From the NCBI RefSeq assembly GCF_002920915.1, contig NZ_PQVF01000010.1:1-64000 (forward strand): a stretch of 64,000 bases of DNA, in the 5' to 3' direction. The notes under the pieces are model-generated. The model ran no database searches, was not told the DNA's origin, and worked only from the letters and a program-made list of their open reading frames with translations. The position numbers and the translations under genes are program-made. Source of the stretch: Solitalea longa. GTDB lineage: Bacteria > Bacteroidota > Bacteroidia > Sphingobacteriales > Sphingobacteriaceae. Below, one piece after another: positions 1 through 64,000 of this stretch; the first letter of the stretch is position 1, and each line of letters starts with the position of its first letter.

Positions 1-1548
1 GTGGACGCTACGGGAGCGATCAGTGGTATGGCGCTCGGCACCAGCTATACGGTAACAGCGGATAATGGCAGCTGCAGTTCGGTGGCTTCGGCTTCGTTCA
101 GCAATGCAGCGATGCTGACGGTACCAACGGTATCGTTCACCCATACAAAAGACGCTACCTGTTCGTCGGGTAATGACGGTAAGGCTACTTTAACAATAAC
201 AGGAGGTTCTTCTCTAACTGTATCATGGACAAAAGATGGAGGGCCAATTGTTGCGCCTAACTTGAATGCTTTAAGTGCTGGTGTTTATCAGGTAACTGTA
301 TCAAGTGCTTGTGGTTCAATAACTCGAAGTATTACTATTAATACAATAAATCGTACACCATTAGCTTCTAATGATAGCTTCACAGGTACGTCGGGTGTGG
401 TAGTAAATGGTTCGGTTATTAGCAATGATTCTGATCCAGATGGGGACGCATTGACTTATACAGTTCAGGCAAATTCGAATTCTGGAACATTAGTAATGCA
501 GACGAATGGAACCTTTGCTTATACTCCTGTTGCAGGATTTAGTGGAACAGTTATTTATAACTATACAGCATCTGATCCATGCGGGGCAAGTGCTACTGCA
601 AGTCTTACTATTGTTATCAATCCACCAGCGGTTAATCGTGCTCCAGTTGCAGTAAATGATAATTACACCACAAATGAAGGAGTGGCTTTAATAGTTCAAG
701 CTCCAGGAATTATGGTTAACGATACCGATTTGGATGGAAATGCCTTAACCGCTCAACTGGTTTCTACTACAACAAATGGCACGTTGGTCTTAAATGCAAA
801 TGGTTCATTTACTTACACTCCAAATGCTGGTTTCTATGGTAATGATAGCTTTACCTATAAAGTTTATGATGGTAGTTTAAGTAGCAATGTAGCAACAGTT
901 GCAATTACAGTAAATCGTATAATTACGGATCTGGCTGTTACCAAAGTTTCGCAGGGCGTTAATGTAAAACGAAATGAAGTGTTTGAGTATCAAATTGTAG
1001 CCGAAAATAAAGGTACACATGATGCTACGGGTGTGAAAGTTGTTGATGTGTTTCCTTCTCAACTCGAATTAGTTGAGGTGGTAACAAACATAGAATCGGT
1101 TTCATTTAATCAATCGAATAAAACCCTTACCTGGAATGTAGGTAATTTGAGTGTAGGAAGTAGTCAAACCTTAATATTTAGGGCTAGATCAACTAAAGGA
1201 GGAACGGTTCAAAATTCAGCATTAATTGTAGGTAATCAGTATGATCCTATACAAGTGAATAATTTCGCAATCGACAAGCGTTTAATATTCGGCTTTATGA
1301 TTCCGAATGTATTTACTCCTAATGGTGATGGTGTTAATGATTTCTTTGTGATTGATGGAATCACTGATTCTGAAAATTCACTATTCATTTACAATCGTTG
1401 GGGTAACGAGGTATATCATTCCTTAAACTATAAAAATGATTGGAATGGCTCTGAATTGCCTTCAGGAACATATTATTATGTATTAAAAGTTAAAGACAAA
1501 GTCGGTAGCAAGGAAAGCCTTGCAGGCTATGTTGAGATACTCAGGTAA
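1..1548 (+). CDS. T9SS type B sorted multidomain adhesin, 3' part
   Basis: This is the C-terminal part of a large surface or secreted protein; the frame is open at base 1, so the true start lies upstream. Visible modules are a SprB-like repeat (about residues 45-115), two cadherin/VCBS-like Ig domains (about 118-210 and 214-305, both with the NDxDxDGxALT pattern), a DUF11-type repeat (about 310-420) and a CHU C-terminal domain (about 430-515) with VFTPNGDGVNDFF and YNRWGNEVY. That last domain is the type B signal for the type IX secretion system of Bacteroidota (gliding-motility-associated C-terminus). A role in adhesion or gliding is inferred. The first 180 bases are clearly richer in G+C than the rest, as if the upstream repeats have another history. 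A strong terminator follows the stop. Confidence 0.9.
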   Translation: MDATGAISGMALGTSYTVTADNGSCSSVASASFSNAAMLTVPTVSFTHTKDATCSSGNDGKATLTITGGSSLTVSWTKDGGPIVAPNLNALSAGVYQVTVSSACGSITRSITINTINRTPLASNDSFTGTSGVVVNGSVISNDSDPDGDALTYTVQANSNSGTLVMQTNGTFAYTPVAGFSGTVIYNYTASDPCGASATASLTIVINPPAVNRAPVAVNDNYTTNEGVALIVQAPGIMVNDTDLDGNALTAQLVSTTTNGTLVLNANGSFTYTPNAGFYGNDSFTYKVYDGSLSSNVATVAITVNRIITDLAVTKVSQGVNVKRNEVFEYQIVAENKGTHDATGVKVVDVFPSQLELVEVVTNIESVSFNQSNKTLTWNVGNLSVGSSQTLIFRARSTKGGTVQNSALIVGNQYDPIQVNNFAIDKRLIFGFMIPNVFTPNGDGVNDFFVIDGITDSENSLFIYNRWGNEVYHSLNYKNDWNGSELPSGTYYYVLKVKDKVGSKESLAGYVEILR

Positions 1549-1571
1549 TAATTTGTATTAACAATTAAACC

Positions 1572-1605
1572 AAGAAAGGCTCCAATTAGGAGCCTTTCTT
1601 AGTTT
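1572..1605 (+). terminator. Rho-independent terminator after the T9SS adhesin
   Basis: The arms AAGAAAGGCTCC and GGAGCCTTTCTT flank a five-base loop 25 bases after the stop codon. It separates the adhesin from panD. Confidence 0.85.
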
Positions 1606-1669
1606 ATATACTGAACAATTGTTCATCCGTTTTATTCAACCAAATACATTTACTAATTTTGCCCCCCTT

Positions 1670-2020
1670 ATGTTGATCCAAGTATTAAAGTCTAAGATAC
1701 ACCGGGTTAAAGTAACCCAGGCCGAATTGCATTATGTAGGTAGCATTACGATTGATGAAGATTTACTCGATGCTGCTAACATGATTGAAAATGAAAAGGT
1801 TCAGATTGTAAACATCAATAACGGTGAACGATTTGAAACCTATATTATTAAGGGAGAACGTGGAACCGGAACGGTTTGTTTAAATGGGCCTGCAGCCCGA
1901 AAAGTACAGGTGGGTGATATTGTGATTGTGATTTCATACGCAACCATGGATTTCGAAGAAGCCAAGAAGTATAAGCCAAACGTTATTTTCCCCGATCAGC
2001 AGAATCGATTAATCAAATAA
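1670..2020 (+). CDS. panD: Aspartate 1-decarboxylase (PanD)
   Basis: Converts L-aspartate to beta-alanine for pantothenate and CoA synthesis. It is a pyruvoyl enzyme made as a proenzyme that cleaves itself between Gly24 and Ser25. From the ATG at 1670 the product has 116 residues, and the YVGSIT motif falls exactly at Gly24-Ser25. An upstream in-frame start at 1619 would add 17 residues (FIRFIQPN...) foreign to the family and would shift the cleavage site, so I reject it. KSKIHRV at the N-terminus and the NGPAAR segment, which belongs to the active site, are typical. The next gene starts four bases after the stop, which suggests co-transcription. The panC and panB genes are not in the window. 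Confidence 0.95.
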
Positions 2021-2024
2021 TCAA

Positions 2025-3047
2025 TTGAATCAACGTATCAAATCTGTTTTGCAATACTCGCTGTTTATAGGCTTGGGTGTTGTAATGCTCTATCTGGCGT
2101 TCAGAGGCCAGAAGATCACTGAAATATTTTTAAAGCTCGAATCCGCTAATTTTTATTGGGTGGCCGTAGCCGCAGTTATTACCATGGCCTCCCATTTTGT
2201 TCGGGCCGTTCGATGGAATATGCTCATTGAGCCATTAGGACATCGGCCAAAGAACCTCAATACTTTCGCCGCGGTTTTAATTGGCTATGCAGCCAACTTT
2301 GCTTTTCCGCGCTTAGGGGAGGTGGCTCGTTGTGGCACCTTAACAAAAACGGATAATGTGCCAATGGATAAACTGATTGGAACTGTGATCGTGGAAAGGG
2401 TGGTTGATTTAATTTCTCTGGTAATTATACTGATTTTAACCGTTTTTCTTCAATTCAATAGAATCAGCAGTTTTGTTTATGATAATTTACTGAAAGGCAT
2501 CATTACAAAACTCCTTGCTAACACCACAACGTTAATTGTGATCATTGTATTGATCATAGGTTTAACCTTTGCTGCATTTAAACTTTTTAGCAGATTCAAA
2601 CAGGATATTTATCAATCCGCTATCGGTCAAAAAGTAATGGGATTGCTTGAAGGTATCGCCCATGGCTTAGCAAGTATTTCGAAGCTGCGCAATGTTTTTG
2701 GCTTCATATTTTATTCTGTTTTGCTTTGGACATTGTACCTGTTATCAACCTACACCATGTTTTTTGCCTTGGCTTCTACTGCAAACCTTACCTTGTTAAC
2801 CGCCTTGTTCGTGTTAACGGTAGGAAGCTTAGGAATGGCAGCACCTGTTCAAGGTGGTTTGGGTGCATTTCATTGGATTGTATCTAAAGGATTGATTCTT
2901 TATGGCATTGCTGAATTGGATGGCTTAGCATATGCTACCATTTCTCACGGAACGCAAACCTTAATGGTAATAAGTTTTGGTGGACTTAGCTTTTTGTGGC
3001 TGATGCTCAAGCGTGATAACAAAGCTAAATTAAGTTCCATATTATAG
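2025..3047 (+). CDS. YbhN/LPG-synthase-like integral membrane protein
   Basis: A 340-residue protein with about eight hydrophobic segments and the arrangement of the lysylphosphatidylglycerol synthase transmembrane (UPF0104/YbhN) family. Recognisable are the early SHFVRAVRWNMLI segment, FPRLGEVARC, VVERVVDLISL and the glycine-rich MAAPVQGGLGAFHWIVSKGL near the C-terminus. The family includes the membrane halves of MprF-type enzymes and proteins of unknown lipid-related function; no transferase domain is present. The start is a TTG only four bases after panD, with no earlier in-frame ATG, so the two genes probably share a transcript. The linkage to panD is common in Bacteroidota. The exact substrate is unknown. 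Confidence 0.82.
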   Translation: MNQRIKSVLQYSLFIGLGVVMLYLAFRGQKITEIFLKLESANFYWVAVAAVITMASHFVRAVRWNMLIEPLGHRPKNLNTFAAVLIGYAANFAFPRLGEVARCGTLTKTDNVPMDKLIGTVIVERVVDLISLVIILILTVFLQFNRISSFVYDNLLKGIITKLLANTTTLIVIIVLIIGLTFAAFKLFSRFKQDIYQSAIGQKVMGLLEGIAHGLASISKLRNVFGFIFYSVLLWTLYLLSTYTMFFALASTANLTLLTALFVLTVGSLGMAAPVQGGLGAFHWIVSKGLILYGIAELDGLAYATISHGTQTLMVISFGGLSFLWLMLKRDNKAKLSSIL

Positions 3048-3221
3048 TTCCATTGGTAATATGCGCTAAAACGCTAAGTATAGCCATCAATTATTGCCTT
3101 TAATATAATTTCGAAAGAAGAACTCAACCGTAAGATTGCTTTCTTCCAGTTTTTAGATGATAGGATAGCGTTTAATATTATACAACAACTTTAACTGGTT
3201 TAATCGACTAAATTAACCAGC

Positions 3222-3252
3222 GCCCGATAGTTATGCTATCGGGCATTTTTTT
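3222..3252 (+). terminator. Rho-independent terminator downstream of panD-ybhN
   Basis: The arms GCCCGATAG and CTATCGGGC flank the loop TTATG and are followed by a run of seven T. It lies 175 bases after the membrane-protein stop, so the transcript has a long 3' tail or a separate small RNA ends here. Confidence 0.8.
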
Positions 3253-3396
3253 GGTTGAAAATGATTTTTTTAAAAGTTCAAACTAATGACTTTCTAAGCT
3301 TGCCTATTATTTATTTTGAAGTTTTCAAAGAAAATAGACTGTTTTTTGAAATAGTATATTTTTTTTGAATTTATTTTATAAGCGTGGCTTTTGTAA

Positions 3397-3404
3397 TAGA
3401 TTTG
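3397..3404 (+). promoter_or_regulatory. Bacteroidota -7 element before acyl-CoA dehydrogenase
   Basis: TAGATTTG matches TAnnTTTG. The -33 region at the right distance is only T-rich (TTTT, 19-base spacer). Transcription would start near 3411, about 38 bases before the ATG at 3449. Confidence 0.45.
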
Positions 3405-3448
3405 ACCATCAATAACCTTATTTTAAAACCTTTAACCATACTGGTATT

Positions 3449-4588
3449 ATGAATTTTCAACTTACTGAAGAACACTTGATGATACAAAAGGCTGCACGAG
3501 ATTTTGCCCAAAATGAATTAAAGCCTGGAGTAATTGAACGTGATGAGCATCAAAAATTTCCTGCCGAACAAATTAAAAAACTGGGTGAACTTGGCTTTTT
3601 AGGTATGATGGTAGATCCTAAATACGGAGGCAGCGGCTTAGATGCGATTTCTTATGTGTTGGTAATGGAAGAACTTTCTAAAATTGATGCTTCGGCATCG
3701 GTGGTGGTTTCTGTTAATAATTCACTGGTATGCTACGGCCTGGAGAAGTACGGTAACGAAGAGCAAAAGCAAAAATATTTGGTTCCTCTTGCTACGGGGG
3801 AAGTTATCGGAGCTTTTTGCCTTTCAGAACCTGAAGCTGGTTCTGATGCAACTTCACAGCATACTACTGCAATTGACATGGGTGACCATTATTTATTGAA
3901 CGGTACCAAAAACTGGATCACCAATGGTAATAATGCATCTATCTATCTGGTAATTGCTCAAACCGATGTTTCAAAAGGTCATAAAGGTATAAACGCGTTT
4001 ATTGTTGAAAAAGGTATGCCGAGCTTTACGGTAGGTCCTAAAGAAAATAAATTAGGAATTCGTGGTTCCGATACTCATTCATTAATGTTTACTGATGTAA
4101 AGGTTCCTAAAGAAAACCGTATTGGTGAAGATGGTTTTGGGTTTAAGTTTGCCATGCAAACGTTAGAAGGCGGAAGAATTGGGATTGCCTCGCAGGCCTT
4201 AGGTATCGCTGCAGGGGCTTTTGAACTGGCCGTTCAATACGCCAAAGAGCGCAAGGCTTTTGGTAAGCCTATTGCTGATCACCAGGCTATACAGTTTAAG
4301 TTAGCTGATATGGCCACTGAGATTGAAGCTGCACGCATGTTATGTTTGAGAGCGGCGTGGTTGAAGGACCAAGGCCAACCATATGCTCAGGCAAGCGCTA
4401 TGGCCAAATTATTTGCATCAGAAGTAGCTATGAAAACTACGGTTGAAGCCGTTCAGGTACACGGTGGCTACGGATTTGTAAAAGAGTACCATGTTGAGCG
4501 TTTGATGCGTGATGCGAAGATCACCCAAATTTATGAGGGAACTTCTGAAATTCAGCGCATTGTAATTGGTAGAGAAGTATTGAAATAG
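3449..4588 (+). CDS. Acyl-CoA dehydrogenase (short/medium-chain type)
   Basis: FAD flavoprotein that introduces the alpha-beta double bond into acyl-CoA in fatty-acid or branched-chain amino-acid breakdown, passing electrons to ETF. The 379 residues are the usual length of the butyryl/isovaleryl class. Both family signatures are present: FCLSEPEAGSDA at about 125-136, and the C-terminal block with YEGTSEIQR. The catalytic base is Glu363 in QIYEGTSE, the position used by short- and medium-chain enzymes. QVHGGYGF precedes it. The gene stands alone with its own promoter element and terminator; no ETF or hydratase gene is next to it. Chain-length preference cannot be fixed by eye. Confidence 0.93.
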   Translation: MNFQLTEEHLMIQKAARDFAQNELKPGVIERDEHQKFPAEQIKKLGELGFLGMMVDPKYGGSGLDAISYVLVMEELSKIDASASVVVSVNNSLVCYGLEKYGNEEQKQKYLVPLATGEVIGAFCLSEPEAGSDATSQHTTAIDMGDHYLLNGTKNWITNGNNASIYLVIAQTDVSKGHKGINAFIVEKGMPSFTVGPKENKLGIRGSDTHSLMFTDVKVPKENRIGEDGFGFKFAMQTLEGGRIGIASQALGIAAGAFELAVQYAKERKAFGKPIADHQAIQFKLADMATEIEAARMLCLRAAWLKDQGQPYAQASAMAKLFASEVAMKTTVEAVQVHGGYGFVKEYHVERLMRDAKITQIYEGTSEIQRIVIGREVLK

Positions 4589-4628
4589 GTAAGACTGATT
4601 AAAACAGATTACATTCAATAAATTGGAG

Positions 4629-4654
4629 AAGCGGCTTTTTATGCCGCTTTTTTT
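4629..4654 (+). terminator. Rho-independent terminator after acyl-CoA dehydrogenase
   Basis: The arms AAGCGGC and GCCGCTT surround a TTTTTAT loop and are followed by a T run, 40 bases after the stop. Confidence 0.85.
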
Positions 4655-4727
4655 ATGATGTTTTTTAAACTTTTAAATTTTACAAATGTTTTATAGTAAA
4701 TTGATAGATTGAGTAGGGATCTGTGAT

Positions 4728-4736
4728 TATTTTTGC
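4728..4736 (+). promoter_or_regulatory. Bacteroidota -7 element before the TlpA-like lipoprotein gene
   Basis: TATTTTTGC matches TAnnTTTGC exactly. No good -33 box lies at 19-21 bases. The predicted 5' leader to the ATG at 4829 is about 85 bases. Confidence 0.5.
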
Positions 4737-4828
4737 GAATAATTTAAAACTTCATTTAAAAACTTTTTGTATTAGTAGGTTTTATAGCTTTGGCCGCAAT
4801 ATTTATGATGGCTTCATCAAATTATAAC

Positions 4829-6076
4829 ATGAAATTTATAGGTTACTTATTTGTTTTAGGGACATTACTTTCTTCCTGCGTTAATAAGAACGTTACAATT
4901 ATGCAGGAGGGTGTTTGGAGAACCACTCTTAGAACTGAATCGGGTCGCGAAATTCCGTTTAACTTCAACTTTAGCCACGGCAAAGATGATATGCCTTTTG
5001 TAGAAATTATGAATGGCGAGGAAAGACTGCGTGTTGATGATATTCGAATAACCAATGATTCTGTATTTATAAAAATGCCTTTTTTTGACTCGGAATTTAA
5101 AGGCCGTTTTGAAGGGGATTTAATTAAGGGGGAGTGGGTAAAGCATTTGGCTGATAAAGACGTGGCCATGAAATTTGTTGCTGAACCTGATACCTATTGG
5201 CGTTTTATCGAATCTAAGATCACTGCAAAAGAGAATGTTACCGGGCGTTGGTCAACTACATTTGTTGCCGATAAAGATACAACTGCAGCTATAGGTGAAT
5301 TCGTTCAGCATGATAACAAATTAACGGGAACTTTTTTAACCACAACCGGTGATTACCGATATCTTGAAGGTACAGTTGCTGGCGATGAGTTTTATTTATC
5401 GTGCTTTGATGGAGGTCATGCTTACTTATTTACGGGAAGAATCGAAAATCAAAAGATCATAGAAGGCAAATTTTATTCGGGATTAAGTCATATTGAAAAC
5501 TGGACGGCCATAAAAGATGAGAAAGCGACGCTTCCAGACGCCTATTCTTTGGCAAAGCTGAAGGAGGGTCAGAAAAGGCTCGATTTTGCTTACCCTGATT
5601 TGAATCGTCAAATAGTTTCATTGAAAGATCCTAAGTTTAAAGATAAGGTGATAGTGGTGCAATTGTTAGGCTCATGGTGCCCTAATTGTATGGATGAAAC
5701 TAAGTTTCTTGCCGACTTTTATAAGCAGAACAAGAGCAAAGGGCTTGAAATAGTAGGATTGGCTTTTGAACGGACTTCAAATTTTGAACGTTCAAAAAAT
5801 TCGGTAATGAAATTTAAAAATCGTTTTGATGTGCAATATGATCTGCTGATCACTAATAAAACCAGTGATTCGAAACAGCGAAATGAGGCACTTCCAATGC
5901 TTGATCATATAGTAGGTTTTCCAACTACTATAATTATTGGAAAAGATGGCGAGGTGAGAAAAATTCATACGGGCTTTAACGGGCCGGGTACAGGCAAACA
6001 TTATGATGATTTCGTTAAAGAGTTTTCAACCTATATTAATGAATTGCTTGCCGAACAGGCTAAGCCCAATGCTTAA
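4829..6076 (+). CDS. TlpA-like thioredoxin-fold lipoprotein
   Basis: A predicted lipoprotein with a C-terminal thioredoxin-like (TlpA/AhpC-TSA) domain. The ATG at 4829 gives MKFIGYLFVLGTLLSSC, a signal peptide ending in an LSSC lipobox; starts at 4790 (TTG) or 4805 (ATG) would bury it, so I chose 4829 (415 residues). The middle 200 residues form a beta-rich domain seen in Bacteroidota thioredoxin-like lipoproteins, perhaps DUF4369-like. The redox motif is GSWCPNCMDET (WCPNC, a CxxC), followed by the cis-proline region GFPTTIIIGKDG. It probably reduces disulfides in the periplasm. It is monocistronic by context: a long hairpin follows and the next gene has its own lipoprotein signal. Confidence 0.85.
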   Translation: MKFIGYLFVLGTLLSSCVNKNVTIMQEGVWRTTLRTESGREIPFNFNFSHGKDDMPFVEIMNGEERLRVDDIRITNDSVFIKMPFFDSEFKGRFEGDLIKGEWVKHLADKDVAMKFVAEPDTYWRFIESKITAKENVTGRWSTTFVADKDTTAAIGEFVQHDNKLTGTFLTTTGDYRYLEGTVAGDEFYLSCFDGGHAYLFTGRIENQKIIEGKFYSGLSHIENWTAIKDEKATLPDAYSLAKLKEGQKRLDFAYPDLNRQIVSLKDPKFKDKVIVVQLLGSWCPNCMDETKFLADFYKQNKSKGLEIVGLAFERTSNFERSKNSVMKFKNRFDVQYDLLITNKTSDSKQRNEALPMLDHIVGFPTTIIIGKDGEVRKIHTGFNGPGTGKHYDDFVKEFSTYINELLAEQAKPNA

Positions 6077-6093
6077 AAAATAACTATTTTATC

Positions 6094-6154
6094 AGCTCCC
6101 ATCATTTTTCAATTAAACAACTTATACTTGTTCTTTTGGAGAATGATGGGAGCT
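6094..6154 (+). terminator. Long-loop hairpin terminator between the two lipoprotein genes
   Basis: A stem of about 14-15 pairs is formed by AGCTCCCATCATTTT (6094-6108) and GAATGATGGGAGCT (6141-6154), with a loop of about 31 bases. A TTCATTTTA stretch follows. The loop is unusually long, so it may also act as an mRNA 3' stabiliser. Confidence 0.6.
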
Positions 6155-6193
6155 TCATTTTACTGAAATCTAATTGAGCAAAAAACAAAACGT

Positions 6194-8344
6194 ATGATCG
6201 GTAAGAAAATTACAATTTTAACAGTTACAGCTTTTATTTCATTAGCGGCGTGTTCGAGTACCAAGCCCATACAATTACCCGAATTGGTTATTAGTGCCAA
6301 CTCCAATAAAACAATTGAAACTGCTGATTCATTACATCGTAATCGCCATTACTACGCAACTTACACCACAATAAATGATTTGCTTAACACCAAACTCGAT
6401 TTAAAATTTGATTGGGACAGTGCTTTTGTAATGGGTAAAGCAGTGTTAAAATTCAAGCCTTATTTCTATGCCACCGATTCGTTAACCTTAAGTGCAAAAG
6501 GTTTTAGATTGAACGAAGTAGCTTTGGTCAAAGGGACCACTAAGCTGCCTTTAAAGTACACCTATGATGGCAAGCATATTTTTATTCAGTTGGATAAAAC
6601 CTATAAACGGGATGAAGAATACAGTATTGCCGTTGATTATGTGGCTATGCCTAATAAACTGGTTGTAAAAGGGAGCGACGCTATAACTCAAGACAAGGGT
6701 TTGTATTTTATTAATAATGATGGAAAAGAGCCAAACAAGCCTAAACAGATCTGGAGTCAGGGCGAAACAGAGGCCAATTCATGTTGGTTTCCTACTATTG
6801 ATGGGCCTCAGGAAAAGCATACCCAGGAAATTACCTTAACTGTGGATAAAGAATACCTGACCTTATCAAATGGTTTGATGATTAGCTCCACAGCTAATGC
6901 CGACGGAACCCGAACCGATGTTTGGAAACAGGATAAGCTGCATAGCACTTATCTTACCATGATTGCCATTGGTGATTTTGCGGTTACAAAAGATAAATGG
7001 CGCAATATTGAGGTTAACTATTATGTTGAGCCTGAATATGCAAAATATGCTAAACTGATATTTGGCAACACGCCTGAAATGATCGAGTTCTATTCAAAAA
7101 AATTAGGAGTTGATTATGCATGGGATAAATACTCGCAAATTGTAGTAAGGGATTTCGTTTCAGGTGCCATGGAAAATACAACAGCAACAGTGCATTACGA
7201 CAAATTGCAGATGACCGATCGTGAGTATTTGGACGAAACACATGAGGATATTATATGCCATGAATTGTTGCACCATTGGTTTGGCGATTTGGTAACTGCC
7301 GAGTCTTGGCCAAATCTTCCGTTGAATGAATCATTTGCTACCTATGGTGAATATTTATGGTACGAGTATAAATATGGCAGAGCTGAAGCTGATATTAAAA
7401 GCCAGATGGATATGATGGCTTATTTAAGCTCTAAGGAAGATGCTTCAAAAAACCTTATCCGGTTTGATGTAGATGACCGCGAAAAAATGTTCGATTTGGT
7501 TTCTTACCAAAAGGGAGGACGTGTTTTACATATGCTGCGTAAATACGTAGGTGATGATGCCTTTTATGCTGCACTTAAATTGTATTTAACAGAGCATCGT
7601 TTTTCAACAGCTGAAATTCATGACCTGCGTATGGCTTTTGAAAAGGTAACCGGCGAGGATCTGAATTGGTTCTTTAATCAATGGTTCATGGCTGCCGGAC
7701 ATCCGGAGGTCAGTATTGCTACTACTTACAATGAAGCCAACAAACAAGTTGAGATCAATGTAGCGCAGCTTCAAAACCTTAGCAATGCTCCAATTTATAA
7801 ACTTCCGATTGATGTTGATTTCTATAGCAACGGTAAAGTAGAACGTAAACGCATTATTATAAATCAAGCCTCGCAAAAGTTTATTTTCAGTTTTGATAAA
7901 AAGCCTGAGCTGGTAAATTTTGATGCCGAGAAAATGTTGCTGGGTTTAAAAAGAGAGACAAAAACACGTGAAGACTGGGTAAACCAGTTTAATATGGCTC
8001 CATTGTTTATGGATAAAGTAGAGGCTTTGTCATATTTAGAGTATTACAGTTCTTTTGAGGATGTTCAGGCGGTTATCAAAAAAGCGTTAACTGATAAAAT
8101 TTGGGGTATCCGGATTTTCGCTTTGCAAAACCTTGCATCTGTTCCTCAAAGTGCACGCGAGCAATTTTACCCGATGGTGGTAAATGCTGCTAAAACGGAC
8201 GAAAAATCTTATGTACGTGCTTCAGCTTTGGCCACCTTATCCGAAGTATATAAATCAAAAGACAACAAATCGGTTTATACAGAAATGTTAAAAGATAAAT
8301 CTCCAATGGTAGAAGAATCAGCTAAGCTATTACTGCAGAAATAG
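6194..8344 (+). CDS. M1 family zinc aminopeptidase, lipoprotein
   Basis: Cleaves N-terminal residues from peptides, here probably at the periplasmic or outer surface because the N-terminus carries a lipobox (FISLAAC, Cys20). Family hallmarks are the exopeptidase motif GAMEN and the zinc site HELLH (His356, Glu357, His360) followed 18 residues later by NE with Glu379 as third ligand. After the catalytic region (about 120-500) come a beta domain and a C-terminal helical region with HEAT-like repeats (about 600-716), where other M1 enzymes have the ERAP1-like C domain. The 716 residues suit Bacteroidota M1 lipoproteins. No neighbour hints at a specific substrate. Confidence 0.92.
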   Translation: MIGKKITILTVTAFISLAACSSTKPIQLPELVISANSNKTIETADSLHRNRHYYATYTTINDLLNTKLDLKFDWDSAFVMGKAVLKFKPYFYATDSLTLSAKGFRLNEVALVKGTTKLPLKYTYDGKHIFIQLDKTYKRDEEYSIAVDYVAMPNKLVVKGSDAITQDKGLYFINNDGKEPNKPKQIWSQGETEANSCWFPTIDGPQEKHTQEITLTVDKEYLTLSNGLMISSTANADGTRTDVWKQDKLHSTYLTMIAIGDFAVTKDKWRNIEVNYYVEPEYAKYAKLIFGNTPEMIEFYSKKLGVDYAWDKYSQIVVRDFVSGAMENTTATVHYDKLQMTDREYLDETHEDIICHELLHHWFGDLVTAESWPNLPLNESFATYGEYLWYEYKYGRAEADIKSQMDMMAYLSSKEDASKNLIRFDVDDREKMFDLVSYQKGGRVLHMLRKYVGDDAFYAALKLYLTEHRFSTAEIHDLRMAFEKVTGEDLNWFFNQWFMAAGHPEVSIATTYNEANKQVEINVAQLQNLSNAPIYKLPIDVDFYSNGKVERKRIIINQASQKFIFSFDKKPELVNFDAEKMLLGLKRETKTREDWVNQFNMAPLFMDKVEALSYLEYYSSFEDVQAVIKKALTDKIWGIRIFALQNLASVPQSAREQFYPMVVNAAKTDEKSYVRASALATLSEVYKSKDNKSVYTEMLKDKSPMVEESAKLLLQK

Positions 8345-8378
8345 TAAGATTTATGGTAAATCATTGAAATTAACACGG

Positions 8379-8410
8379 TTTGCAAGCGGAATAAATTTTA
8401 TTATCTTTGC
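8379..8410 (+). promoter_or_regulatory. Near-consensus primary sigma promoter of rimP-nusA-infB
   Basis: TTTG at 8379-8382, a 19-base spacer, then TATCTTTGC at 8402-8410. This is an essentially perfect match to the Bacteroidota -33/-7 consensus. Transcription should start near 8415, leaving a leader of about 50 bases before rimP. Confidence 0.85.
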
Positions 8411-8422
8411 GGGGCAAAAGAG

Positions 8423-8449
8423 AAAAGAGGGGACAGAGTCCCCTCTTTT
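8423..8449 (+). promoter_or_regulatory. Leader hairpin with terminator features upstream of rimP
   Basis: A perfect stem of 11-12 pairs (AAAAGAGGGGAC and its complement) with a 3-5 base loop ends in TTTT and is followed by GTTTATTATTA. It sits about 8 bases after the predicted transcription start and 17 bases before the rimP ATG. It may be an attenuator or a 5' stabilising hairpin; see findings. Confidence 0.7.
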
Positions 8450-8466
8450 GTTTATTATTAAGTTAG

Positions 8467-8931
8467 ATGAGTGCAGTAATTGACAGAGTAACCGCCTTAG
8501 TTGAAGAAAAAATTGCAGATACTGATTTGTTTATAGTTGACATTAAAATGTTGCCAAACAACAAGTTAATGATACTTATAGATGGAGATTCGGGTGTAGG
8601 CATCGACAAATGTGTGGGTATTAGCAGGCACGTTGGGTTTCATTTGGAAGAAGAGAATGTGATCGATCATGCTTATACCCTTGAAGTTTCTTCACCAGGT
8701 TTGGATTATCCATTAAAACTTCAGCGTCAGTTTGCCAAAAATATTGGGCGAACAGTAATGGTGAAAATGAACGACGGTGCAAAAAGAGAAGGAAAGCTGC
8801 TTGCATCATCAGAAAAGGCTGTCGTCATTGAAGAAACTGTTAAAGAAAAAGGCAAAAAGGCTGCTTTGGTTGAAAACGAAATTGGCTTTGACCAAATAAC
8901 CGAAATTAAGGTAACAGTTAGTTTTAAGTAA
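8467..8931 (+). CDS. rimP: Ribosome maturation factor RimP
   Basis: Assists maturation of the 30S subunit. The product has 154 residues, the usual size. The N-terminal half contains the DxxxLDLTIDG-like stretch (here MILIDGDSGVGIDKCVGISRHVG) followed by YTLEVSSPGLDYPL, the best conserved RimP signature. The C-terminal half is the small beta-barrel with KMNDGAKREGKLLASSEKAVVIEE. It is the first gene of the classical rimP-nusA-infB operon and is followed by nusA after 50 bases. The ATG at 8467 is the first start after the leader hairpin. Confidence 0.95.
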   Translation: MSAVIDRVTALVEEKIADTDLFIVDIKMLPNNKLMILIDGDSGVGIDKCVGISRHVGFHLEEENVIDHAYTLEVSSPGLDYPLKLQRQFAKNIGRTVMVKMNDGAKREGKLLASSEKAVVIEETVKEKGKKAALVENEIGFDQITEIKVTVSFK

Positions 8932-8981
8932 AGAATAAGGAGCGATTTAATCATCATCCTAAAAAATAATAAGGTTTAAAA

Positions 8982-10220
8982 ATGAGCAATATCAATTTGA
9001 TTGACTCCTTTTCGGAGTTTAAGCAATTCAAGAACATTGACAGACCAACCATGATGAGTGTGCTGGAAGACGTTTTCCGCAGCATGTTGCGTCGTAAATA
9101 CGGTACAGATGAAAACTGTGACGTGATTTTGAACACCGAAAACGGTGACCTTGAAATTTGGCGTACCCGTAAAGTTATGGAAGATGGGTTTTCTGAAGAT
9201 GATGCTTTAGAAGTTGAACTTGCGGAAGCTAAATTAATTGACCCTGAACTTGAAGTAGGAGATGATGCCATTGAGCAAATCACTCTTGAAAGCTTTGGTC
9301 GACGCGCTATTTTGGCGGCTCGCCAAACCTTGGTTTCTCGTATCATGGAGCTCGAAAAAGACGATATCTACAAGAAATATAAAGATCGGGTAGGTGAAAT
9401 TGTGGTAGGTGAGGTTTATCAGGTATGGAAAAAGGAAATTCTGGTACTTGATGAGGAAGGAAATGAATTACTGCTCCCTAAAACTGAGCAGATCCCTGCT
9501 GATTTCTACAAAAAAGGCGATAGCATCCGTGCAGTTGTTCTTAAAGTGGAAATGATCAACAATAATCCGAAAATTATCATTTCTCGTATTGCTCCGGCAT
9601 TTTTACAACGTTTATTCGAACTCGAAGTTCCTGAGATCTTCGATGGCTTGATCAGCATTAAGAAAATTGTTCGTGAGCCTGGAGAGCGTGCAAAAGTGGC
9701 TGTTGAATCATTTGACGACCGTATTGACCCTGTAGGTGCCTGTGTGGGTATGAAAGGTTCTCGTATTCATGGTATTGTTCGCGAATTGCGCAACGAAAAC
9801 ATTGATGTGATTAACTATACCAACAATGCGTCACTTTATATAACCCGTGCTTTAAGTCCGGCTAAGATCACTTCGATTAAAATCAACGAGGATAAAAAAC
9901 ACGCCTCAGTTTTCTTAAAACCTGACCAGGTTTCTTTGGCAATTGGTAAAGGAGGACATAATATAAAATTGGCCGGAAAATTGACTGGTTATGATATTGA
10001 TGTGTTCCGCGATGTTGAAGAGTTGGATGAGGAAGACGTTGATTTGGAAGAATTCTCAGATGAGATTGACGGATGGGTAATTGACGAATTGAAAGCCATT
10101 GGATGCGATAGCGCGAAGAGCGTATTAGCACTTTCGGTTGATGAATTAGTGAAACGTACAGATTTGGAAGAAGAAACAATAAAAGATGTTTTATCGATTC
10201 TTCGTTCGGAATTTGAATAA
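8982..10220 (+). CDS. nusA: Transcription termination/antitermination factor NusA
   Basis: RNA-polymerase-associated factor that controls pausing, intrinsic termination and antitermination. The 412 residues contain the N-terminal RNAP-binding domain (1-125), the S1 domain (about 135-200, GEIVVGEVYQVWKKEIL), two KH domains (about 230-345) with VGACVGMKGSRI and LAIGKGGHNIKLAGKL, and a short acidic C-terminal helix-hairpin-helix region (about 350-412) resembling one repeat of the E. coli acidic domain. It follows rimP by 50 bases. After its stop there is a perfect 14-bp hairpin without a U tract, then infB, so transcription probably continues. Confidence 0.96.
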   Translation: MSNINLIDSFSEFKQFKNIDRPTMMSVLEDVFRSMLRRKYGTDENCDVILNTENGDLEIWRTRKVMEDGFSEDDALEVELAEAKLIDPELEVGDDAIEQITLESFGRRAILAARQTLVSRIMELEKDDIYKKYKDRVGEIVVGEVYQVWKKEILVLDEEGNELLLPKTEQIPADFYKKGDSIRAVVLKVEMINNNPKIIISRIAPAFLQRLFELEVPEIFDGLISIKKIVREPGERAKVAVESFDDRIDPVGACVGMKGSRIHGIVRELRNENIDVINYTNNASLYITRALSPAKITSIKINEDKKHASVFLKPDQVSLAIGKGGHNIKLAGKLTGYDIDVFRDVEELDEEDVDLEEFSDEIDGWVIDELKAIGCDSAKSVLALSVDELVKRTDLEEETIKDVLSILRSEFE

Positions 10221-10230
10221 TATATAAAAG

Positions 10231-10266
10231 CTTACAGCCTTTTACCAGGAAATAAAAGGCTGTAAG
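10231..10266 (+). promoter_or_regulatory. Perfect 14-bp hairpin between nusA and infB
   Basis: CTTACAGCCTTTTA (10231-10244) pairs perfectly with TAAAAGGCTGTAAG (10253-10266) around an eight-base loop. It begins ten bases after the nusA stop. TATTAAATG follows instead of a U tract, so it is unlikely to be an efficient intrinsic terminator. It could be an RNA processing or stability site. Confidence 0.65.
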
Positions 10267-10435
10267 TATTAAATGCTCATTTGAGCTTGGTTGTTGTGAT
10301 GATAACCTTTTGAAATTGCCTCTGTAAGTACAACATGCAATGATTTTTAATAAGTAAAACAGTTTTAAATTAAGCCGGATAGCGGTTAACTGATAACTTA
10401 TAACTATTTTTACAGTCGAATTCTAAATATTAAGA

Positions 10436-13400
10436 ATGTCAGAAGACAAACAATATCAATTATTTAAAGTTGCCAAGGAACTTAATATCGGTTTAAATAC
10501 AGCCGTTGAACACCTTAACAAAAAAGGATATAAGGTGGATGGTAAACCTACCACAAAGATCAACGATGAGATGTATGATATTCTGCAGAAAGAGTTTCAT
10601 ATTGGTAAAGTTATTAAAGAAGAAGCTAAGCATATTCACGTAGGAAAAGTGCGCCGTGATGAAGTGTCGATCGATGAATCACTGCTTGAGAAACCTAAGA
10701 TGAAGGATGAAGAGCCGGAAGAAATTTTAATTAAAAATGTTTCAATTTCACACCCGGTTTCAGATAAACCTAAATTAGAAGAACCAAAATCAATTACCGA
10801 AACTGAATCCCCAAGTTCTTTACCCGAAATTACTCCAATTAGTGCAGGCGAAGAAATTCCTGGTGTAAAAGTTATTGGTAAAATTGATTTGGATGCTTTA
10901 AATCCGAAGAAAAAAGCTCAGAAAGAAGAGCCTGTAGCTGAAAAAACTGTTGAACCAGCTCCTATTGTGGAAGAGAAAAAGGTAGAGAAGATTGAAAAGG
11001 TAGAAAAAGTTGAAATCGAGCCGGTTCAGACGCAAAAAACAGTTGAAGAAAAACCTGTTGAACAACTTAAACCGGAACAACCAGAAGTTCCTCAATCACC
11101 TGTGAAGGAAGAAAAGAAACCCATAGAAGCCTCAAAAGAATCAAAAGAGGAAGTAACACCTAAGGTTGTTGCGGAATCTCCTAGCGAGGGTGCTGATAAA
11201 GACAATGAAGTTATTCGTGCCCGCGCACAACGTTTGAGCGGACCTAACATCGTTGGTAAAATTCAATTACCGGTAGAGCGTAAAAGTCAGCCGGTTGCTT
11301 CGTCATCTGATAATGATCGCCATAAACGTAAGCGCAAACGTAAAGAATCGGGACCAAATCCTGTTCAGGGTGCGCAAGGCGGTGGTCAGGGACAAGGCCA
11401 AGGTCAAGGACAAGGTCAGGGTGGACAACGTCACCATGGTCCGGGCCAAGGACAAGGTCAGGGTGGACAACGCCACGGACAGGGTCAAGGTCAGGGACAA
11501 GGTGGACAGCGTCACGGACAAGGTCCAGGTCAAGGACAAGGCGGACAACGTCATGGGCAAGGTCAGGGTCATGGACAACCAGGCCAAGGTGGCGACAGAC
11601 GCTTTGATAACAGAGGCCCTCGTCATGATAACCGAGGTGCTGGCCATCAACGTCCAGAAAAAGAAGAGGTTGACGAGAAAAAAGTTCAGGAACAAATTAA
11701 GCAGACACTTGCAAAATTAACCGGTGCTGGTAAGCAGAATAAATTTGCTGCCGGACGTAAACACCGCCGTCAGAAACGCGACGATTACGCGCAATCGATG
11801 GAAGAGAAAATGATGCAAGACGAACTGGAATCGAAAGTATTAAAGGTTACCGAGTTCGTAACGGCTAATGAATTGGCAAACATGATGGATGTGCCGGTTA
11901 CCAAAGTAATTGGAACCTGTATGTCACTCGGTATGTTCGTTTCAATTAACCAGCGCTTGGATGCTGAAGCCCTTACGATCGTAGCTGACGAGTTCGGATA
12001 TACGGTAGAGTTTGTATCTGTGGATGTTCAGGAAGAGATCGAGGAGGATGTTGACGATCCGGCAGATATGGTTGATCGTTCAGCAATCGTTACCGTAATG
12101 GGTCACGTTGACCATGGTAAAACCTCATTGCTTGACTTTATCCGTAAAGCTAACGTAATTGCCGGTGAGGCAGGAGGTATTACCCAGCACATTGGTGCTT
12201 ACGAGGTTAAACTCGATAGCGGCAAAAAGATTACTTTCTTAGATACTCCTGGTCACGAAGCGTTTACCGCAATGCGTGCCCGTGGTGCTAAGATCACTGA
12301 TATTGCAATTATTGTAATTGCGGCTGATGATGCGGTGATGCCTCAAACTGTTGAGGCCATTAACCATGCTCAGGCAGCAGGCGTTCCAATTGTATTTGCA
12401 TTTAATAAAATAGATAGAGAAGGCGCTAATGCTGATCGTATACGTGAGCAATTGGCGGCTATGAATATTTTAGTTGAAGAATGGGGTGGTAAATATCAAA
12501 CCCAGGAAATCTCAGCTAAAAAAGGCTTAAACATCGATCTATTACTTGAAAAAGTATTATTAGAAGCCGAAATCCTAGAATTGAAAGCTAATCCTAACCG
12601 CAGAGCAGTAGGTACTGTAATTGAGGCAGCGTTAGACAAAGGAAGAGGTATTGTAACAACTGTTCTTATCCAAACCGGAACGCTGAACGTTGGAGACCCA
12701 ATTCTTGCGGGTTCACATTCAGGTAGGGTAAAAGCAATGTTCAATGAGCGTGGAGCGAAAGTTGATAAGGCTGGACCTTCATCGCCAGTGTTAGTGTTAG
12801 GTATGCAAGGAGCTCCTCAGGCCGGAGATAGGTTTATTGAGGCGAAGAGCGAGCAGGAGGCTAAAGAAATTGCCAACAAACGTACCCAGTTGCTTCGTGA
12901 GCAAGGTTTACGTACGCAGAAACACATCACATTGGATGAAATTGGACGTCGTTTGGCAATCGGTAACTTTAAAGAGCTTAACATTATCGTTAAAGGTGAT
13001 GTGGATGGTTCGGTTGAAGCCTTGTCAGATTCATTATTGAAACTTTCAACTGAAGAAATTCAGGTTAATATTATCCATAAATCAGTGGGTCAGATCTCTG
13101 ATTCCGATGTATTGCTGGCATCAGCCTCTGATGCAATCATCATCGGCTTCCAGGTTCGTCCTTCAGCAAGTGCCCGTAAATTGGCTGAGCAAGAGCAAAT
13201 CGATATCCGCCCTTACTCAATTATTTACAAGGCTATTGAGGAAATCAAGCTTGCTATGGAAGGTATGCTTTCACCTGAAATTGAAGAGAAAATTGTGGCG
13301 AATGTTGAGATCCGCGAAACCTTTAAAATCACTAAAGTTGGAACCATTGCCGGATGTATGGTATTGGATGGAAAAATCCACCGTAATAACAAAATCCGCA

Positions 13401-13582
13401 TAGTACGTGATGGTGTGGTAGTTCATAATGGTGAATTAGACTCTCTGAAACGCTTTAAAGATGACGTGAAAGAAGTTGCTACCGGTTATGAATGTGGTTT
13501 GAACATTAAAAACTATAATGATATCAAAGTAGGTGATATTGTTGAAGCTTACGAAGAAGTAGAAGTGAAACGTAAACTTTAA
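10436..13582 (+). CDS. infB: Translation initiation factor IF-2
   Basis: GTPase that brings initiator fMet-tRNA to the 30S P site and promotes subunit joining. The 1048 residues include an IF2_N motif at the start ([22 protein letters not shown]), a long low-complexity linker (about 80-430), a second IF2_N domain (about 465-520) and the G domain: G1 GHVDHGKT (556-563), G3 DTPGHE (from Asp603) and G4 NKID (657-660). Domains II, III and the fMet-tRNA-binding C2 domain follow to the C-terminus. The linker contains a Lys/Glu/Pro section and then a Gly-Gln-rich array of [13 protein letters not shown] repeats (about 312-388), unusually regular for IF-2. It ends the rimP-nusA-infB operon and is followed by a strong terminator. 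Confidence 0.97.
11371..11600 (+). repeat. In-frame minisatellite coding for a Gly-Gln-Arg-His repeat in infB
   Basis: The DNA repeats units such as GGACAAGGTCAGGGTGGACA and encodes at least four GGQRH(G/H)xGxGQGQ units with a period of 13-14 residues. The array lies in the disordered linker before the second IF2_N domain. Such units can expand or contract by slippage without breaking the frame. Confidence 0.85.
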
Positions 13583-13607
13583 TAGTTTAAGTCAGTTATA
13601 AAATTTG

Positions 13608-13638
13608 AAACGCCCGGTAATCAATTTACCGGGCGTTT
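13608..13638. terminator. Bidirectional-type terminator between infB and the glycan cluster
   Basis: A perfect 13-bp stem (AAACGCCCGGTAA and complement) with loop TCAAT lies between the convergent infB and the DUF268 gene. A T-rich tail is present on the plus side (TCTGTTTT). Confidence 0.88.
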
Positions 13639-13670
13639 CTGTTTTATAAAATGAAGTTTTTACCCTGGTT

Positions 13671-14408
13671 TTATTTTTTCTGAAACCAAAAGCACCCGCA
13701 TCCGTAATTCTGTTTGGCAATTAATTCAGCATTCGGGAATTGCACTAATCCACCATCTTCTTCGTTTTCAGGAATTAAACTAAAGTCTTTTAACTCGAAA
13801 TTTGAAAACGCCGCTATGATTTGATCCGGAGTATAGATTCTGTGGGCATTAAAACATATTTTGGCTTCGGCACCTGTAGGAACAACAATTAGCAGATTGC
13901 CACCTGGTTTTACAACTCTTGCGAGTTCTTTAAAAGCTTTTAAGTCTCCATCATAATCCAAAGGGTCTCCGTATCTGCCCAGGCCCACATGTTCAACTGT
14001 ATGCATACATGACAAAGACTCTATAGAGTTAGATTCAAAATGAAGATTCGTTAAATCTGCTGATTTACATACTAACGAATCCAGCTCAAGAACTGCTGGT
14101 CTGTAATCATAAAATTCAACTGGCGTAAATGCCGATAACATACTGCAAAAATGCAATGTGGAAGAAATATCAACATGCACTTTGGGGTCAATTTTCTTTA
14201 TAATTCGAACTGCCCAGGCCGGATGATAGATGTAATGCCGATCAAAATTGGTTTGACCGGTGTTGTCATACAAGCATGGTTGCAAATTCTCATTTGATAA
14301 ATCAAACCTTATGGTTTTTGATTTGGCTAAACTTTGAAATTGTTTATAACTCTTATTAAATAAGGAATATTTTTTAGAAGGAAATAGCTTTTTGAGAGAT
14401 ATAGGCAT
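13671..14408 (-). CDS. DUF268 / methyltransferase-like protein
   Basis: A 245-residue protein with features of the DUF268 family, which is related to class I SAM-dependent methyltransferases. Visible are an HVDISSTLHF segment, FYDYRPAVLELD in place of the usual acidic loop, the SMHTVEHVGLGRYGDPLDYDGD core and ARVVKPGGNLLIVVPTG, the typical post-core beta strand. The C-terminus is Gly/Cys-rich (NYGCGCFWFQKK). Members occur in polysaccharide gene clusters, and this one follows a fucosyltransferase gene with only 12 bases between, so modification of a glycan is inferred. Activity and substrate are unknown. It is the last gene of a three-gene minus-strand operon. Confidence 0.75.
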   Translation of the reverse strand: MPISLKKLFPSKKYSLFNKSYKQFQSLAKSKTIRFDLSNENLQPCLYDNTGQTNFDRHYIYHPAWAVRIIKKIDPKVHVDISSTLHFCSMLSAFTPVEFYDYRPAVLELDSLVCKSADLTNLHFESNSIESLSCMHTVEHVGLGRYGDPLDYDGDLKAFKELARVVKPGGNLLIVVPTGAEAKICFNAHRIYTPDQIIAAFSNFELKDFSLIPENEEDGGLVQFPNAELIAKQNYGCGCFWFQKK

Positions 14409-14420
14409 ATGTAATTGGGT

Positions 14421-15311
14421 TTATATTTTGATCCAGGAATCTAATATCAAGCCATGATACGTGTATTCCGGATTATTAGTCCATTTTTTAGGTGATATGA
14501 TAATTTTGTTCGGATTTTGATTTAACCATGCTGCCCACCAGCTAAAACTACTGTTAGCGATTATATTATGTTTACAACGACTCATCAATTGCATGTCGAC
14601 ATAACTTTGTGCATTGGTATTGTTGTTTATAAACTTAAAGCCGTCTTCCTTTAAGGTTTCTTTGCACCATTCAATATCATTAGAAAAAACGAAGAAAACA
14701 GGATTTTCAATGGTTGTTTTTATAATTGATATTGCTGTTTGGTAGTATTCTAAAGTTGTAATATTTCCTAATAATGGATGGTTCACATAATCCCCCCTTC
14801 TAATGTGAATACTAACACTATTACATGATTCAATTTCTTGTAAAATGGCCTTATTCTCATCATCAAGTGGTTTGGTGAAGGTGAAGTCAGAAACAAGTGA
14901 ATCTTTAATAGTTTCAAAGTATTTTTCACATTGCCAATAACCCCAAAAGTATCGAACACTTTTGTCGCCCTCTGAATAAATTTGCGGATCAAAGTTGAAC
15001 TCTGTCTTCTCGTGATAATAAGCTTTTTTTAAACCTGAAATCCGTCTTAGTTTTCTATAGTACCAGTTATTATTTGAACCGTGTTTATCTAGTAATTTTG
15101 ATTCGAAGTTACTTGCTTTTTTAAGTTGAATATAAAATACTTTATCCAACTCAAATCCATAATGAAGATCGTATGAATGGAAATCAGAAAGGTCGGCTTT
15201 AACATTGCTGTAGCATTCGCTAAGAGATTTATAAAAGGCATATTGAAACATCTGATTGCCCAGGCCCCCTAGAAATTTCACAATTTTAAGATTGCGGTGA
15301 AATAATAACAT
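14421..15311 (-). CDS. GT11 family alpha-1,2-fucosyltransferase
   Basis: Transfers a fucose residue, normally from GDP-L-fucose, to galactose in alpha-1,2 linkage. The 296 residues carry the GT11 motifs: GGLGNQMFQYAF near the N-terminus (donor site), SIHIRRGDYV in the middle, FSNDIEWCKETL and the C-terminal NSSFSWWAAWLN. The ATG is directly adjacent to the stop of the upstream glycosyltransferase (TAAATG), which suggests translational coupling. It probably adds fucose to a surface polysaccharide or O-antigen repeat. No GDP-fucose synthesis genes (gmd, fcl) are in the window, so the donor must come from elsewhere. Confidence 0.9.
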   Translation of the reverse strand: MLLFHRNLKIVKFLGGLGNQMFQYAFYKSLSECYSNVKADLSDFHSYDLHYGFELDKVFYIQLKKASNFESKLLDKHGSNNNWYYRKLRRISGLKKAYYHEKTEFNFDPQIYSEGDKSVRYFWGYWQCEKYFETIKDSLVSDFTFTKPLDDENKAILQEIESCNSVSIHIRRGDYVNHPLLGNITTLEYYQTAISIIKTTIENPVFFVFSNDIEWCKETLKEDGFKFINNNTNAQSYVDMQLMSRCKHNIIANSSFSWWAAWLNQNPNKIIISPKKWTNNPEYTYHGLILDSWIKI

Positions 15312-16331
15312 TTATGCTTGAAATGTATTTTTAATACTTTTTTTAATTAATCTGCGCAGTTGCTTTAAAGAGCAATGTTTAAACTCAAATAGTTCGGAGT
15401 ATATAAATGAGGATAAAATATTCTTTTGTTTACTTTTCATCAGTACTTTAAACCAGTAATCTAATACCATTTTGTTAAAATGAACGGTATTATAGAGCCC
15501 TGCTTTGCTGTTTAATTGATGTGCTTTTACCAGAAAAGTGTGATAATCATTTAAGGAATATTCTGAAAAACTATTGGATGATAGTGCTGTATGTATATCA
15601 TCATTGATTTGAGTACTGTCGAAATTCAATTTTTCTCTTCTATGCTTCAAAATAATTTTAACAAACACTTTTAATCGTTCAGATTTTGAATCTGAGCCAA
15701 TTGAAATATTGTTGTTATGAATTCTATAAGAGATGAGGAACTTGTCCAAATTAGTTAAAGTGTGTTTTTCGCTAATCCGAGCCCAAAGATCATAATCTTC
15801 AGCTAATTCAAAAGAAGATGAAAAACGAAACTCTTTAGCAATGACTGTTCTGATCATCATTGTTGAGTTTACAAAGGTATTCTGGAAGAACAGCTTACTT
15901 TTTATCTCTGTGGCGTTGGTACATGTAAGAATTTTTCCTGTAGCCTGGCCGTTTTCATCAATAATAATTGCATGTCCTCCGCAACCTGCAAAGGCCTTAT
16001 TATTGTCGAGAAAGTCACATTGAATGCTAATTCGATTTAAATCACAAACATCATCACTATCCAAAAAAGCAAGGTATTCTCCGAAGGCTTCACTTATCCC
16101 TTTGTTTCGTGTGTACGTAAGGCCTTTATTTAAGCCATTACTCAATAAACGTATTCTAATATCCTGAAAAGAATTGATAATTTCCAAACTGTTGTCAGTA
16201 GAACCATCATCAATAATTAAAAGCTCAAAGTTTGAAAAGGTTTGGTCAAGTATGCTTTTTATTGCTTGCCCCACATATGCAGCGCTGTTATAAACCGGAA
16301 CTAAAATGGTAACTTTGGGCCTCTCTATCAT
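15312..16331 (-). CDS. GT2 family glycosyltransferase
   Basis: Inverting GT-A fold glycosyltransferase that builds a surface polysaccharide from nucleotide sugars. The N-terminal catalytic domain (about 7-230) starts VTILVPVYNSAAYVGQAI, with the nucleotide-binding LLIIDDGSTDNS and the metal-binding LAFLDSDDV (DxD). The C-terminal 110 residues are helical and unassigned. It is the first gene of the operon with the GT11 gene and the DUF268 gene. A -7 element lies just upstream on the same strand. Sugar specificity cannot be read from the sequence. Confidence 0.88.
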   Translation of the reverse strand: MIERPKVTILVPVYNSAAYVGQAIKSILDQTFSNFELLIIDDGSTDNSLEIINSFQDIRIRLLSNGLNKGLTYTRNKGISEAFGEYLAFLDSDDVCDLNRISIQCDFLDNNKAFAGCGGHAIIIDENGQATGKILTCTNATEIKSKLFFQNTFVNSTMMIRTVIAKEFRFSSSFELAEDYDLWARISEKHTLTNLDKFLISYRIHNNNISIGSDSKSERLKVFVKIILKHRREKLNFDSTQINDDIHTALSSNSFSEYSLNDYHTFLVKAHQLNSKAGLYNTVHFNKMVLDYWFKVLMKSKQKNILSSFIYSELFEFKHCSLKQLRRLIKKSIKNTFQA

Positions 16332-16350
16332 TACGTTTTGTTATTCAAAG

Positions 16351-16359
16351 GCAAAATTA
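16351..16359 (-). promoter_or_regulatory. Bacteroidota -7 element for the GT2-GT11-DUF268 operon
   Basis: On the minus strand the sequence is TAATTTTGC, matching TAnnTTTGC. It lies about 20 bases before the start codon in the 53-base divergent region shared with the plus-strand glycosyltransferase. A TTG is present 23 bases upstream. Confidence 0.45.
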
Positions 16360-16384
16360 TAAATATATACGCAGACTTCGCACA

Positions 16385-17353
16385 ATGAACATCAATATGG
16401 AACCTTTAGTATCGGTCATTATTCCTTCATACAACTACGGTAATTTAATTTCAGAAACCATAAAAAATGTTTTAGCTCAATCTTACACAAATATTGAAAT
16501 AATTGTTATTGATGATGGCTCATTGGATAATACTGCTAGTGTGGTGAGTGAGCTGATTGAATCTGATAACCGAATTAACTATTTCTATCAGGAAAATAAA
16601 GGCTTAAGTGCAGCTCGTAACCTGGGCATAAAATGCGCAAAAGGTGATTTTTGTTTGTTTTTAGATGCAGATGATCTCATATCTCCAGATAAAATAAAAT
16701 TACATGTAGAACATTTTGATCAACAACCACACATAGATATTTCTTATAGCAGATTTTGGTATTTTAAAAATAATATAGAGGAGCGGTTTTCAACACTAAA
16801 TCTCGAAACCTCGGAGTGGATGAAAGTACTTGATGGGGATTACAAAAATGTGTTCCCTGCTTTTCTGACTTCAAACAATATGGTTGTTCATTCAGCAGTT
16901 GTAAGAAAGAGCTTAATTGATAAAACAGGCTTCTTTAATACTGATATGAAATCTCTGGAGGATTGGGATTATTGGTTACGGTGTTTGTATAATGGGGCTT
17001 ACATTAGTTTTCTGAATAACGAACAGGCTTATGTTTTAACCCGAGTTCATTCTATTAGTATGAGTACGAATAGAAGCAAAATGCACTACTATGAATATCT
17101 TTTACGATCTAATATTGAGGATAAAGTTTATTTAGAGTATTTAAATGAGAAATTTTATCCGAAGTATATGGAGGTAACGAAACCATTAGTGAAAAAAATC
17201 TATAAATATAGAATTCTCAGAAATGGCTTCTTTAACATAAATGATTTAAAGATTATTGCAAATAGAATAGGTGTTCCTAAATTAATACAAGTATACTTTA
17301 GCGCGTTTAATGAATGGATAAAACACCCTAAAGCCCTAATGACTAGAAGTTAA
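16385..17353 (+). CDS. GT2 family glycosyltransferase
   Basis: The 322-residue enzyme has the GT2 catalytic signature: VSVIIPSYNYGNLISETI, IIVIDDGSLDNT, and LFLDADDLI as the DxD metal site. SLEDWDYWLRCL is the usual acceptor-side motif containing the putative catalytic Asp. It is the only plus-strand gene in the glycan block and is transcribed divergently from the GT2-GT11-DUF268 operon. A second ATG four codons later (MEPLVSV) could also be the start. Role in surface-glycan assembly is inferred from neighbours; sugar and acceptor are unknown. Confidence 0.88.
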   Translation: MNINMEPLVSVIIPSYNYGNLISETIKNVLAQSYTNIEIIVIDDGSLDNTASVVSELIESDNRINYFYQENKGLSAARNLGIKCAKGDFCLFLDADDLISPDKIKLHVEHFDQQPHIDISYSRFWYFKNNIEERFSTLNLETSEWMKVLDGDYKNVFPAFLTSNNMVVHSAVVRKSLIDKTGFFNTDMKSLEDWDYWLRCLYNGAYISFLNNEQAYVLTRVHSISMSTNRSKMHYYEYLLRSNIEDKVYLEYLNEKFYPKYMEVTKPLVKKIYKYRILRNGFFNINDLKIIANRIGVPKLIQVYFSAFNEWIKHPKALMTRS

Positions 17354-17419
17354 GGACTAAAAACAGGTTAATATCGACAAGGGTTATTAATTGCTTACCT
17401 TCAATTTGCTTATCGCTTT

Positions 17420-19699
17420 TTAAAGAATCAAATAATCCATCCATTTTAACGATTCCTTAACACTTTTAGGCGATTTATCTGCAATAGCCTCTTCAGCATT
17501 ATTACGTAACTGATACCATAGATTGCTATCGCTATAAAGTCGAAGTGTTTGGGTAGCAAACTCTTCGGCGGTATGCGCCAAAAGAATTTCCTTATTATTG
17601 GTGAGATGCATTCCTTCTGCTCCAATTTCGGTTGTTACAATGGGTAGGGCGTATTCAAGACTTTGTCCTATTTTTCCCTTCATTCCAGCGCCATATCTCA
17701 ATGGTGCAACAAATACTCTCGACTGGTTAAAGTAAGGAGTTACATCGGGAACATAACCTGTTACAATAACCCGTTCGTTGGCAAGAGAAAGTAATTCTTC
17801 AGGTGGATGGCTCCCTACTACATATAATTTTATATCTGCAGTTTGTTGCCATATTTTGGGCATAATTTCATGACAAAGCCATTTTACCGCATCTACATTC
17901 GGACGGTGTTTAAAACCTCCGATAAAAAGCAAATGCTGGCGGTCATCGAATCCCATTTCTAAAGATGAAGCATGCGTTGCATGAATATTAGGAACAACCT
18001 GTAGTGTAGAGATCCCTTTCTCCTGCAGAATAGTTTTTTCTTGTTCCGTAACGGTAACTGTAACATCAGCAATCTCAGCAAGTCGCAGTTCCATTTTTTT
18101 ATAGCGCCTGGCTTTTCTTGCCGTTTTTCTATTTCCGCCAAGCAGTTCATTCTCTCTTTCAAAGCGGAGGTAATGAAGGTCTACGGTATCGTAAATCCAT
18201 TTAATGCGAGGAAACTGCTCTTTAATAAAAATATATTTTCGGTTTATTTCAGGTCGGCAGGCCCAAACAAGGTTTACATACGGTAATATTGCTTTTAAGG
18301 ATGTATGCAATTCCTTATGGCCAATGTGCTCGTATAAAACTTCAATAGATAAATCGTGTAGATGAGAATAATAAGGTTCTGTCTTATGACCTTTAGTTGG
18401 ATAATAAATTATGTGATATCCTTTATCAAGAAATATTTTCAAAAGGTGAAATATCCGGTTTGCTCCCGACTCTTTATCAAATGCTGGAAGCGCGTTATCC
18501 ATTACCAACAAAACAGGTTTTTTAATATACTTCCGTGCCGAATCATCTAATTGTTTTTGTTTTTGATGATTCTCTTCTAATTCGAGTTTCCATTTTTCCA
18601 GGAACTTAAAACGATTAACTGCCTGGTACGACTTGACATTGTTGGCCTTTATTTGTTTTCCAGAACTTACTCCCTCAAAGTGAATTAATTCTGACTGAGG
18701 TTGATAGATAACCTTTTTTCCAAGTTTATATTGAACAGAAAAACATAGATCGGTATCCTCATAGTAAGCAGGAGTGTAGCGATCGTCAAATCCTCCTAAT
18801 TTTTCATAATCAGTGTTTCGAACAAGCAAGCTACAGCCTGAGCAATAATCAGTTTGACGCTGATAATTGTATTTTGGCGTATCCGGGTGATTATAGCGCC
18901 CATAATTAGAACCTGAAGCATCGGCAAATATCAACCCTCCGGCTTCCTGTAACAAACCATATGGATACAACAACTTAGAACCCACAATACCAATAGTTTC
19001 ATCGGTTTCAATGGTTTTAACCAGGGATTCAAGCCAATTTGACAAAGTAATAGTATCATTGTTCAGGAAACATAAATAAGTTCCTTTTGCTGTAAGTGCA
19101 GCTTTCCTGCAAGATCTTAGAAAGCCCAGATTCTCTTCGTTACGAATATAATTTATCCCCTCGATGGCAGAGATGGTTTCTTGCGTCAGATCTGTTGAAC
19201 AGTCGTCTATGACAATAAGCTCAATAGGGAATTTTTTTGAAAAATTCTCCTGAATGGAGATAAGGCAGTTAAGTGTAAATTTTAGCTGGTTATATACCGG
19301 TATAATGATACTTACCTTAGGTTTTTCTTCGGATACAAATCTTAAGGCAAAATGAGTATTGTTTATATTATTGAAGTTCTCTTTCTTATAAAAAGAACGT
19401 GTTCCTAGCAAGGTCAGCAACAACTCTTTAATACGAGCTTTTGTTGGGTTTGCCGGATTTTGATCCTTTTGCAGTGGGAAAAAAGATTGATTCAGACAGC
19501 TTTTATAAGGTTGGATCGTTTCTTTACGTAATAATAAAAGAGATATAAGTTCAATCAGAACTCGTGGAATCAGGTACTGCCAAAAACGAAAATGTAAAAT
19601 ATACCATTCACTTTTGCCATTTTCACGTTTCCTGAAATAAGTGGTACAAAGAGAAAGAGAAATTCGTTTGTTAAAATTGTCTAACAAAGGTTTCTTCAT
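17420..19699 (-). CDS. Bifunctional GT2-GT4 glycosyltransferase fusion
   Basis: A 759-residue protein joining two glycosyltransferases. After an N-terminal 125-residue extension with a hydrophobic stretch, the GT2 domain (about 128-360) shows KVSIIIPVYNQ, LIVIDDCSTD, LCFLNNDTI and GGFDDRYTPAYYEDTDLC. The C-terminal GT4-like GT-B domain (about 395-759) contains LLFIGGFKHRPNVDAVKWL, YVVGSHPPEE, VTGYVPDVTPYFNQ and APLRYGAGMKGKIGQSLEYA with the donor-binding Glu region. Such fusions occur in O-antigen and capsule clusters, where they may add two successive sugars. It is the last of three co-oriented genes after the ABC exporter and another GT2. Confidence 0.88.
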   Translation of the reverse strand: MKKPLLDNFNKRISLSLCTTYFRKRENGKSEWYILHFRFWQYLIPRVLIELISLLLLRKETIQPYKSCLNQSFFPLQKDQNPANPTKARIKELLLTLLGTRSFYKKENFNNINNTHFALRFVSEEKPKVSIIIPVYNQLKFTLNCLISIQENFSKKFPIELIVIDDCSTDLTQETISAIEGINYIRNEENLGFLRSCRKAALTAKGTYLCFLNNDTITLSNWLESLVKTIETDETIGIVGSKLLYPYGLLQEAGGLIFADASGSNYGRYNHPDTPKYNYQRQTDYCSGCSLLVRNTDYEKLGGFDDRYTPAYYEDTDLCFSVQYKLGKKVIYQPQSELIHFEGVSSGKQIKANNVKSYQAVNRFKFLEKWKLELEENHQKQKQLDDSARKYIKKPVLLVMDNALPAFDKESGANRIFHLLKIFLDKGYHIIYYPTKGHKTEPYYSHLHDLSIEVLYEHIGHKELHTSLKAILPYVNLVWACRPEINRKYIFIKEQFPRIKWIYDTVDLHYLRFERENELLGGNRKTARKARRYKKMELRLAEIADVTVTVTEQEKTILQEKGISTLQVVPNIHATHASSLEMGFDDRQHLLFIGGFKHRPNVDAVKWLCHEIMPKIWQQTADIKLYVVGSHPPEELLSLANERVIVTGYVPDVTPYFNQSRVFVAPLRYGAGMKGKIGQSLEYALPIVTTEIGAEGMHLTNNKEILLAHTAEEFATQTLRLYSDSNLWYQLRNNAEEAIADKSPKSVKESLKWMDYLIL

Positions 19700-19771
19700 A
19701 AGTTATTAATATGGTTTGGTTTAAAATCCACTTGTGCCAAGGAGATTTAACAATTATTTGGTTAAAAAAGC

Positions 19772-20716
19772 TTAGTTCTTTGACAAGTATTTTTTTAAAG
19801 CCAAACAGAATATCGACAAAATGAAATACCGCGAAACTTTAGAGTTGTTCCTTCTTTCGGGGAAAAGCTCAGAGAAATTATCATTCAAAAACATGAATAG
19901 CTTCCAATGTATCCCCACTTTTTCTGTTTCGATAAATAATTCATTAAAAAGAGTAGTTATAAAACACTGCTTTTCTTTTTGAAGAAATTTATACTCCTGA
20001 AAAATTGTAAGCTGCGTTTTAATCAGTTCAAATTTTCGGTTTCTCCTCGAAAAATTCACCTGATTAATTTGTCTTTTTTCCCGTTGAATTAAAGACTCTG
20101 AATGAATACGGTAATAAGTTAAGGTCTCGTTTAAATAAAAATACTTATTATCATGTGCAGCAATAAATCCAAACCACCAATCGTAATAACCATCTTCAGG
20201 TAATGGAAACGCTTTTGAAAGAAGTTCCTTTCTGAATAAGCAAGTATGACCGGTAAGAGGATTGGCTAAAAGAAATGATTTGTAATTTAAGTTTTCAGGC
20301 AGTGTTTTTCTTCGTAACGTTTTGCCTAAACGATTGCCTCTTTCATCAATAAGCTCTGAGTTTGATCCAATTAATAAGTTATCGTTGATATTATTTAATA
20401 GTGTTTCAATTTTGTTTTCTTTCCAGATGTCGTCTTGGTCGCTTATGGCAATAAATTCACCGGAACAAAAACTAATTGCTTTCTCAAAATTTTTATTAAA
20501 TCCCAGTTGCTCCTCATTTTTAATTAATCGGATTTGATTGTATTTATCTGCAAATCCGGTTAAAATATTCCAGGTATTATCTTTTGAGCAATCATCACAA
20601 ATTACAACTTCAATATGATCATAGGTTTGATTTAAGATGCTGTTTAGCTGCTCTCCTATATATTTAGAACCATTGTACGTACACAATGCAATTGAAACTA
20701 GCGGTTTATTGTTCAT
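19772..20716 (-). CDS. GT2 family glycosyltransferase
   Basis: The 314-residue enzyme begins VSIALCTYNGSKYIGEQLNSI, followed by VVICDDCSKDNT and FIAISDQDDIW (DQDD metal site). This DQDD version is typical of rhamnosyl- and related transferases, but specificity is only a guess. YDWWFGFIAAHDNK is the second conserved block. The start codon lies nine bases after the stop of the MsbA-like ABC transporter, so the two are probably co-transcribed. Confidence 0.87.
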   Translation of the reverse strand: MNNKPLVSIALCTYNGSKYIGEQLNSILNQTYDHIEVVICDDCSKDNTWNILTGFADKYNQIRLIKNEEQLGFNKNFEKAISFCSGEFIAISDQDDIWKENKIETLLNNINDNLLIGSNSELIDERGNRLGKTLRRKTLPENLNYKSFLLANPLTGHTCLFRKELLSKAFPLPEDGYYDWWFGFIAAHDNKYFYLNETLTYYRIHSESLIQREKRQINQVNFSRRNRKFELIKTQLTIFQEYKFLQKEKQCFITTLFNELFIETEKVGIHWKLFMFLNDNFSELFPERRNNSKVSRYFILSIFCLALKKYLSKN

Positions 20717-20725
20717 TGTTATAGG

Positions 20726-22561
20726 TTATGCTTCCGTATTAAAAGATTGCATGTTGATCAGTTTATGGTATAAACCTTCTTTAGCAAGAAGTTCACTGTG
20801 TGAGCCTTGTTCAATTACCTGGCCTCGGTCCAAAACAATGATCTTGTCGGCATTTTGAATGGTACTTAGCCTGTGAGCAATTACCAGCGAAGTACGATTT
20901 TGCATCAACCTATTCAATGCATCCTGAACAAGTTTTTCAGATTCGGTATCCAGTGCCGAAGTTGCCTCATCAAGAAGCATAATAGGAGGATTGCTTAAAA
21001 CTGCCCTGGCAATACATAAGCGCTGTCGCTGTCCACCGGAAAGCTTTGAGCCGCGGTCACCAATATTGGTTTGGTAACCATTTTCAGTTTCCATAATAAA
21101 ATTATGGGCATTGGCAATTTTGGCCGCTTCCATTACTTCTTCCAAGGTGGTGTTTGGCTTACCAAAGGCTATGTTATTAAATATGCTATCGTTGAAAAGA
21201 ACAGATTCTTGTGGAACCAATCCAATTTGGCTGCGTATAGAATCTAACTTCAAATCACGTATATCTGCACCATCGAAAATAATGTTTCCTTCTTTAACAT
21301 CATAGAAACGCGGCAGAAGATCACAAATTGTAGTTTTTCCACTTCCGGATGGACCAACCAATGCCACCGTTTCACCTTTGTTTATATCAAAAGAAACCTT
21401 ATTTAACACTGTTCTTTCAGCATAAGCAAAGTCAACATTCTTAATTTCAATTTTATTAGTAAAAATACCTGCCGAAACAGCTGTTGGCTTGTCAACAATC
21501 TGAGGCTTGGTATCTATTAGCTCCAACACTCGCTCACCGGCAGCTAAGCCCTGATTTATATAAGTAAACGCTTCGGAAATAGATTTAGCCGGGCGGGTAA
21601 CTTGAGAGAAAGTGGCAATGTATCCGATAAATTGAGCAGCAGTTAAACCCGATTGCCCATTAGTGATCATGTAACCACCATAAAGTAATATGCCCGCAAC
21701 AGTAACAATGCCTAAAAACTCCGAAATAGGTGAAGCCAATTGCTGGCGACGAATCATCGAATAGTTTACTTTTGAATAGTAATCGTTTTCTGCTTTGAAT
21801 TTGTTTTTGATGTAAGGGATAGCATTGAATGCATTGATGATTTTTATGCCCGAAAGCGCTTCATCTAAAAAGCTGATCATATTCGAATAGCTCGATTGCA
21901 AGTTCAGCGCTTGTTTTTTAAGGCGTTTTACTAAAGCTGATATAATTAATCCCGAAACAGGAACTACCAAAATGGAGAACAAGGTAAGTTTTACCGATAT
22001 GGTAAACATGAAAATAAAGAAGGCGATCAACTGCAATGGATCCCTGAAAATAACTTGCAGGGTACTTGTTACAGTGAATTGTACAACCTGGACATCTGAA
22101 GATACCTTTGAAATGATGTCTCCTTTACGCTCGTTGTTAAAATAACCCACGTTCATATTCATAACGTTGTTAAATACAGAAACACGTAAGTTCTGCATGG
22201 TATGAACACGAAGATCCTCCATGAACCGTTGCGAAAGGTATTTGAACAGGTTGCTTAAAAAAGCTGAGCAAACAATAATTAAGCTGACAAATTTCAGTGA
22301 ACCATAAATACCATAAACGGCTTTTGAATGGTAGAAATAATAATAAAATAGGTCCTTAAAATAGGTAAACGACATGTGAAATTCAGGTTTGGCTGCAACC
22401 TGATGAATAGTATCTTCTGAAAACAACGCCTGTAGAAGAGGGATTAATAAGGCAAAGTTTAGGGTGCCAAAAACTACAGCTAATAAAGTAGTGAAGATAT
22501 AGGGTATGGCAAATTGACCAATAGGTTTTGCAAAAGAAAGCAAACGTAAGTAAGTTTTCAT
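20726..22561 (-). CDS. MsbA-like ABC exporter (permease-ATPase)
   Basis: A half-size ABC exporter of 611 residues that works as a homodimer in the inner membrane. The transmembrane domain (about 15-330) has six predicted helices. The ATPase domain has Walker A GPSGSGKTT, the Q-loop, signature LSGGQRQRL, Walker B IMLLDEATSALD and the switch IAHRLSTI. The closest well-known relatives are lipid A/glycolipid flippases (MsbA), which fits its place at the head of a glycosyltransferase operon. Whether it moves lipid A or a lipid-linked glycan is not decided by sequence. A -7 element lies about 185 bases upstream. Confidence 0.88.
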   Translation of the reverse strand: MKTYLRLLSFAKPIGQFAIPYIFTTLLAVVFGTLNFALLIPLLQALFSEDTIHQVAAKPEFHMSFTYFKDLFYYYFYHSKAVYGIYGSLKFVSLIIVCSAFLSNLFKYLSQRFMEDLRVHTMQNLRVSVFNNVMNMNVGYFNNERKGDIISKVSSDVQVVQFTVTSTLQVIFRDPLQLIAFFIFMFTISVKLTLFSILVVPVSGLIISALVKRLKKQALNLQSSYSNMISFLDEALSGIKIINAFNAIPYIKNKFKAENDYYSKVNYSMIRRQQLASPISEFLGIVTVAGILLYGGYMITNGQSGLTAAQFIGYIATFSQVTRPAKSISEAFTYINQGLAAGERVLELIDTKPQIVDKPTAVSAGIFTNKIEIKNVDFAYAERTVLNKVSFDINKGETVALVGPSGSGKTTICDLLPRFYDVKEGNIIFDGADIRDLKLDSIRSQIGLVPQESVLFNDSIFNNIAFGKPNTTLEEVMEAAKIANAHNFIMETENGYQTNIGDRGSKLSGGQRQRLCIARAVLSNPPIMLLDEATSALDTESEKLVQDALNRLMQNRTSLVIAHRLSTIQNADKIIVLDRGQVIEQGSHSELLAKEGLYHKLINMQSFNTEA

Positions 22562-22743
22562 TCTTGTCGAATTAGTTTTGTTTGTTGGCCAGTTTAAATG
22601 CCGGTTTGTAGTAAAAAAAGTATTGTATACATTGTACAGATGACGAATCGATCATTCTTCATCTATATTCTTTCTTCTTTCGTTGTAAGTGATAATTACT
22701 GCAGTTAATTTTGGCAGCATCTAAATCATAAAAGAATAAGGCT

Positions 22744-22752
22744 GCAAAGTTA
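22744..22752 (-). promoter_or_regulatory. Bacteroidota -7 element for the ABC-GT2-GT2/GT4 operon
   Basis: The minus strand reads TAACTTTGC, an exact TAnnTTTGC. No convincing -33 box is seen. The predicted leader before the ABC transporter is about 175 bases, long for this window. Confidence 0.45.
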
Positions 22753-22827
22753 GAAATTTAATGCAATCTGAGGGCGTTAATCAAACAAGATGAAGAACCT
22801 GATTATTATTTCTTACTTTGATTTATA

Positions 22828-23745
22828 ATGCAGAGAATGGGACAAACAGACCTTTTGGAAAAAATGCGTGAGGGTGACTTTAGGTCACTGTCAAGAGTAA
22901 TAAGTCTGGTAGAAAATGATACAAAGGATGCAGAGCAGTTATTGCTCCATCTTGATCTATCTCGAAAAGTACCTGTTATTGGAATAACAGGGCCTCCTGG
23001 GGCCGGGAAAAGTACTTTAGTAAACGGTCTTATAAGAGAAATAACTGAAAAGGGTAAAAGTGTAGGAGTGGTTGCAATTGATCCAACTTCCCCCTTTAAT
23101 TATGGCTCATTACTGGGTGATCGTATTCGTATGGTAGAGCACTTCAACAATCAAAAAGTTTTTATTCGTTCTTTAGCTACAAGAGGATCATTGGGCGGCC
23201 TTTCGGCGAAAACTATCGAGATTGTGGATATTATGAAGGCCGCAGCGTTTGATTACATTATTGTTGAAACAGTAGGGGTTGGACAGTCGGAAGTTGAGAT
23301 CGTAGGATTGGCTGATACCACACTTGTTGTTTTAGTACCTGAAGCAGGTGATGAAATTCAAACCATTAAATCGGGCTTAATGGAAATAGCTGATATTTTT
23401 GTGGTAAATAAAGCCGATCATATTGGAGCAGATGAATTTGTAGCTAATATTAAAAAACTACTTCATCAACGCCCCCCCGCGAGCTGGAATGTGCCGGTTT
23501 TAAAAACGGTAGCGGATAAGAAAGATGGGGTTGGGGAATTGTTTGCACGCATTGAGCAACATTATCCGATTTCTGACAACACTAAGAAGCCCTTTTTAAT
23601 GGCCGAAAAAGCATTTAGACTTATTCAACACTACAAAATGAAGCATATCAATAAACAGACTTTACTTCAGGAAATTATACTCAAAATCAGGAATAATGAT
23701 TTTAATCTTTACAGGTTCGTAAAGCAACAAACGACTTTGCTCTAA
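22828..23745 (+). CDS. meaB: Methylmalonyl-CoA mutase-associated GTPase MeaB
   Basis: G3E-family P-loop GTPase that loads and protects the B12 cofactor of methylmalonyl-CoA mutase (older name ArgK). The 305 residues contain the Walker A TGPPGAGKST (54-63), the IDPTSPFNYGSLLGDR segment typical of MeaB, VETVGVGQSE as Switch region and the base-specificity motif NKAD. The mutase subunits are not in the window, so the partner must be encoded elsewhere; this separation is frequent in Bacteroidota. The stop is embedded in an imperfect hairpin facing the convergent peptidase gene. Confidence 0.94.
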   Translation: MQRMGQTDLLEKMREGDFRSLSRVISLVENDTKDAEQLLLHLDLSRKVPVIGITGPPGAGKSTLVNGLIREITEKGKSVGVVAIDPTSPFNYGSLLGDRIRMVEHFNNQKVFIRSLATRGSLGGLSAKTIEIVDIMKAAAFDYIIVETVGVGQSEVEIVGLADTTLVVLVPEAGDEIQTIKSGLMEIADIFVVNKADHIGADEFVANIKKLLHQRPPASWNVPVLKTVADKKDGVGELFARIEQHYPISDNTKKPFLMAEKAFRLIQHYKMKHINKQTLLQEIILKIRNNDFNLYRFVKQQTTLL

Positions 23746-23756
23746 GTCGTTCGTTG
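23725..23756. terminator. Hairpin overlapping the end of meaB
   Basis: CAACAAACGACTT and AAGTCGTTCGTTG can form 13 pairs with one mismatch around TGCTCT. It spans the meaB stop and lies between convergent genes. A U tract is absent, so terminator function is tentative. Confidence 0.4.
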
Positions 23757-23768
23757 TTCATATATTAT

Positions 23769-25058
23769 TCAACTATTCATTAATTCTTCTATTTCTTCTA
23801 TCTCAATCGGAATATTCTTCATTAAATCGATGTTCCCATCTTTAGTTATAAAAATGTCGTTTTCCAATCGGATACCTAGCTTTTCATCCGGGATATAAAT
23901 TCCTGGTTCACAAGTTAAAATATTCCCAGCCTGAAAAGGAGTAAAGCGATTGCTAATATCATGAACATCAAGCCCAAGGTGATGTGACGTGCCATGCATG
24001 AAATATTTTTTGTAAGCTGGATTTTTACGATCCTGTTTCGCTACATCGTGTTTATCTAACAAACCAATGCTAATCAATTCACTGGTCATTATTTTTCCAA
24101 CCTCCTCGTGATATTCATTCCATATTGTTCCGGCTGTAAGCATATTGCGGGCTCCTTTCAATACGTTCAATACTGCGGTATAAATAGCTTTTTGTCTGAT
24201 TGAGAATCGCCCAATTACTGGAATGGAACGAGTAAGGTCGGCATTGTAATTTGCATAACAAGCTCCAAAGTCCATCAATATAATTTCCCCATCAGTACAT
24301 ACTTTATTGTTTTCATTATAGTGGAGACAACACGCGCTTTCACCCGAGGCTATTATTGGATTATATCCATGTCCCGTGGCCCTGTTTCTTATAAATTCAT
24401 GAATTATTTCAGCTTCAATTTCATATTCAGTAACACCTGGTTTAGTGAAACTTAGTACTCTTTTAAAAGCCTTTTCGGTAATATCACAAGCTGTCTGGGT
24501 AAGTTGAACCTCAATATCCGATTTCACCATCCGCAATTGACACATAATTGGGGCGCTTCGGAGGTAGTTAAAATGAGGGCAGCGGTTTTTTAGTTCTTCG
24601 GCAAAACGAAGATCTCTGTAAGGAACCGTATGTACGTACCGATCATTTTCATTTGTGTTCAAATAAATATTTTCGGCGTGATAAACAATTGAAGGAAATA
24701 GTGTTTCAAAATCCTCAATCCAAAATATGGAACCAATTCCCGATGTCTCAGCGGCTTCTGCCTTTGTGTATTTATGCCCTTCCCAAATAGCTATATGTTC
24801 ATTGGTTTTTCTTAAGAAAAGTACTTCCCTATAAATAGGATTAGGACAATCTGGAAAAATCAGCAGAATAGTTTGTTCCTGATCAATTCCACTTAAATAA
24901 AATAGATCAGCATTTTGTTTAAACGGAAAAGTTTGATCGCCACTTTGAGGAAACTCGTCATTAGAATTAAACAAAGCCAATGATTTTGGTTTTAAACTAG
25001 CCTTAAATCTTTTTCGATTTTCTTCAAATAGGCTGCTGTTTATTTTTGTATATTTCAT
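23769..25058 (-). CDS. Aminopeptidase P family protein (M24B, Xaa-Pro)
   Basis: Dinuclear metallopeptidase removing an N-terminal residue preceding proline. The 429 residues comprise an AMP_N domain (about 5-135) and the pita-bread catalytic domain (about 170-429). Metal ligands are visible in LMDFGACYANYNADLTRS (two Asp), HGTSHHLGLDVHD (His), CEPGIYIP (Glu) and GIRLENDIFIT (Glu). The length and presence of the AMP_N domain match aminopeptidase P/prolidase rather than methionine aminopeptidase. It is transcribed toward meaB and stands alone. Confidence 0.92.
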   Translation of the reverse strand: MKYTKINSSLFEENRKRFKASLKPKSLALFNSNDEFPQSGDQTFPFKQNADLFYLSGIDQEQTILLIFPDCPNPIYREVLFLRKTNEHIAIWEGHKYTKAEAAETSGIGSIFWIEDFETLFPSIVYHAENIYLNTNENDRYVHTVPYRDLRFAEELKNRCPHFNYLRSAPIMCQLRMVKSDIEVQLTQTACDITEKAFKRVLSFTKPGVTEYEIEAEIIHEFIRNRATGHGYNPIIASGESACCLHYNENNKVCTDGEIILMDFGACYANYNADLTRSIPVIGRFSIRQKAIYTAVLNVLKGARNMLTAGTIWNEYHEEVGKIMTSELISIGLLDKHDVAKQDRKNPAYKKYFMHGTSHHLGLDVHDISNRFTPFQAGNILTCEPGIYIPDEKLGIRLENDIFITKDGNIDLMKNIPIEIEEIEELMNS

Positions 25059-25145
25059 AATGTTTACGGTAATATCTGTGAAGTATAACTAAGAGTTAAA
25101 ACTGGAATGATTTTTGGCTAAATTATGTAATTAAGGAAAAAATTC

Positions 25146-25154
25146 TATATTTGC
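25146..25154 (+). promoter_or_regulatory. Promoter -7 element of the ompA-like gene
   Basis: TATATTTGC matches TAnnTTTGC. A weak -33 (TTATG at 25123-25127) lies 18 bases upstream. The leader is about 55 bases. Heavy codon bias of the gene suggests this promoter is strong. Confidence 0.6.
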
Positions 25155-25214
25155 ATAGCATTTACGCTTAATTCATTATTAAGAACAATATATCTAACTA
25201 ATATTTGATCGACT

Positions 25215-26471
25215 ATGAACAAATCTACTTTTAAGAAGATAGCAGCTATGACGCTGGTTGCAGCATTTAGCGGTCTATCGGCGTTTGCCCAAGATGGTGG
25301 CGCGAAAGTGTTTGGCGGGACCAAACAGTTCAGAACTTGGCAAATCGGAGTAAACGGCGGTGTAGCAGCACCTGTAGTTTTCTTAGGAGGCCATAATGAC
25401 TACAACGAATGGGACGCTAACTTTGGTTACGGCCTGTACATTCAAAAACAATTAACCCACGCCTTTGGTTTAAAATTAGACTATCAGGGTGGTAAAGTTG
25501 CTGGTACCTATAACGGTTCTACCAATGGTCAAGCTTTTCCTGGCTTCAGCTCGTTTTCAACCACCATTAACTATGCTATTTCATTGCAAGGTCAGGTAGA
25601 CCTGACTAGCTTGTTATGGAAACGTGACAGCAAAGTGGCATTGTATCTACAAACAGGTTACGGTTTAACCGGTTACAAACCTGATTCAGAAACCCGCACT
25701 GAGCAATTTATTCCGGTTGGAGCAGGTTTGAAATTCAAACTATCTGAAGGTATTGGCTTAGACTTAGGTTACACCATGAACTTCTTGGATGCTGACAATT
25801 TGGACAGAACTTGGTTTGGTCCAAGCAATGACAAGTGGTCATACGGTTATGCTGGTTTAAACTTTGCCCTAGGAGCTAAAGAAAAGAAAAACCTGGACTG
25901 GGTAAATCCATATGCTTTGATGTATGATGAGTTGAAAGACGATCAATTACGCAAAGAAGTGGAAGCGTTAAAATCACGTGTAGCGGCTAACGAAGGTGAA
26001 GTATCGAACATTAAGAAAGATTCTGACGGCGATGGCGTATCAGATGTATTTGATAAAGAGCCTAACACTCCAGCTGGTAACGTAGTAGACGGAGCCGGTC
26101 GTACGATCGTGTTCCCAACTCCTGCACCAGTAGCAGCGGCAGTTGAGCAAAGCAACACCATTCAGTTCGACTTCAACTCCGACAAATTACGTCCAGAGTC
26201 ATCAGGTGCAATTGAAAGCATGGCTAACGAGTTAAAAGCATCAGGAGGTAAAATGTTGTTAGAAGGTCACGCTTCAGAAGAAGGTACCGAAGCTTACAAC
26301 ATGGACTTGTCAAAACGTCGTGCTGCTTCAGTGAAAAAAGCGTTAGTGAAAGCTGGCGTAAAATCAGGTAACATCACTACTAAAGGTTACGGCGAAACTC
26401 GTCCGGTAGCATCTAACGATACTGAAGAAGGTCGTCAGAAAAACCGTCGCGTTGAATTCAAAGTACAATAG
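25215..26471 (+). CDS. OmpA family outer-membrane porin-like protein
   Basis: Outer-membrane protein anchoring to peptidoglycan. A signal peptide ends at SAFAQ (about residue 26). Residues 30-220 form an eight-strand beta-barrel-like domain ending WSYGYAGLNFALG. A short coiled segment (LRKEVEALKSRVAANEGE) and a calcium-binding TSP3-like repeat DSDGDGVSDVFDKEP lead into the OmpA C-terminal domain (about 310-418) with IQFDFNSDKLRPES, LEGHASEEGTE and KNRRVEF, the diaminopimelate-binding region. The gene uses a narrow set of codons (GGT, AAC, CGT, TTA), which points to high expression. It has its own promoter and a 16-bp terminator. Confidence 0.95.
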   Translation: MNKSTFKKIAAMTLVAAFSGLSAFAQDGGAKVFGGTKQFRTWQIGVNGGVAAPVVFLGGHNDYNEWDANFGYGLYIQKQLTHAFGLKLDYQGGKVAGTYNGSTNGQAFPGFSSFSTTINYAISLQGQVDLTSLLWKRDSKVALYLQTGYGLTGYKPDSETRTEQFIPVGAGLKFKLSEGIGLDLGYTMNFLDADNLDRTWFGPSNDKWSYGYAGLNFALGAKEKKNLDWVNPYALMYDELKDDQLRKEVEALKSRVAANEGEVSNIKKDSDGDGVSDVFDKEPNTPAGNVVDGAGRTIVFPTPAPVAAAVEQSNTIQFDFNSDKLRPESSGAIESMANELKASGGKMLLEGHASEEGTEAYNMDLSKRRAASVKKALVKAGVKSGNITTKGYGETRPVASNDTEEGRQKNRRVEFKVQ

Positions 26472-26492
26472 TCGTAAGAGACATAAACGTAT

Positions 26493-26535
26493 AAAAAGGG
26501 AGTCCCGTAGATAAACGGGACTCCCTTTTTTATAT
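26493..26535 (+). terminator. Very strong terminator after the ompA-like gene
   Basis: A perfect 16-bp stem (AAAAAGGGAGTCCCGT and its complement, loop AGATAA) is followed by a T run. It starts 22 bases after the stop. Confidence 0.92.
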
Positions 26536-26547
26536 TTTTGTATTCTT

Positions 26548-26688
26548 ATGTTGTACTTCTTTCGAAAAAAAGATCCAAACCGTCCAACTAACTTTAATAT
26601 AAAAGTTATGCATTGGATAAACCGAATAGCTATTATCGTGTTTTTAGCAGGAGTTATTTATAAACTTATTGAGGCAATAATGAGATAA
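26548..26688 (+). CDS. 46-residue single-helix membrane protein (DUF6728-like)
   Basis: A short ORF in the gap between the ompA terminator and ridA. It starts MLYFFRKKDPNRPTNFNI, continues with MHWINRIA and ends in one hydrophobic helix (IAIIVFLAGVIYKLIEAI, about residues 28-45). The pattern YFFRKKDPNRPTN plus MHxINRIAI agrees with my memory of a small Bacteroidota family annotated DUF6728; the name needs a search. Function is unknown. A TATTTTTG at 26533-26540 matches the -7 consensus eight bases before the ATG, so it may be transcribed almost without a leader. Confidence 0.72.
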   Translation: MLYFFRKKDPNRPTNFNIKVMHWINRIAIIVFLAGVIYKLIEAIMR

Positions 26689-26768
26689 CAATCTCCTGCA
26701 TCAAAAGTCTAAATCAATTAATAGTTTATGGCTGTTTATGTCTTTATTAAATAAACCTATATAATTAA

Positions 26769-27149
26769 ATGAAATCTATAGTAAAAACTGAAAATGCTCC
26801 GGCTCCAATTGGACCGTATAATCAGGCAGTGTGGGCAGGAAATATCCTTTTTGTTTCAGGTCAAATTGCCATTAATCCGGAGTCGAATCAAATCATAATG
26901 GATAATATTTCTTCGGAGACCCATCAGGTAATGAAAAATCTTGAAGCTATTTTAACAGAAGCTGGTCTGACATTTGAAAACGTGGTTAAAACAGGGATAT
27001 TTCTAAAGAACATGTCGGATTTTGCTATTGTCAATGAGGTTTATGGAAGTTACTTTACGGGAAATTATCCTGCTCGTGAGACTGTTGAGGTTGCATGCCT
27101 TCCTAAAAATGTAAATGTAGAAATATCAGTTGTAGCTGTTAAATTTTAA
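26769..27149 (+). CDS. ridA: RidA family reactive imine/enamine deaminase
   Basis: Hydrolyses reactive enamine/imine intermediates formed by PLP enzymes and so protects against 2-aminoacrylate. The 126 residues contain the Rid motifs APAPIGPYNQAVWAG and VSGQIAINP, VVKTGIFLKNMSDFAIVN, and the signature YPARETVEVACLPKNVNVEI. Arg103 and Glu118 occupy the carboxylate-binding and catalytic positions. The next gene begins five bases after the stop, and recG follows, so a ridA-rarD-recG transcript is likely. Confidence 0.94.
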   Translation: MKSIVKTENAPAPIGPYNQAVWAGNILFVSGQIAINPESNQIIMDNISSETHQVMKNLEAILTEAGLTFENVVKTGIFLKNMSDFAIVNEVYGSYFTGNYPARETVEVACLPKNVNVEISVVAVKF

Positions 27150-27154
27150 AACGA

Positions 27155-28075
27155 TTGGAGCAAAATCAATCAATAAAGTACTTTCTTGCTGGAACTGCAT
27201 CACCGGTTATTTGGGGTTTCTTTGCTATAGCATTAAGAAACCTTAAACATTTTCCGGCTATACAGATTTTAGATTACAGGGTATTTACCTCTTTGTTGAT
27301 CCTTTTTGTCTTTATCCTTTTATTTAGGAAACAAAAAATCAGATCTGACCTGGATCATTATAGAATCAAGGTTGCGGATAAAAGGCGATTTTGGTCACTT
27401 TTATTGATCTCCAGCATATTGTTAACGGGCAACTGGCTTTCGTTTATTTACGTTATAAATAATGTAAGTGTACAATCGGGGGCGTTTGCTTATATGGTTT
27501 GCCCATTATTAACAGCTATTGGAGGATTTGTGATTCTCGGTGAAGATTTAACAAAAATAAAGTGGATTGCAATTAGCATAAGCATTATTAGTGCCGCCAT
27601 CTTAGGTTCGGGCCATCTAAGCGATGTACTCTGGTCGTTCTTTATTGCCGCGCTTTTTGCAGGTTATTTAATCATCCAGCGTAGCATTCAAGGATTTGAC
27701 AAGTTAAATTTACTGGCTATTCAATTAATTATTGCCTGTTTATTTATTGTTCCGCTAGAGATAATTAACCCACATTCAGTGCCCAACAGCTTGAGTTTTT
27801 GGGTTAATATTGTAATTGTGGCAGTGCTTTTTACAATCATTCCTTTGTACCTCAGTTTGTATTCAATGATTAGGATCCCGGCCTCTACAGCGGGTATCCT
27901 AATTTATATTAATCCAATTATTGCATTTGCTGTAGCGTTTTTTTATTTCCATGAGGGTTTTACTCCACAGAAACTATTATCTTACAGTTTACTTACAGTG
28001 GCAGTTATGCTTTTCAATTGGGATTATATCAAAAAGCTTATTCCTCAAACAGCTTTGAAAAGTAAAATCAGTTAA
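27155..28075 (+). CDS. EamA/RarD-like drug-metabolite transporter
   Basis: A 306-residue inner-membrane protein with about ten helices arranged as two EamA repeats of five. PVIWGFFAIALRNLKHF at the start and NWLSFIYVINNVSVQSGAFAYMVCPLLTA in repeat one match the RarD subgroup. Substrate is unknown. The start is TTG at 27155, five bases after ridA, because no ATG precedes the first helix. The stop is 11 bases before recG, supporting one operon. Confidence 0.85.
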   Translation: MEQNQSIKYFLAGTASPVIWGFFAIALRNLKHFPAIQILDYRVFTSLLILFVFILLFRKQKIRSDLDHYRIKVADKRRFWSLLLISSILLTGNWLSFIYVINNVSVQSGAFAYMVCPLLTAIGGFVILGEDLTKIKWIAISISIISAAILGSGHLSDVLWSFFIAALFAGYLIIQRSIQGFDKLNLLAIQLIIACLFIVPLEIINPHSVPNSLSFWVNIVIVAVLFTIIPLYLSLYSMIRIPASTAGILIYINPIIAFAVAFFYFHEGFTPQKLLSYSLLTVAVMLFNWDYIKKLIPQTALKSKIS

Positions 28076-28086
28076 GCGTATTTTAA

Positions 28087-30198
28087 GTGGAAAGAAAAAG
28101 CTTTTTTGATACACCGATAGAATTCTTGAAAGGAGTTGGTCCTTCAAAAGCGGATGTGCTTAAAAAGGAGTTGAAAATTTTTACTTATGGCGACTTAATC
28201 CAGCATTACCCTTTCAGATATATTGACAGGACCCGTTTTTATCGTATTAATGAAATTTCACCTGATTTACAATATATTCAATTAAGAGGGCAAATTGTTG
28301 AAAAACAAATTTTAGGTGATGTAAGAAAGAAGCGTTTAGTAGCTACATTAAAAGATGATAGGGGTGGCCATCTAGAACTTATTTGGTTTCAAGGAATAAA
28401 GTTTGTTGAAAAGAATATTCATATAGGTAAGGAATACATAGTTTTTGGCAAGCCTAATTTTTTTAATCTAAAACCCAGCTTACCTCATCCTGAGTTGGAA
28501 CTGGTTGCAGAAGCAAAAAAAGAGTTTCAAACAGCCTTGCAGCCGGTGTATTCATCTACTGAAAAGCTAAAATTATTCTTTTTAGATAGCAAGGGTTTAA
28601 TGAGACTTGTCTATACTGTTTTGCAGCAAGTCGCCCAGTATATTGAAGAGACTTTACCACCCGATATTGTAAATCAGTATAAGCTGTTATCAAAAAAAGA
28701 AGCTATAATTCAGATTCACTTTCCCACCGATCCGAAGCTATTGCAACGCGCCCAGGTTCGCTTAAAATTTGAAGAATTATTTTTCGTACAGCTTCGCCTT
28801 CTTTTTAATAAACAGGTTAAGAAAAGATTGCACAATGGCAATATGTTCTCAACGGTGGGCGATCTTTTTAATTCGTTTTATAAAAATCACCTCCCATTTG
28901 AGTTAACAAATGCTCAAAAAAGAGTTGTCAAAGAAATAAGGCAAGACACTTATTCAGGCCTGCAAATGAACAGACTGCTACAAGGAGATGTTGGAAGTGG
29001 AAAAACGGTGGTAGCATTGTTGATTATGTTGCTTGCCGCAGATAATGGATTTCAGTCGTGTATGATGGCTCCTACTGAAATTTTAGCAATACAGCACTAT
29101 AACTCCCTTTGTTCGCTGCTAAAGCCCATGGGTATTGATGTAGGACTTTTAACTGGATCAACACGCAAAAAGCAAAGAGAGCATTTGCACGAAGCTTTAA
29201 TGAGTGGCGAACTAAAACTGTTAGTTGGTACGCATGCCTTAATTGAGGATAAGGTTCAATTTCAGAACTTGGGGATGGTAATAATTGATGAGCAGCACCG
29301 TTTTGGTGTGGAGCAGAGAGCCAAATTATGGAAGAAAAATACAAAACCTCCTCATATACTGGTAATGACCGCCACTCCGATACCTCGAACCCTGGCGATG
29401 ACACTCTATGGAGATTTGGATGTTTCTATAATTGATGAGCTTCCGGCTGGAAGAAAACCAATCTCTACGCTTCATAAATTTGAAAATCACCGCTTGCGAT
29501 TATTTGGCTTTTTAAAAGAGGAAATTGCCAAAGGAAGGCAGGTTTACATAGTTTATCCTTTGATTGAGGAATCGGAAAAGATGGACTATCTGGACCTGAT
29601 GAATGGATATGAACATATTGCCAAAACTTTTCCGGTACCAGAATACCGAGTAAGCATAGTGCATGGGAAAATGAAGGCCCAGGAAAAGGACATGGAAATG
29701 GAGCGGTTTAAAAGAGGTGAAACACATATAATGGTTGCCACTACCGTTATTGAAGTAGGTGTGAATGTTCCTAATGCAACGGTAATGGTAATTGAAAATG
29801 CCGAGCGATTTGGTCTTTCTCAACTGCACCAGTTACGGGGTAGGGTTGGTCGGGGGGCTGAACAGTCATATTGTATTTTAATGACCAGCCATAAACTATC
29901 TTCCGAAGCAAAAATTCGGCTTGATACGATGGTGCGAACAAATAACGGTTTTGAGATTTCGGAAGTGGATCTTAAGTTACGCGGACCAGGGGATATTGAG
30001 GGAACTCAACAAAGTGGGGTGTTGGATTTAAAGCTGGCAGACTTATCAAAAGATCAACAGCTATTAATTGAAGCAAGAAAAGTTGTTGAGCAAATTTTAG
30101 AAAATGACCCTTCTTTAATTCAAGAAAAAAACTTAAACTTACGCTTATATTTTAGAAATAAAGGAGTTAATGAAATTACCTGGGAAAAGATTTCGTAA
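28087..30198 (+). CDS. recG: ATP-dependent DNA helicase RecG
   Basis: Branch-migrating superfamily 2 helicase that remodels stalled forks and Holliday junctions. The 703 residues have the usual length. The N-terminal wedge domain (about 1-230) with an OB fold begins FLKGVGPSKADVLKKELKIF. Helicase motifs follow: Walker A LLQGDVGSGKTVVA, motif II IIDEQHRFGVEQR, motif III MTATPIPRTLAMTLYGDLD and motif VI QLRGRVGRG. The C-terminal TRG-type segment is present (LRGPGDIEGTQQSG). The start is GTG at 28087. It appears to be the last gene of the ridA-rarD-recG unit. Confidence 0.97.
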   Translation: MERKSFFDTPIEFLKGVGPSKADVLKKELKIFTYGDLIQHYPFRYIDRTRFYRINEISPDLQYIQLRGQIVEKQILGDVRKKRLVATLKDDRGGHLELIWFQGIKFVEKNIHIGKEYIVFGKPNFFNLKPSLPHPELELVAEAKKEFQTALQPVYSSTEKLKLFFLDSKGLMRLVYTVLQQVAQYIEETLPPDIVNQYKLLSKKEAIIQIHFPTDPKLLQRAQVRLKFEELFFVQLRLLFNKQVKKRLHNGNMFSTVGDLFNSFYKNHLPFELTNAQKRVVKEIRQDTYSGLQMNRLLQGDVGSGKTVVALLIMLLAADNGFQSCMMAPTEILAIQHYNSLCSLLKPMGIDVGLLTGSTRKKQREHLHEALMSGELKLLVGTHALIEDKVQFQNLGMVIIDEQHRFGVEQRAKLWKKNTKPPHILVMTATPIPRTLAMTLYGDLDVSIIDELPAGRKPISTLHKFENHRLRLFGFLKEEIAKGRQVYIVYPLIEESEKMDYLDLMNGYEHIAKTFPVPEYRVSIVHGKMKAQEKDMEMERFKRGETHIMVATTVIEVGVNVPNATVMVIENAERFGLSQLHQLRGRVGRGAEQSYCILMTSHKLSSEAKIRLDTMVRTNNGFEISEVDLKLRGPGDIEGTQQSGVLDLKLADLSKDQQLLIEARKVVEQILENDPSLIQEKNLNLRLYFRNKGVNEITWEKIS

Positions 30199-30236
30199 CT
30201 ATTTATATATTTATCGCCTAATCAAACCAATTTTTT

Positions 30237-30713
30237 ATGAAGAAGTTTTTACTTATTTTATCATTATTAGCAGTTTTTAAATCTGGGTTTTCACAGCAAT
30301 CTTCGACCGTAATTCAACAATCAGAGCGTTGGTTTAAAGGACAAAATGCGTCATATGTGAAAAAACTTACTCCTACAAATTGCGAGAAGATGGACATTAT
30401 CTGGGATAAAGCGGAACAAATTTATACAGAAGGAAAAGAATATATTCGTGTACCAGTAGATGCGATCTATAAAGCAACTGGTAAGCCTAGTAAAGAGGTT
30501 CCTCCAGCACCTCAAAGTAATTTATACCTGGTAAAATCCGAGGTTGACAGTACATTTGAGTGTCTATTTGTAAAAGTCCAGTCAAATCCTGTCAAGCATC
30601 AAAATATGATTACAGTTTTAGACGGTGTAAAAGGTGAGTTTTTGGTTAAACCTTTCGATGATATATTACCTTTACCAAAGGTTAACTGGTATTTTGAACA
30701 ACCAAGAGAATAG
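30237..30713 (+). CDS. Secreted protein of unknown function
   Basis: I do not recognise this 158-residue protein. It begins MKKFLLILSLLAVFKSGFSQ, a clear signal peptide ending near residue 20, so it is periplasmic or surface-exposed. The mature part is hydrophilic, contains single Cys residues at KLTPTNCEKMD and DSTFECLFVK that might form a disulfide, and has no transmembrane helix. It follows recG by 38 bases but has its own terminator; no neighbour explains it. Confidence 0.7.
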   Translation: MKKFLLILSLLAVFKSGFSQQSSTVIQQSERWFKGQNASYVKKLTPTNCEKMDIIWDKAEQIYTEGKEYIRVPVDAIYKATGKPSKEVPPAPQSNLYLVKSEVDSTFECLFVKVQSNPVKHQNMITVLDGVKGEFLVKPFDDILPLPKVNWYFEQPRE

Positions 30714-30743
30714 ATCTTTTAAAATATACTGAAACTTTAAGTG

Positions 30744-30775
30744 CCCGGAAGCTAAAAACTTTCCGGGTATTTTTA
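30744..30775 (+). terminator. Terminator after the secreted unknown protein
   Basis: The arms CCCGGAA and TTCCGGG flank a loop of about ten bases, followed by TATTTTTATTTTA. Confidence 0.75.
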
Positions 30776-30832
30776 TTTTAGTCAATTAATAATCTTGTTG
30801 CATATAATTCTTATCTGAAATATAAAAACCTA

Positions 30833-32203
30833 ATGAAGAAAAGTTGTTTATTAGTTGCAATTGCTTGCTTTGCTATAAGTGCTAAAGCCTCCCATATTGA
30901 TTCTGCAACTGTTAGCCGTATTTATGATGAAATACTTGAAAAAGGGAGGGTTTATGAAAATCTCCATTACTTATGTAAGAATATAGGCCCAAGATTAAGT
31001 GGTTCTACTAACGCCCAAAAAGCGGTTGATTGGACGAAATCGTTAATGGAATCGTATGCTTTCGACAAAGTTTATCTTCAGGAAGTGATGGTTCCTCATT
31101 GGGAACGGGGAGCAAAAGAGAAAGCATACTTCAAACTAAACAACAAAAAACAACTTGTTGCGGTTGCTGCATTAGGTGGGTCAGTTGGAGCGGAAATGGG
31201 AATTGAAGCTGAGGTAGTTGAGGTGTATAATTTTAATCAACTTAAAGAATTGGGTGAAGAAAAGCTAAGAGGGAAAATTGTGTTTTTTAATAGACCAATG
31301 AACCCGAAAGCCATAAGAACATTTAATGCTTACGGGGAGGCAGTAAATCAGCGGGTTCAAGGGGCAACGGAGGCTGCCAAATACGGGGCTATAGGAGTTG
31401 TAGTGAGGTCAATGACTACAAGGATAGATGAGTTTCCTCATACCGGTTCATTGCGGTATGATCAAAGTATAACACAGATTCCTGCAGTGGCAATTGCTAC
31501 TAAGGATGCAAACTTGTTAAGTTCAGCGATTAAGGCCCAGCCCACAACTCGGTTTTATATGAAGCTGAATTGTAAAACATTACCAGATGTTGTTTCTTAT
31601 AATGTTATTGGAGAGATAAAGGGTTCTGAGCGTCCTGAGCAAATTATTACTGTAGGAGGACATCTGGATTCTTGGGATTTAGCAGAAGGAGCGCATGATG
31701 ATGGAGCAGGTACCATGCAGTCGGTTGAGGTTTTAAGGACACTGAAATCATTAGGAATTAAGCCAAAGCATACCATCAGGGTGGTTTTATTTATGAATGA
31801 AGAAAACGGATTAAGGGGAGGTTTGAAGTATGCTGAAAATGCTAAACTAACCGGCGAACAACATTTGGCTGCTATTGAGTCAGATTCCGGAGGCTTAACA
31901 CCAAGGGGTTTTTCTATGGATGCTTCTGCAGCTATTGTTGAAAAGGTTTTATTATGGAAGCCGGTCTTTGATGGATTTGAATTGAATGAAATTGGCGGAG
32001 GGGGAGGATCAGGTGCTGACATCGGTCCTTTAAAACCATTAGGAACTGCATTATTCGGTTTTCGGCCTGATTCACAGCGTTATTTTGATTTTCATCATGC
32101 GGCTAATGATGTTTTTGAAAATGTGAACGAACGCGAGTTGAAACTTGGGGCAGCCGCAATGACATTATTAGTTTATTTGATTGACCAAAATGGACTAAAT
32201 TAG
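30833..32203 (+). CDS. M28 family zinc peptidase with PA insert (carboxypeptidase Q-like)
   Basis: Secreted dizinc exopeptidase. A signal peptide covers about residues 1-19 (IACFAISAKASH). The catalytic core carries GGHLDSWDLAEGAHDDGAG, with His277/Asp279 and the bridging Asp289, and NEENGL with Glu323-Glu324 as general base and ligand. HHAANDVFENV near the C-terminus supplies another zinc His. A protease-associated (PA) region lies between about 120 and 240. The order and 456-residue length match plasma glutamate carboxypeptidase-like M28 proteins. It is probably monocistronic, ending in a hairpin with a 13-bp stem. Confidence 0.92.
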   Translation: MKKSCLLVAIACFAISAKASHIDSATVSRIYDEILEKGRVYENLHYLCKNIGPRLSGSTNAQKAVDWTKSLMESYAFDKVYLQEVMVPHWERGAKEKAYFKLNNKKQLVAVAALGGSVGAEMGIEAEVVEVYNFNQLKELGEEKLRGKIVFFNRPMNPKAIRTFNAYGEAVNQRVQGATEAAKYGAIGVVVRSMTTRIDEFPHTGSLRYDQSITQIPAVAIATKDANLLSSAIKAQPTTRFYMKLNCKTLPDVVSYNVIGEIKGSERPEQIITVGGHLDSWDLAEGAHDDGAGTMQSVEVLRTLKSLGIKPKHTIRVVLFMNEENGLRGGLKYAENAKLTGEQHLAAIESDSGGLTPRGFSMDASAAIVEKVLLWKPVFDGFELNEIGGGGGSGADIGPLKPLGTALFGFRPDSQRYFDFHHAANDVFENVNERELKLGAAAMTLLVYLIDQNGLN

Positions 32204-32216
32204 AATATTTATAGAT

Positions 32217-32270
32217 TGAAAGGATTGAATGTTTTAGATTTGCACTACTCTTCAATCCTTTCAGTTTTAA
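32217..32270 (+). terminator. Long-loop terminator after the M28 peptidase
   Basis: TGAAAGGATTGAA (32217-32229) pairs perfectly with TTCAATCCTTTCA (32251-32263); GTTTTAATTT follows. The loop is 21 bases. Confidence 0.7.
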
Positions 32271-32280
32271 TTTATTTGTC

Positions 32281-33561
32281 TTGTCTTCAGAAACCTTACC
32301 TCCTCAATTAAAGCCGGATGCATTTGCATCATTACGATTCCCTGAGTTTAGATTTTATTTAGGCATGCGTTTTTTCTTAACGTTTGCTCTTCAAATGAAA
32401 GCAGTAATTGTTGGCTGGTTTATTTATAGTATAACAAAAGATACATTGTCACTCGGCATGATTGGATTGGCGGAGGCTATTCCAGCTCTTTCAGTTGCTT
32501 TGTTTGGAGGGTATGTGGCCGATAGATCCGACAAACGGAAGCTTTTACTATTTGTATTATTTACTGTATTAATGGCAGCAACGGTATTATTGTTGGTTAC
32601 GCTGCCTTCAATGCATAAATCGATTGATGCTCATATATTGATCGTTGTAATTTATTCGCTGGTATTTATAGATGGATTGGCAAGAGGTTTTTTTGCGCCC
32701 GCAGCGTTTTCGTTAATGGCTTCATTGGTCCCTAAAGAACTCTATCCAAATTCATCCTCATGGAACAGTTCGAGCTGGCAATTGGCTGCAGTAGCAGGAC
32801 CGGCCGCTGGAGGATTAATTTATGGCTTTTACGGCATCACTGTTACCATGTCTATTGTTCTATTGCTAATCATTCTTTCCAGCATATGCATTTTGATGTT
32901 AAGTAGTAAACCTGTTGCTCAACTTGAAAAAAAAGAATCAATTCGGAGCAGCCTTATGGAAGGGATCAGATTTGTGTTTGGAACAAAAATGATGTTGGGG
33001 GCAATGGCCTTAGATATGTTCTCTGTATTTTTTGGTGGTGCGGTAGCCTTATTGCCAGTTTTTGCAAATGATATTTTAAAGATTGGCGCAGAAGGACTTG
33101 GTATTCTTAGAGCCGCTCCCTCAGCAGGAGCGGTAATTACCATGCTGATCATGACCCGTTATACGCCGGCGGTACGTCCTTGGCGAAACCTGATAATTGC
33201 TGTGCTAGGCTTTGGACTGTCCACGATCTTATTCGGGCTTTCAAAGAATTTTTATTTATCAATATTCTTTCTCTTTTTAATAGGAGCCTTTGATAGTATA
33301 AGTGTTATTATCCGATCAACAATTTTTCAATTACTTACGCCTGATCACATGAGAGGAAGGGTGTCGGCTGTGAATACAATGTTTATTGGGTCCTCCAATG
33401 AAATTGGCGCATTTGAATCAGGGGTTACCGCTAAATTAATGGGGTCTACTCCAATTGCAGTTGTTTTCGGTGGCACAATGACCATGTTAATTGTGGCGGG
33501 CACTTATTTGAAAACCCGAAAACTCTGGCCTTTAAAATTGTCGGGGCGAGATTTTATATAA
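32281..33561 (+). CDS. MFS transporter (EntS/MFS_3 type)
   Basis: A 426-residue inner-membrane protein with about 12 hydrophobic helices. The start FPEFRFYLGMRFFLTFALQMKAVIVGW, the loop YVADRSDKRKLL (MFS motif A region) and the domain organisation resemble the MFS_3 group that includes the enterobactin exporter EntS. Direction and substrate are not known; no siderophore genes are nearby. The annotated start is a TTG at 32281; an ATG appears only inside the first helix region (MRFFL), so TTG is preferred. Confidence 0.86.
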   Translation: MSSETLPPQLKPDAFASLRFPEFRFYLGMRFFLTFALQMKAVIVGWFIYSITKDTLSLGMIGLAEAIPALSVALFGGYVADRSDKRKLLLFVLFTVLMAATVLLLVTLPSMHKSIDAHILIVVIYSLVFIDGLARGFFAPAAFSLMASLVPKELYPNSSSWNSSSWQLAAVAGPAAGGLIYGFYGITVTMSIVLLLIILSSICILMLSSKPVAQLEKKESIRSSLMEGIRFVFGTKMMLGAMALDMFSVFFGGAVALLPVFANDILKIGAEGLGILRAAPSAGAVITMLIMTRYTPAVRPWRNLIIAVLGFGLSTILFGLSKNFYLSIFFLFLIGAFDSISVIIRSTIFQLLTPDHMRGRVSAVNTMFIGSSNEIGAFESGVTAKLMGSTPIAVVFGGTMTMLIVAGTYLKTRKLWPLKLSGRDFI

Positions 33562-33576
33562 AATCCGATTCTATCT

Positions 33577-34188
33577 TTAGGTTGATTTCTTCTTCTTTTT
33601 AGTAGCGGTAGTTTTCTTTTTAAAGGAATTAGGAGGCAGGTATTTTCCATTAGTTGGAAAATCAGTAAAGGCCTCTTTAAACATTGCATCAATCACCCGC
33701 TGAGAATCGCGGGTAAAGAATCGATCATAGCCTACGGCCACCCAAACCGGTTTATTTGTTTTTGGGTTGATTAACGCTAAAATAAGCACACCTTCCGGGC
33801 GATCATCATCAAGCCATTCGGTGCTTGAATTTTCAATAATTCCCTTTGGTAAATGAAATTGCGGACCATACCGAGCCAGGTTTGATTGTGTTTGAACTCC
33901 TCCAAGAAAGGTGAAAATCAATTGGCCTTTAAGTGCGTCAAAAGTTAAATGATGTTGGTAAAAATTGGTTTCAAATACTGCCTGTATATTGCTGTTGGCA
34001 CTCTCGCGATTTATGGTATCTCGATTTACCAGTACTTTTCCGGGTCTAAACCGATAAGTTTTTATCGAAGAAAAATCGAATAAAGAATCGCGGAATATTT
34101 TTACTGTTTGTGCATTGGTGTTAGTAACGAGGAGGAGAAAAAGGAATAGGAAGAATGCTTTTCCTTTTACTAGAAGAGATACCATCAT
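33577..34188 (-). CDS. Secreted DUF4136-like protein
   Basis: A 203-residue exported protein. The N-terminus has a hydrophobic signal ending NTNAQ (about residue 27). The mature part has the order FDFSSIKTYRF at the start, GVLILALINPKTNKPVWVAVG in the middle and a final amphipathic VIDAMFKEAFTDFP, which resembles DUF4136 lipoproteins of Bacteroidota; no lipobox is visible. The C-terminus is a Lys/Thr-rich tail (KKKTTATKKKKKST), perhaps for contact with anionic surfaces. Function is unknown. Confidence 0.7.
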   Translation of the reverse strand: MMVSLLVKGKAFFLFLFLLLVTNTNAQTVKIFRDSLFDFSSIKTYRFRPGKVLVNRDTINRESANSNIQAVFETNFYQHHLTFDALKGQLIFTFLGGVQTQSNLARYGPQFHLPKGIIENSSTEWLDDDRPEGVLILALINPKTNKPVWVAVGYDRFFTRDSQRVIDAMFKEAFTDFPTNGKYLPPNSFKKKTTATKKKKKST

Positions 34189-34520
34189 AGAGCAAGATTT
34201 AGAACCTATTTAAGTTATTCAAAAAATAAGTTCTTTCAAACAGTTTTAATTTTTCTAATAAAACTTATTTATACTATGCAATTAAGGCTTATACTTAAAA
34301 GGATGTTTTTGAATAGGTAATCCGGTTATTAGCGCTTTTCGCTTGAAATAGTATTCACAGGTAGATGTTATTCAAGTTGTTGTACTTTTAGAAAGAATAA
34401 ATTTAAAGCTTCCCAATTGTTTTAGATAACCAAAAACGTTTTTATAAGTAGATGTTCAACAGTTCAAATTTAATGGGATAAGAGGACTCAGAAAATACTC
34501 CTATGGGAGTATTTTAGAAG
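34189..34520. other. 332-base AT-rich intergenic region
   Basis: It lies between two minus-strand genes. Apart from the terminator hairpin at 34492-34515 I see no ORF, promoter match or repeat of note. It should contain the promoter of the DUF4136-like gene, but no clear TAnnTTTG is present on the minus strand. Confidence 0.5.
34492..34515 (-). terminator. Terminator of the two-component operon
   Basis: A perfect 10-bp stem (AAAATACTCC and complement) with a TATG loop lies just after the response-regulator stop. On the minus strand the stem ends in TTTT. Confidence 0.7.
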
Positions 34521-35141
34521 TTATAACAAGCGACTTTTTTTCAATGCTTCGATCTTATTCTGAACTTCAAGTTTCGAATAGATATTACGCATATGCTTTT
34601 TGATTGTTAAATTACTTAGGTGTAGTTTATCAGCAATTTCTTTGTATGACAAGCCTGTTGCGGTAAACTCAAGAATCTCCCGCTCTCTTTGCGTTAGTAA
34701 TTGCTCTGCAGTATCCGTTTCAATTGGTCGGTGAAATGATCCGATAACTTTTCGGGCTATATATGGACTCATCGGTGCACCTCCTTTTATTAAGTCGTTC
34801 AGGGCATTCAATATATCATCAATTCCACTATCCTTCAAGATGTATCCATCAGCTCCATTTTTAAGGGCTGAGAATATGCTGTCGTCATCGTCATGGATGC
34901 TGCATACCAAAAAACGGATATCAGGATATTTTTTCTTCAGTTCAGAAATTAACTGAATTCCGGTAATACCAGGCAAAGAAATATCGACAATTAGGATATC
35001 GGGGAGGTTGTCTTTAATATTAACAAGTGCATCTTCGCCTGATCGGTAAGTACATTGCCAATTAAATGACCCGGTTTGTTCTATTACCTGGCGCATTACA
35101 TCTGCATAAGTTTTATTATCCTCAACAATTGAAATTTTCAT
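34521..35141 (-). CDS. NarL/FixJ-type response regulator
   Basis: The regulator of the adjacent kinase. An N-terminal receiver domain contains the acidic pocket IVEDN, the phospho-acceptor in ILIVDISLPGITG (Asp55 counting from the upstream GTG, Asp53 from this ATG) and the Lys in GYILKDSG. The C-terminal LuxR-type helix-turn-helix has LTQREREILEFTATGLSYKEIADKL, where it binds DNA. I chose the ATG at 35141; a GTG two codons earlier (35147) is also possible. It begins 11 bases after the kinase stop, so the two are co-transcribed. Target genes are unknown. Confidence 0.92.
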   Translation of the reverse strand: MKISIVEDNKTYADVMRQVIEQTGSFNWQCTYRSGEDALVNIKDNLPDILIVDISLPGITGIQLISELKKKYPDIRFLVCSIHDDDDSIFSALKNGADGYILKDSGIDDILNALNDLIKGGAPMSPYIARKVIGSFHRPIETDTAEQLLTQREREILEFTATGLSYKEIADKLHLSNLTIKKHMRNIYSKLEVQNKIEALKKSRLL

Positions 35142-35152
35142 ACTCACTAAAC

Positions 35153-38047
35153 TTAAAAAGGTATCTCAATTAATACAGTTGTTCCATTTTGATTTTTAAA
35201 CTTGATTTTTCCACCAAGAGTGATAATGCGTTGCTGCATATTATGCAGACCATTTCCATCTTTTGATTCAGTATTGTTAAAACCAATGCCATTGTCCTGA
35301 ATGCTAATTAGCAACATATTGCCAATTATATTTATAGTTAGCCGTACGTCTGGCGATTCAGAATGTTTTAAAACATTGTGCAGGGCCTCTTTTATGGTTA
35401 AATAAATATGTCTTCTTTTTTCGCCGTTTAAGATTACCTGGGGCACTCTTTCCGGTAGTATCGATTTAAAAGTAATAGGGCTGTTAGCAAACAGTTCCTC
35501 GGCTCTTCTGTGAATATAGCCCAGCAGATTTTCCAAAGAATCATTTTCACTACTTAAACTCCAGATCACCTCCCGCATTTTTTGTGATAATTGGCTAACA
35601 TTGCTATGAATATTTTGAAGATCGGTAGCAACCACTTCTTCTTTTTCATGTTTGCGTTTTGCCATTTCGGCCATGATTCTAATGCCCGATAAACTAGCCC
35701 CTAGCTCATCATGAATATCAGCGCTAATCCGCTGTCGTTCCTGCTGAATGGCCAATTCTTTTTCGAAAAATAATTTTTGTTGTTTTAGTCTATTTAGGAA
35801 ATATCTTCTTACTAAAAAGAGAATTATTAAGAGGGTCGATCCAATTTCAAGAATTAAATAGGGTGTTTTAAGCCACCATGGCTTTTCTATTAAAAATGAA
35901 TACCGATTAACCGCACTTTCAAGATTCTCGGCCGTATTTACCGCCTTTGATTCCATTACATATTCCCCAGGCTTTAATGAAATAAAGCTGATGGGCTGAT
36001 CGATACTGGAGGTATATTGCCAACTGCTGTCGTTAGCACCAATTAATCGATAACCTATATGGATTGATTGGGAATTACTATAAGCGGATGTTTGATAATA
36101 AAAGCGAATATTCGACTGAGTATAATGAAAATACAGCGAGTCAGTAGTTACTGTGTCTGATCCATTAACAATAGCATATTCCATTTTTATATTCGGATGA
36201 CTTTTTCTTTGCTTGCTTTTGGGCAGTTCAAATATCCCCTCTGTTGTCGTCATCCAAATATTCCCTTTAACCTCATCAATATCCAATACATTGCCCGGAC
36301 TAATATCTGGTAAAGAATAAGAGGCAACTATGCTTTCTTTTTCAGGATCGAAAACCTGGATACCATTAGAGCTGAGAAGACATATTTTATCATTTACTTG
36401 TTTTAAGTGAAGAATTGGTCCAGAGAAGATAAGGTTATTGTTTTTTATTGGGCGAATACCAGCGTTATTGTAAATAAGAAGTCCTTGTGCGAATGTTCCA
36501 ATAAATATCTTGTCGGGATAAGACAAAAATGTATTAGAATTAATCTGCGTATTCTTAAAGGTTAATTTTTTTAGCTGATTGTTGTCGTATTCAAAAACAC
36601 CGTCTTTAAAAGAACATAGTATTTTATGATTAAAGGAAGCATAGCTTACTGCCTTGCAGCGTTTAAATATCAATGAGTAAAACCCATCTGAGAACTCAAT
36701 GGGTTTAATATTCGGTAGCTTTTTTTGTAAAATAGAACACTGATATTTATCCTGTCGATGAAGGATATCGGGAGTGGATACATTTAAAGATGTTGCCGTG
36801 GCTAGTAAAACAAAATCTTTACTAATAGCAAGGTCTTTGATCACGCCTAAAGCCGATAGCTGAGTTACTTTACAGTTATTTAAGTTGAACAAGAAAAGAC
36901 CAATAGAACTGCACACAAATACAGAAGAATTATCATACTGAAAAATATTTTCAACCGCACCCACTCCGCTGGCAAGAGGCACTTTTGTGGTAATATGTTT
37001 AGTTAAATCCTTTACAAAGAAATCTCCGCGATGCGTTCCTATAAGTGTTTTGTTCGAAACGTTAAAAATGGTTCTTACAAAATCTCCTTTTTCCAGTGCT
37101 ATTTTAGGGTCAATTTTTTTGAATTCATTAGCGTACTTAACTAAAAGACCTTCCTTTAAGCTACTAAACCATTGATTACCCTCATGGTCTGTAACCAGGT
37201 CTGTTAGGTTATAACCATCTATTTTAAGCTCCCTATTAAGCGTTCGACTTGACTTTTTAGAATTAAGCCACTGCTCGCCATTTCTGAAGCTTATGGTATT
37301 AATGAAATCATTTGCTTTTGTGGTGTCGATAAGCCTTAGCTTATTTCCTAAAAGCTTATATCGTAAGCAAATGGCTTTTGGGTTGATAAAAGCAAAAATA
37401 GTGTCGTTTGAGCTATCAGGATTAAATGTTACCAGATCAAATTTATCCCTGTTGAAGTTAAAGCAATAATTCAGTCGAGTAAGTTTATTGCCACCTTCAT
37501 ACAGATAGCAATACTGCCCTCCTGCAATTAGGATTTTATTGCCGACTTTGGTTATTGATCCAAACTTATTTGGACAAAGGAGGTATTTGGCTTTTTTCTT
37601 CTTAATGTCATAGGCAAAAAGACCTCTGTTTGATGTGGCAAGCAACAGGTCTTTCCAGATGATCATTCGGGGAAATGAAGTTTCTTTAGTATAATCAAAT
37701 TGCCAAAGCAGGTTCATTTTCCCCTTTTCTATATAGAATATCTGCCCATTGAAATTGTGACACCAAATTCTTCCTTCACTGTCTTCAGTGAGATCGCTGA
37801 CTGCTAATGCTGTTTGCTGATTATTGGAGTAATGCGTAAATGATTTTCCGTTAAAAGAACTTAATCCATAGTCATGTCCGATCCATAACAAACCTTGCTT
37901 GTCAACAAGTAAGTCATAAACTTCATTGGTGGGCAATCCTTTAATTTTACGCAATTCAATTGCCTGTGCATTCGAAGCAAAGGCAATACAACCCAGTAAA
38001 AGAGTAAGAATGAAAAATAAAGCCTTTCGACAATTAAAATTGGTCAT
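35153..38047 (-). CDS. Propeller-type sensor histidine kinase
   Basis: A 964-residue membrane sensor of the class with periplasmic two-component-regulator propellers. Order: signal peptide (about 1-28), a long beta-propeller region (about 30-620; repeats such as GLLWIGHDYGLSSFNG), a Y_Y_Y domain (about 640-730), one transmembrane helix (about 742-762), a HisKA_3 dimerisation domain with ISADIHDELG (phospho-acceptor His779) and a HATPase domain with DNGIGFNN and GLHNMQQRI. Unlike hybrid kinases of Bacteroides polysaccharide loci it has no fused receiver; its partner is the separate NarL-type regulator. Such sensors can detect glycans or envelope signals, but no SusCD pair is nearby and the ligand is unknown. 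Confidence 0.92.
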   Translation of the reverse strand: MTNFNCRKALFFILTLLLGCIAFASNAQAIELRKIKGLPTNEVYDLLVDKQGLLWIGHDYGLSSFNGKSFTHYSNNQQTALAVSDLTEDSEGRIWCHNFNGQIFYIEKGKMNLLWQFDYTKETSFPRMIIWKDLLLATSNRGLFAYDIKKKKAKYLLCPNKFGSITKVGNKILIAGGQYCYLYEGGNKLTRLNYCFNFNRDKFDLVTFNPDSSNDTIFAFINPKAICLRYKLLGNKLRLIDTTKANDFINTISFRNGEQWLNSKKSSRTLNRELKIDGYNLTDLVTDHEGNQWFSSLKEGLLVKYANEFKKIDPKIALEKGDFVRTIFNVSNKTLIGTHRGDFFVKDLTKHITTKVPLASGVGAVENIFQYDNSSVFVCSSIGLFLFNLNNCKVTQLSALGVIKDLAISKDFVLLATATSLNVSTPDILHRQDKYQCSILQKKLPNIKPIEFSDGFYSLIFKRCKAVSYASFNHKILCSFKDGVFEYDNNQLKKLTFKNTQINSNTFLSYPDKIFIGTFAQGLLIYNNAGIRPIKNNNLIFSGPILHLKQVNDKICLLSSNGIQVFDPEKESIVASYSLPDISPGNVLDIDEVKGNIWMTTTEGIFELPKSKQRKSHPNIKMEYAIVNGSDTVTTDSLYFHYTQSNIRFYYQTSAYSNSQSIHIGYRLIGANDSSWQYTSSIDQPISFISLKPGEYVMESKAVNTAENLESAVNRYSFLIEKPWWLKTPYLILEIGSTLLIILFLVRRYFLNRLKQQKLFFEKELAIQQERQRISADIHDELGASLSGIRIMAEMAKRKHEKEEVVATDLQNIHSNVSQLSQKMREVIWSLSSENDSLENLLGYIHRRAEELFANSPITFKSILPERVPQVILNGEKRRHIYLTIKEALHNVLKHSESPDVRLTINIIGNMLLISIQDNGIGFNNTESKDGNGLHNMQQRIITLGGKIKFKNQNGTTVLIEIPF

Positions 38048-38155
38048 TTAATAGCAACTAGGGGAGCGCAAATGGATAGATGTGCAATTAACTACATTTT
38101 ATTTAAAGAATGAATTGAAATTAGATAGAGATGGAAATTTTAGCTTAAATGTAAA

Positions 38156-38198
38156 ATATAAAAGCCCATGCAAATTTAGGCTGCATGGGCTTTTATAT
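38156..38198 (-). terminator. Strong terminator after the ABC exporter gene
   Basis: A perfect 17-bp stem (ATATAAAAGCCCATGCA and complement) with a nine-base loop. It lies just after the stop of the minus-strand ABC gene and shields the start region of the kinase operon. Confidence 0.85.
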
Positions 38199-38211
38199 TT
38201 AATATCAATGG

Positions 38212-39966
38212 TTAATCTAGCACTTCTTCCCGTTCTCCTATTTGCTGTCTCCACATGGCGTAATAAAGACCTTTTTGCTCTAGTAATTCATGGTGTTGCC
38301 CCGCCTCTATGATCTTTCCTTTCTCTAAGACAAAGATTCTATCGGCATGCATAATGGTGCTTAAGCGGTGGGCAATAAGTATGGTAATATGTTCAGCCCT
38401 GTTAGATACTTCGCGAATTGTTTTGCCTATTTCTTCCTCGGTTAATGAATCCAGAGAAGAAGTGGCCTCGTCGAATACCAATAGATCAGGCCGACGTAAT
38501 AGCGCCCTGGCTATTGATAAGCGTTGCTTTTCGCCTCCTGAAACTTTTACACCCCCTTCTCCAATTAAGGTGTCTAAACCCTTGTCGGCACGGGCAAGCA
38601 GCGTATGACAGGCTGCTTTCTGTAAAACGTCCATACATTCTTCGTCCGTGGCATGTGGGCGAACGAATTTCAGGTTCTCACGAATTGTTCCGGCGAAAAG
38701 TTGTGTTTCTTGAGTTACAAACCCAATCCGTTCACGTAACTCGTCTAAATCAATCTTGCTGCTATCTGTGTTATTGTATAAAATCCTTCCTTCCAGCGGT
38801 TGATATAAACCTACAAGCAGTTTTACCAGGGTTGATTTTCCGGCGCCCGATGGTCCTACAAAAGCAATGGTGTCGCCTTGCTCAACATCAAATGATATAT
38901 CAGATATGGCGTTTCTGTTTGCGGATTGATGCTTGAAGGTTACTTCATTAAAATCAAGTTTTTGGATCTTTGCAAGATGAACAGGATGAGAAGGCTTTAC
39001 ATCTTTTTTGGTATTCAGAATTTCTTCAAAATTACCTAATGAAACTTCTGCTTCACGATAAATATTAATGATATTTCCTAGTTCTTGTAATGGTCCAAAA
39101 ATGAAAAACGAATAGAACATTAAAGAGAAAAACTGCCCAATAGTAATTTGCTCTCTGAAGATTAAGTACATCATAAGAAAAATAATAGATGTACGGAGTA
39201 AATTTACTGTTGTACCTTGTATAAAGCTTAAGCTTCTTATGTATTTAACTTTTTTAAGTTCGAGGCCTAAAATTTTAACGGTTGTTCCGTTTAAGCGTTC
39301 AATTTCCTGATTGGCCAACCCAAGTGATTTAATCAATTCAATGTTCCTCAGCGATTCTGTCGTTGATCCCGCCAATGCTGTTGTTTCAGAAACAATTGTT
39401 TTTTGCATTTTTTTGATGCGTTTACTCAGCACTGAGCTCAAAAAACCCAGGATAGGTATAACCAATATGAACATTGGTGCAATAATCCAATGAACTTTAA
39501 TGGCATAAACGGTTACGAAGATGATCCCGATGATTGAGGTAAACAGCACATTTATAAAGGTGGTTATCAGCTTTTCTACATCAGTTCGTACTTTTTGTAA
39601 TTTTCCTAAAGTTTCACCACTACGCTGATCTTCAAATACCTGGTAAGGAAGCTCCAAAGAATGGGCTAATCCGTCACTATACATTTTTGCGCCCATTTTT
39701 TGGATGATCACATTAGCAAAATAGTCTTGAAAGTTTTTAGCCACCCGCGATACAAAGGCAACTCCTACTATTGCCAATAAGAAGAAGCCAACACTATTCA
39801 AAAATTGAGAGGTATTCCATTCTTTAAAATGAGGAACTGATTCATCAAGAAGCCTACCAAAAAAGTAGGGATCGAGCATTGAAAAGCCCTGGTTAATAGC
39901 AGCCAGCAATAAAGCCAGCAATAAAAGGCTTTTATAATTTTTAAGATAAGAGAAAAGTATCTTCAT
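38212..39966 (-). CDS. ABC exporter, fused permease and ATPase
   Basis: A half-transporter of 584 residues, expected to dimerise in the inner membrane. The first 310 residues hold six predicted helices. The ATPase domain has Walker A GPSGAGKST, Q-loop GFVTQETQLF, signature VSGGEKQRL, Walker B LLVFDEATSSLD and LIAHRLSTI. It is of the multidrug/lipid exporter type. A TACCTTTG (-7) lies on the minus strand at 40053-40060. It is not obviously linked to a pathway; the neighbouring AraC regulator gene is upstream on the same strand, 140 bases away. Confidence 0.88.
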   Translation of the reverse strand: MKILFSYLKNYKSLLLLALLLAAINQGFSMLDPYFFGRLLDESVPHFKEWNTSQFLNSVGFFLLAIVGVAFVSRVAKNFQDYFANVIIQKMGAKMYSDGLAHSLELPYQVFEDQRSGETLGKLQKVRTDVEKLITTFINVLFTSIIGIIFVTVYAIKVHWIIAPMFILVIPILGFLSSVLSKRIKKMQKTIVSETTALAGSTTESLRNIELIKSLGLANQEIERLNGTTVKILGLELKKVKYIRSLSFIQGTTVNLLRTSIIFLMMYLIFREQITIGQFFSLMFYSFFIFGPLQELGNIINIYREAEVSLGNFEEILNTKKDVKPSHPVHLAKIQKLDFNEVTFKHQSANRNAISDISFDVEQGDTIAFVGPSGAGKSTLVKLLVGLYQPLEGRILYNNTDSSKIDLDELRERIGFVTQETQLFAGTIRENLKFVRPHATDEECMDVLQKAACHTLLARADKGLDTLIGEGGVKVSGGEKQRLSIARALLRRPDLLVFDEATSSLDSLTEEEIGKTIREVSNRAEHITILIAHRLSTIMHADRIFVLEKGKIIEAGQHHELLEQKGLYYAMWRQQIGEREEVLD

Positions 39967-40052
39967 GCAAATGGTTGATTATTCAAAACAAAACTTACAG
40001 CATAAAATATTATTTAGGCCAAAAATGTTTTGCTTTTTTTAATTTGGAGATA

Positions 40053-40060
40053 CAAAGGTA
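40053..40060 (-). promoter_or_regulatory. Possible -7 element for the ABC exporter gene
   Basis: The minus strand reads TACCTTTG (TAnnTTTG). No -33 box is seen at the right distance; the leader would be about 80 bases. Confidence 0.35.
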
Positions 40061-40106
40061 GAAAATTACGTGAAGTGACTGCCGTAAATATACTCAAATG
40101 GCAACC

Positions 40107-40982
40107 TTAGAGTTGTTGTTTTCTGAACTCATCGGGACTAACTCCGGTGTATTTTTTAAAGAAACGGCTAAAATAGGCATTGTCTTCAAAGTTCAAGTCC
40201 CAGGCAATTTCGCTGATGGTTTGGCCTGAGTTAACCAGCATTCGTTTGGCTTCTAACAGAATCCGATCCCGAATAATTTCTCCAGCTGATTTGCCTGTTG
40301 CGTTGGTTACTACGGAATTTAAATGATTAGGAGTGAGGAAAAGCAGTTCCGCATATTCTTTAGGCAATTTCTTCGATTTAAAGTGTACCTCGATCAATTT
40401 CTCAAAGTTTCGGAGTAATGTATAATTGTACTTGGTGGCCTCGGTTTGTTTTTCAGGTTGGCATGCTCTTGCCAACACCACTAACAGTTGTAATAACAAG
40501 GCCCGTAAGTAATCATTTTTAAAATCACCATCACTTTCGTGCTCTTGCTTTATATGTGCAAAAAGCGATAGAAGCGTTGGTTTAATTTCTTCCTTCGCCA
40601 TAATTGTTGCCCGTTGGGTCATGGAGTTGAAGAAAGGAAAATCGTTTAAAAAATAGGGGTTATAACAAACGGCAGTGAAAAAGCTTTCATCAAAATTGAT
40701 AAGGAAACCCTCAATGTCATGACTAAAACTCCAGGAATGAATTTGTCCTGGCGAAAGAAAAAACAATTGCCCTGCTTGCGCATCATAGGTTTTAAAATCT
40801 ACCGTGTATTTACCAGTACCCGATGAAATATACATTAACTGGTAAAAGCTATGCCGATGAGGCATTACCAAAGCTTTATGGTGCTGAAGAAAAGTGCTCA
40901 GGCTGCATGCCATAAAATCTTTAGTACAGTTCTCTATTCCAAAGAAATTACAAATGCTGTAGGTGGGAATTCTTGTCGACAC
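40107..40982 (-). CDS. AraC family transcriptional regulator
   Basis: A 291-residue activator-type protein. The N-terminal cupin-like ligand domain (about 30-150) has VMPHRHSFYQLMYISSGTGKYTVDF and LFFLSPGQIHSW. The C-terminal tandem helix-turn-helix (about 190-291) shows the AraC signature INSGQTISEIAWDLNFEDNAYFSRFFKKYTGVSP-like arrangement. It lies directly downstream of the sulfur cluster on the same strand, separated by a 95-base region rich in ACACTAATT motifs. Control of the sulfur genes is plausible but unproven; the ligand is unknown. Confidence 0.9.
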   Translation of the reverse strand: MSTRIPTYSICNFFGIENCTKDFMACSLSTFLQHHKALVMPHRHSFYQLMYISSGTGKYTVDFKTYDAQAGQLFFLSPGQIHSWSFSHDIEGFLINFDESFFTAVCYNPYFLNDFPFFNSMTQRATIMAKEEIKPTLLSLFAHIKQEHESDGDFKNDYLRALLLQLLVVLARACQPEKQTEATKYNYTLLRNFEKLIEVHFKSKKLPKEYAELLFLTPNHLNSVVTNATGKSAGEIIRDRILLEAKRMLVNSGQTISEIAWDLNFEDNAYFSRFFKKYTGVSPDEFRKQQL

Positions 40983-40998
40983 AGATCAAATTATTTAA

Positions 40999-41074
40999 AC
41001 ACGAATTAGGGCGAATGTACACTAATTACACTAATTGGGTTTAGTGTATTTTGTTCAATTCGAGAAATTAGTGT
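40999..41074. repeat. Cluster of ACACTAATT direct and inverted repeats
   Basis: ACACTAATT occurs in tandem at 41019-41027 and 41028-41036, a variant ACACGAATT at 40999-41007, and inverted copies at 41041-41047 (TTAGTGT) and 41066-41074 (AATTAGTGT). All lie in the gap between the second YeeE gene and the AraC gene. It may be an operator or an intergenic repeat. Confidence 0.7.
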
Positions 41075-41076
41075 TC

Positions 41077-41580
41077 CTAATGAGGAAGTTTATCTCTAAG
41101 CAATCCATACACCCATGTTCCGGCAATTGCGCTCAATAAAGTAACAGTTATTACAAAAAAGCCACTGCCTATTTGAGCAAACAAAGGTCCCGGACAAGCG
41201 CCGGTTAAAGCCCAACCTAACCCAAATAGTAATCCACCAATAATTTGTCCTTTATTAAAGGTTTTTGGATGAAAGATCACTTTTTCGCCACTAATGGTTC
41301 TTATGTTAAAACGTTTAATTAACCATACGGAAATAACACCTACTATAACCGCTGACCCAATTACACCATACATATGAAATGATTGTAAACGGAACATTTC
41401 CTGAATACGAAACCATGAAACAATTTCGGCCTTAATGAACACGATTCCGAATAATACCCCGATTACCAGGTACTTAAGATTAGCGCTGAAGCCTTCAAAT
41501 GTAGCTTGTTCGTTTGCCGCTTCGCATTCAACCGGATGTTCAATTGTAAATTCTTCTTGCTCTGAAATATTACTTATCAT
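41077..41580 (-). CDS. YeeE/YedE family protein, short half (DUF6691 type)
   Basis: A 167-residue membrane protein with four predicted helices. It carries GLGWALTGACPGPLFAQIGSG, the conserved Cys-containing turn of the YeeE/YedE (thiosulfate/sulfur transport) family; the first 30 residues are a hydrophilic extension. It lies one base after the stop of the other YeeE half, so the pair probably forms one heteromeric transporter equivalent to the single-chain bacterial YeeE. Transport of thiosulfate or sulfide-derived sulfur across the inner membrane is inferred from the family. It is the last gene of the sulfur cluster. Confidence 0.88.
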   Translation of the reverse strand: MISNISEQEEFTIEHPVECEAANEQATFEGFSANLKYLVIGVLFGIVFIKAEIVSWFRIQEMFRLQSFHMYGVIGSAVIVGVISVWLIKRFNIRTISGEKVIFHPKTFNKGQIIGGLLFGLGWALTGACPGPLFAQIGSGFFVITVTLLSAIAGTWVYGLLRDKLPH

Positions 41581-41581
41581 G

Positions 41582-42157
41582 TTAAAACAAATTGAAGATT
41601 TGCGGTAAAATCAACCAGGTCATTATAAAACCACCAAGCATAAATGCAATTGTAGCTACTAATGAAGGCCATTGAAGATTTGACAAGCCCATAATGGAAT
41701 GGCCTGAAGTACATCCGCCGGCATATCGGGTTCCGAATCCAACTAAAAAACCTCCAAGTACAAAAAAGAAAAGACCTTTTAAGCTAAACAGGTTTTCGAA
41801 ACTGAAAATATCAATTGGTAAAAGATGACTGAAATCTTTTACTCCGAGTTGCTGTAAATCAGCAACCGTTTGCGGATTTAGTTGAACAGGATTTGGGTTA
41901 GCCAAAAGAATACTGGCGATGAATCCGCCTATAGCAATGCCTGCAACAAAGAATAAGTTCCACACTTCCTTTTTCCAGTTATAGGTAAAAAAAGGAATTT
42001 TTGAAGGAAAACAGGCGGCACAGATGTGTCTTAATGAAGAACTTATGCCGAATGATTTGTTGCCAACCAACAGCAAAGCAGGAACAGTTAATCCAATTAA
42101 TGGTCCGGCCAAATACCATGGCCAAGGCTGCTTGATGAAGTTTAAAACGGAGTCCAT
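41582..42157 (-). CDS. YeeE/YedE family transporter half
   Basis: A 191-residue membrane protein with about five helices and the signature GTRYAGGCTSGHSIMGLS, whose Cys corresponds to the sulfur-relay cysteine of the YeeE family. It is followed after one base by the second half with the ACPGP motif, giving the two Cys motifs of a full transporter in separate chains. The gene lies about 150 bases after the MBL-rhodanese gene, across a 16-bp hairpin. Confidence 0.9.
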   Translation of the reverse strand: MDSVLNFIKQPWPWYLAGPLIGLTVPALLLVGNKSFGISSSLRHICAACFPSKIPFFTYNWKKEVWNLFFVAGIAIGGFIASILLANPNPVQLNPQTVADLQQLGVKDFSHLLPIDIFSFENLFSLKGLFFFVLGGFLVGFGTRYAGGCTSGHSIMGLSNLQWPSLVATIAFMLGGFIMTWLILPQIFNLF

Positions 42158-42241
42158 TAAAAATTAGTTTATTTCTTGCTAAAACTACAAAAAACAAAGT
42201 TTTGAAGTGTATGAAATGGAGCAGGATGGGCTAAATACTAA

Positions 42242-42297
42242 TTTTACGAATTGATCGAATTGCACAAACATTCATGGAAAACGATCAATTCGTAAAA
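42242..42297 (-). promoter_or_regulatory. Perfect 16-bp inverted repeat within the sulfur cluster
   Basis: TTTTACGAATTGATCG (42242-42257) and its exact complement (42282-42297) flank a 24-base loop between the MBL-rhodanese stop and the first YeeE gene. There is no U tract on the minus strand, so it may be an mRNA processing or stabilising element or a protein site. Confidence 0.55.
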
Positions 42298-42309
42298 ATT
42301 GGTGATTAT

Positions 42310-43719
42310 CTATTTCTGAAGCTTGCTTTGGCAAACAAAATCAGTTTTTGGAATTTCAGTTTTTGCAAGAGCAGCAAAACCACCTGCCACTTCAGTAAAG
42401 TTGTTAAATCCACGTGCTTTTAAGATCGAAGCCGTGATCATTGAACGATAACCACCAGCACAGTGAATATAATAATGCGTTTTATGATTCAATGTAGGCA
42501 TCCATTCATTAATTAAATCAAGTGGTTTATTATAAGCCTCTTCAACGTGCTCGGCGCGGTATTCACTTTCTTTACGCACATCAAAAACAACCGTTTCATC
42601 CTTTTTAAAACGATGAGTGAATTCTTCCGCAGAAATGCTATCAATGGTTTCTATGTCTTTACCTGCGTTTTTCCAAGCCTCAAAGCCACCAGCCAGATGA
42701 CCCATAGTACTATCATACCCCACACGAGCCAAACGTGTTACCGCTTCCTCTTCCCGTCCAATATCAGTGATTAATAAAATTGGGTGTTTAAGGTCGGTTA
42801 TTAGCGCACCAACCCATGCCGCAAATTGACCATCTAAGCCTATATTTATAGAGTTTGGAATAAAACCCTGTGCAAATTCAACAGGTTTACGTGTGTCCAA
42901 AATAAGGGCATCTTCGCCTTCTGCCGCGGCCTCAAACTCTTCGGGAGAAAATGCTTTGGCTCCCTGGCTTAAAACTTCATCAATGCTTTCATAACCTTTT
43001 TTATTTAAAAGGGCATTTTTAGGAAAATATTGAGGAGGAGGAGCAATGCCATCCAAAACTTCTTTAATGAACTGCTCTTTGCTAATGGTTCTTAAAGCAT
43101 AGTTCACTTCCTTTTGATGGCCAAGAGTGTCCCAGGTTTCTTTACTCATGTTTTTGCCGCATGCCGAACCGGCACCATGCGCTGGGTAGATGATCAGGTC
43201 ATCAGGCAAAGACATTACTTTATTTCTCAACGAATCATAAAGTAATCCTGCTAAATCTTCGCTAGTTAAGTCAGATTTCACTGCCAAGTCAGGACGGCCA
43301 ACATCACCTATAAATAAGGTGTCACCGCTGAACAAGCAATGGTATTTTCCTGTTTCATCGATAAGTAAAAAGCAACTTGATTCTAAAGTATGGCCAGGAG
43401 TGTGTAATACTCGAATGGTTACATCTCCAATTTTGAACTCTTCGCCGTCTTTTGCGATGTGTGATTCAAAACCAGTTTCAGCAGTTGGTCCATACACAAT
43501 GGTAGCTCCGGTTTTTTTTGCCAGATCAACGTGACCCGATACAAAGTCGGCATGGAAATGCGTTTCAAAAACGTATTTGATCGTTGCCCCTTCTTTTTCA
43601 GCCTTTGCAATATATGGTGCAACTTCTCTTAAAGGATCAATAATGGCTGCTTCGCCATTTGATTGTATATAATAAGCGCCCTGCGCTAAACATCCGGTAT
43701 ATATTTGTTCTACTTTCAT
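42310..43719 (-). CDS. Persulfide dioxygenase-like MBL protein with two rhodanese domains
   Basis: A 469-residue fusion of an ETHE1-like metallo-beta-lactamase domain and two rhodanese domains. The MBL part (about 1-245) has THFHADFVSGH (His54, His56, Asp58, His63) and VLHTPGHTLES, plus FSGDTLFIGDVGRPDL typical of persulfide dioxygenases. The first rhodanese domain (about 260-355) has ILLITDIGREEEA where the catalytic Cys should be and is therefore probably inactive. The second (about 370-460) keeps the active loop HCAGGYRS. The expected reaction is oxidation of glutathione- or other low-molecular-weight persulfide to sulfite with sulfur transfer. Its neighbours TauE, thioredoxin and YeeE fit this. 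Confidence 0.92.
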   Translation of the reverse strand: MKVEQIYTGCLAQGAYYIQSNGEAAIIDPLREVAPYIAKAEKEGATIKYVFETHFHADFVSGHVDLAKKTGATIVYGPTAETGFESHIAKDGEEFKIGDVTIRVLHTPGHTLESSCFLLIDETGKYHCLFSGDTLFIGDVGRPDLAVKSDLTSEDLAGLLYDSLRNKVMSLPDDLIIYPAHGAGSACGKNMSKETWDTLGHQKEVNYALRTISKEQFIKEVLDGIAPPPQYFPKNALLNKKGYESIDEVLSQGAKAFSPEEFEAAAEGEDALILDTRKPVEFAQGFIPNSINIGLDGQFAAWVGALITDLKHPILLITDIGREEEAVTRLARVGYDSTMGHLAGGFEAWKNAGKDIETIDSISAEEFTHRFKKDETVVFDVRKESEYRAEHVEEAYNKPLDLINEWMPTLNHKTHYYIHCAGGYRSMITASILKARGFNNFTEVAGGFAALAKTEIPKTDFVCQSKLQK

Positions 43720-43721
43720 GG

Positions 43722-43820
43722 TACCCCCTATCCCCCTAAAGGGAAAAATTTTTAATTGTTGTTGTTTTAATTGTTATAGCATTGTCCTAAAAGTCCCCTG
43801 AAGGGGATTTAGGGGTTAAG
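43722..43820. repeat. Bacteroidota-type CCCCTAAA intergenic repeat pair
   Basis: The region between the methyltransferase and MBL genes contains TCCCCTGAAGGGGATTTAGG (43794-43813) with its internal CCCCTgaAGGGG palindrome, and a related CCCCCTAAAGGG block (43732-43743) directly before the MBL start. The first copy is read through by the methyltransferase gene as its last residues. Confidence 0.65.
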
Positions 43821-44419
43821 TTTATAAAAAGCTCTGAACCTGCACGAGGCTTTACGGAGTTATAACATTCAGTTGTGTTGTTTAGTTCGAAAAATGGGTG
43901 GAACAAGATTTTATACTCTTCTTTTGTTCCGCCAAATGGTGGTCCTGGCTGGTCGAAATTGCGGTTAAACAGCACTCCAACTAACTTTCCTCCGGGGGTC
44001 AAAAGATGTTGTGTCTTTTCAGCGTATTTTGCCCGTAATGAAGGATTTAAGGCGCAGAAAAAGGTTTGTTCAAGTATAATGTCATATTTCCCCGATAGCT
44101 CAAAGAAATCGCCAGTAATAATATTTAAGCCATTGTCTAGCCAGTGCGTAAGCTTACTTTTTAACTGATCAGTTAAGGTTGTTGAAATATCAATTAAGGT
44201 TACGTTTGAAAAACCTTGTTCAAGTAAATATTCAGCTTCGTAGGCGTTGCCACATCCTGGTATTAATATCGAAATTGACTTATTAGTTAACTGGTCGATA
44301 TACGCCTTTAATGGAGGCGAAACTGTTCCTAAATCCCAACCAGTTTGATCTGTTTGATATCGATTATCCCAGTATCCGGCATTTAACGTTAAATCGGCAA
44401 TTGAATGATCTTCTTTCAT
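43787..44419 (-). CDS. TPMT-family SAM-dependent (thiol) methyltransferase
   Basis: A 210-residue class I methyltransferase of the thiopurine methyltransferase superfamily. YWDNRYQTDQTGWDLGTVSPPL is the family N-terminus; ILIPGCGNAYEAEYLLEQGF is the SAM-binding motif I; TFFCALNPSLRAKYAEK and LLTPGGKLVGVLF follow. In bacteria such enzymes methylate sulfide, thiols or thiocyanate, which fits a sulfur-detoxification role here. It begins two bases after the thioredoxin stop. The last residues (TPKSPSGDF) come from an intergenic repeat that the reading frame enters. Confidence 0.88.
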   Translation of the reverse strand: MKEDHSIADLTLNAGYWDNRYQTDQTGWDLGTVSPPLKAYIDQLTNKSISILIPGCGNAYEAEYLLEQGFSNVTLIDISTTLTDQLKSKLTHWLDNGLNIITGDFFELSGKYDIILEQTFFCALNPSLRAKYAEKTQHLLTPGGKLVGVLFNRNFDQPGPPFGGTKEEYKILFHPFFELNNTTECYNSVKPRAGSELFINLTPKSPSGDF

Positions 44420-44421
44420 GA

Positions 44422-44718
44422 CTAAACATGTGATTTAAGAATGTTTTCAAGCTGGCCTGCAGGTACAACTCCGGACTGCCGCCATATAATTTCGCCATTT
44501 TTAAACAAAATTAATGTAGGTACACCCAAAACATTGAACGCTGAAGCGGCAGAGGGATTCTTGTCGACATCAACTTTGATAATCGTTACCGACTCACCGA
44601 TTTTTCCTTTTACCTCTTCTAATATTGGCGACATCATTTTACAAGGACCACACCAGGTTGCAAAAAAGTCGACCAACACTGGAGCGTCTGATTTAATTAT
44701 TTCTGAGAACGTAGCCAT
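44422..44718 (-). CDS. trxA: Thioredoxin
   Basis: A 98-residue cytoplasmic thioredoxin with the redox motif WCGPCK (Cys23, Cys26) and the cis-Pro turn [13 protein letters not shown]. The protein is slightly shorter than E. coli Trx at the N-terminus. Its place between a TauE-type permease and a thiol methyltransferase, with a two-base gap to the latter, suggests it supplies reducing equivalents or releases sulfide from persulfides in this cluster rather than being the general thioredoxin. Confidence 0.93.
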
Positions 44719-44741
44719 AATTTTAGATTGAAATTGATTAG

Positions 44742-44873
44742 TTAATGCTGTACCTGGTTTAATCGCAGGTTTTTTTGATTTTTTTGGTCGCCTTTATTGT
44801 GTAAGGCGGCCATGGTTAGCCAGAAAATTAAATTAGCAAGACCCACCAGCAACAGTTTTTTCTTTGATCTCAT
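44742..44873 (-). CDS. 43-residue membrane protein coupled to TauE
   Basis: A short ORF missed by length cutoffs. Its ATG overlaps the stop of the TauE/SafE gene as ATGA (44870-44873), and it ends 23 bases before trxA. The protein begins [20 protein letters not shown], a basic start followed by one hydrophobic helix (about 7-22), then a polar Asn/Gln/Lys-rich tail ([18 protein letters not shown]). The basic-inside rule predicts the tail in the periplasm. I recognise no family. The coupling and co-orientation argue that it is translated with TauE and may be a small accessory subunit. Confidence 0.65.
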
Positions 44874-45664
44874 CGTAAAAACAACTCTTTAATAATTATG
44901 AATGACCCCATGATCAATACAAACCAACCAAAGGCGGGTTTTAGCTTTTCATTGCTCACTTTTTTTGATAATGCACTGCCAATTAAGATACCTACTGCGG
45001 CAATTCCGAAGAATTTGAGCATAAAACCCCAATCTGAAGCCTGAATGCCTACGTGATTACTCAAAAAGCCAACAAAAGAATTGATAACAATAATTACCAA
45101 CGATGTTCCAATGGCTTTTTTAATCGGCAAATTTGCCATGAGCACCAGTGCAGGAATGATCAAAAAGCCACCTCCGGCTCCAACTAATCCTGTCAATTCT
45201 CCTACAAACAATCCTTGGGCAATTAACAATGAACTTTCTGGGGAAACTGGTTTTTGTTCATCGCTGTATTTAGGTTTTTTGATCATTGAGAATGCCGCGA
45301 ATAGCATGACAACTGCAAAAATGAGCAGCAAAAACAAGGATTTGCTCACCGTAATGTTTCCCATGATAAAAACCGTATCGGGGATCAGTTTTACCAGGAA
45401 ACTGCGGGTAACAAATACTGAGATAACGGAAGGTATACCAAACAACATAACACTTCGCCAATCAACATTTCCTTGTTTAAGGTGACTGATGGAACCCACA
45501 GCACTTGTTAAACCCACAATAAAAAGTGAATAAGCGGTTGATTGAACGGTATCAATATTAAATAAGTACACAAGTATAGGAACCGTTAAAATGGAGCCTC
45601 CTCCGCCAATTAAGCCAAGGGTTAAGCCCATTATTATAGCACCTACGTATCCGATTATCTCCAT
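44870..45664 (-). CDS. TauE/SafE family sulfite/sulfur-compound permease
   Basis: A 264-residue inner-membrane protein with about eight helices. The two half-repeats are visible: GLTLGLIGGGGSILTVPILVYL at the N-terminus and GELTGLVGAGGGFLIIPALVLM in the middle, the classical TauE/SafE glycine motifs. Members export sulfite, sulfoacetate or related anions. As the first gene of the minus-strand sulfur operon, it could remove sulfite made by the persulfide dioxygenase. The gene is translationally coupled to the 43-residue membrane protein. No exact promoter consensus is seen upstream; CAAATTTGC on the minus strand about 25 bases before the start is one mismatch off. Confidence 0.9.
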   Translation of the reverse strand: MEIIGYVGAIIMGLTLGLIGGGGSILTVPILVYLFNIDTVQSTAYSLFIVGLTSAVGSISHLKQGNVDWRSVMLFGIPSVISVFVTRSFLVKLIPDTVFIMGNITVSKSLFLLLIFAVVMLFAAFSMIKKPKYSDEQKPVSPESSLLIAQGLFVGELTGLVGAGGGFLIIPALVLMANLPIKKAIGTSLVIIVINSFVGFLSNHVGIQASDWGFMLKFFGIAAVGILIGSALSKKVSNEKLKPAFGWFVLIMGSFIIIKELFLR

Positions 45665-45799
45665 TCTGTATTTATTGATTTAGGAGATGCAAATTTGTGG
45701 AATATTCGGGAGGGATAGCTTGACTATAAAAGTTGTTTTGTTGCACTTTTTACTGATGGGCTTTAATCTCGACAGGCTAAGTAGGGTTTAAGCCAAACA

Positions 45800-45828
45800 A
45801 AAAAGGATTCTCATTGAGAATCCTTTTT
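45800..45828 (-). terminator. Terminator of the frr transcript
   Basis: The near-palindrome AAAAAGGATTCTC/GAGAATCCTTTTT (13 pairs, three-base loop) lies 34 bases after the frr stop. The T run is on both strands, so it can work both ways. Confidence 0.85.
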
Positions 45829-45861
45829 CAGCAGTTAAGTGCCTTATTTTGTTTGTTTTAA

Positions 45862-46425
45862 TTAAACTGTTAGAATGTCTTTTTCCTTTACTTCTACAAT
45901 TTTATCAATTTTAACAATATAAATGTCGGTTAATTTCTGAACCTCAGCTTCTCCACCTTTAATTTCATCTTCAGAAACGCCTTCTTTCGATAGCTTTTTG
46001 ATTTTTTCGTTGGCATCTTTACGGATGTTACGAACCGTTACTTTTCCTTGTTCAGCTTCAGCTTTAACTTTTTTAACCAGGTCTTTACGGCGTTCTTCAG
46101 TTAATGGTGGTACATTAATACGAACTACTATACCGTCATTCTGAGGATTAAAACCCAAGTTTGCCTCCATGATCGCTTTCTCAATAGGAGAGATCATGGT
46201 TTTTTCCCATGGTTGAATAACAATGGTACGTGCATCAGGGGTATTAATATTTGCAACCTGGCTAATAGGAACAGGGCTTCCGTAGTAGTCAACGTGTACG
46301 CCATCAACCATTGAAGGCATCGCCTTACCGGCACGAATTTTTAATAACTCACTATCGGTATGCTCCACAGTTTTTTCCATGTGCTGTTTTGCATCATCCA
46401 ATTGTTTTTTTATTAAGTCGTTCAT
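45862..46425 (-). CDS. frr: Ribosome recycling factor
   Basis: Splits post-termination ribosomes together with EF-G. The 187 residues match the family. The signatures are LLKIRAGKAMPSMVDGVHVDYYG, the domain II hinge INVPPLTEERRKDLVKKVK and the C-terminal helix ending VEVKEKDILTV. It follows pyrH on the same strand with a 190-base gap. The gap contains AT-rich direct TCTAAATC repeats and no gene. Confidence 0.97.
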   Translation of the reverse strand: MNDLIKKQLDDAKQHMEKTVEHTDSELLKIRAGKAMPSMVDGVHVDYYGSPVPISQVANINTPDARTIVIQPWEKTMISPIEKAIMEANLGFNPQNDGIVVRINVPPLTEERRKDLVKKVKAEAEQGKVTVRNIRKDANEKIKKLSKEGVSEDEIKGGEAEVQKLTDIYIVKIDKIVEVKEKDILTV

Positions 46426-46615
46426 ATATTTTTAAGATATGTGATTTGTTATTTTAGATATGAGATTAAGATAGGAGAATTGAGATCTCGGTTTTAGTTC
46501 TAATTCTAAATCTTTTCAATCTAAATCTAAAAATTCATTAAGTAATTTCTAAATATGAGTTGTAAAGAAAAGACGAGTATTAGTCTCATCTCTCAAATCT
46601 AACTTCTCACGCCTA

Positions 46616-47323
46616 TTATCCTTCTACAAGGGTGCCAATATGTTCGCCTAAGGCTATTTTCATAAAATTGCCAGGCTTGTTCATATCAAACACAATAATT
46701 GGCAATTTATTTTCCTGGCATAAGGTAAACGCAGTCATGTCCATAACATTCAGGTTTTTTTCATACACTTCACTGAATGTGATCTTCTCATAACGAACGG
46801 CATTAGGATCTTTTTCCGGATCGGCAGTATAAATACCATCAACACGAGTACCCTTTAACACCACGTCGGCTTCAATTTCAATGGCACGTAATGAAGCAGC
46901 TGTATCAGTAGTAAAGTAAGGGTTACCGGTTCCTGCACCAAAAATTACTACACGGCCTTTTTCTAAGTGACGAACTGCTCTGCGGCGGATAAATGGCTCA
47001 CAAATTTGTTCCATTTTAATTGCCGAAAGTAAACGGGTTTTCATGCCATTTTTTTCCAAAGCATCTTGCAGCGCCATACTGTTAATTACAGTGGCTAACA
47101 TGCCCATATAATCAGCTTGTACACGGTCCATGCCGCCTTTTTCAGCGTCCAGTCCACGGTGAATATTACCGCCGCCAATAACTATGGCCACTTCTACGCC
47201 CTTTTCGGCTACCTCTTTAATATCTTTTGCATATTGATTTACACGCTCAGGGTCGATACCGAAAGGCTTATTACCCATTAGAGACTCCCCGCTAAGTTTA
47301 AGTAGAATTCTTTTATAGTTCAT
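46616..47323 (-). CDS. pyrH: UMP kinase
   Basis: Phosphorylates UMP to UDP in pyrimidine synthesis; bacterial hexameric amino-acid-kinase fold. The 235 residues start [17 protein letters not shown], with [11 protein letters not shown] (phosphate binding), [21 protein letters not shown], and [19 protein letters not shown] near the UMP site. Pairing with frr is common. A -7 element is present 20 bases upstream of the ATG. Confidence 0.97.
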
Positions 47324-47342
47324 TGGATGAGATAAAAACTGC

Positions 47343-47351
47343 GCAAAAATA
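47343..47351 (-). promoter_or_regulatory. Promoter -7 element of pyrH-frr
   Basis: The minus strand reads TATTTTTGC (TAnnTTTGC); a TTG lies 24 bases upstream, which is longer than the 19-21 optimum. Confidence 0.5.
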
Positions 47352-47455
47352 GAAAAATTGTTTTAATGATGGGGGCAATAGCTAACATACGAAGGAAAAT
47401 TTATAATAAAAGATTCAAAGGATACATGCAAAATAGTTGTCACCTATTTTGAGTC

Positions 47456-47465
47456 ATTGTACAAT
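47456..47465. promoter_or_regulatory. ATTGTACAAT palindrome, likely YefM operator
   Basis: A perfect 10-bp palindrome with the TGTACA core lies 41 bases upstream of the antitoxin start. TGTACA is the core bound by E. coli YefM and YefM-YoeB in their autoregulatory operator. Confidence 0.6.
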
Positions 47466-47506
47466 AAGTTATACATTTATCTATTCTGGTCAATAATTAG
47501 AAAGAT

Positions 47507-47760
47507 ATGGGAATAACAACCTATTCAAATTTTCTGCAAAAACTGAAGTTGTTCCTGGATAAGGTATTAACAAACCATACTCCATTATTTGTAACCAGAG
47601 CTAACGGTGAAGAAGTGGTAGTGTTGTCAAAATTTGATTTCGACAGTATGCAGGAAACTTTTCATCTGTTAAAAAGCCCTAAAAATGCCTTAAGATTATT
47701 AAGGTCATTGAGGAGTACGAGAAAGGAATGGGCCAACAGCATGATTTGATAGAAGAATGA
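47507..47760 (+). pseudogene. yefM: YefM/Phd-type antitoxin with a C-terminal frameshift
   Basis: The first 65 residues are a good YefM: TTYSNFLQKLKLFLDKV, VTRANGEEVVVLSKFDFDSMQET and LLKSPKNALRLL. After codon 65 (47699-47701) the frame yields an unrelated basic tail (RSLRSTRKEWANSMI) and stops at 47749. Reading on in the -1 frame gives KVIEEYEKGMGQQHDLIEE and a TGA at 47758-47760 that overlaps the toxin ATG as ATGA, the classical YefM ending. One base, probably an A in TTAAAGG, has been lost at 47701-47702. The missing segment is the part that wraps and inhibits YoeB. DNA binding by the N-terminus could survive. Confidence 0.85.
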
Positions 47761-48011
47761 AGATTGTCTTTCTCAGTCACGGTTGGGAAGATTATTTGTA
47801 CTGGCAAACTAGCGATAAAGCAATACTCAAAAAAGTCAATCCGCTTATAAAGGAAATTGAGCAAACTCCCTACGAAGGTGGCGGGAAGCCCGAACCATTG
47901 AAACATAGTTTAACCGGATGGTGGTCGAGGAGAATAACGCTTGAGCATCATTTGGTTTATAGAGTTAATGCTGATTCAATAATTGTCCTACAATGCAGGT
48001 GTCATTATTGA
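47757..48011 (+). CDS. yoeB: YoeB-type mRNA interferase with active-site substitution
   Basis: Homologue of the ribosome-dependent endoribonuclease toxin YoeB. The 84 residues have exactly the E. coli length and align without gaps: DDYLYWQ-like EDYLYWQTSDK, GGGKPEPLKHSLTGWWSRRI and the terminal CHY. The catalytic Glu46, His83 and Tyr84 are kept, but the residue at 65 is His (CAT, 47949-47951) where YoeB has the catalytic Arg in EHRLVY. One G-to-A change explains it. The toxin is thus probably weakened or dead, which would allow the neighbouring antitoxin to decay. It is followed by a hairpin shared with tsf. Confidence 0.88.
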   Translation: MKIVFLSHGWEDYLYWQTSDKAILKKVNPLIKEIEQTPYEGGGKPEPLKHSLTGWWSRRITLEHHLVYRVNADSIIVLQCRCHY

Positions 48012-48037
48012 TTTATCCACTTGATCCCTAAACAAAT

Positions 48038-48070
48038 AAGCGGCTGCCTCTTTATCAGAAACAGCCGCTT
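48038..48070. terminator. Terminator between yoeB and tsf
   Basis: The arms AAGCGGCTG and CAGCCGCTT flank a 15-base loop between two convergent genes. U tracts are weak on both sides (TTTATATG; TTATTTGTTTA). Confidence 0.7.
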
Positions 48071-48089
48071 TATATGTAGCTAAATTTAA

Positions 48090-48932
48090 TTAACCAATAA
48101 CAATGCGTTTGAACGCAGTTACAGTTAAGCCTTTTTTAACACCGTCTAACATTTGAGCGATGGTTTTAGAACTGTCTTTAACGAATTCTTGGTTCAATAA
48201 AGTAGATTCTTTGTAGAATTTGTTCAATTTACCTTGAGCAATTTTCTCAACCATTTCTTCAGGTTTACCTTCAGCACGGATTTGATCTTTAGCGATCTCT
48301 AATTCACGCTCGATAGTAGAAGCATCAACACCGTCTTTATCAACAGCGATTGGGCTCATAGCTGCAATTTGCATTGCAACGTCTTTACCAGCTTCAGTAA
48401 TGTCAGCACCTGCAGCGCCAGCAAATACTACCAATACACCCATTTTACCGTTTGAGTGAATGTATGAAGTAACCGCTTCACCAGATACATTTTCGTAGCT
48501 AGCGATAACGATTTTCTCACCAATTTTACCGGTTAATTCAGTAATGGTTTCAGCAACAGTACGGCCATCAGCCAATTTAATTTGCTCTAATTCTTCGGTA
48601 GAAGCAGGATTGTTAGCAACTGCGGCAGCAATGATTGCATCGCCTAAGTTACGGAAGTCTTCTACTTTAGAAACCGGCTCAGTTTCGCAAGCTAAAGCAA
48701 CTAATTTACCGTTAGAACCATCAGCAGATAGGTTAACTAAAACGATACCTTCAGCAGTAGCATTACCTGAACGGGCTGCAGAAACTTTTTGGCCTTTTTT
48801 ACGTAACAAGTCGATGGCAGCTTCAAAATCACCGTTAGCTTCAGTTAAAGCTTTTTTGCAATCCATCATACCTGCGCCTGTTTGTAAACGTAATTTGTTT
48901 ACGTCAGCAGCGCTAATTTGTACAGTTGACAT
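48090..48932 (-). CDS. tsf: Translation elongation factor Ts
   Basis: Guanine-nucleotide exchange factor of EF-Tu. The 280 residues begin with the UBA-like domain (VQISAADVNKLRLQTGAGMMDCKKALTEANGDFEAAIDLLRKKG) and continue with the dimer-interface core, including the signature LVALACETEPVSKVEDF and MQIAAMSPIAVDKD. The C-terminus has FYKESTLLNQEFVKD and GVKKGLTVTAFKRIVIG. It is last in the rplM-rpsI-rpsB-tsf group; a 143-base spacer with a long hairpin separates it from rpsB. Confidence 0.97.
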   Translation of the reverse strand: MSTVQISAADVNKLRLQTGAGMMDCKKALTEANGDFEAAIDLLRKKGQKVSAARSGNATAEGIVLVNLSADGSNGKLVALACETEPVSKVEDFRNLGDAIIAAAVANNPASTEELEQIKLADGRTVAETITELTGKIGEKIVIASYENVSGEAVTSYIHSNGKMGVLVVFAGAAGADITEAGKDVAMQIAAMSPIAVDKDGVDASTIERELEIAKDQIRAEGKPEEMVEKIAQGKLNKFYKESTLLNQEFVKDSSKTIAQMLDGVKKGLTVTAFKRIVIG

Positions 48933-49004
48933 ATTTTTTTAATTTGAAAATTTTAAAATGAGAGAATTTGAAAATGAATCAAACTCGTTTTAACTAAATA
49001 ATTA

Positions 49005-49060
49005 CGGGTTACGAATTACGGATTACCAGGTTCAACCTGTAACTCGTAATCCGTAACCCG
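49005..49060. repeat. Imperfect 56-base hairpin of TTACG units between rpsB and tsf
   Basis: CGGGTTACGAATTACGG on the left matches, inverted, CCGTAACCCG-ending units on the right; arms are about 27 bases with a few mismatches and a two-base apex. It consists of reiterated TTACG/CGTAA pentamers, a style of repeat seen between genes in this phylum. Confidence 0.65.
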
Positions 49061-49075
49061 ATAATTCAAAGAATA

Positions 49076-49888
49076 TTATTCTGCAGATTCAGCAGCCTCT
49101 TCGCTCTTCTCAGCTTTTTTAGCTTTAGGAGCAGCGCCTTCAGCTTTTTCAGCTTTAGCAGCAGCGATTGCATCTTTATCTGATTCTTCTTCTTTTTCGC
49201 GTTTACGCTCTTCTAAACCTTCTTCAATTGCTTTGCAGATAACGCCAGTGATCAATGAAATTGATTTAGTAGCATCGTCATTCGCAGGAATTGGGAAGTC
49301 GATATTAGTAGGGTCAGAGTTAGTATCAACCATCGCGAAAGTAGGGATGTTCAATTTCAACGCTTCAGAAACAGCGATGTGCTCTTTTTTAACGTCGATT
49401 AAGAACAAAGCAGCAGGAAGACGGTTTAGGTCAGCAATACCGCCTAAAACTCTTTCTAACTTAACGCGATCGCGGCTGATCATTAACTTCTCTTTCTTCG
49501 ACAAGTTGTCGTAAGTACCGTCTTTAGTCAATTTATCGATGTTAGTCATCTTTTTGATCGACTTACGAACAGTAGTGAAGTTAGTTAACATACCACCTAA
49601 CCAACGCTCGGTTACGAAAGGCATGTTTACGCTCTGTGCTTGTGCAGCTACAATATCTTTTGCTTGTTTTTTAGTAGCTACGAATAATACTTTACGACCT
49701 GACTTAACAATTTGTTTAATTGCTGAAGCAGCTTCTTCAACTTTAACTAAAGTCTTGTTCAAATCGATGATGTGGATACCGTTTTTCTCCATGAAAATGT
49801 AAGGAGCCATTTTCGGATTCCACTTGCGGGTAAGGTGACCAAAGTGTACACCTGCGTCCAACAATTCGTTATATGAAGTTCTTGCCAT
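49076..49888 (-). CDS. rpsB: 30S ribosomal protein S2
   Basis: Component of the small subunit. The 270 residues start YNELLDAGVHFGHLTRKWNPKMAPYIF and contain GGMLTNFTTVRKSIKK and PTFAMVDTNSDPTNIDFPIPANDDA, all S2 signatures. The C-terminal 45 residues are an Ala/Lys/Glu-rich extension (KAEKAEGAAPKAKKAEKSEE) beyond the E. coli end, common in Bacteroidota. The gene is 21 bases after rpsI. Confidence 0.98.
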   Translation of the reverse strand: MARTSYNELLDAGVHFGHLTRKWNPKMAPYIFMEKNGIHIIDLNKTLVKVEEAASAIKQIVKSGRKVLFVATKKQAKDIVAAQAQSVNMPFVTERWLGGMLTNFTTVRKSIKKMTNIDKLTKDGTYDNLSKKEKLMISRDRVKLERVLGGIADLNRLPAALFLIDVKKEHIAVSEALKLNIPTFAMVDTNSDPTNIDFPIPANDDATKSISLITGVICKAIEEGLEERKREKEEESDKDAIAAAKAEKAEGAAPKAKKAEKSEEAAESAE

Positions 49889-49909
49889 GTTAGTGTTCCT
49901 CCGAAAATA

Positions 49910-50296
49910 TTAACGTTTACTAAACTGGAATCTACGACGAGCTTTTCTGCGTCCTGGTTTCTTACGCTCAACCATACGTGAGTCACGGGTCATTAACCCT
50001 TTAGCACGTAATGCTGGTTTAACTTCAGGATCAAGCTCAACTAACGCTTTTGCAATGGCTAAACGAGTTGCTTCTGCTTGGCCAGTAATACCACCACCTT
50101 TAACGTTTACAAGGATATCGAATTTGCCAGCCTGATTTGAAGTTAAAATAGCCTGGTTAACGATGTATTGTAAAGGCAAAGTAGGGAAGTATACTTTGTA
50201 ATCTTTGTCATTTACGGTAATGTTACCACTACCTTCTTTTAAGTAGATACGCGCAATTGCGGTCTTTCTTCTACCTGAGGTGTTTGTAGTTGCCAT
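49910..50296 (-). CDS. rpsI: 30S ribosomal protein S9
   Basis: The 128 residues carry NTSGRRKTAIARIYLKEGSGNITVN at the start, GGGITGQAEATRLAIAKAL in the middle and the tRNA-contacting C-terminus RRKARRRFQFSKR, ending in the universal KR. It follows rplM after 11 bases. Confidence 0.98.
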   Translation of the reverse strand: MATTNTSGRRKTAIARIYLKEGSGNITVNDKDYKVYFPTLPLQYIVNQAILTSNQAGKFDILVNVKGGGITGQAEATRLAIAKALVELDPEVKPALRAKGLMTRDSRMVERKKPGRRKARRRFQFSKR

Positions 50297-50307
50297 TCTC
50301 CTGGAAA

Positions 50308-50748
50308 TTATTTAATGGTTTTTGGATTTTGAGCCGCATGCGGATGCTCGTTGCCGGCATATACATACAGGTTCTTAATTAACGCGTTTCCTAATTTGTT
50401 TTTAGGAAGCATACCACGTACTGCCTTTTCGATAACTGCAGTCGGGTGTTTAGCCATCAAATCTCTTGGAGAAATAAAGCGTTGACCACCTGGATAACCA
50501 GTGTAACGTACGTACTGTTTTTCAGTAAATTTGTTACCGGTCAATTTAACTTTGTCTGCATTGATAACAATTACGTTATCTCCACAGTCTACGTGCGGGG
50601 TGAAATCAGGCTTGTTTTTACCACGGATGATCATTGCGATCTTCGTTGACAAGCGCCCCAGGATCTCTGCGTTGGCGTCAATTACGACCCACTCCTTTTT
50701 AACAGTTTTACTGTTGGCAGAGACAGTTTTGTAACTTAACGTATTCAC
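50308..50748 (-). CDS. rplM: 50S ribosomal protein L13
   Basis: Early-assembling large-subunit protein. The 146 residues include VIDANAEILGRLSTKIAMIIRGKNKPDFTPHVDCGDNVIVINADK and the RYTGYPGG and AVRGMLPKNKLG signatures. First gene of the rplM-rpsI-rpsB-tsf operon; a near-consensus promoter lies about 60 bases upstream. Confidence 0.98.
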   Translation of the reverse strand: MNTLSYKTVSANSKTVKKEWVVIDANAEILGRLSTKIAMIIRGKNKPDFTPHVDCGDNVIVINADKVKLTGNKFTEKQYVRYTGYPGGQRFISPRDLMAKHPTAVIEKAVRGMLPKNKLGNALIKNLYVYAGNEHPHAAQNPKTIK

Positions 50749-50790
50749 TTGTGAATAATTAATTGATTAATAATGATTTAATACTCTTTT

Positions 50791-50803
50791 CCCAAAATTT
50801 GGG
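50791..50803 (-). promoter_or_regulatory. Palindrome in the rplM leader
   Basis: CCCAAAATTTGGG (arms CCCAAA/TTTGGG) falls right at the predicted transcription start of rplM. It might be an L13 autoregulatory or stabilising structure, or chance. Confidence 0.35.
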
Positions 50804-50806
50804 ACT

Positions 50807-50838
50807 GCAAAGATAGAGCAAATTTTATAACCATCAAA
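50807..50838 (-). promoter_or_regulatory. Near-consensus promoter of rplM-rpsI-rpsB-tsf
   Basis: On the minus strand TTTG (50838-50835), a 19-base spacer and TATCTTTGC (50815-50807). The layout and even the -7 sequence are identical to the rimP promoter. Start of transcription is expected near 50801. Confidence 0.88.
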
Positions 50839-51009
50839 TCTTTAGCTAATTATTTTATTTTCATTCGCTTTTGATGATTAAGATTGAGTAAATTTAAGAG
50901 CAAGCCACCCGAACTCATGAAATAAATTTACGCCAGCCACTCATCATTCATTTGCTTCTGCACCTTATTATTTCATGCGTTTAACTATCAACTTATAAAA
51001 ATGTGATGC

Positions 51010-52182
51010 ATGAAACGTCGTGATTTTATTATTCGCACAGGCATTACAGCCGCAGGGTTAATAATGGCTCCTAACCATGGTTTTCAGATTATAAGTAAAA
51101 AGAAGCCACGTGTTGTGATTTTAGGTGCCGGGTTAGCCGGCCTCACTGCTGCGCATGAACTACAAAAGGCTGGAGTGGATTATATAATTCTAGAAGCCAA
51201 TGAGCGGTTTGGCGGCAGGATTTTCACAAAGTCTATCAATGGCGCACCAATTGACCTTGGTGGCGAGTGGATAGGTTTCTCTCATTTTGCATTGCGTAAT
51301 TTATGCGATGAACTTAATCTAAAACTTACTAAGCATCATTTTAATACGCATTTAGCCATAAATGACAAATACTTTGCCCCTGGAAGTTGGAGATTGACGG
51401 AGGTTGAGAAACAACAAAATAATTTATTTTCAGGCTCCGGTCCTGTTTCGGTATTTAGCAGGCCAAATAATGAAATGGATTTTAAGATTGATGGTGGATC
51501 TTCTAAATTAATTCAACGTTTATCAAACCTCGGGTCAGCTTCTTCAAAAATAAAGTTGAATTCAAGAGTTGTCTCAGTTAGTAAGAATGAAGAAAACTAT
51601 ACAATTGCATGTAGTAATGGAAAGGTTTACCGGTCCACGGCGGTTATTTGCACTTTACCTGCCCCAGTCATCTCTAGCATAAAGTGGCGGCCGCAATTAC
51701 CATCAGAGTTTATAGAAAGTTTACCAATATCAATTTATCAAACCACACTTAAAATTCCGGTTGCTTTTAATAAGGCCTATTGGAGAGATGATAATATGGA
51801 GCTCTTAACCGATAAGCTTTGTACGTATGCTTACCATACTTCTCAACAAAGGAGGGCAAATGTATTAACCTTCGCTGTTTCAGGGCAAAACGCAAAGGAC
51901 ATGCTTCGAATGGATCCATCGGCACGTATAAATCAAATAGTATCTACTTTAAAACCTGTTATCGGTAAAAACGTATTGAGTTCCATTAAGAGTGTTGACT
52001 ATTATAAAGGGTTGGATGTATCAAGGATGTTTACATATGCGGTTTTGGATACCGATAATACTATAGAATGTCAATCGTTTGGACATTTATATTTCTGCGG
52101 AGATTATTTTACAAGCAGCAGAGGTTTTATGGAAGCTTCGGTACAAAGTGCAAAACAAACTATGGCTAAACTATTGAGCTAA
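51010..52182 (+). CDS. Flavin-dependent monoamine oxidase family protein, exported
   Basis: A 390-residue FAD amine oxidase-like protein. The N-terminus MKRRDFIIRTGITAAGLIMA has a twin-arginine motif (RRDFI), so export of the folded flavoprotein is likely. The FAD-binding Rossmann motif is VVILGAGLAGLTAAHELQKAG (about 36-56), followed by ILEANERFGGRIFT and GGEWIGFSH. The C-terminal FAD motif is FGHLYFCGDYFTSSRGFMEASVQSA. The substrate (an amine, amino acid or carotenoid-like compound) cannot be deduced. It may share a transcript with the aminotransferase downstream, but that gene has its own -7 element. Confidence 0.87.
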   Translation: MKRRDFIIRTGITAAGLIMAPNHGFQIISKKKPRVVILGAGLAGLTAAHELQKAGVDYIILEANERFGGRIFTKSINGAPIDLGGEWIGFSHFALRNLCDELNLKLTKHHFNTHLAINDKYFAPGSWRLTEVEKQQNNLFSGSGPVSVFSRPNNEMDFKIDGGSSKLIQRLSNLGSASSKIKLNSRVVSVSKNEENYTIACSNGKVYRSTAVICTLPAPVISSIKWRPQLPSEFIESLPISIYQTTLKIPVAFNKAYWRDDNMELLTDKLCTYAYHTSQQRRANVLTFAVSGQNAKDMLRMDPSARINQIVSTLKPVIGKNVLSSIKSVDYYKGLDVSRMFTYAVLDTDNTIECQSFGHLYFCGDYFTSSRGFMEASVQSAKQTMAKLLS

Positions 52183-52251
52183 TGTTCGCTGAATGCCTTA
52201 ACATTAAGTAACAAAAATGCCGTTTTGTAAATAGGCTGAGGGATAAAATGC

Positions 52252-52259
52252 TATCTTTG
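52252..52259 (+). promoter_or_regulatory. Promoter -7 element of the aminotransferase gene
   Basis: TATCTTTG matches the consensus; TTTG at 52224-52227 lies 24 bases upstream, slightly too far. The leader would be about 20 bases. Confidence 0.5.
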
Positions 52260-52284
52260 GCCGTTTCAAAACTTAACGTAAACC

Positions 52285-53544
52285 ATGCTTGTTTCTAAAT
52301 TAGCAGAGAACCTTATTGGTTCTGAAATATTAAAAATCGCAGCGCAGGTAAATGCAATGAAAGCAGCGGGCGCACAGGTAAGTAACCTTACTGTAGGCGA
52401 TTTTGATCCTTCAATTTTTCCAATTCCTGAGTCTCTTCAGGAAGAGATTGCAAAAGCTTATATCGCTAAACACACTAACTACCCACCGGCAGATGGTGTT
52501 TTGTCGTTGCGTCAATCGGTTTCAGCATTTTTAAAAGAGCATTTGGGCTTAGAATACTCTGCAGAAAAAGAAATAATGATTGCTGGTGGTTCACGTCCGT
52601 TGATTTATTCAACCTACCTGGCTATTGTTGATCCAGGAGATAAAGTGATTTTCCCTATTCCATCATGGAACAACAATCATTATGCTTATTTAACACAAGC
52701 AAATGCAGTGATGTTAGATACCAAGCCTGAGCATAATTATATGCCTTCAGCAGCTGATATTGCTCCACATGTAAAAGGTGCGGTTTTATTAGCATTGTGT
52801 TCCCCATTAAATCCAACAGGTACCATGTTCTCTAAAAAGGATCTGGAAGAAATCTGTGATTTGGTAATTGCTGAGAATAAGTCGCGTAAAGAAGGTGAAA
52901 AGCCTTTATTCATTATGTTCGACCAAATGTATTGGATGTTAACCTTTGGCGAACATAAACACTACGATCCGGTTTCATTGCGTCCGGAACTAAAAGATTA
53001 TGTTATCTATATTGATGGTAGTTCAAAAGCATTTGCAGCTACCGGTGTGCGTGTAGGATGGGGATTTGGACCGGAATCCGTGATCTCTAAAATGAAACCA
53101 ATTGTTGGGCATATGGGAGCATGGGCCCCTAAAGCTGAGCAAGTTGCTACAGGTGTTTTCTTACAACAAAAAGAAAATGTAGAAAGCTATATGGCCAATT
53201 TCAAAGAGAAGGTTCAAAAGAGTTTGGCCGCTTTGCACAATGGATTTCAACAGTTAAAAGCTGAGGGCTTTGATGTTGATTCGATTGAACCAATGGGAGC
53301 TATTTATTTGACAGTTAAAGCAAACATGAAAGGCAAAACCACTCCAGAAGGCAAGGTTCTAAATACTGCATCTGAAGTAAACTTTTACCTTATCAAGGAA
53401 GCTGGAATGGCATTCGTTCCCTTCTCAGCCTTTGGTACTTCTGAAGATGATTTTTGGTTCCGTGCTTCAATTGGTGCAGCCTCATTAGCTGATATTGAAG
53501 CGGGCATCCCTCGTTTGAAATCCGCATTACAAAAACTGAAATAA
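52285..53544 (+). CDS. Class I/II PLP-dependent aminotransferase
   Basis: The 419-residue fold-type I enzyme resembles aspartate/aromatic aminotransferases (AspC/AAT-I). HTNYPPADGVLSLRQSVS, CSPLNPTGTMFSKKDLEE and the PLP Schiff-base lysine Lys248 in IDGSSKAFAATGVRVGWG are visible; FRASIGAA near the end holds the substrate-carboxylate Arg. The amino donor/acceptor pair is undetermined. A strong terminator follows. Confidence 0.92.
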   Translation: MLVSKLAENLIGSEILKIAAQVNAMKAAGAQVSNLTVGDFDPSIFPIPESLQEEIAKAYIAKHTNYPPADGVLSLRQSVSAFLKEHLGLEYSAEKEIMIAGGSRPLIYSTYLAIVDPGDKVIFPIPSWNNNHYAYLTQANAVMLDTKPEHNYMPSAADIAPHVKGAVLLALCSPLNPTGTMFSKKDLEEICDLVIAENKSRKEGEKPLFIMFDQMYWMLTFGEHKHYDPVSLRPELKDYVIYIDGSSKAFAATGVRVGWGFGPESVISKMKPIVGHMGAWAPKAEQVATGVFLQQKENVESYMANFKEKVQKSLAALHNGFQQLKAEGFDVDSIEPMGAIYLTVKANMKGKTTPEGKVLNTASEVNFYLIKEAGMAFVPFSAFGTSEDDFWFRASIGAASLADIEAGIPRLKSALQKLK

Positions 53545-53567
53545 AAATTGTCAGTTGATAATAAATT

Positions 53568-53604
53568 AAGGCGAAAGGAAGCTGTTCCTTTCGCCTTCTT
53601 TTTT
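53568..53604 (+). terminator. Terminator after the aminotransferase gene
   Basis: A perfect 13-bp stem (AAGGCGAAAGGAA and complement, loop GCTG) followed by CTTCTTTTTT. Confidence 0.92.
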
Positions 53605-53770
53605 AGTTTAAATCGAAATGTTTTTCAATTTTAATTCTCTGTATTTCAGTTGTTTGTCTGTATTATTAATTAAATGCGCGCATAATTTTTTAATAATAAG
53701 GAAAATATTTTCTAACATTACAGTTCCAAGTTTATAAACTGATATTGGAAACATAATGTATGAAGAGAGG

Positions 53771-53803
53771 ACGTCCGGTTTACCCAAACCGGGCGTTTTT
53801 TTA
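53771..53803 (+). terminator. Second, orphan terminator before the unknown minus-strand gene
   Basis: ACGTCCGGTTT and AAACCGGGCGT pair over 11 positions (one G-T) around ACCC, followed by seven T on the plus strand. The aminotransferase already ends at a terminator 170 bases upstream. It may serve an unannotated small RNA or back up the convergent gene. Confidence 0.75.
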
Positions 53804-54517
53804 TGAGGCAGTTGAAATGTATTTGACCAGGCTCCGCTTTGCTATAGGTAGCAACGTTTCTTCAATTGGGAAAGTAAGCTCTGTTTCAATCGCATATACT
53901 GCTGGAATTGGTAAAGCTGTTCTATTTCTTATCAAATCAATTTTAATATTCTCGAGCGTATTGTAAAAGGTATTGGCATACGACATGACGTAGCTGGTAT
54001 TAATTCCTCTCAACCGTTCAGTGGGGTTTTCAATTAATGTAATTCGATATTCATACACTTTGATGTCGTTGTAATTGCCATCACAAATGAACATATAACC
54101 GATATCGGTATTGATAGGTAACAAGCCTACAGGCTCTATGATTAATTGATCTTCAACAAACTCATAAATTTCCCTGCCTTCTATTAAGGTGTTGTCCATT
54201 TTTTCAATGGAAAAGGAGATAATGGATTCGATTTCCCGCATCAACTCATCATCGGTTATTAGCTTTTCATAGGTTAACTTTAAGTCGTCGGGACTAAAGT
54301 TAGCCAGTCGCTCCGGAAATGAATGTTTTATGAAATCCTTGTTTTCTTTAAAGTTTACCAGTTTTGTGTAATGATAAATAAGATCAGAGAAAGGAGGATA
54401 GAGTTTATTCTTTCTGAAATGTTGATTGATCTCCTGCAGATAGGATAATAAGGTGTATTTCTTTAGTTCAAAATCAATTCGACCTTCGGTAAACCAGTTT
54501 TCGCTTAGCGTTTTCAT
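53801..54517 (-). CDS. Conserved protein of unknown function
   Basis: I do not recognise a named family. The 238-residue product has no signal peptide and no transmembrane helix, so it is probably cytoplasmic. The N-terminal half is helical and rich in charged residues (FELKKYTLLSYLQEINQHFRKNKLYPPFSDLIYHY); the C-terminal half looks alpha-beta (IEPVGLLPINTDIGYMFICDG, YEYRITLIENPTERLRGINTSYV). Proteins with this outline are frequent single genes in Sphingobacteriales as far as I remember. It stands alone between the orphan terminator and a divergent methyltransferase gene. Confidence 0.7.
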   Translation of the reverse strand: MKTLSENWFTEGRIDFELKKYTLLSYLQEINQHFRKNKLYPPFSDLIYHYTKLVNFKENKDFIKHSFPERLANFSPDDLKLTYEKLITDDELMREIESIISFSIEKMDNTLIEGREIYEFVEDQLIIEPVGLLPINTDIGYMFICDGNYNDIKVYEYRITLIENPTERLRGINTSYVMSYANTFYNTLENIKIDLIRNRTALPIPAVYAIETELTFPIEETLLPIAKRSLVKYISTAS

Positions 54518-54679
54518 ATGCTAAAGAATTGTTCTGCAACCCAACTTAACAAAGTTATTCTAACGGAGTATCAGGAAGATTTGCCCAATTGTTAATAACC
54601 CTGAAAACTATGTTTATTTTTGAGCCCAAAATCAGCCCGATTACTATATAAAATTTACTAAAAATTAAGGAGTCTTTCA

Positions 54680-55393
54680 ATGGTATCTAAAGGAAAGCTG
54701 TTTCTCATTCCCTGTTCACTAGGTGATAATGTGATTGATCGTTCAATTGTTCCGGCCTTAAAACATACGATTTTACAGTTGGATGAGTTTATCGTTGAGA
54801 ATGAGAAATCGGCGCGTAAGTTTTTGAAAGAAGTGGGAATTACTAAGCCTCAAAGTGAGTTAATCTTCCATGATTATGGAAAGCATGCTCGGGAAGGTGA
54901 TCAAAACCGGTTTTTAAAGAGCCTTGAGCAAGGGAAGGACATTGGTTTGCTTTCAGAAGCAGGTTGCCCGGCCATTGCCGATCCGGGAAGTGATATTGTT
55001 GCATTGGCACATCAAAAAGGGATTAAAGTGGTTCCGTTTGTTGGTCCAAGTTCATTGCTGCTGGCACTTATGGGATCTGGATTTAACGGACAAGGATTTG
55101 CATTTCATGGGTATTTGCCCATTGATAAAGCTGAGCGCTCACGAAAGTTAAAGGATATTGAGAGCGTTTCGCAACGATTAAAACAAACACAATTGTTTAT
55201 TGAAACGCCGTTTAGAAATAATCAGTTGTTAGATGACTTACTTAAAAGTTGCCAACCTGCAACAGAACTGTGTATTGCCTGTGATTTAACCTTGGATTCC
55301 GAATTTCTGAAAACAAAAACCATGGCTCAATGGAAAACTGAAAAACCGGATTTACATAAACGACCGGCGGTTTTTGTGTTGTATAAAAGGTAA
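54680..55393 (+). CDS. RsmI-like SAM-dependent methyltransferase (YraL family)
   Basis: A 237-residue protein of the tetrapyrrole-methylase fold. GKLFLIPCSLGDNVIDRSIVPALK at the start, LLSEAGCPAIADPGSDIVALAHQKG and VPFVGPSSLLLALMGSGFNGQGFAFHGYLP match the RsmI group, which 2'-O-methylates C1402 of 16S rRNA. Bacteroidota carry this shorter paralogue beside a canonical RsmI, so the rRNA target is uncertain. It precedes the decaying hicBA pair, which is on the opposite strand. Confidence 0.88.
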   Translation: MVSKGKLFLIPCSLGDNVIDRSIVPALKHTILQLDEFIVENEKSARKFLKEVGITKPQSELIFHDYGKHAREGDQNRFLKSLEQGKDIGLLSEAGCPAIADPGSDIVALAHQKGIKVVPFVGPSSLLLALMGSGFNGQGFAFHGYLPIDKAERSRKLKDIESVSQRLKQTQLFIETPFRNNQLLDDLLKSCQPATELCIACDLTLDSEFLKTKTMAQWKTEKPDLHKRPAVFVLYKR

Positions 55394-55420
55394 TTTAGAA
55401 AGTTTTAAGTGCAGCAATGA

Positions 55421-55627
55421 TCAACTACAATTCTTCTTTAGAAATTCCTGCTTGTTTAAGGATAGAATAAAATGTTCCTTTGGGTAGGTCCCGATTGTGC
55501 ATCGGTACAATAACTCTTCGTTTTTAATCAGGGTGGAAGAATAACCTTTTGTCCGTTCGAGAGTAAATCCCCTCCTCAAAAGTATTTTTATAATTTCCTT
55601 TGAGGTTAGGGAGGGGGTGTTGCTCAT
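55421..55627 (-). pseudogene. hicA: hicA toxin pseudogene
   Basis: Remnant of a HicA mRNA interferase. The first 28 residues are normal (SLTSKEIIKILLRRGFTLERTKG). The expected Ser-His catalytic segment after KG is absent, and the frame shifts there (55544-55546). The other frame then reads LFFHPD, a TAA stop (55524-55526), KRRV and VPMHNRDLPKGTFYSILKQ up to a TAG at 55425-55427, which is the canonical HicA C-terminus. So there is a 7- or 10-base deletion removing the active-site His, plus a nonsense codon. Two independent lesions make a sequencing error unlikely. Its ATG overlaps the hicB stop (ATGA). Confidence 0.85.
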
Positions 55628-55851
55628 GCAGAAATTGTTAAGGAATATTCTAGTGTGTTTTCTTCCGTTGGGATAGTTTCTCCACTTTCTTTTAGAGCTT
55701 CAATATATAGCTCAATTGCTTCCTTTACATTTTCAATTGCCTCATCAATCGTTTCTCCATAAGAAATACAACCTGGCAAGGTAGGGGCAGTTACCGTATA
55801 ACCTCCTTCTTGCTCCTTGTTTAATAATATTCTATAGGTCAGGCTTTTCAT
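55624..55851 (-). CDS. hicB: HicB-type antitoxin
   Basis: A 75-residue intact HicB-like protein: YRILLNKEQEGGYTVTAPTLPGCISYGETIDEAIENVKEAIELYIEAL is the partially degraded RNase H fold typical of HicB. It lacks a C-terminal DNA-binding helix-turn-helix or ribbon-helix-helix, as short HicB forms do. It precedes its toxin remnant with an ATGA overlap. With hicA dead it may be neutral, or neutralise a HicA encoded elsewhere. Confidence 0.9.
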   Translation of the reverse strand: MKSLTYRILLNKEQEGGYTVTAPTLPGCISYGETIDEAIENVKEAIELYIEALKESGETIPTEENTLEYSLTISA

Positions 55852-55929
55852 CTTAATTCACTTTGTATAAAAGTAATAAACCCAATCGAAATTAAATGAT
55901 TGGGTTTATTGTTTTAACAAAGTTGCTCG

Positions 55930-57132
55930 TTATTCTTGCTGGTCATCTGATTCTACAACATAATCCATGTTGTACAATAAACCATCATATGGATATCTAC
56001 TCAAATGAATCGCTTTGGCCTTTTCGTAGATCTCTTTCCGGAGGTTGTCAATATTCACCTTGTTTTGTGCCGAGATAAATATGGCCGGAGAATTATGTTT
56101 GGCCATCCAGGTACTTTTAAATTCATCAAGAGATAAGGTTGTATCACCTTCGCCTTTATACGCGTCAATTTTATTGAACACCGTGATCATTTCTTTATCA
56201 CGAGCACCTAGTTCTTTAAGGGTCTCATTCACCGTGTTGATATGATCTTCAAAATTAGGATGTGAAATATCAGCTACGTGAATTAAAATATCCGCTTCGC
56301 GAACCTCTGCCAATGTCGATTTAAAACATTCGATCAAATGGTGAGGGAGTTTGCGGATAAATCCAACGGTATCTGAAAGTAAAAAAGGAAGATTCTGGAT
56401 CACCATTTTACGAACAGTGGTATCAAGCGTAGCGAATAGTTTATTCTCGGCAAATACCTCCGACTTGGTCAACAAGTTCAAAATAGTTGATTTTCCTACG
56501 TTGGTGTAACCAACTAGCGCCACTCTTACCAATTCACCACGGTTTTTGCGCTGTGTAGCGTTTTGCTTATCAATTTTCTCCAGTTTCTCTTTTAGTAAAG
56601 CGATCTTGTCGAGAATGATACGACGGTCGGTTTCAATTTGTGATTCACCAGGTCCACGCATACCAATACCCCCGCGCTGACGCTCAAGGTGAGTCCACAT
56701 GCGGGTAAGTCGAGGTAAAAGATATTGATATTGGGCTAGTTCTACTTGTGTTTTTGCCTGGGCAGTTTGCGCTCTGCTGGCAAAAATGTCGAGGATCATA
56801 TTACTTCGGTCGAGGATCTTCACTTCTTTAAATTCTCTACCTAAGTTACGTAGTTGTGAAGGGGAAAGTTCATCATCAAAAATGACCATATCCGCTTCTT
56901 CAGCTTGCACGTATTCTATAATTTCCTGCAATTTACCCGTTCCTACAAAAGTTTTTGAGTCGGGGCGTTGCAGTTTTTGCATGAACATCTTAATGGTTTG
57001 GGCTCCTGCTGTTTCAGCTAAAAAGGCCAACTCATCGAGATACTCTCTTTCCTGTTCTTCGGTTTCATCAGGAGTGATGACACCTACTAAAACGGCTCTT
57101 TCCTGTTTTTTTGCTGTACTATAAGTTCCCAT
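55930..57132 (-). CDS. hflX: Ribosome-associated GTPase HflX
   Basis: GTPase that binds the 50S subunit and splits stalled ribosomes. The 400 residues comprise the N-terminal nucleotide-binding/Hflx domain (about 10-180; KTFVGTGKLQEI, FDDELSPSQLRNL, RIGMRGPGESQIETDRR-like block) and the Ras-like G domain: G1 GYTNVGKS (208-215), G3 DTVGFI, G4 NKID. A -7 promoter element (57150-57158) lies 18 bases upstream, and an inverted repeat separates it from trpC, so it is probably independent of the trp genes. Confidence 0.96.
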   Translation of the reverse strand: MGTYSTAKKQERAVLVGVITPDETEEQEREYLDELAFLAETAGAQTIKMFMQKLQRPDSKTFVGTGKLQEIIEYVQAEEADMVIFDDELSPSQLRNLGREFKEVKILDRSNMILDIFASRAQTAQAKTQVELAQYQYLLPRLTRMWTHLERQRGGIGMRGPGESQIETDRRIILDKIALLKEKLEKIDKQNATQRKNRGELVRVALVGYTNVGKSTILNLLTKSEVFAENKLFATLDTTVRKMVIQNLPFLLSDTVGFIRKLPHHLIECFKSTLAEVREADILIHVADISHPNFEDHINTVNETLKELGARDKEMITVFNKIDAYKGEGDTTLSLDEFKSTWMAKHNSPAIFISAQNKVNIDNLRKEIYEKAKAIHLSRYPYDGLLYNMDYVVESDDQQE

Positions 57133-57149
57133 TCAATAATTTCAAGGGC

Positions 57150-57158
57150 GCAAATTTA
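57150..57158 (-). promoter_or_regulatory. Promoter -7 element of hflX
   Basis: The minus strand reads TAAATTTGC, an exact TAnnTTTGC; no clear -33. Confidence 0.5.
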
Positions 57159-57191
57159 CGGAAAAAATATTTGGTCCATGGCTGATAGTCG

Positions 57192-57238
57192 ATAGTCCAT
57201 AGTTCTTTGTAAATGGTTTACTATTCTCTATGGACTAT
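57192..57238. repeat. Inverted repeat between trpC and hflX
   Basis: ATAGTCCATAG (57192-57202) and its complement (57228-57238) are separated by 25 bases, and a further GATAGTCGATAGTC reiteration adjoins. On the minus strand it directly follows the trpC stop; it may end the trp transcript although no U tract is present. Confidence 0.5.
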
Positions 57239-57242
57239 TGAC

Positions 57243-58037
57243 TTAAGACAGGCTTTTAACTGATTCTATAAAACCTTTACATGTTTCTGCTGGGTTTACA
57301 GTTTTCATAAAGGTTTCTCCGATGAGGAATCCCCGATATCCAACATTTTTTAGATCGATAATGGTTTGCGGATTTGATAAAGCACTTTCCGATACTTTAA
57401 CAAACTCATCTGGGATTAAGTCTGCTAAATCAAAGGATGTTTGAATATCGACATTAAAAGTAGCCAGGTTCCGGTTGTTAACTCCAATGGCATCGATATA
57501 AGGACTGATACTGCATAAGAGTTCTTGCTTGTCGTGAACCTCTAGCAAAACGCTCATTCCTAAACTTTGTGCAAAGGCACCTAATGATTTTAACTCTTCA
57601 GGAGAAAGGCAAGCAGATATCAACAAAATAACATCGGCTCCAATTGATTTAGCTTCCAATATTTGGTATTCGTCAATAATAAAGTCCTTGCGAAGAATGG
57701 GAACTTCATTTACCCTGCGAGCCTTAATTAGATTCTCGTTTGAGCCGTTAAAAAAATCGACATCAGTTAATATAGAAAGTACCGATGCTCCTGCATCAAC
57801 ATATCCTTTTGTAGTTTCAGCAACGTCGGCATCGGCATTTAAGATGCCTTTTGAAGGCGATTTTCTCTTAAATTCAGCGATCAGGCCAATTTTTTCGGTA
57901 TTGGTTAATGCTTCTTTGAATGAATAACATTCTCGGTCAAAAAACTCGCTTTTCTCTAATAGTTCAATCGGAGTTTTGGCTTTGTTTTCAAGTATTTCCT
58001 CCCTTTTACGGGCAACAATTTTATCTAAAATGGTCAT
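57243..58037 (-). CDS. trpC: Indole-3-glycerol phosphate synthase
   Basis: Ring-closing step of tryptophan synthesis, converting CdRP to indole-3-glycerol phosphate. The 264 residues form a TIM barrel: LIAEFKRKSPSKG (catalytic Lys and phosphate region), ILTDVDFFNGSNENL, PILRKDFIIDEYQI, GVNNRNLATFNVD, VSESALSNPQTI and GFLIGETFMK are all typical IGPS signatures. It starts 15 bases after trpG and ends the visible trp operon. No TrpF domain is fused. Confidence 0.97.
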   Translation of the reverse strand: MTILDKIVARKREEILENKAKTPIELLEKSEFFDRECYSFKEALTNTEKIGLIAEFKRKSPSKGILNADADVAETTKGYVDAGASVLSILTDVDFFNGSNENLIKARRVNEVPILRKDFIIDEYQILEAKSIGADVILLISACLSPEELKSLGAFAQSLGMSVLLEVHDKQELLCSISPYIDAIGVNNRNLATFNVDIQTSFDLADLIPDEFVKVSESALSNPQTIIDLKNVGYRGFLIGETFMKTVNPAETCKGFIESVKSLS

Positions 58038-58052
58038 TTTTCAATTCTCAAA

Positions 58053-58622
58053 TTAATTCTTAATCCAGTTTTCCAGCATGGTTCTGCCGTGTTCCGTTAA
58101 TACTGATTCAGGGTGAAACTGAACTCCACGAACATCAAAGTCTCGGTGACGCATAGCCATAATGGTTCCATCTTCAGAAACTGCAGTTACTTCCAATTCA
58201 GCTGGTAAGCCCTCAGTGGCTACAGCCCATGAATGATAATGTCCGATATTTACTCCCTGTGGAACGTTTTTAAAGATCAACTCATTGCTGTCGGTTATTT
58301 TTACTGGCGAAGCAATTCCATGAAGGACTCTTGAAAGATTGAAAAGCTTGGCCCCAAAAGCCTCGCCAATAGCCTGATGACCAAGACACACACCCAAGAT
58401 GGATTTCTTACCAGCGTAGGTTTTGATCAGTTGAGGCATTATACCCGCTTCTTCCGGCAAGCCAGGTCCCGGAGAAAGGATGATCTTATCGTATTGGTTT
58501 ACATCTTCCAACGAAATTTTATCGTTTCTGAATACTGAAACTTCGCCAATTCCAATTTCCTCAACCAAATGAACCAGGTTGTAGGTAAACGAATCGTAAT
58601 TATCTAGAATAAGGATTTTCAT
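58053..58622 (-). CDS. trpG: Anthranilate synthase component II (glutamine amidotransferase)
   Basis: Supplies ammonia from glutamine to TrpE. The class I amidotransferase triad is complete: Cys79 in LGVCLGHQA, His170 and Glu172 in VQFHPES. ILDNYDSFTYNL and LSPGPGLPEEAG are the other signatures. The 189 residues are a stand-alone domain with no fused TrpD. It is separated from trpE by a 71-base spacer full of GATTACAC repeats. It may also serve PabB. Confidence 0.96.
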   Translation of the reverse strand: MKILILDNYDSFTYNLVHLVEEIGIGEVSVFRNDKISLEDVNQYDKIILSPGPGLPEEAGIMPQLIKTYAGKKSILGVCLGHQAIGEAFGAKLFNLSRVLHGIASPVKITDSNELIFKNVPQGVNIGHYHSWAVATEGLPAELEVTAVSEDGTIMAMRHRDFDVRGVQFHPESVLTEHGRTMLENWIKN

Positions 58623-58693
58623 GATTAAAGTGATTACACGGATTTTAATGGTGATTACACCGAATACATTGATTTTTATAATGATTACACCGA
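58623..58693. repeat. GATTACACCG direct repeats between trpE and trpG
   Basis: The 71-base spacer contains three copies of TGATTACAC(C)GAT/GGAT with AATG/ATTT linkers, at about 58631, 58651 and 58681. Similar sequences occur in intergenic regions of this phylum. Confidence 0.7.
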
Positions 58694-60106
58694 TTAAATC
58701 TCTTCGGCTAATTCGATGGCTTTTTTTAAGGCGGCCATCTTGTTGTAAACCTCCTGACGCTCGCTGGTTAATACTGAGTCGGCTACAACACCGGCTGCAG
58801 CTTGATAATTTAAGGTGTTGCTTTTACTCATAAAAGTACGGATCATAATGGCATGATTAAACTCGCCATTAAAGCCTAAAAAGCCAATGGCTCCACTGTA
58901 AAATCCACGTGATCCATGCTCATATTCATCGATCAACTGCATGGCCCGGTATTTAGGTGCACCTGATAATGTACCAGCTGGGAATGTGTCAGCCACTACT
59001 TTTAAAGGTTCGGTTTCGGGTTTTAGTTTTCCGGTAACTGCCGATACAAGGTGAATGACATGTGAGTAATACTGAATTTCGCAGAAGCGATCTACTTTAA
59101 CCCGGTCGCAATGGCGACTTAAGTCGTTTCTTGCCAAATCAACCAGCATTACGTGTTCAGCGTTTTCTTTAGGGTCATTTTTTAGTTTTTCCGCTAATTC
59201 AGCATCAGCAGCATCATCACCGGTTCTTCTAAAAGTTCCGGCAATTGGATGGATCGAGGCTACACCGTTTTTAATCCCTAATTGAATTTCGGGGGAAGAA
59301 CCAAATAGTTTAAAATTCCCATAATCAAAATAGAATAAATAGGGTGATGGGTTGATAGAGCGCAAGGCGCGGTATACATTAAAATCATCTCCCTGAAACT
59401 CCTGAGAAAAACTTCTAGAGATTTGAATCTGAAATATATCTCCCCGAAACACATTTTTCTGAGCCTTTTCTAACACTTTCAAGAATTCTTCATCGGTGAA
59501 ATTGGATGTTTCGTGATTTAGGGCCTTGAAATGGTATTGTGGGAAATCTTTATTTCTGATCAGGTATTCTACTCGTTCAATTGTGGTATTACTTTGATGA
59601 TCGGCGTAATTATGATTGAAAATATACAGCTCGTTCTTAAAGTGATTGATTGCGATAACTGTTTGATAAACATGGTAAAGCAATTCGGGGGTTTCTCGTT
59701 CAGGACGTTTGGTGTTATGAAGTTTAATGTCTTCGAAATGTTCAATCATTTCGTAGTTAAAATAGCCAAACAAACCATTGGTTATAAAATTGAACGAAAA
59801 ATTATCATCATACTCAAAGCGTTTGCAAAACGAGGCGAGGCGATCCGTAATATTTTCTTCTACAGCAATGAGCTTTGAGGTTGATCCATCCGGAAATGAT
59901 TCGGTATAAATACCATTCTCAATTTTAACTTCCGCCACCGGGTTACAGCAGATATACGACATACTGTTTTGGCGTGTATGATAATCGGAGCTTTCGAGCA
60001 ATAAACTGTTTGGAAATTCATCGCGCAAACGAAGGTAAATGCTCACAGGGGTGGCTGTGTCGGCCAGTAGTTTTTTAAATGTTGTTTCAGACTTAAATGT
60101 TTTCAT
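58694..60106 (-). CDS. trpE: Anthranilate synthase component I
   Basis: Converts chorismate to anthranilate using ammonia from TrpG. The 470 residues comprise an N-terminal domain with the feedback-site element LLESSD (tryptophan-binding LLES) and the chorismate-binding domain with IQISRSFSQEFQG, PSPYLFYFDYGNFKLFGSSPE, HPIAGTFRRTGDD, NAEHVMLVDLARNDLSR, FPAGTLSGAPKYRAMQLI and GFLGFNGEFNHAIMIRT. First structural gene of the trp operon. A leader peptide with two Trp codons and a terminator lie upstream, so it is probably controlled by attenuation in addition to feedback inhibition. Confidence 0.97.
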   Translation of the reverse strand: MKTFKSETTFKKLLADTATPVSIYLRLRDEFPNSLLLESSDYHTRQNSMSYICCNPVAEVKIENGIYTESFPDGSTSKLIAVEENITDRLASFCKRFEYDDNFSFNFITNGLFGYFNYEMIEHFEDIKLHNTKRPERETPELLYHVYQTVIAINHFKNELYIFNHNYADHQSNTTIERVEYLIRNKDFPQYHFKALNHETSNFTDEEFLKVLEKAQKNVFRGDIFQIQISRSFSQEFQGDDFNVYRALRSINPSPYLFYFDYGNFKLFGSSPEIQLGIKNGVASIHPIAGTFRRTGDDAADAELAEKLKNDPKENAEHVMLVDLARNDLSRHCDRVKVDRFCEIQYYSHVIHLVSAVTGKLKPETEPLKVVADTFPAGTLSGAPKYRAMQLIDEYEHGSRGFYSGAIGFLGFNGEFNHAIMIRTFMSKSNTLNYQAAAGVVADSVLTSERQEVYNKMAALKKAIELAEEI

Positions 60107-60164
60107 TGCTCATTTTCATTTTTAACTGTTCATGCTTGTCTTCAGGTGTTTGCGGATAGAGCAT

Positions 60165-60194
60165 AAAAAAAGCTTGCCGCAGTGCGACAAGCTT
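60165..60194 (-). terminator. trpL: Attenuator terminator upstream of trpE
   Basis: On the minus strand AAGCTTGTCGC (60194-60184) pairs with GCGGCAAGCTT (60180-60170) through a three-base loop with one U-G pair, directly followed by a seven-U tract. It lies 58 bases before the trpE start. Its left arm contains GTCGCA, which can instead pair with the TGCGAC of the upstream hairpin. Confidence 0.85.
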
Positions 60195-60232
60195 CATAAA
60201 ATCTTTTTCAGGGTTATTCGGTAAACACAAAA

Positions 60233-60260
60233 TATAAAGCCAGGTCGCAATTAGTTATTG
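60233..60260 (-). promoter_or_regulatory. trpL: Pause/antiterminator hairpin of the trp leader
   Basis: GTTGCAAT and ATTGCGAC (both minus strand, about 60262-60240) can pair over eight bases around the leader-peptide stop. The second arm can alternatively pair with GTCGCA in the terminator. This gives the 1:2, 2:3, 3:4 logic of attenuation. Confidence 0.6.
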
Positions 60261-60301
60261 CAACGCCACCAGGCAAAAATATTTGTGTTTTTATTGTTCA
60301 T
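60251..60301 (-). CDS. trpL: trp operon leader peptide
   Basis: A 16-codon ORF on the minus strand encodes MNNKNTNIFAWWRCNN and ends in TAA. Two adjacent Trp codons (60266-60271) sit near its end, about 70 bases before the terminator stem, the geometry used in trp leaders where ribosome stalling at Trp codons decides between antiterminator and terminator. A TTTG-N20-CATTTTTG promoter-like pair (60338-60307) puts the transcription start almost at the ATG, so the message may be nearly leaderless. Confidence 0.82.
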   Translation of the reverse strand: MNNKNTNIFAWWRCNN

Positions 60302-60306
60302 GATTT

Positions 60307-60338
60307 CAAAAATGGAAAACGCAATTCAGCTTTCCAAA
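60307..60338 (-). promoter_or_regulatory. Likely promoter of the trp operon
   Basis: On the minus strand TTTG (60338-60335), a 20-base spacer and CATTTTTG (60314-60307), one mismatch from TAnnTTTG. It lies between the stop of the upstream gene and the leader peptide. Confidence 0.5.
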
Positions 60339-60344
60339 TAAAAT

Positions 60345-60788
60345 TTAAAATAACTTGGTGATAATGTTATACGGAGCAGCTGCTAAGCTCACCAAAATCA
60401 GCAATAACCCAAGGCCATAGAACACTGCAATTTTCTTATGCTTCTCAAATCCGATCTCTAACCGTTTCGCTTTTGAGTAGCCAATGGTAATCAAAACAAT
60501 GGCAATTATCATCATTAATGCATGCTCAACGGTGAAGTAACGAATTACAGCATCTTTCATTGTGTTGGCTCCAAACTGAACTTTCGGACTAACGAAATAC
60601 ATTACAAAACCAATAACCATTTGAAGGTGAACAGAGATCAGCGTAAATAGATTAACCTTACGGTTGCCTTCGGTATAAAGTTTACTGCTATTGTTCCATG
60701 CACTAACGGCTTTAACTACAGAAATAATCAGTAGAATTAGCGCGATCCAGCGCAAAAAAGAATGAAGATGTAAAAGTCCTGTGTACAT
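60345..60788 (-). CDS. Small four-helix membrane protein (cytochrome b-like)
   Basis: A 147-residue inner-membrane protein with four predicted helices. The start is placed at the ATG 60788 (MYTGLLHLHSFLRWIALILL) because the alternative TTG at 60812 lies inside a promoter element. His residues at or in the helices (HLHSFLRW, SVHLQMVIGF, VEHALMMI) could coordinate haem, and similar Bacteroidota proteins are sometimes annotated as cytochrome B; I cannot confirm haem binding by eye. It is monocistronic by position, just upstream of the trp leader. Confidence 0.72.
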   Translation of the reverse strand: MYTGLLHLHSFLRWIALILLIISVVKAVSAWNNSSKLYTEGNRKVNLFTLISVHLQMVIGFVMYFVSPKVQFGANTMKDAVIRYFTVEHALMMIIAIVLITIGYSKAKRLEIGFEKHKKIAVFYGLGLLLILVSLAAAPYNIITKLF

Positions 60789-60809
60789 ACTTGTTATTTT
60801 TTTTGTTGC

Positions 60810-60817
60810 CAAATATA
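60810..60817 (-). promoter_or_regulatory. -7 element of the four-helix membrane protein gene
   Basis: The minus strand reads TATATTTG (TAnnTTTG), about 22 bases before the ATG at 60788. It decides the start choice. Confidence 0.5.
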
Positions 60818-60825
60818 CGGTTTAG

Positions 60826-60976
60826 AATGAGAGATTAACAGAATGAGAGAGTGAGGGAATGAAAGAATTGTTATACGGTTAAACTGTTAAATAGATAGAA
60901 AACTATGTAATATTTTATTTCTTCATTCTATCATTCCTTCATTCAATCCTTAATTTATTATTCATTCCTCCACTCT
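60826..60976. repeat. GAATGA-type simple repeats in inverted arrangement
   Basis: A purine-rich stretch with reiterated GAATGAGAG/GAATGAAAG (60826-60870) faces a pyrimidine-rich stretch with CATTCTATCATTCCTTCATTC (about 60923-60975). The two can form a long imperfect hairpin in the gap between divergent genes. Otherwise the gap contains no gene. Confidence 0.6.
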
Positions 60977-61064
60977 TATATCGGCACGTATCTGAAAAGT
61001 GACAATCGCTAAGTCCAAATATTGTGTTGCTAATATTTACTTTAGGTTACATAAAAAATGTTAT

Positions 61065-64000
61065 ATGAAGAAAAGTTTACTATTTACACTTTTTCTGGTG
61101 AGTGGTTTTGGGGCTTATGCCCAGGAAACCTTTCCCGTTAATGGTGTTCACGACAAACGACCGGATCTATATGTATTTACTCATGCCACAATTGTAGTAA
61201 ATGCTGAAACCGTTTTGCAGAATGCAACAATGGTGATTCGGGATAAGAAAATTGAATCGGTTGGGACCGCGGTACAAATACCACAAGGGGCCGTTGTTAC
61301 CGATTTAAAAGGCAAGTTTATTTATCCGGCATTTATTGATGCTTTTACCTCATACGGGTTGCCCGAAATAAAAGTGGGAGGGCGCAACTTTAGAGCAACA
61401 CCACAGTTTTTATCAAACAAAAAGGGAGCCTATAATTGGAATGAAGCAATTGTTCCTGAGTACGATGCAACGAAGTATTTTCAAGTTGACGAAAAAAAGG
61501 CGAATGATCTGCGAAAGCTTGGCTTTGGGTCAGTAAATGTTGTCAATCGCGATGGAATTGCCCGGGGAGCATCTGCTTTGGTAAATCTTGCCAATGGAAA
61601 AGAGAATGAAGCAATGCTAAGCGGACAAGCATCTTCTAATTATTCCTTTAACAAAGGAACTTCTTCGCAAGACTATCCAAGTGCACTAATGGGTTGTATA
61701 GCCTTGCTTCGTCAAACCTATTACGATGCTCGCTGGTACAAGGCAAATAATGGTAAAGTTGAATACAACATTTCATTAGATGAATTGAATAAACAGCAAA
61801 GTATTCCGCAGGTATTTGAAGTGGATAATGTACTAGATATTCTTAGAGCCGATAAAATAGGTGATGAGTTTGGTGTTCAGTACATTTTTAAATCAGGTGG
61901 AGATGAATACAAACGGTTGGATAAAGTGAAAGCAACTAACGGAGCGCTAATTGTGCCCTTAAACTTTCCAAAACCTTATGAGGTTGAAGATCCTTATGAA
62001 GCGATGCAGATCAATCTTTCGCAGCTCAAAAATTGGGAACTTGCACCTACCAACCCTGCACAGCTTGAAAAGGCAGGGATAAAATTCGCTATAACTTCTG
62101 CAGATGGACAAGATTTTTGGGACAACCTACGTAAAGCAATTGAGTTTGGGTTAAGTGAAAAACAGGCTTTGAAATCACTAACACAAGTGCCTGCTGAACT
62201 GCTAAAGGTTGATGATAAAGTAGGAAGCCTAAAAGCTGGAATGTATGCAAACTTTATTATTACATCTAGCGACCTGTTTAAAAAGGATAATTTGATTTTA
62301 GAGAATTGGGTTCAGGGACAGCGATTGGTCGTTACTGATGCTGGTCAAGCCGATTTGCGTGGCGTGTATGATCTTAAAATTGAAGGCGTACCATTGATCA
62401 AGCTAACTATCAACGGCAAAAACGCTTTCACCAATGAATACAGTGTTCAGGCAGATACAGTAAAAGCCAAGCCAGCTATTTCACGTTTAAATGATATGGT
62501 GAATCTCAATTTCACTTTAAAAAATGTACTTAAAGGAAATGTTGCTTTGTCGGGTTATATTTCCGGTAAAGAACCATTGCAGCTAAAGGGAACGGCGGTT
62601 TTGTCAGATGGTAATTCCGTTGCATGGGTTGCTGATTGGAAAGAGGCTGCCAAAGACGTTCAGAAAAAAGATGAAACGAAATCTGATCTGTCGTCAGGCA
62701 CAGTAACCTATCCATTTATTGCTTTTGGCTTTAAAGATCAACCAAAGGCTGAAAAAATACTGATTAAAAATACTACAGTATGGACCAACGAAAAAGATGG
62801 GAAACTGGAAAATACAGATGTGTTGATTGATGCGGGAAAGATCATTCAGATCGGCAAAAAGCTTTCTGTTGCCGGAGCAAAGGAAATTGATGGTACAGGT
62901 AAGCATTTAACTGCAGGTATTATTGATGAACACTCGCATATTGCCATTTCAAGGGGGGTAAATGAGAGTGCCCAATCAGTAACTTCAGAGGTAAGAATCG
63001 GAGATGTGATCAATTCCGAAGATATCAATATCTACCGTCAATTAGCAGGAGGAGTAACAAGCTCACATCTTTTGCATGGTTCGGCAAACGCTATTGGTGG
63101 CCAAACTCAATTAATTAAACTTCGGTGGGGTAAATCGCCGGAAGAATTGAAGTTTGAGAATAGTGATGGCTTTATAAAGTTTGCTTTAGGCGAAAATGTG
63201 AAACAGTCAAACTGGGGTGAAAATCAACGAACACGTTTTCCTCAAACGCGTATGGGTGTTGAACAAGTGCTTGTAGATGCATTTCAAAGAGCGAAAGAGT
63301 ATCAGAAACAACAGGATAGCTTTAATAAATCAAAGGCAGGGCTTGCCCCTCGTAAGGATCTGGAATTAGATGCTTTAGTTGAGATCTTAAACAAAAAGCG
63401 TTTTATCACCTGTCACTCCTATGTTCAGTCGGAAATTAATATGCTGATGCATGTGGCCGATTCAATGGGTTTTAAGGTGAATACCTTTACGCATATTTTG
63501 GAAGGTTATAAAGTGGCCGACAAAATGAAGGCTCACGGTGCAGCGGGTTCTACTTTCTCCGACTGGTGGGCTTATAAAATGGAAGTGAAAGATGCTATTC
63601 CGTATAACGGTGCCATAATGCATAGCACGGGTTTATTGGTAGCGTTTAACTCGGATGATGCTGAAATGGCCCGTCGTTTAAATCAGGAGGCAGCCAAAGC
63701 CGTTAAATATGGAAATGTTTCGGAAGAAGAAGCCTGGAAATTTGTTACGCTAAATCCGGCTAAGATGCTGCATATTGATAATAGGGTAGGAAGTATTAAA
63801 GTAGGTAAAGATGCCGATGTGGTATTGTGGAGCAATAATCCACTTTCGGTTTATGCCAAAGCCGAGAAAACGATCGTTGACGGTATTGTTTATTTTGATA
63901 TCGAGCAGGATAAGCAAATGCAAGCTGATGTTAAGGCGGAACGCGCTCGTTTAATTCAAAAGATGATCGACGCAAAAACAAAAGGAGAGAAGACACAAAA
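61065..64000 (+). CDS. Exported two-module amidohydrolase, partial at 3' end
   Basis: A large secreted metallo-dependent hydrolase whose frame is open to the window end (978 codons seen). A signal peptide covers about 1-19 (LFLVSGFGAYAQE). The protein holds two amidohydrolase modules. In the N-terminal one (about 25-440) the metal motif is degraded (IYPAFIDAFTSYG has no HxH). The second begins with a beta-sandwich part near 560 and carries GIIDEHSHIAIS (Asp621, His623, His625), GGVTSSHLLHGSANAIGGQ, ITCHSYVQSEINML, TFTHILEG and FNSDDAEMARRL, resembling imidazolonepropionase-like amidohydrolases. Only the second module is expected to be active. The substrate is unknown; an N-acyl or dipeptide compound is possible. 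A paralogous amidohydrolase gene often follows in this phylum. Confidence 0.9.
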   Translation, partial: MKKSLLFTLFLVSGFGAYAQETFPVNGVHDKRPDLYVFTHATIVVNAETVLQNATMVIRDKKIESVGTAVQIPQGAVVTDLKGKFIYPAFIDAFTSYGLPEIKVGGRNFRATPQFLSNKKGAYNWNEAIVPEYDATKYFQVDEKKANDLRKLGFGSVNVVNRDGIARGASALVNLANGKENEAMLSGQASSNYSFNKGTSSQDYPSALMGCIALLRQTYYDARWYKANNGKVEYNISLDELNKQQSIPQVFEVDNVLDILRADKIGDEFGVQYIFKSGGDEYKRLDKVKATNGALIVPLNFPKPYEVEDPYEAMQINLSQLKNWELAPTNPAQLEKAGIKFAITSADGQDFWDNLRKAIEFGLSEKQALKSLTQVPAELLKVDDKVGSLKAGMYANFIITSSDLFKKDNLILENWVQGQRLVVTDAGQADLRGVYDLKIEGVPLIKLTINGKNAFTNEYSVQADTVKAKPAISRLNDMVNLNFTLKNVLKGNVALSGYISGKEPLQLKGTAVLSDGNSVAWVADWKEAAKDVQKKDETKSDLSSGTVTYPFIAFGFKDQPKAEKILIKNTTVWTNEKDGKLENTDVLIDAGKIIQIGKKLSVAGAKEIDGTGKHLTAGIIDEHSHIAISRGVNESAQSVTSEVRIGDVINSEDINIYRQLAGGVTSSHLLHGSANAIGGQTQLIKLRWGKSPEELKFENSDGFIKFALGENVKQSNWGENQRTRFPQTRMGVEQVLVDAFQRAKEYQKQQDSFNKSKAGLAPRKDLELDALVEILNKKRFITCHSYVQSEINMLMHVADSMGFKVNTFTHILEGYKVADKMKAHGAAGSTFSDWWAYKMEVKDAIPYNGAIMHSTGLLVAFNSDDAEMARRLNQEAAKAVKYGNVSEEEAWKFVTLNPAKMLHIDNRVGSIKVGKDADVVLWSNNPLSVYAKAEKTIVDGIVYFDIEQDKQMQADVKAERARLIQKMIDAKTKGEKTQ

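Follow-up and report, generated by a model that had tools for sequence, protein, structure and literature searches.

Putative tryptophan attenuators ahead of trpEGC and trpDFBA in Solitalea longa

The window analyzed here, a stretch of 64,000 nucleotides from Solitalea longa (contig NZ_PQVF01000010.1), contains a cluster of trp genes on the minus strand, on which all features described below are located. The cluster comprises trpE (anthranilate synthase component I; 58694–60106), trpG (anthranilate synthase component II; 58053–58622), and trpC (indole-3-glycerol phosphate synthase; 57243–58037), followed by hflX. Family models agree with the gene identities given in a preliminary description of this DNA; the matches of trpG (TIGR00566) and trpC (NF001377) are over the respective cut-offs, and the best NCBIfam match of trpE is trpE_most (E 1.7e-128), under its curated cut-off. 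The putative attenuator of these genes occupies an intergenic stretch of 238 bases between the stop codon of a 155-aa gene and the ATG of trpE (60106). Its elements follow each other (5' to 3') in the order TTTG, CATTTTTG, an open reading frame of 16 codons, an 8-bp hairpin, and a terminator of 11 bp that runs into a T stretch and is followed by trpE. The gene directly upstream (60345–60812) encodes a membrane-protein-like product with a weak match to DUF420 (under the cut-off); judged by eye, a similar protein seems to end upstream of trpE also in a Daejeonella locus (L027).

The leader ORF (60251–60301; ATG at 60301, stop codon TAA at 60253–60251) encodes the peptide MNNKNTNIFAWWRCNN, whose tandem Trp codons (TGG TGG, 60266–60271), conserved among relatives as WW or WWW, are the presumed sensor of the system. 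The ORF is preceded by a putative promoter that consists of a -7 element, CATTTTTG (60307–60314; consensus TAnnTTTG), and a candidate -33 element, TTTG (60335–60338), located 20 nt ahead of the -7 box, in agreement with the -33/-7 promoter consensus quoted for Bacteroidota (PMC7366714). The -33 region, ATTTTATTTGGAA, is kept in all four members of the genus. A YAnnTTTG box is present within 25 nt ahead of the leader ATG in 42 of 51 trpE leaders of the family and precedes the leader ATG also in 45 of 49 trpD leaders, against a background of 0.02–0.03 per 30 nt. In most of the trpE leaders, the gap between box and ATG is 5–10 nt. Because the AUG in the window sits only 5 nt past the -7 box, the leader-peptide mRNA is probably almost leaderless; the trpEGC transcript would start near 60303–60304, a few bases ahead of the AUG, and its 5' UTR would measure about 2–3 nt if the box is centered at -7. 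An almost leaderless leader peptide had already been proposed in the preliminary description and gains support from the position of the box in most relatives. Only about 3.7% of the 5' UTRs of Bacteroides thetaiotaomicron are shorter than 10 nt (PMC7366714). A near-leaderless trp leader has a precedent in Sinorhizobium meliloti, whose trp leader RNA has the AUG at its very 5' end (PMC7298713).

The spacer of the putative promoter overlaps with an inverted repeat (TGGAAA-N12-TTTCCA, 60313–60336), which was considered as an operator of a Trp repressor. The repeat is kept in one congener and degraded in two of three; because of this loss, it is probably no operator.

Re-reading of the sequence bore out the anatomy originally described. 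The first hairpin is formed by segment 1 (GTTGCAAT, 60257–60264) and segment 2 (ATTGCGAC, 60244–60251), which share eight pairs including one G-U; the pairing is significant in all four congeners (shuffle p <0.02). The terminator is formed by segment 3 (AAGCTTGTCGC, 60184–60194), its left arm, and segment 4 (60165–60180), which comprises the right arm, GCGGCAAGCTT (60180–60170), and the T run. It has 11 pairs, among them one G-U, and the loop ACT. The first two bases of T7 (60171–60165) are part of the stem, and 58 bases separate the T run from the ATG of trpE. Segment 2 can pair alternatively with segment 3 to form an antiterminator. The complementarity between TGCGAC (60249–60244) and GTCGCA (60188–60183) that had been pointed out is real and is extended in the window by four to five more pairs across a small internal loop (-14.5 kcal/mol). 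The contiguous core of the window antiterminator is not significant when taken alone (p ~0.1), and the structure is longer and cleaner in two congeners than in the window. The antiterminator segment starts about 15–18 nt past the last Trp codon (15–17 nt for the duplex of segment 2 with the left arm of the terminator), a position that a stalled ribosome would leave just uncovered. An additional outer stem encloses the Trp codons; its left arm, AAACACAAA (60282–60290), lies inside the leader ORF and pairs with TTTGTGTTT (60223–60231). The outer stem averages a z of -2.2 across 50 family trpE leaders and is represented in congeners by AACTCAAA/TTTGAGTT, a compensatory change relative to the window.

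The arrangement is not expected by chance. The leader of 142 nt folds at -39.7 kcal/mol, which is 4.6 sd below dinucleotide shuffles. When the 238-nt intergenic stretch was shuffled 20,000 times, a WW leader ORF occurred 43 times and a terminator of at least nine pairs twice, and the two never occurred together. A scan of both strands of the window for a terminator preceded by a short ORF that contains either WW or three identical residues returned the trpE leader as the only unit.

The leader is conserved among relatives, whose upstream regions were compared for trpE of 80 named Bacteroidota records and for trpE and trpD of 70 and 53 genomes of the family, respectively. The nearest named TrpE proteins are those of Daejeonella, Pedobacter, and Sphingobacterium (61–62% identity), which suggests a placement of the genome in or near Sphingobacteriaceae. 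Two Trp residues were counted as a pair if they were neighbors or no more than two residues apart, and the ORF was required to precede a terminator; by this criterion, the combination is present ahead of trpE in 72 of the 80 named loci; in the family of Solitalea, it precedes trpE in 51 of 70 and trpD in 49 of 53 cases. Of the loci failing this criterion, many were judged by eye to contain Trp codons that are spaced (WLW, WQW) or single, to use GTG as the start codon, or to be cut by the end of a contig. The leader peptides of the window and its three congeners are MNNKNTNIFAWWRCNN (twice), MNKINSNNFAWWRCNN, and MNKINSNKFAWWRCNN; an ORF of 16 codons with a WWRCNN end is present in three congeners.

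The comparison of relatives suggested in the preliminary description thus recovered the leader ORF and revealed also compensatory changes in the terminator and the antiterminator. In the family alignments, both sides of the terminator changed in 6 of 11 pairs ahead of trpE and in 4 of 10 ahead of trpD. Both-side changes in the antiterminator were found in 5 of 8 pairs of the trpE alignment (14 cells vs. 4.6 in shuffles) and in 3 of 8 pairs of the trpD alignment; 85% of the trpE antiterminator cells are paired, compared to 28–45% when the register is slid. The first hairpin of the trpD leaders shows both-side changes in all four pairs tested, with only 68% of the cells paired. The stems were placed on the alignments by eye, and kinship alone can push sequences above shuffles without structure. 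The counts agree with an alignment-free duplex test, in which the region past the Trp codons was paired with the left arm and loop of the terminator. It yielded -13.2 kcal/mol for the trpE leaders of the family, vs. -7.9 for shuffles and -10.5 for the terminator of another leader, and -12.0 vs. -7.3 kcal/mol (shuffles) for the trpD leaders. For the phylum-wide trpE set, an initial version of the 2:3 test that considered just the left arm and uninterrupted pairing gave a negative result, and inclusion of the loop brought only a partial improvement. The left-arm test is weak in Flavobacteriia and Cytophagia (z -1.2), which suggests that the register of the antiterminator may differ in these classes. 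In trpE leaders of Flavobacteriia such as L052 and L054, the antiterminator seems to pair into the loop and right arm of the terminator (TCGTGAA/TTCACGA) and not just with its left arm. RNAalifold returned the terminator alone for the full trpD alignment, as expected for two competing structures, and the named stems were counted instead.

A second putative Trp attenuator is located in the same genome before trpDFBA (contig C31, L227:5520-5680, minus strand). Its leader peptide is MKHTVLNNIWWWRCINCGR, its terminator is GGGTTGCC/GGCAACCC, and its antiterminator is GGTAACC; it is followed by trpD, trpF, trpB, and trpA. A covariance model derived from 28 trpD leaders, with all trpE leaders left out, returned as its top two sites in this genome the trpD leader itself (99.5 bits; included in the model) and the site in the window (57.2 bits, E 1.8e-7; not included). 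No third Trp leader was above background in the genome, with E values of 0.07 or worse from rank 3 onward; eight lower-ranked matches that were inspected have no trp gene nearby. Across 198 genomes of the phylum, every strong match that was inspected immediately preceded trpE or, within the family, trpD; outside the family, 24 of 24 preceded trpE. The split into trpEGC and trpDFBA is probably derived, because trpD follows trpG in one unit in 72 of the 80 named Bacteroidota loci; the four nearest named relatives have the order trpE-G-C. Both halves are preceded by a leader in at least 27 of the 39 genomes where both were read, a lower bound because the criteria were strict.

Based on the sequence elements, their conservation, the compensatory changes, and the copy before trpDFBA, the trpEGC leader very probably senses charged tRNA-Trp and acts as a ribosome-mediated transcription attenuator. 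Tryptophan attenuation before trpEGC, as originally proposed, is favored by all tests, including conservation in the phylum, compensatory changes, and recovery by the trpD model, and the leader combines the features of the class: an ORF with adjacent Trp codons, an intrinsic terminator, and a mutually exclusive antiterminator past the stalled ribosome, with the terminator still competing at equilibrium. If tryptophan is plentiful, the ribosome would reach the stop codon or leave, and segment 2 would be covered or paired with segment 1; with segment 2 occupied, the 3:4 terminator should form and transcription would end ahead of trpE. If tryptophan is short, the ribosome would stall on the two Trp codons and cover both segment 1 and the outer stem's left arm; we propose that segments 2 and 3 would therefore pair, no terminator would form, and trpEGC would be transcribed. 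When folding was constrained by a ribosome mask, before segment 4 is made, segment 3 was predicted to pair with region 2 at a probability of 0.91 for a ribosome positioned on the Trp codons, 0.44 for one at the stop codon, and 0.29 without a ribosome; in the latter two cases, the terminator would follow. Once complete, the terminator prevails or competes at equilibrium even in the stalled state (0.59–0.62 in the window, at least 0.9 in congeners). The attenuation model therefore needs co-transcriptional kinetics, with the antiterminator forming first, which is the usual view for attenuators.

The classical example of such a system is the trpL leader of Escherichia coli, whose leader peptide contains a pair of adjacent Trp codons and whose RNA can form the alternative pairings 1:2, 2:3, and 3:4 as well as a U-run terminator. 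The leader in the window shares the adjacent Trp codons, the three alternative pairings, and the U-run terminator. In trpL, by contrast, the 5' UTR is an ordinary one that includes a ribosome-binding site, and the operon that follows is single and unsplit, whereas the AUG in the window would be almost at the transcript start and an extra outer stem surrounds the Trp codons.

The question whether this form has been described in Bacteroidota can be answered in the affirmative. A leader named Bacteroid-trp (Rfam RF01692) was described in 2010 by Weinberg et al. (PMC2864571), and a paper of 2019 noted it ahead of the Flavobacterium psychrophilum trp operon and compared it to the attenuator of E. 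coli (PMC6414381). The literature searched yielded no experimental study of trp attenuation in Bacteroidota, which is not proof of absence. Like RF01692, the leader in the window occurs in the same phylum before a trp gene, has its WW leader ORF where the model places it, an outer stem around the Trp codons, an inner hairpin, and GCTTGTC at the left arm of the terminator; the alignment covers model positions 1–131. The sequences of inner stem and terminator, however, have diverged, and the model ends in the left arm of the terminator and thus lacks the antiterminator/terminator switch. The score of the window (26.3 bits, E 4.9) does not reach the gathering score of 49 bits, and the trpD leader of the same genome scores 31.7 bits. 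The cut-off is reached by just 1 of 60 relatives and thus fails to capture this lineage. We consider the trpEGC leader a ribosome-mediated trp attenuator of the Bacteroid-trp type by architecture, not a member of RF01692 by score. The trp leaders of the family align end to end with RF01692 (window positions 60186–60321), yet nearly all remain under the gathering score.

Another relevant system is rnTrpL/peTrpL of S. meliloti, whose transcript begins at the AUG of a Trp leader peptide of 14 aa and whose trp genes are split over operons, the second of which (trpDC) is regulated in trans by the leader sRNA (PMC7298713). Since a short ORF that is putatively near-leaderless and split trp genes are found also in Solitalea, its terminated leader RNA or peptide might likewise act in trans, in addition to its role in cis. 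This is improbable: unlike in S. meliloti, the second operon, trpDFBA, carries its own attenuator, so that control in trans is not needed for its coordination.

Two other explanations appear even more remote. The hairpin might merely terminate the 155-aa gene, which is encoded on the same strand and ends only 43 bases before the leader ATG, and the WW ORF would then be a chance reading. However, a promoter box lies between that gene and the leader ORF, the ORF, its Trp codons, and the antiterminator are conserved jointly with the terminator in many genera, and none of the 20,000 shuffles matched the combination of WW ORF and terminator; moreover, the trpD copy of the attenuator sits elsewhere, next to another neighbor, which leaves this reading with hardly any probability. 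Similarly, the combination of a terminator with a long leader is also typical of T-boxes, TRAP-like protein sites, and riboswitches, which might exert control via the same terminator. However, an Rfam search detected neither a T-box nor a riboswitch, with Bacteroid-trp as the only biologically sensible match, and the conservation is centered on Trp codons within an ORF; control by another type of leader is therefore just as hard to credit.

Attenuators of this kind are already known in the phylum, and the modest additions of the present analysis are the presence of one putative attenuator per half of the pathway and the probably nearly leaderless ORF. We consider it somewhat probable that an ancestral trpEGDCFBA operon was split in the family and that the attenuator was duplicated or re-acquired; the two halves would then be controlled by leaders that evolved separately, differ in their switching sequences, and yet read the same tRNA. 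Both leader peptides would be translated from nearly leaderless transcripts, so that the ribosome could load once the AUG emerges. The comparison lends support to a wide distribution of classical tRNA-Trp attenuation in Bacteroidota, and the threshold of RF01692 passes over the trp leaders of nearly a whole family. The genome of S. longa provides a natural example of a split operon with an attenuator on each half, and its short, probably nearly leaderless leader ORFs may serve as material for tests of translation start in Bacteroidota.
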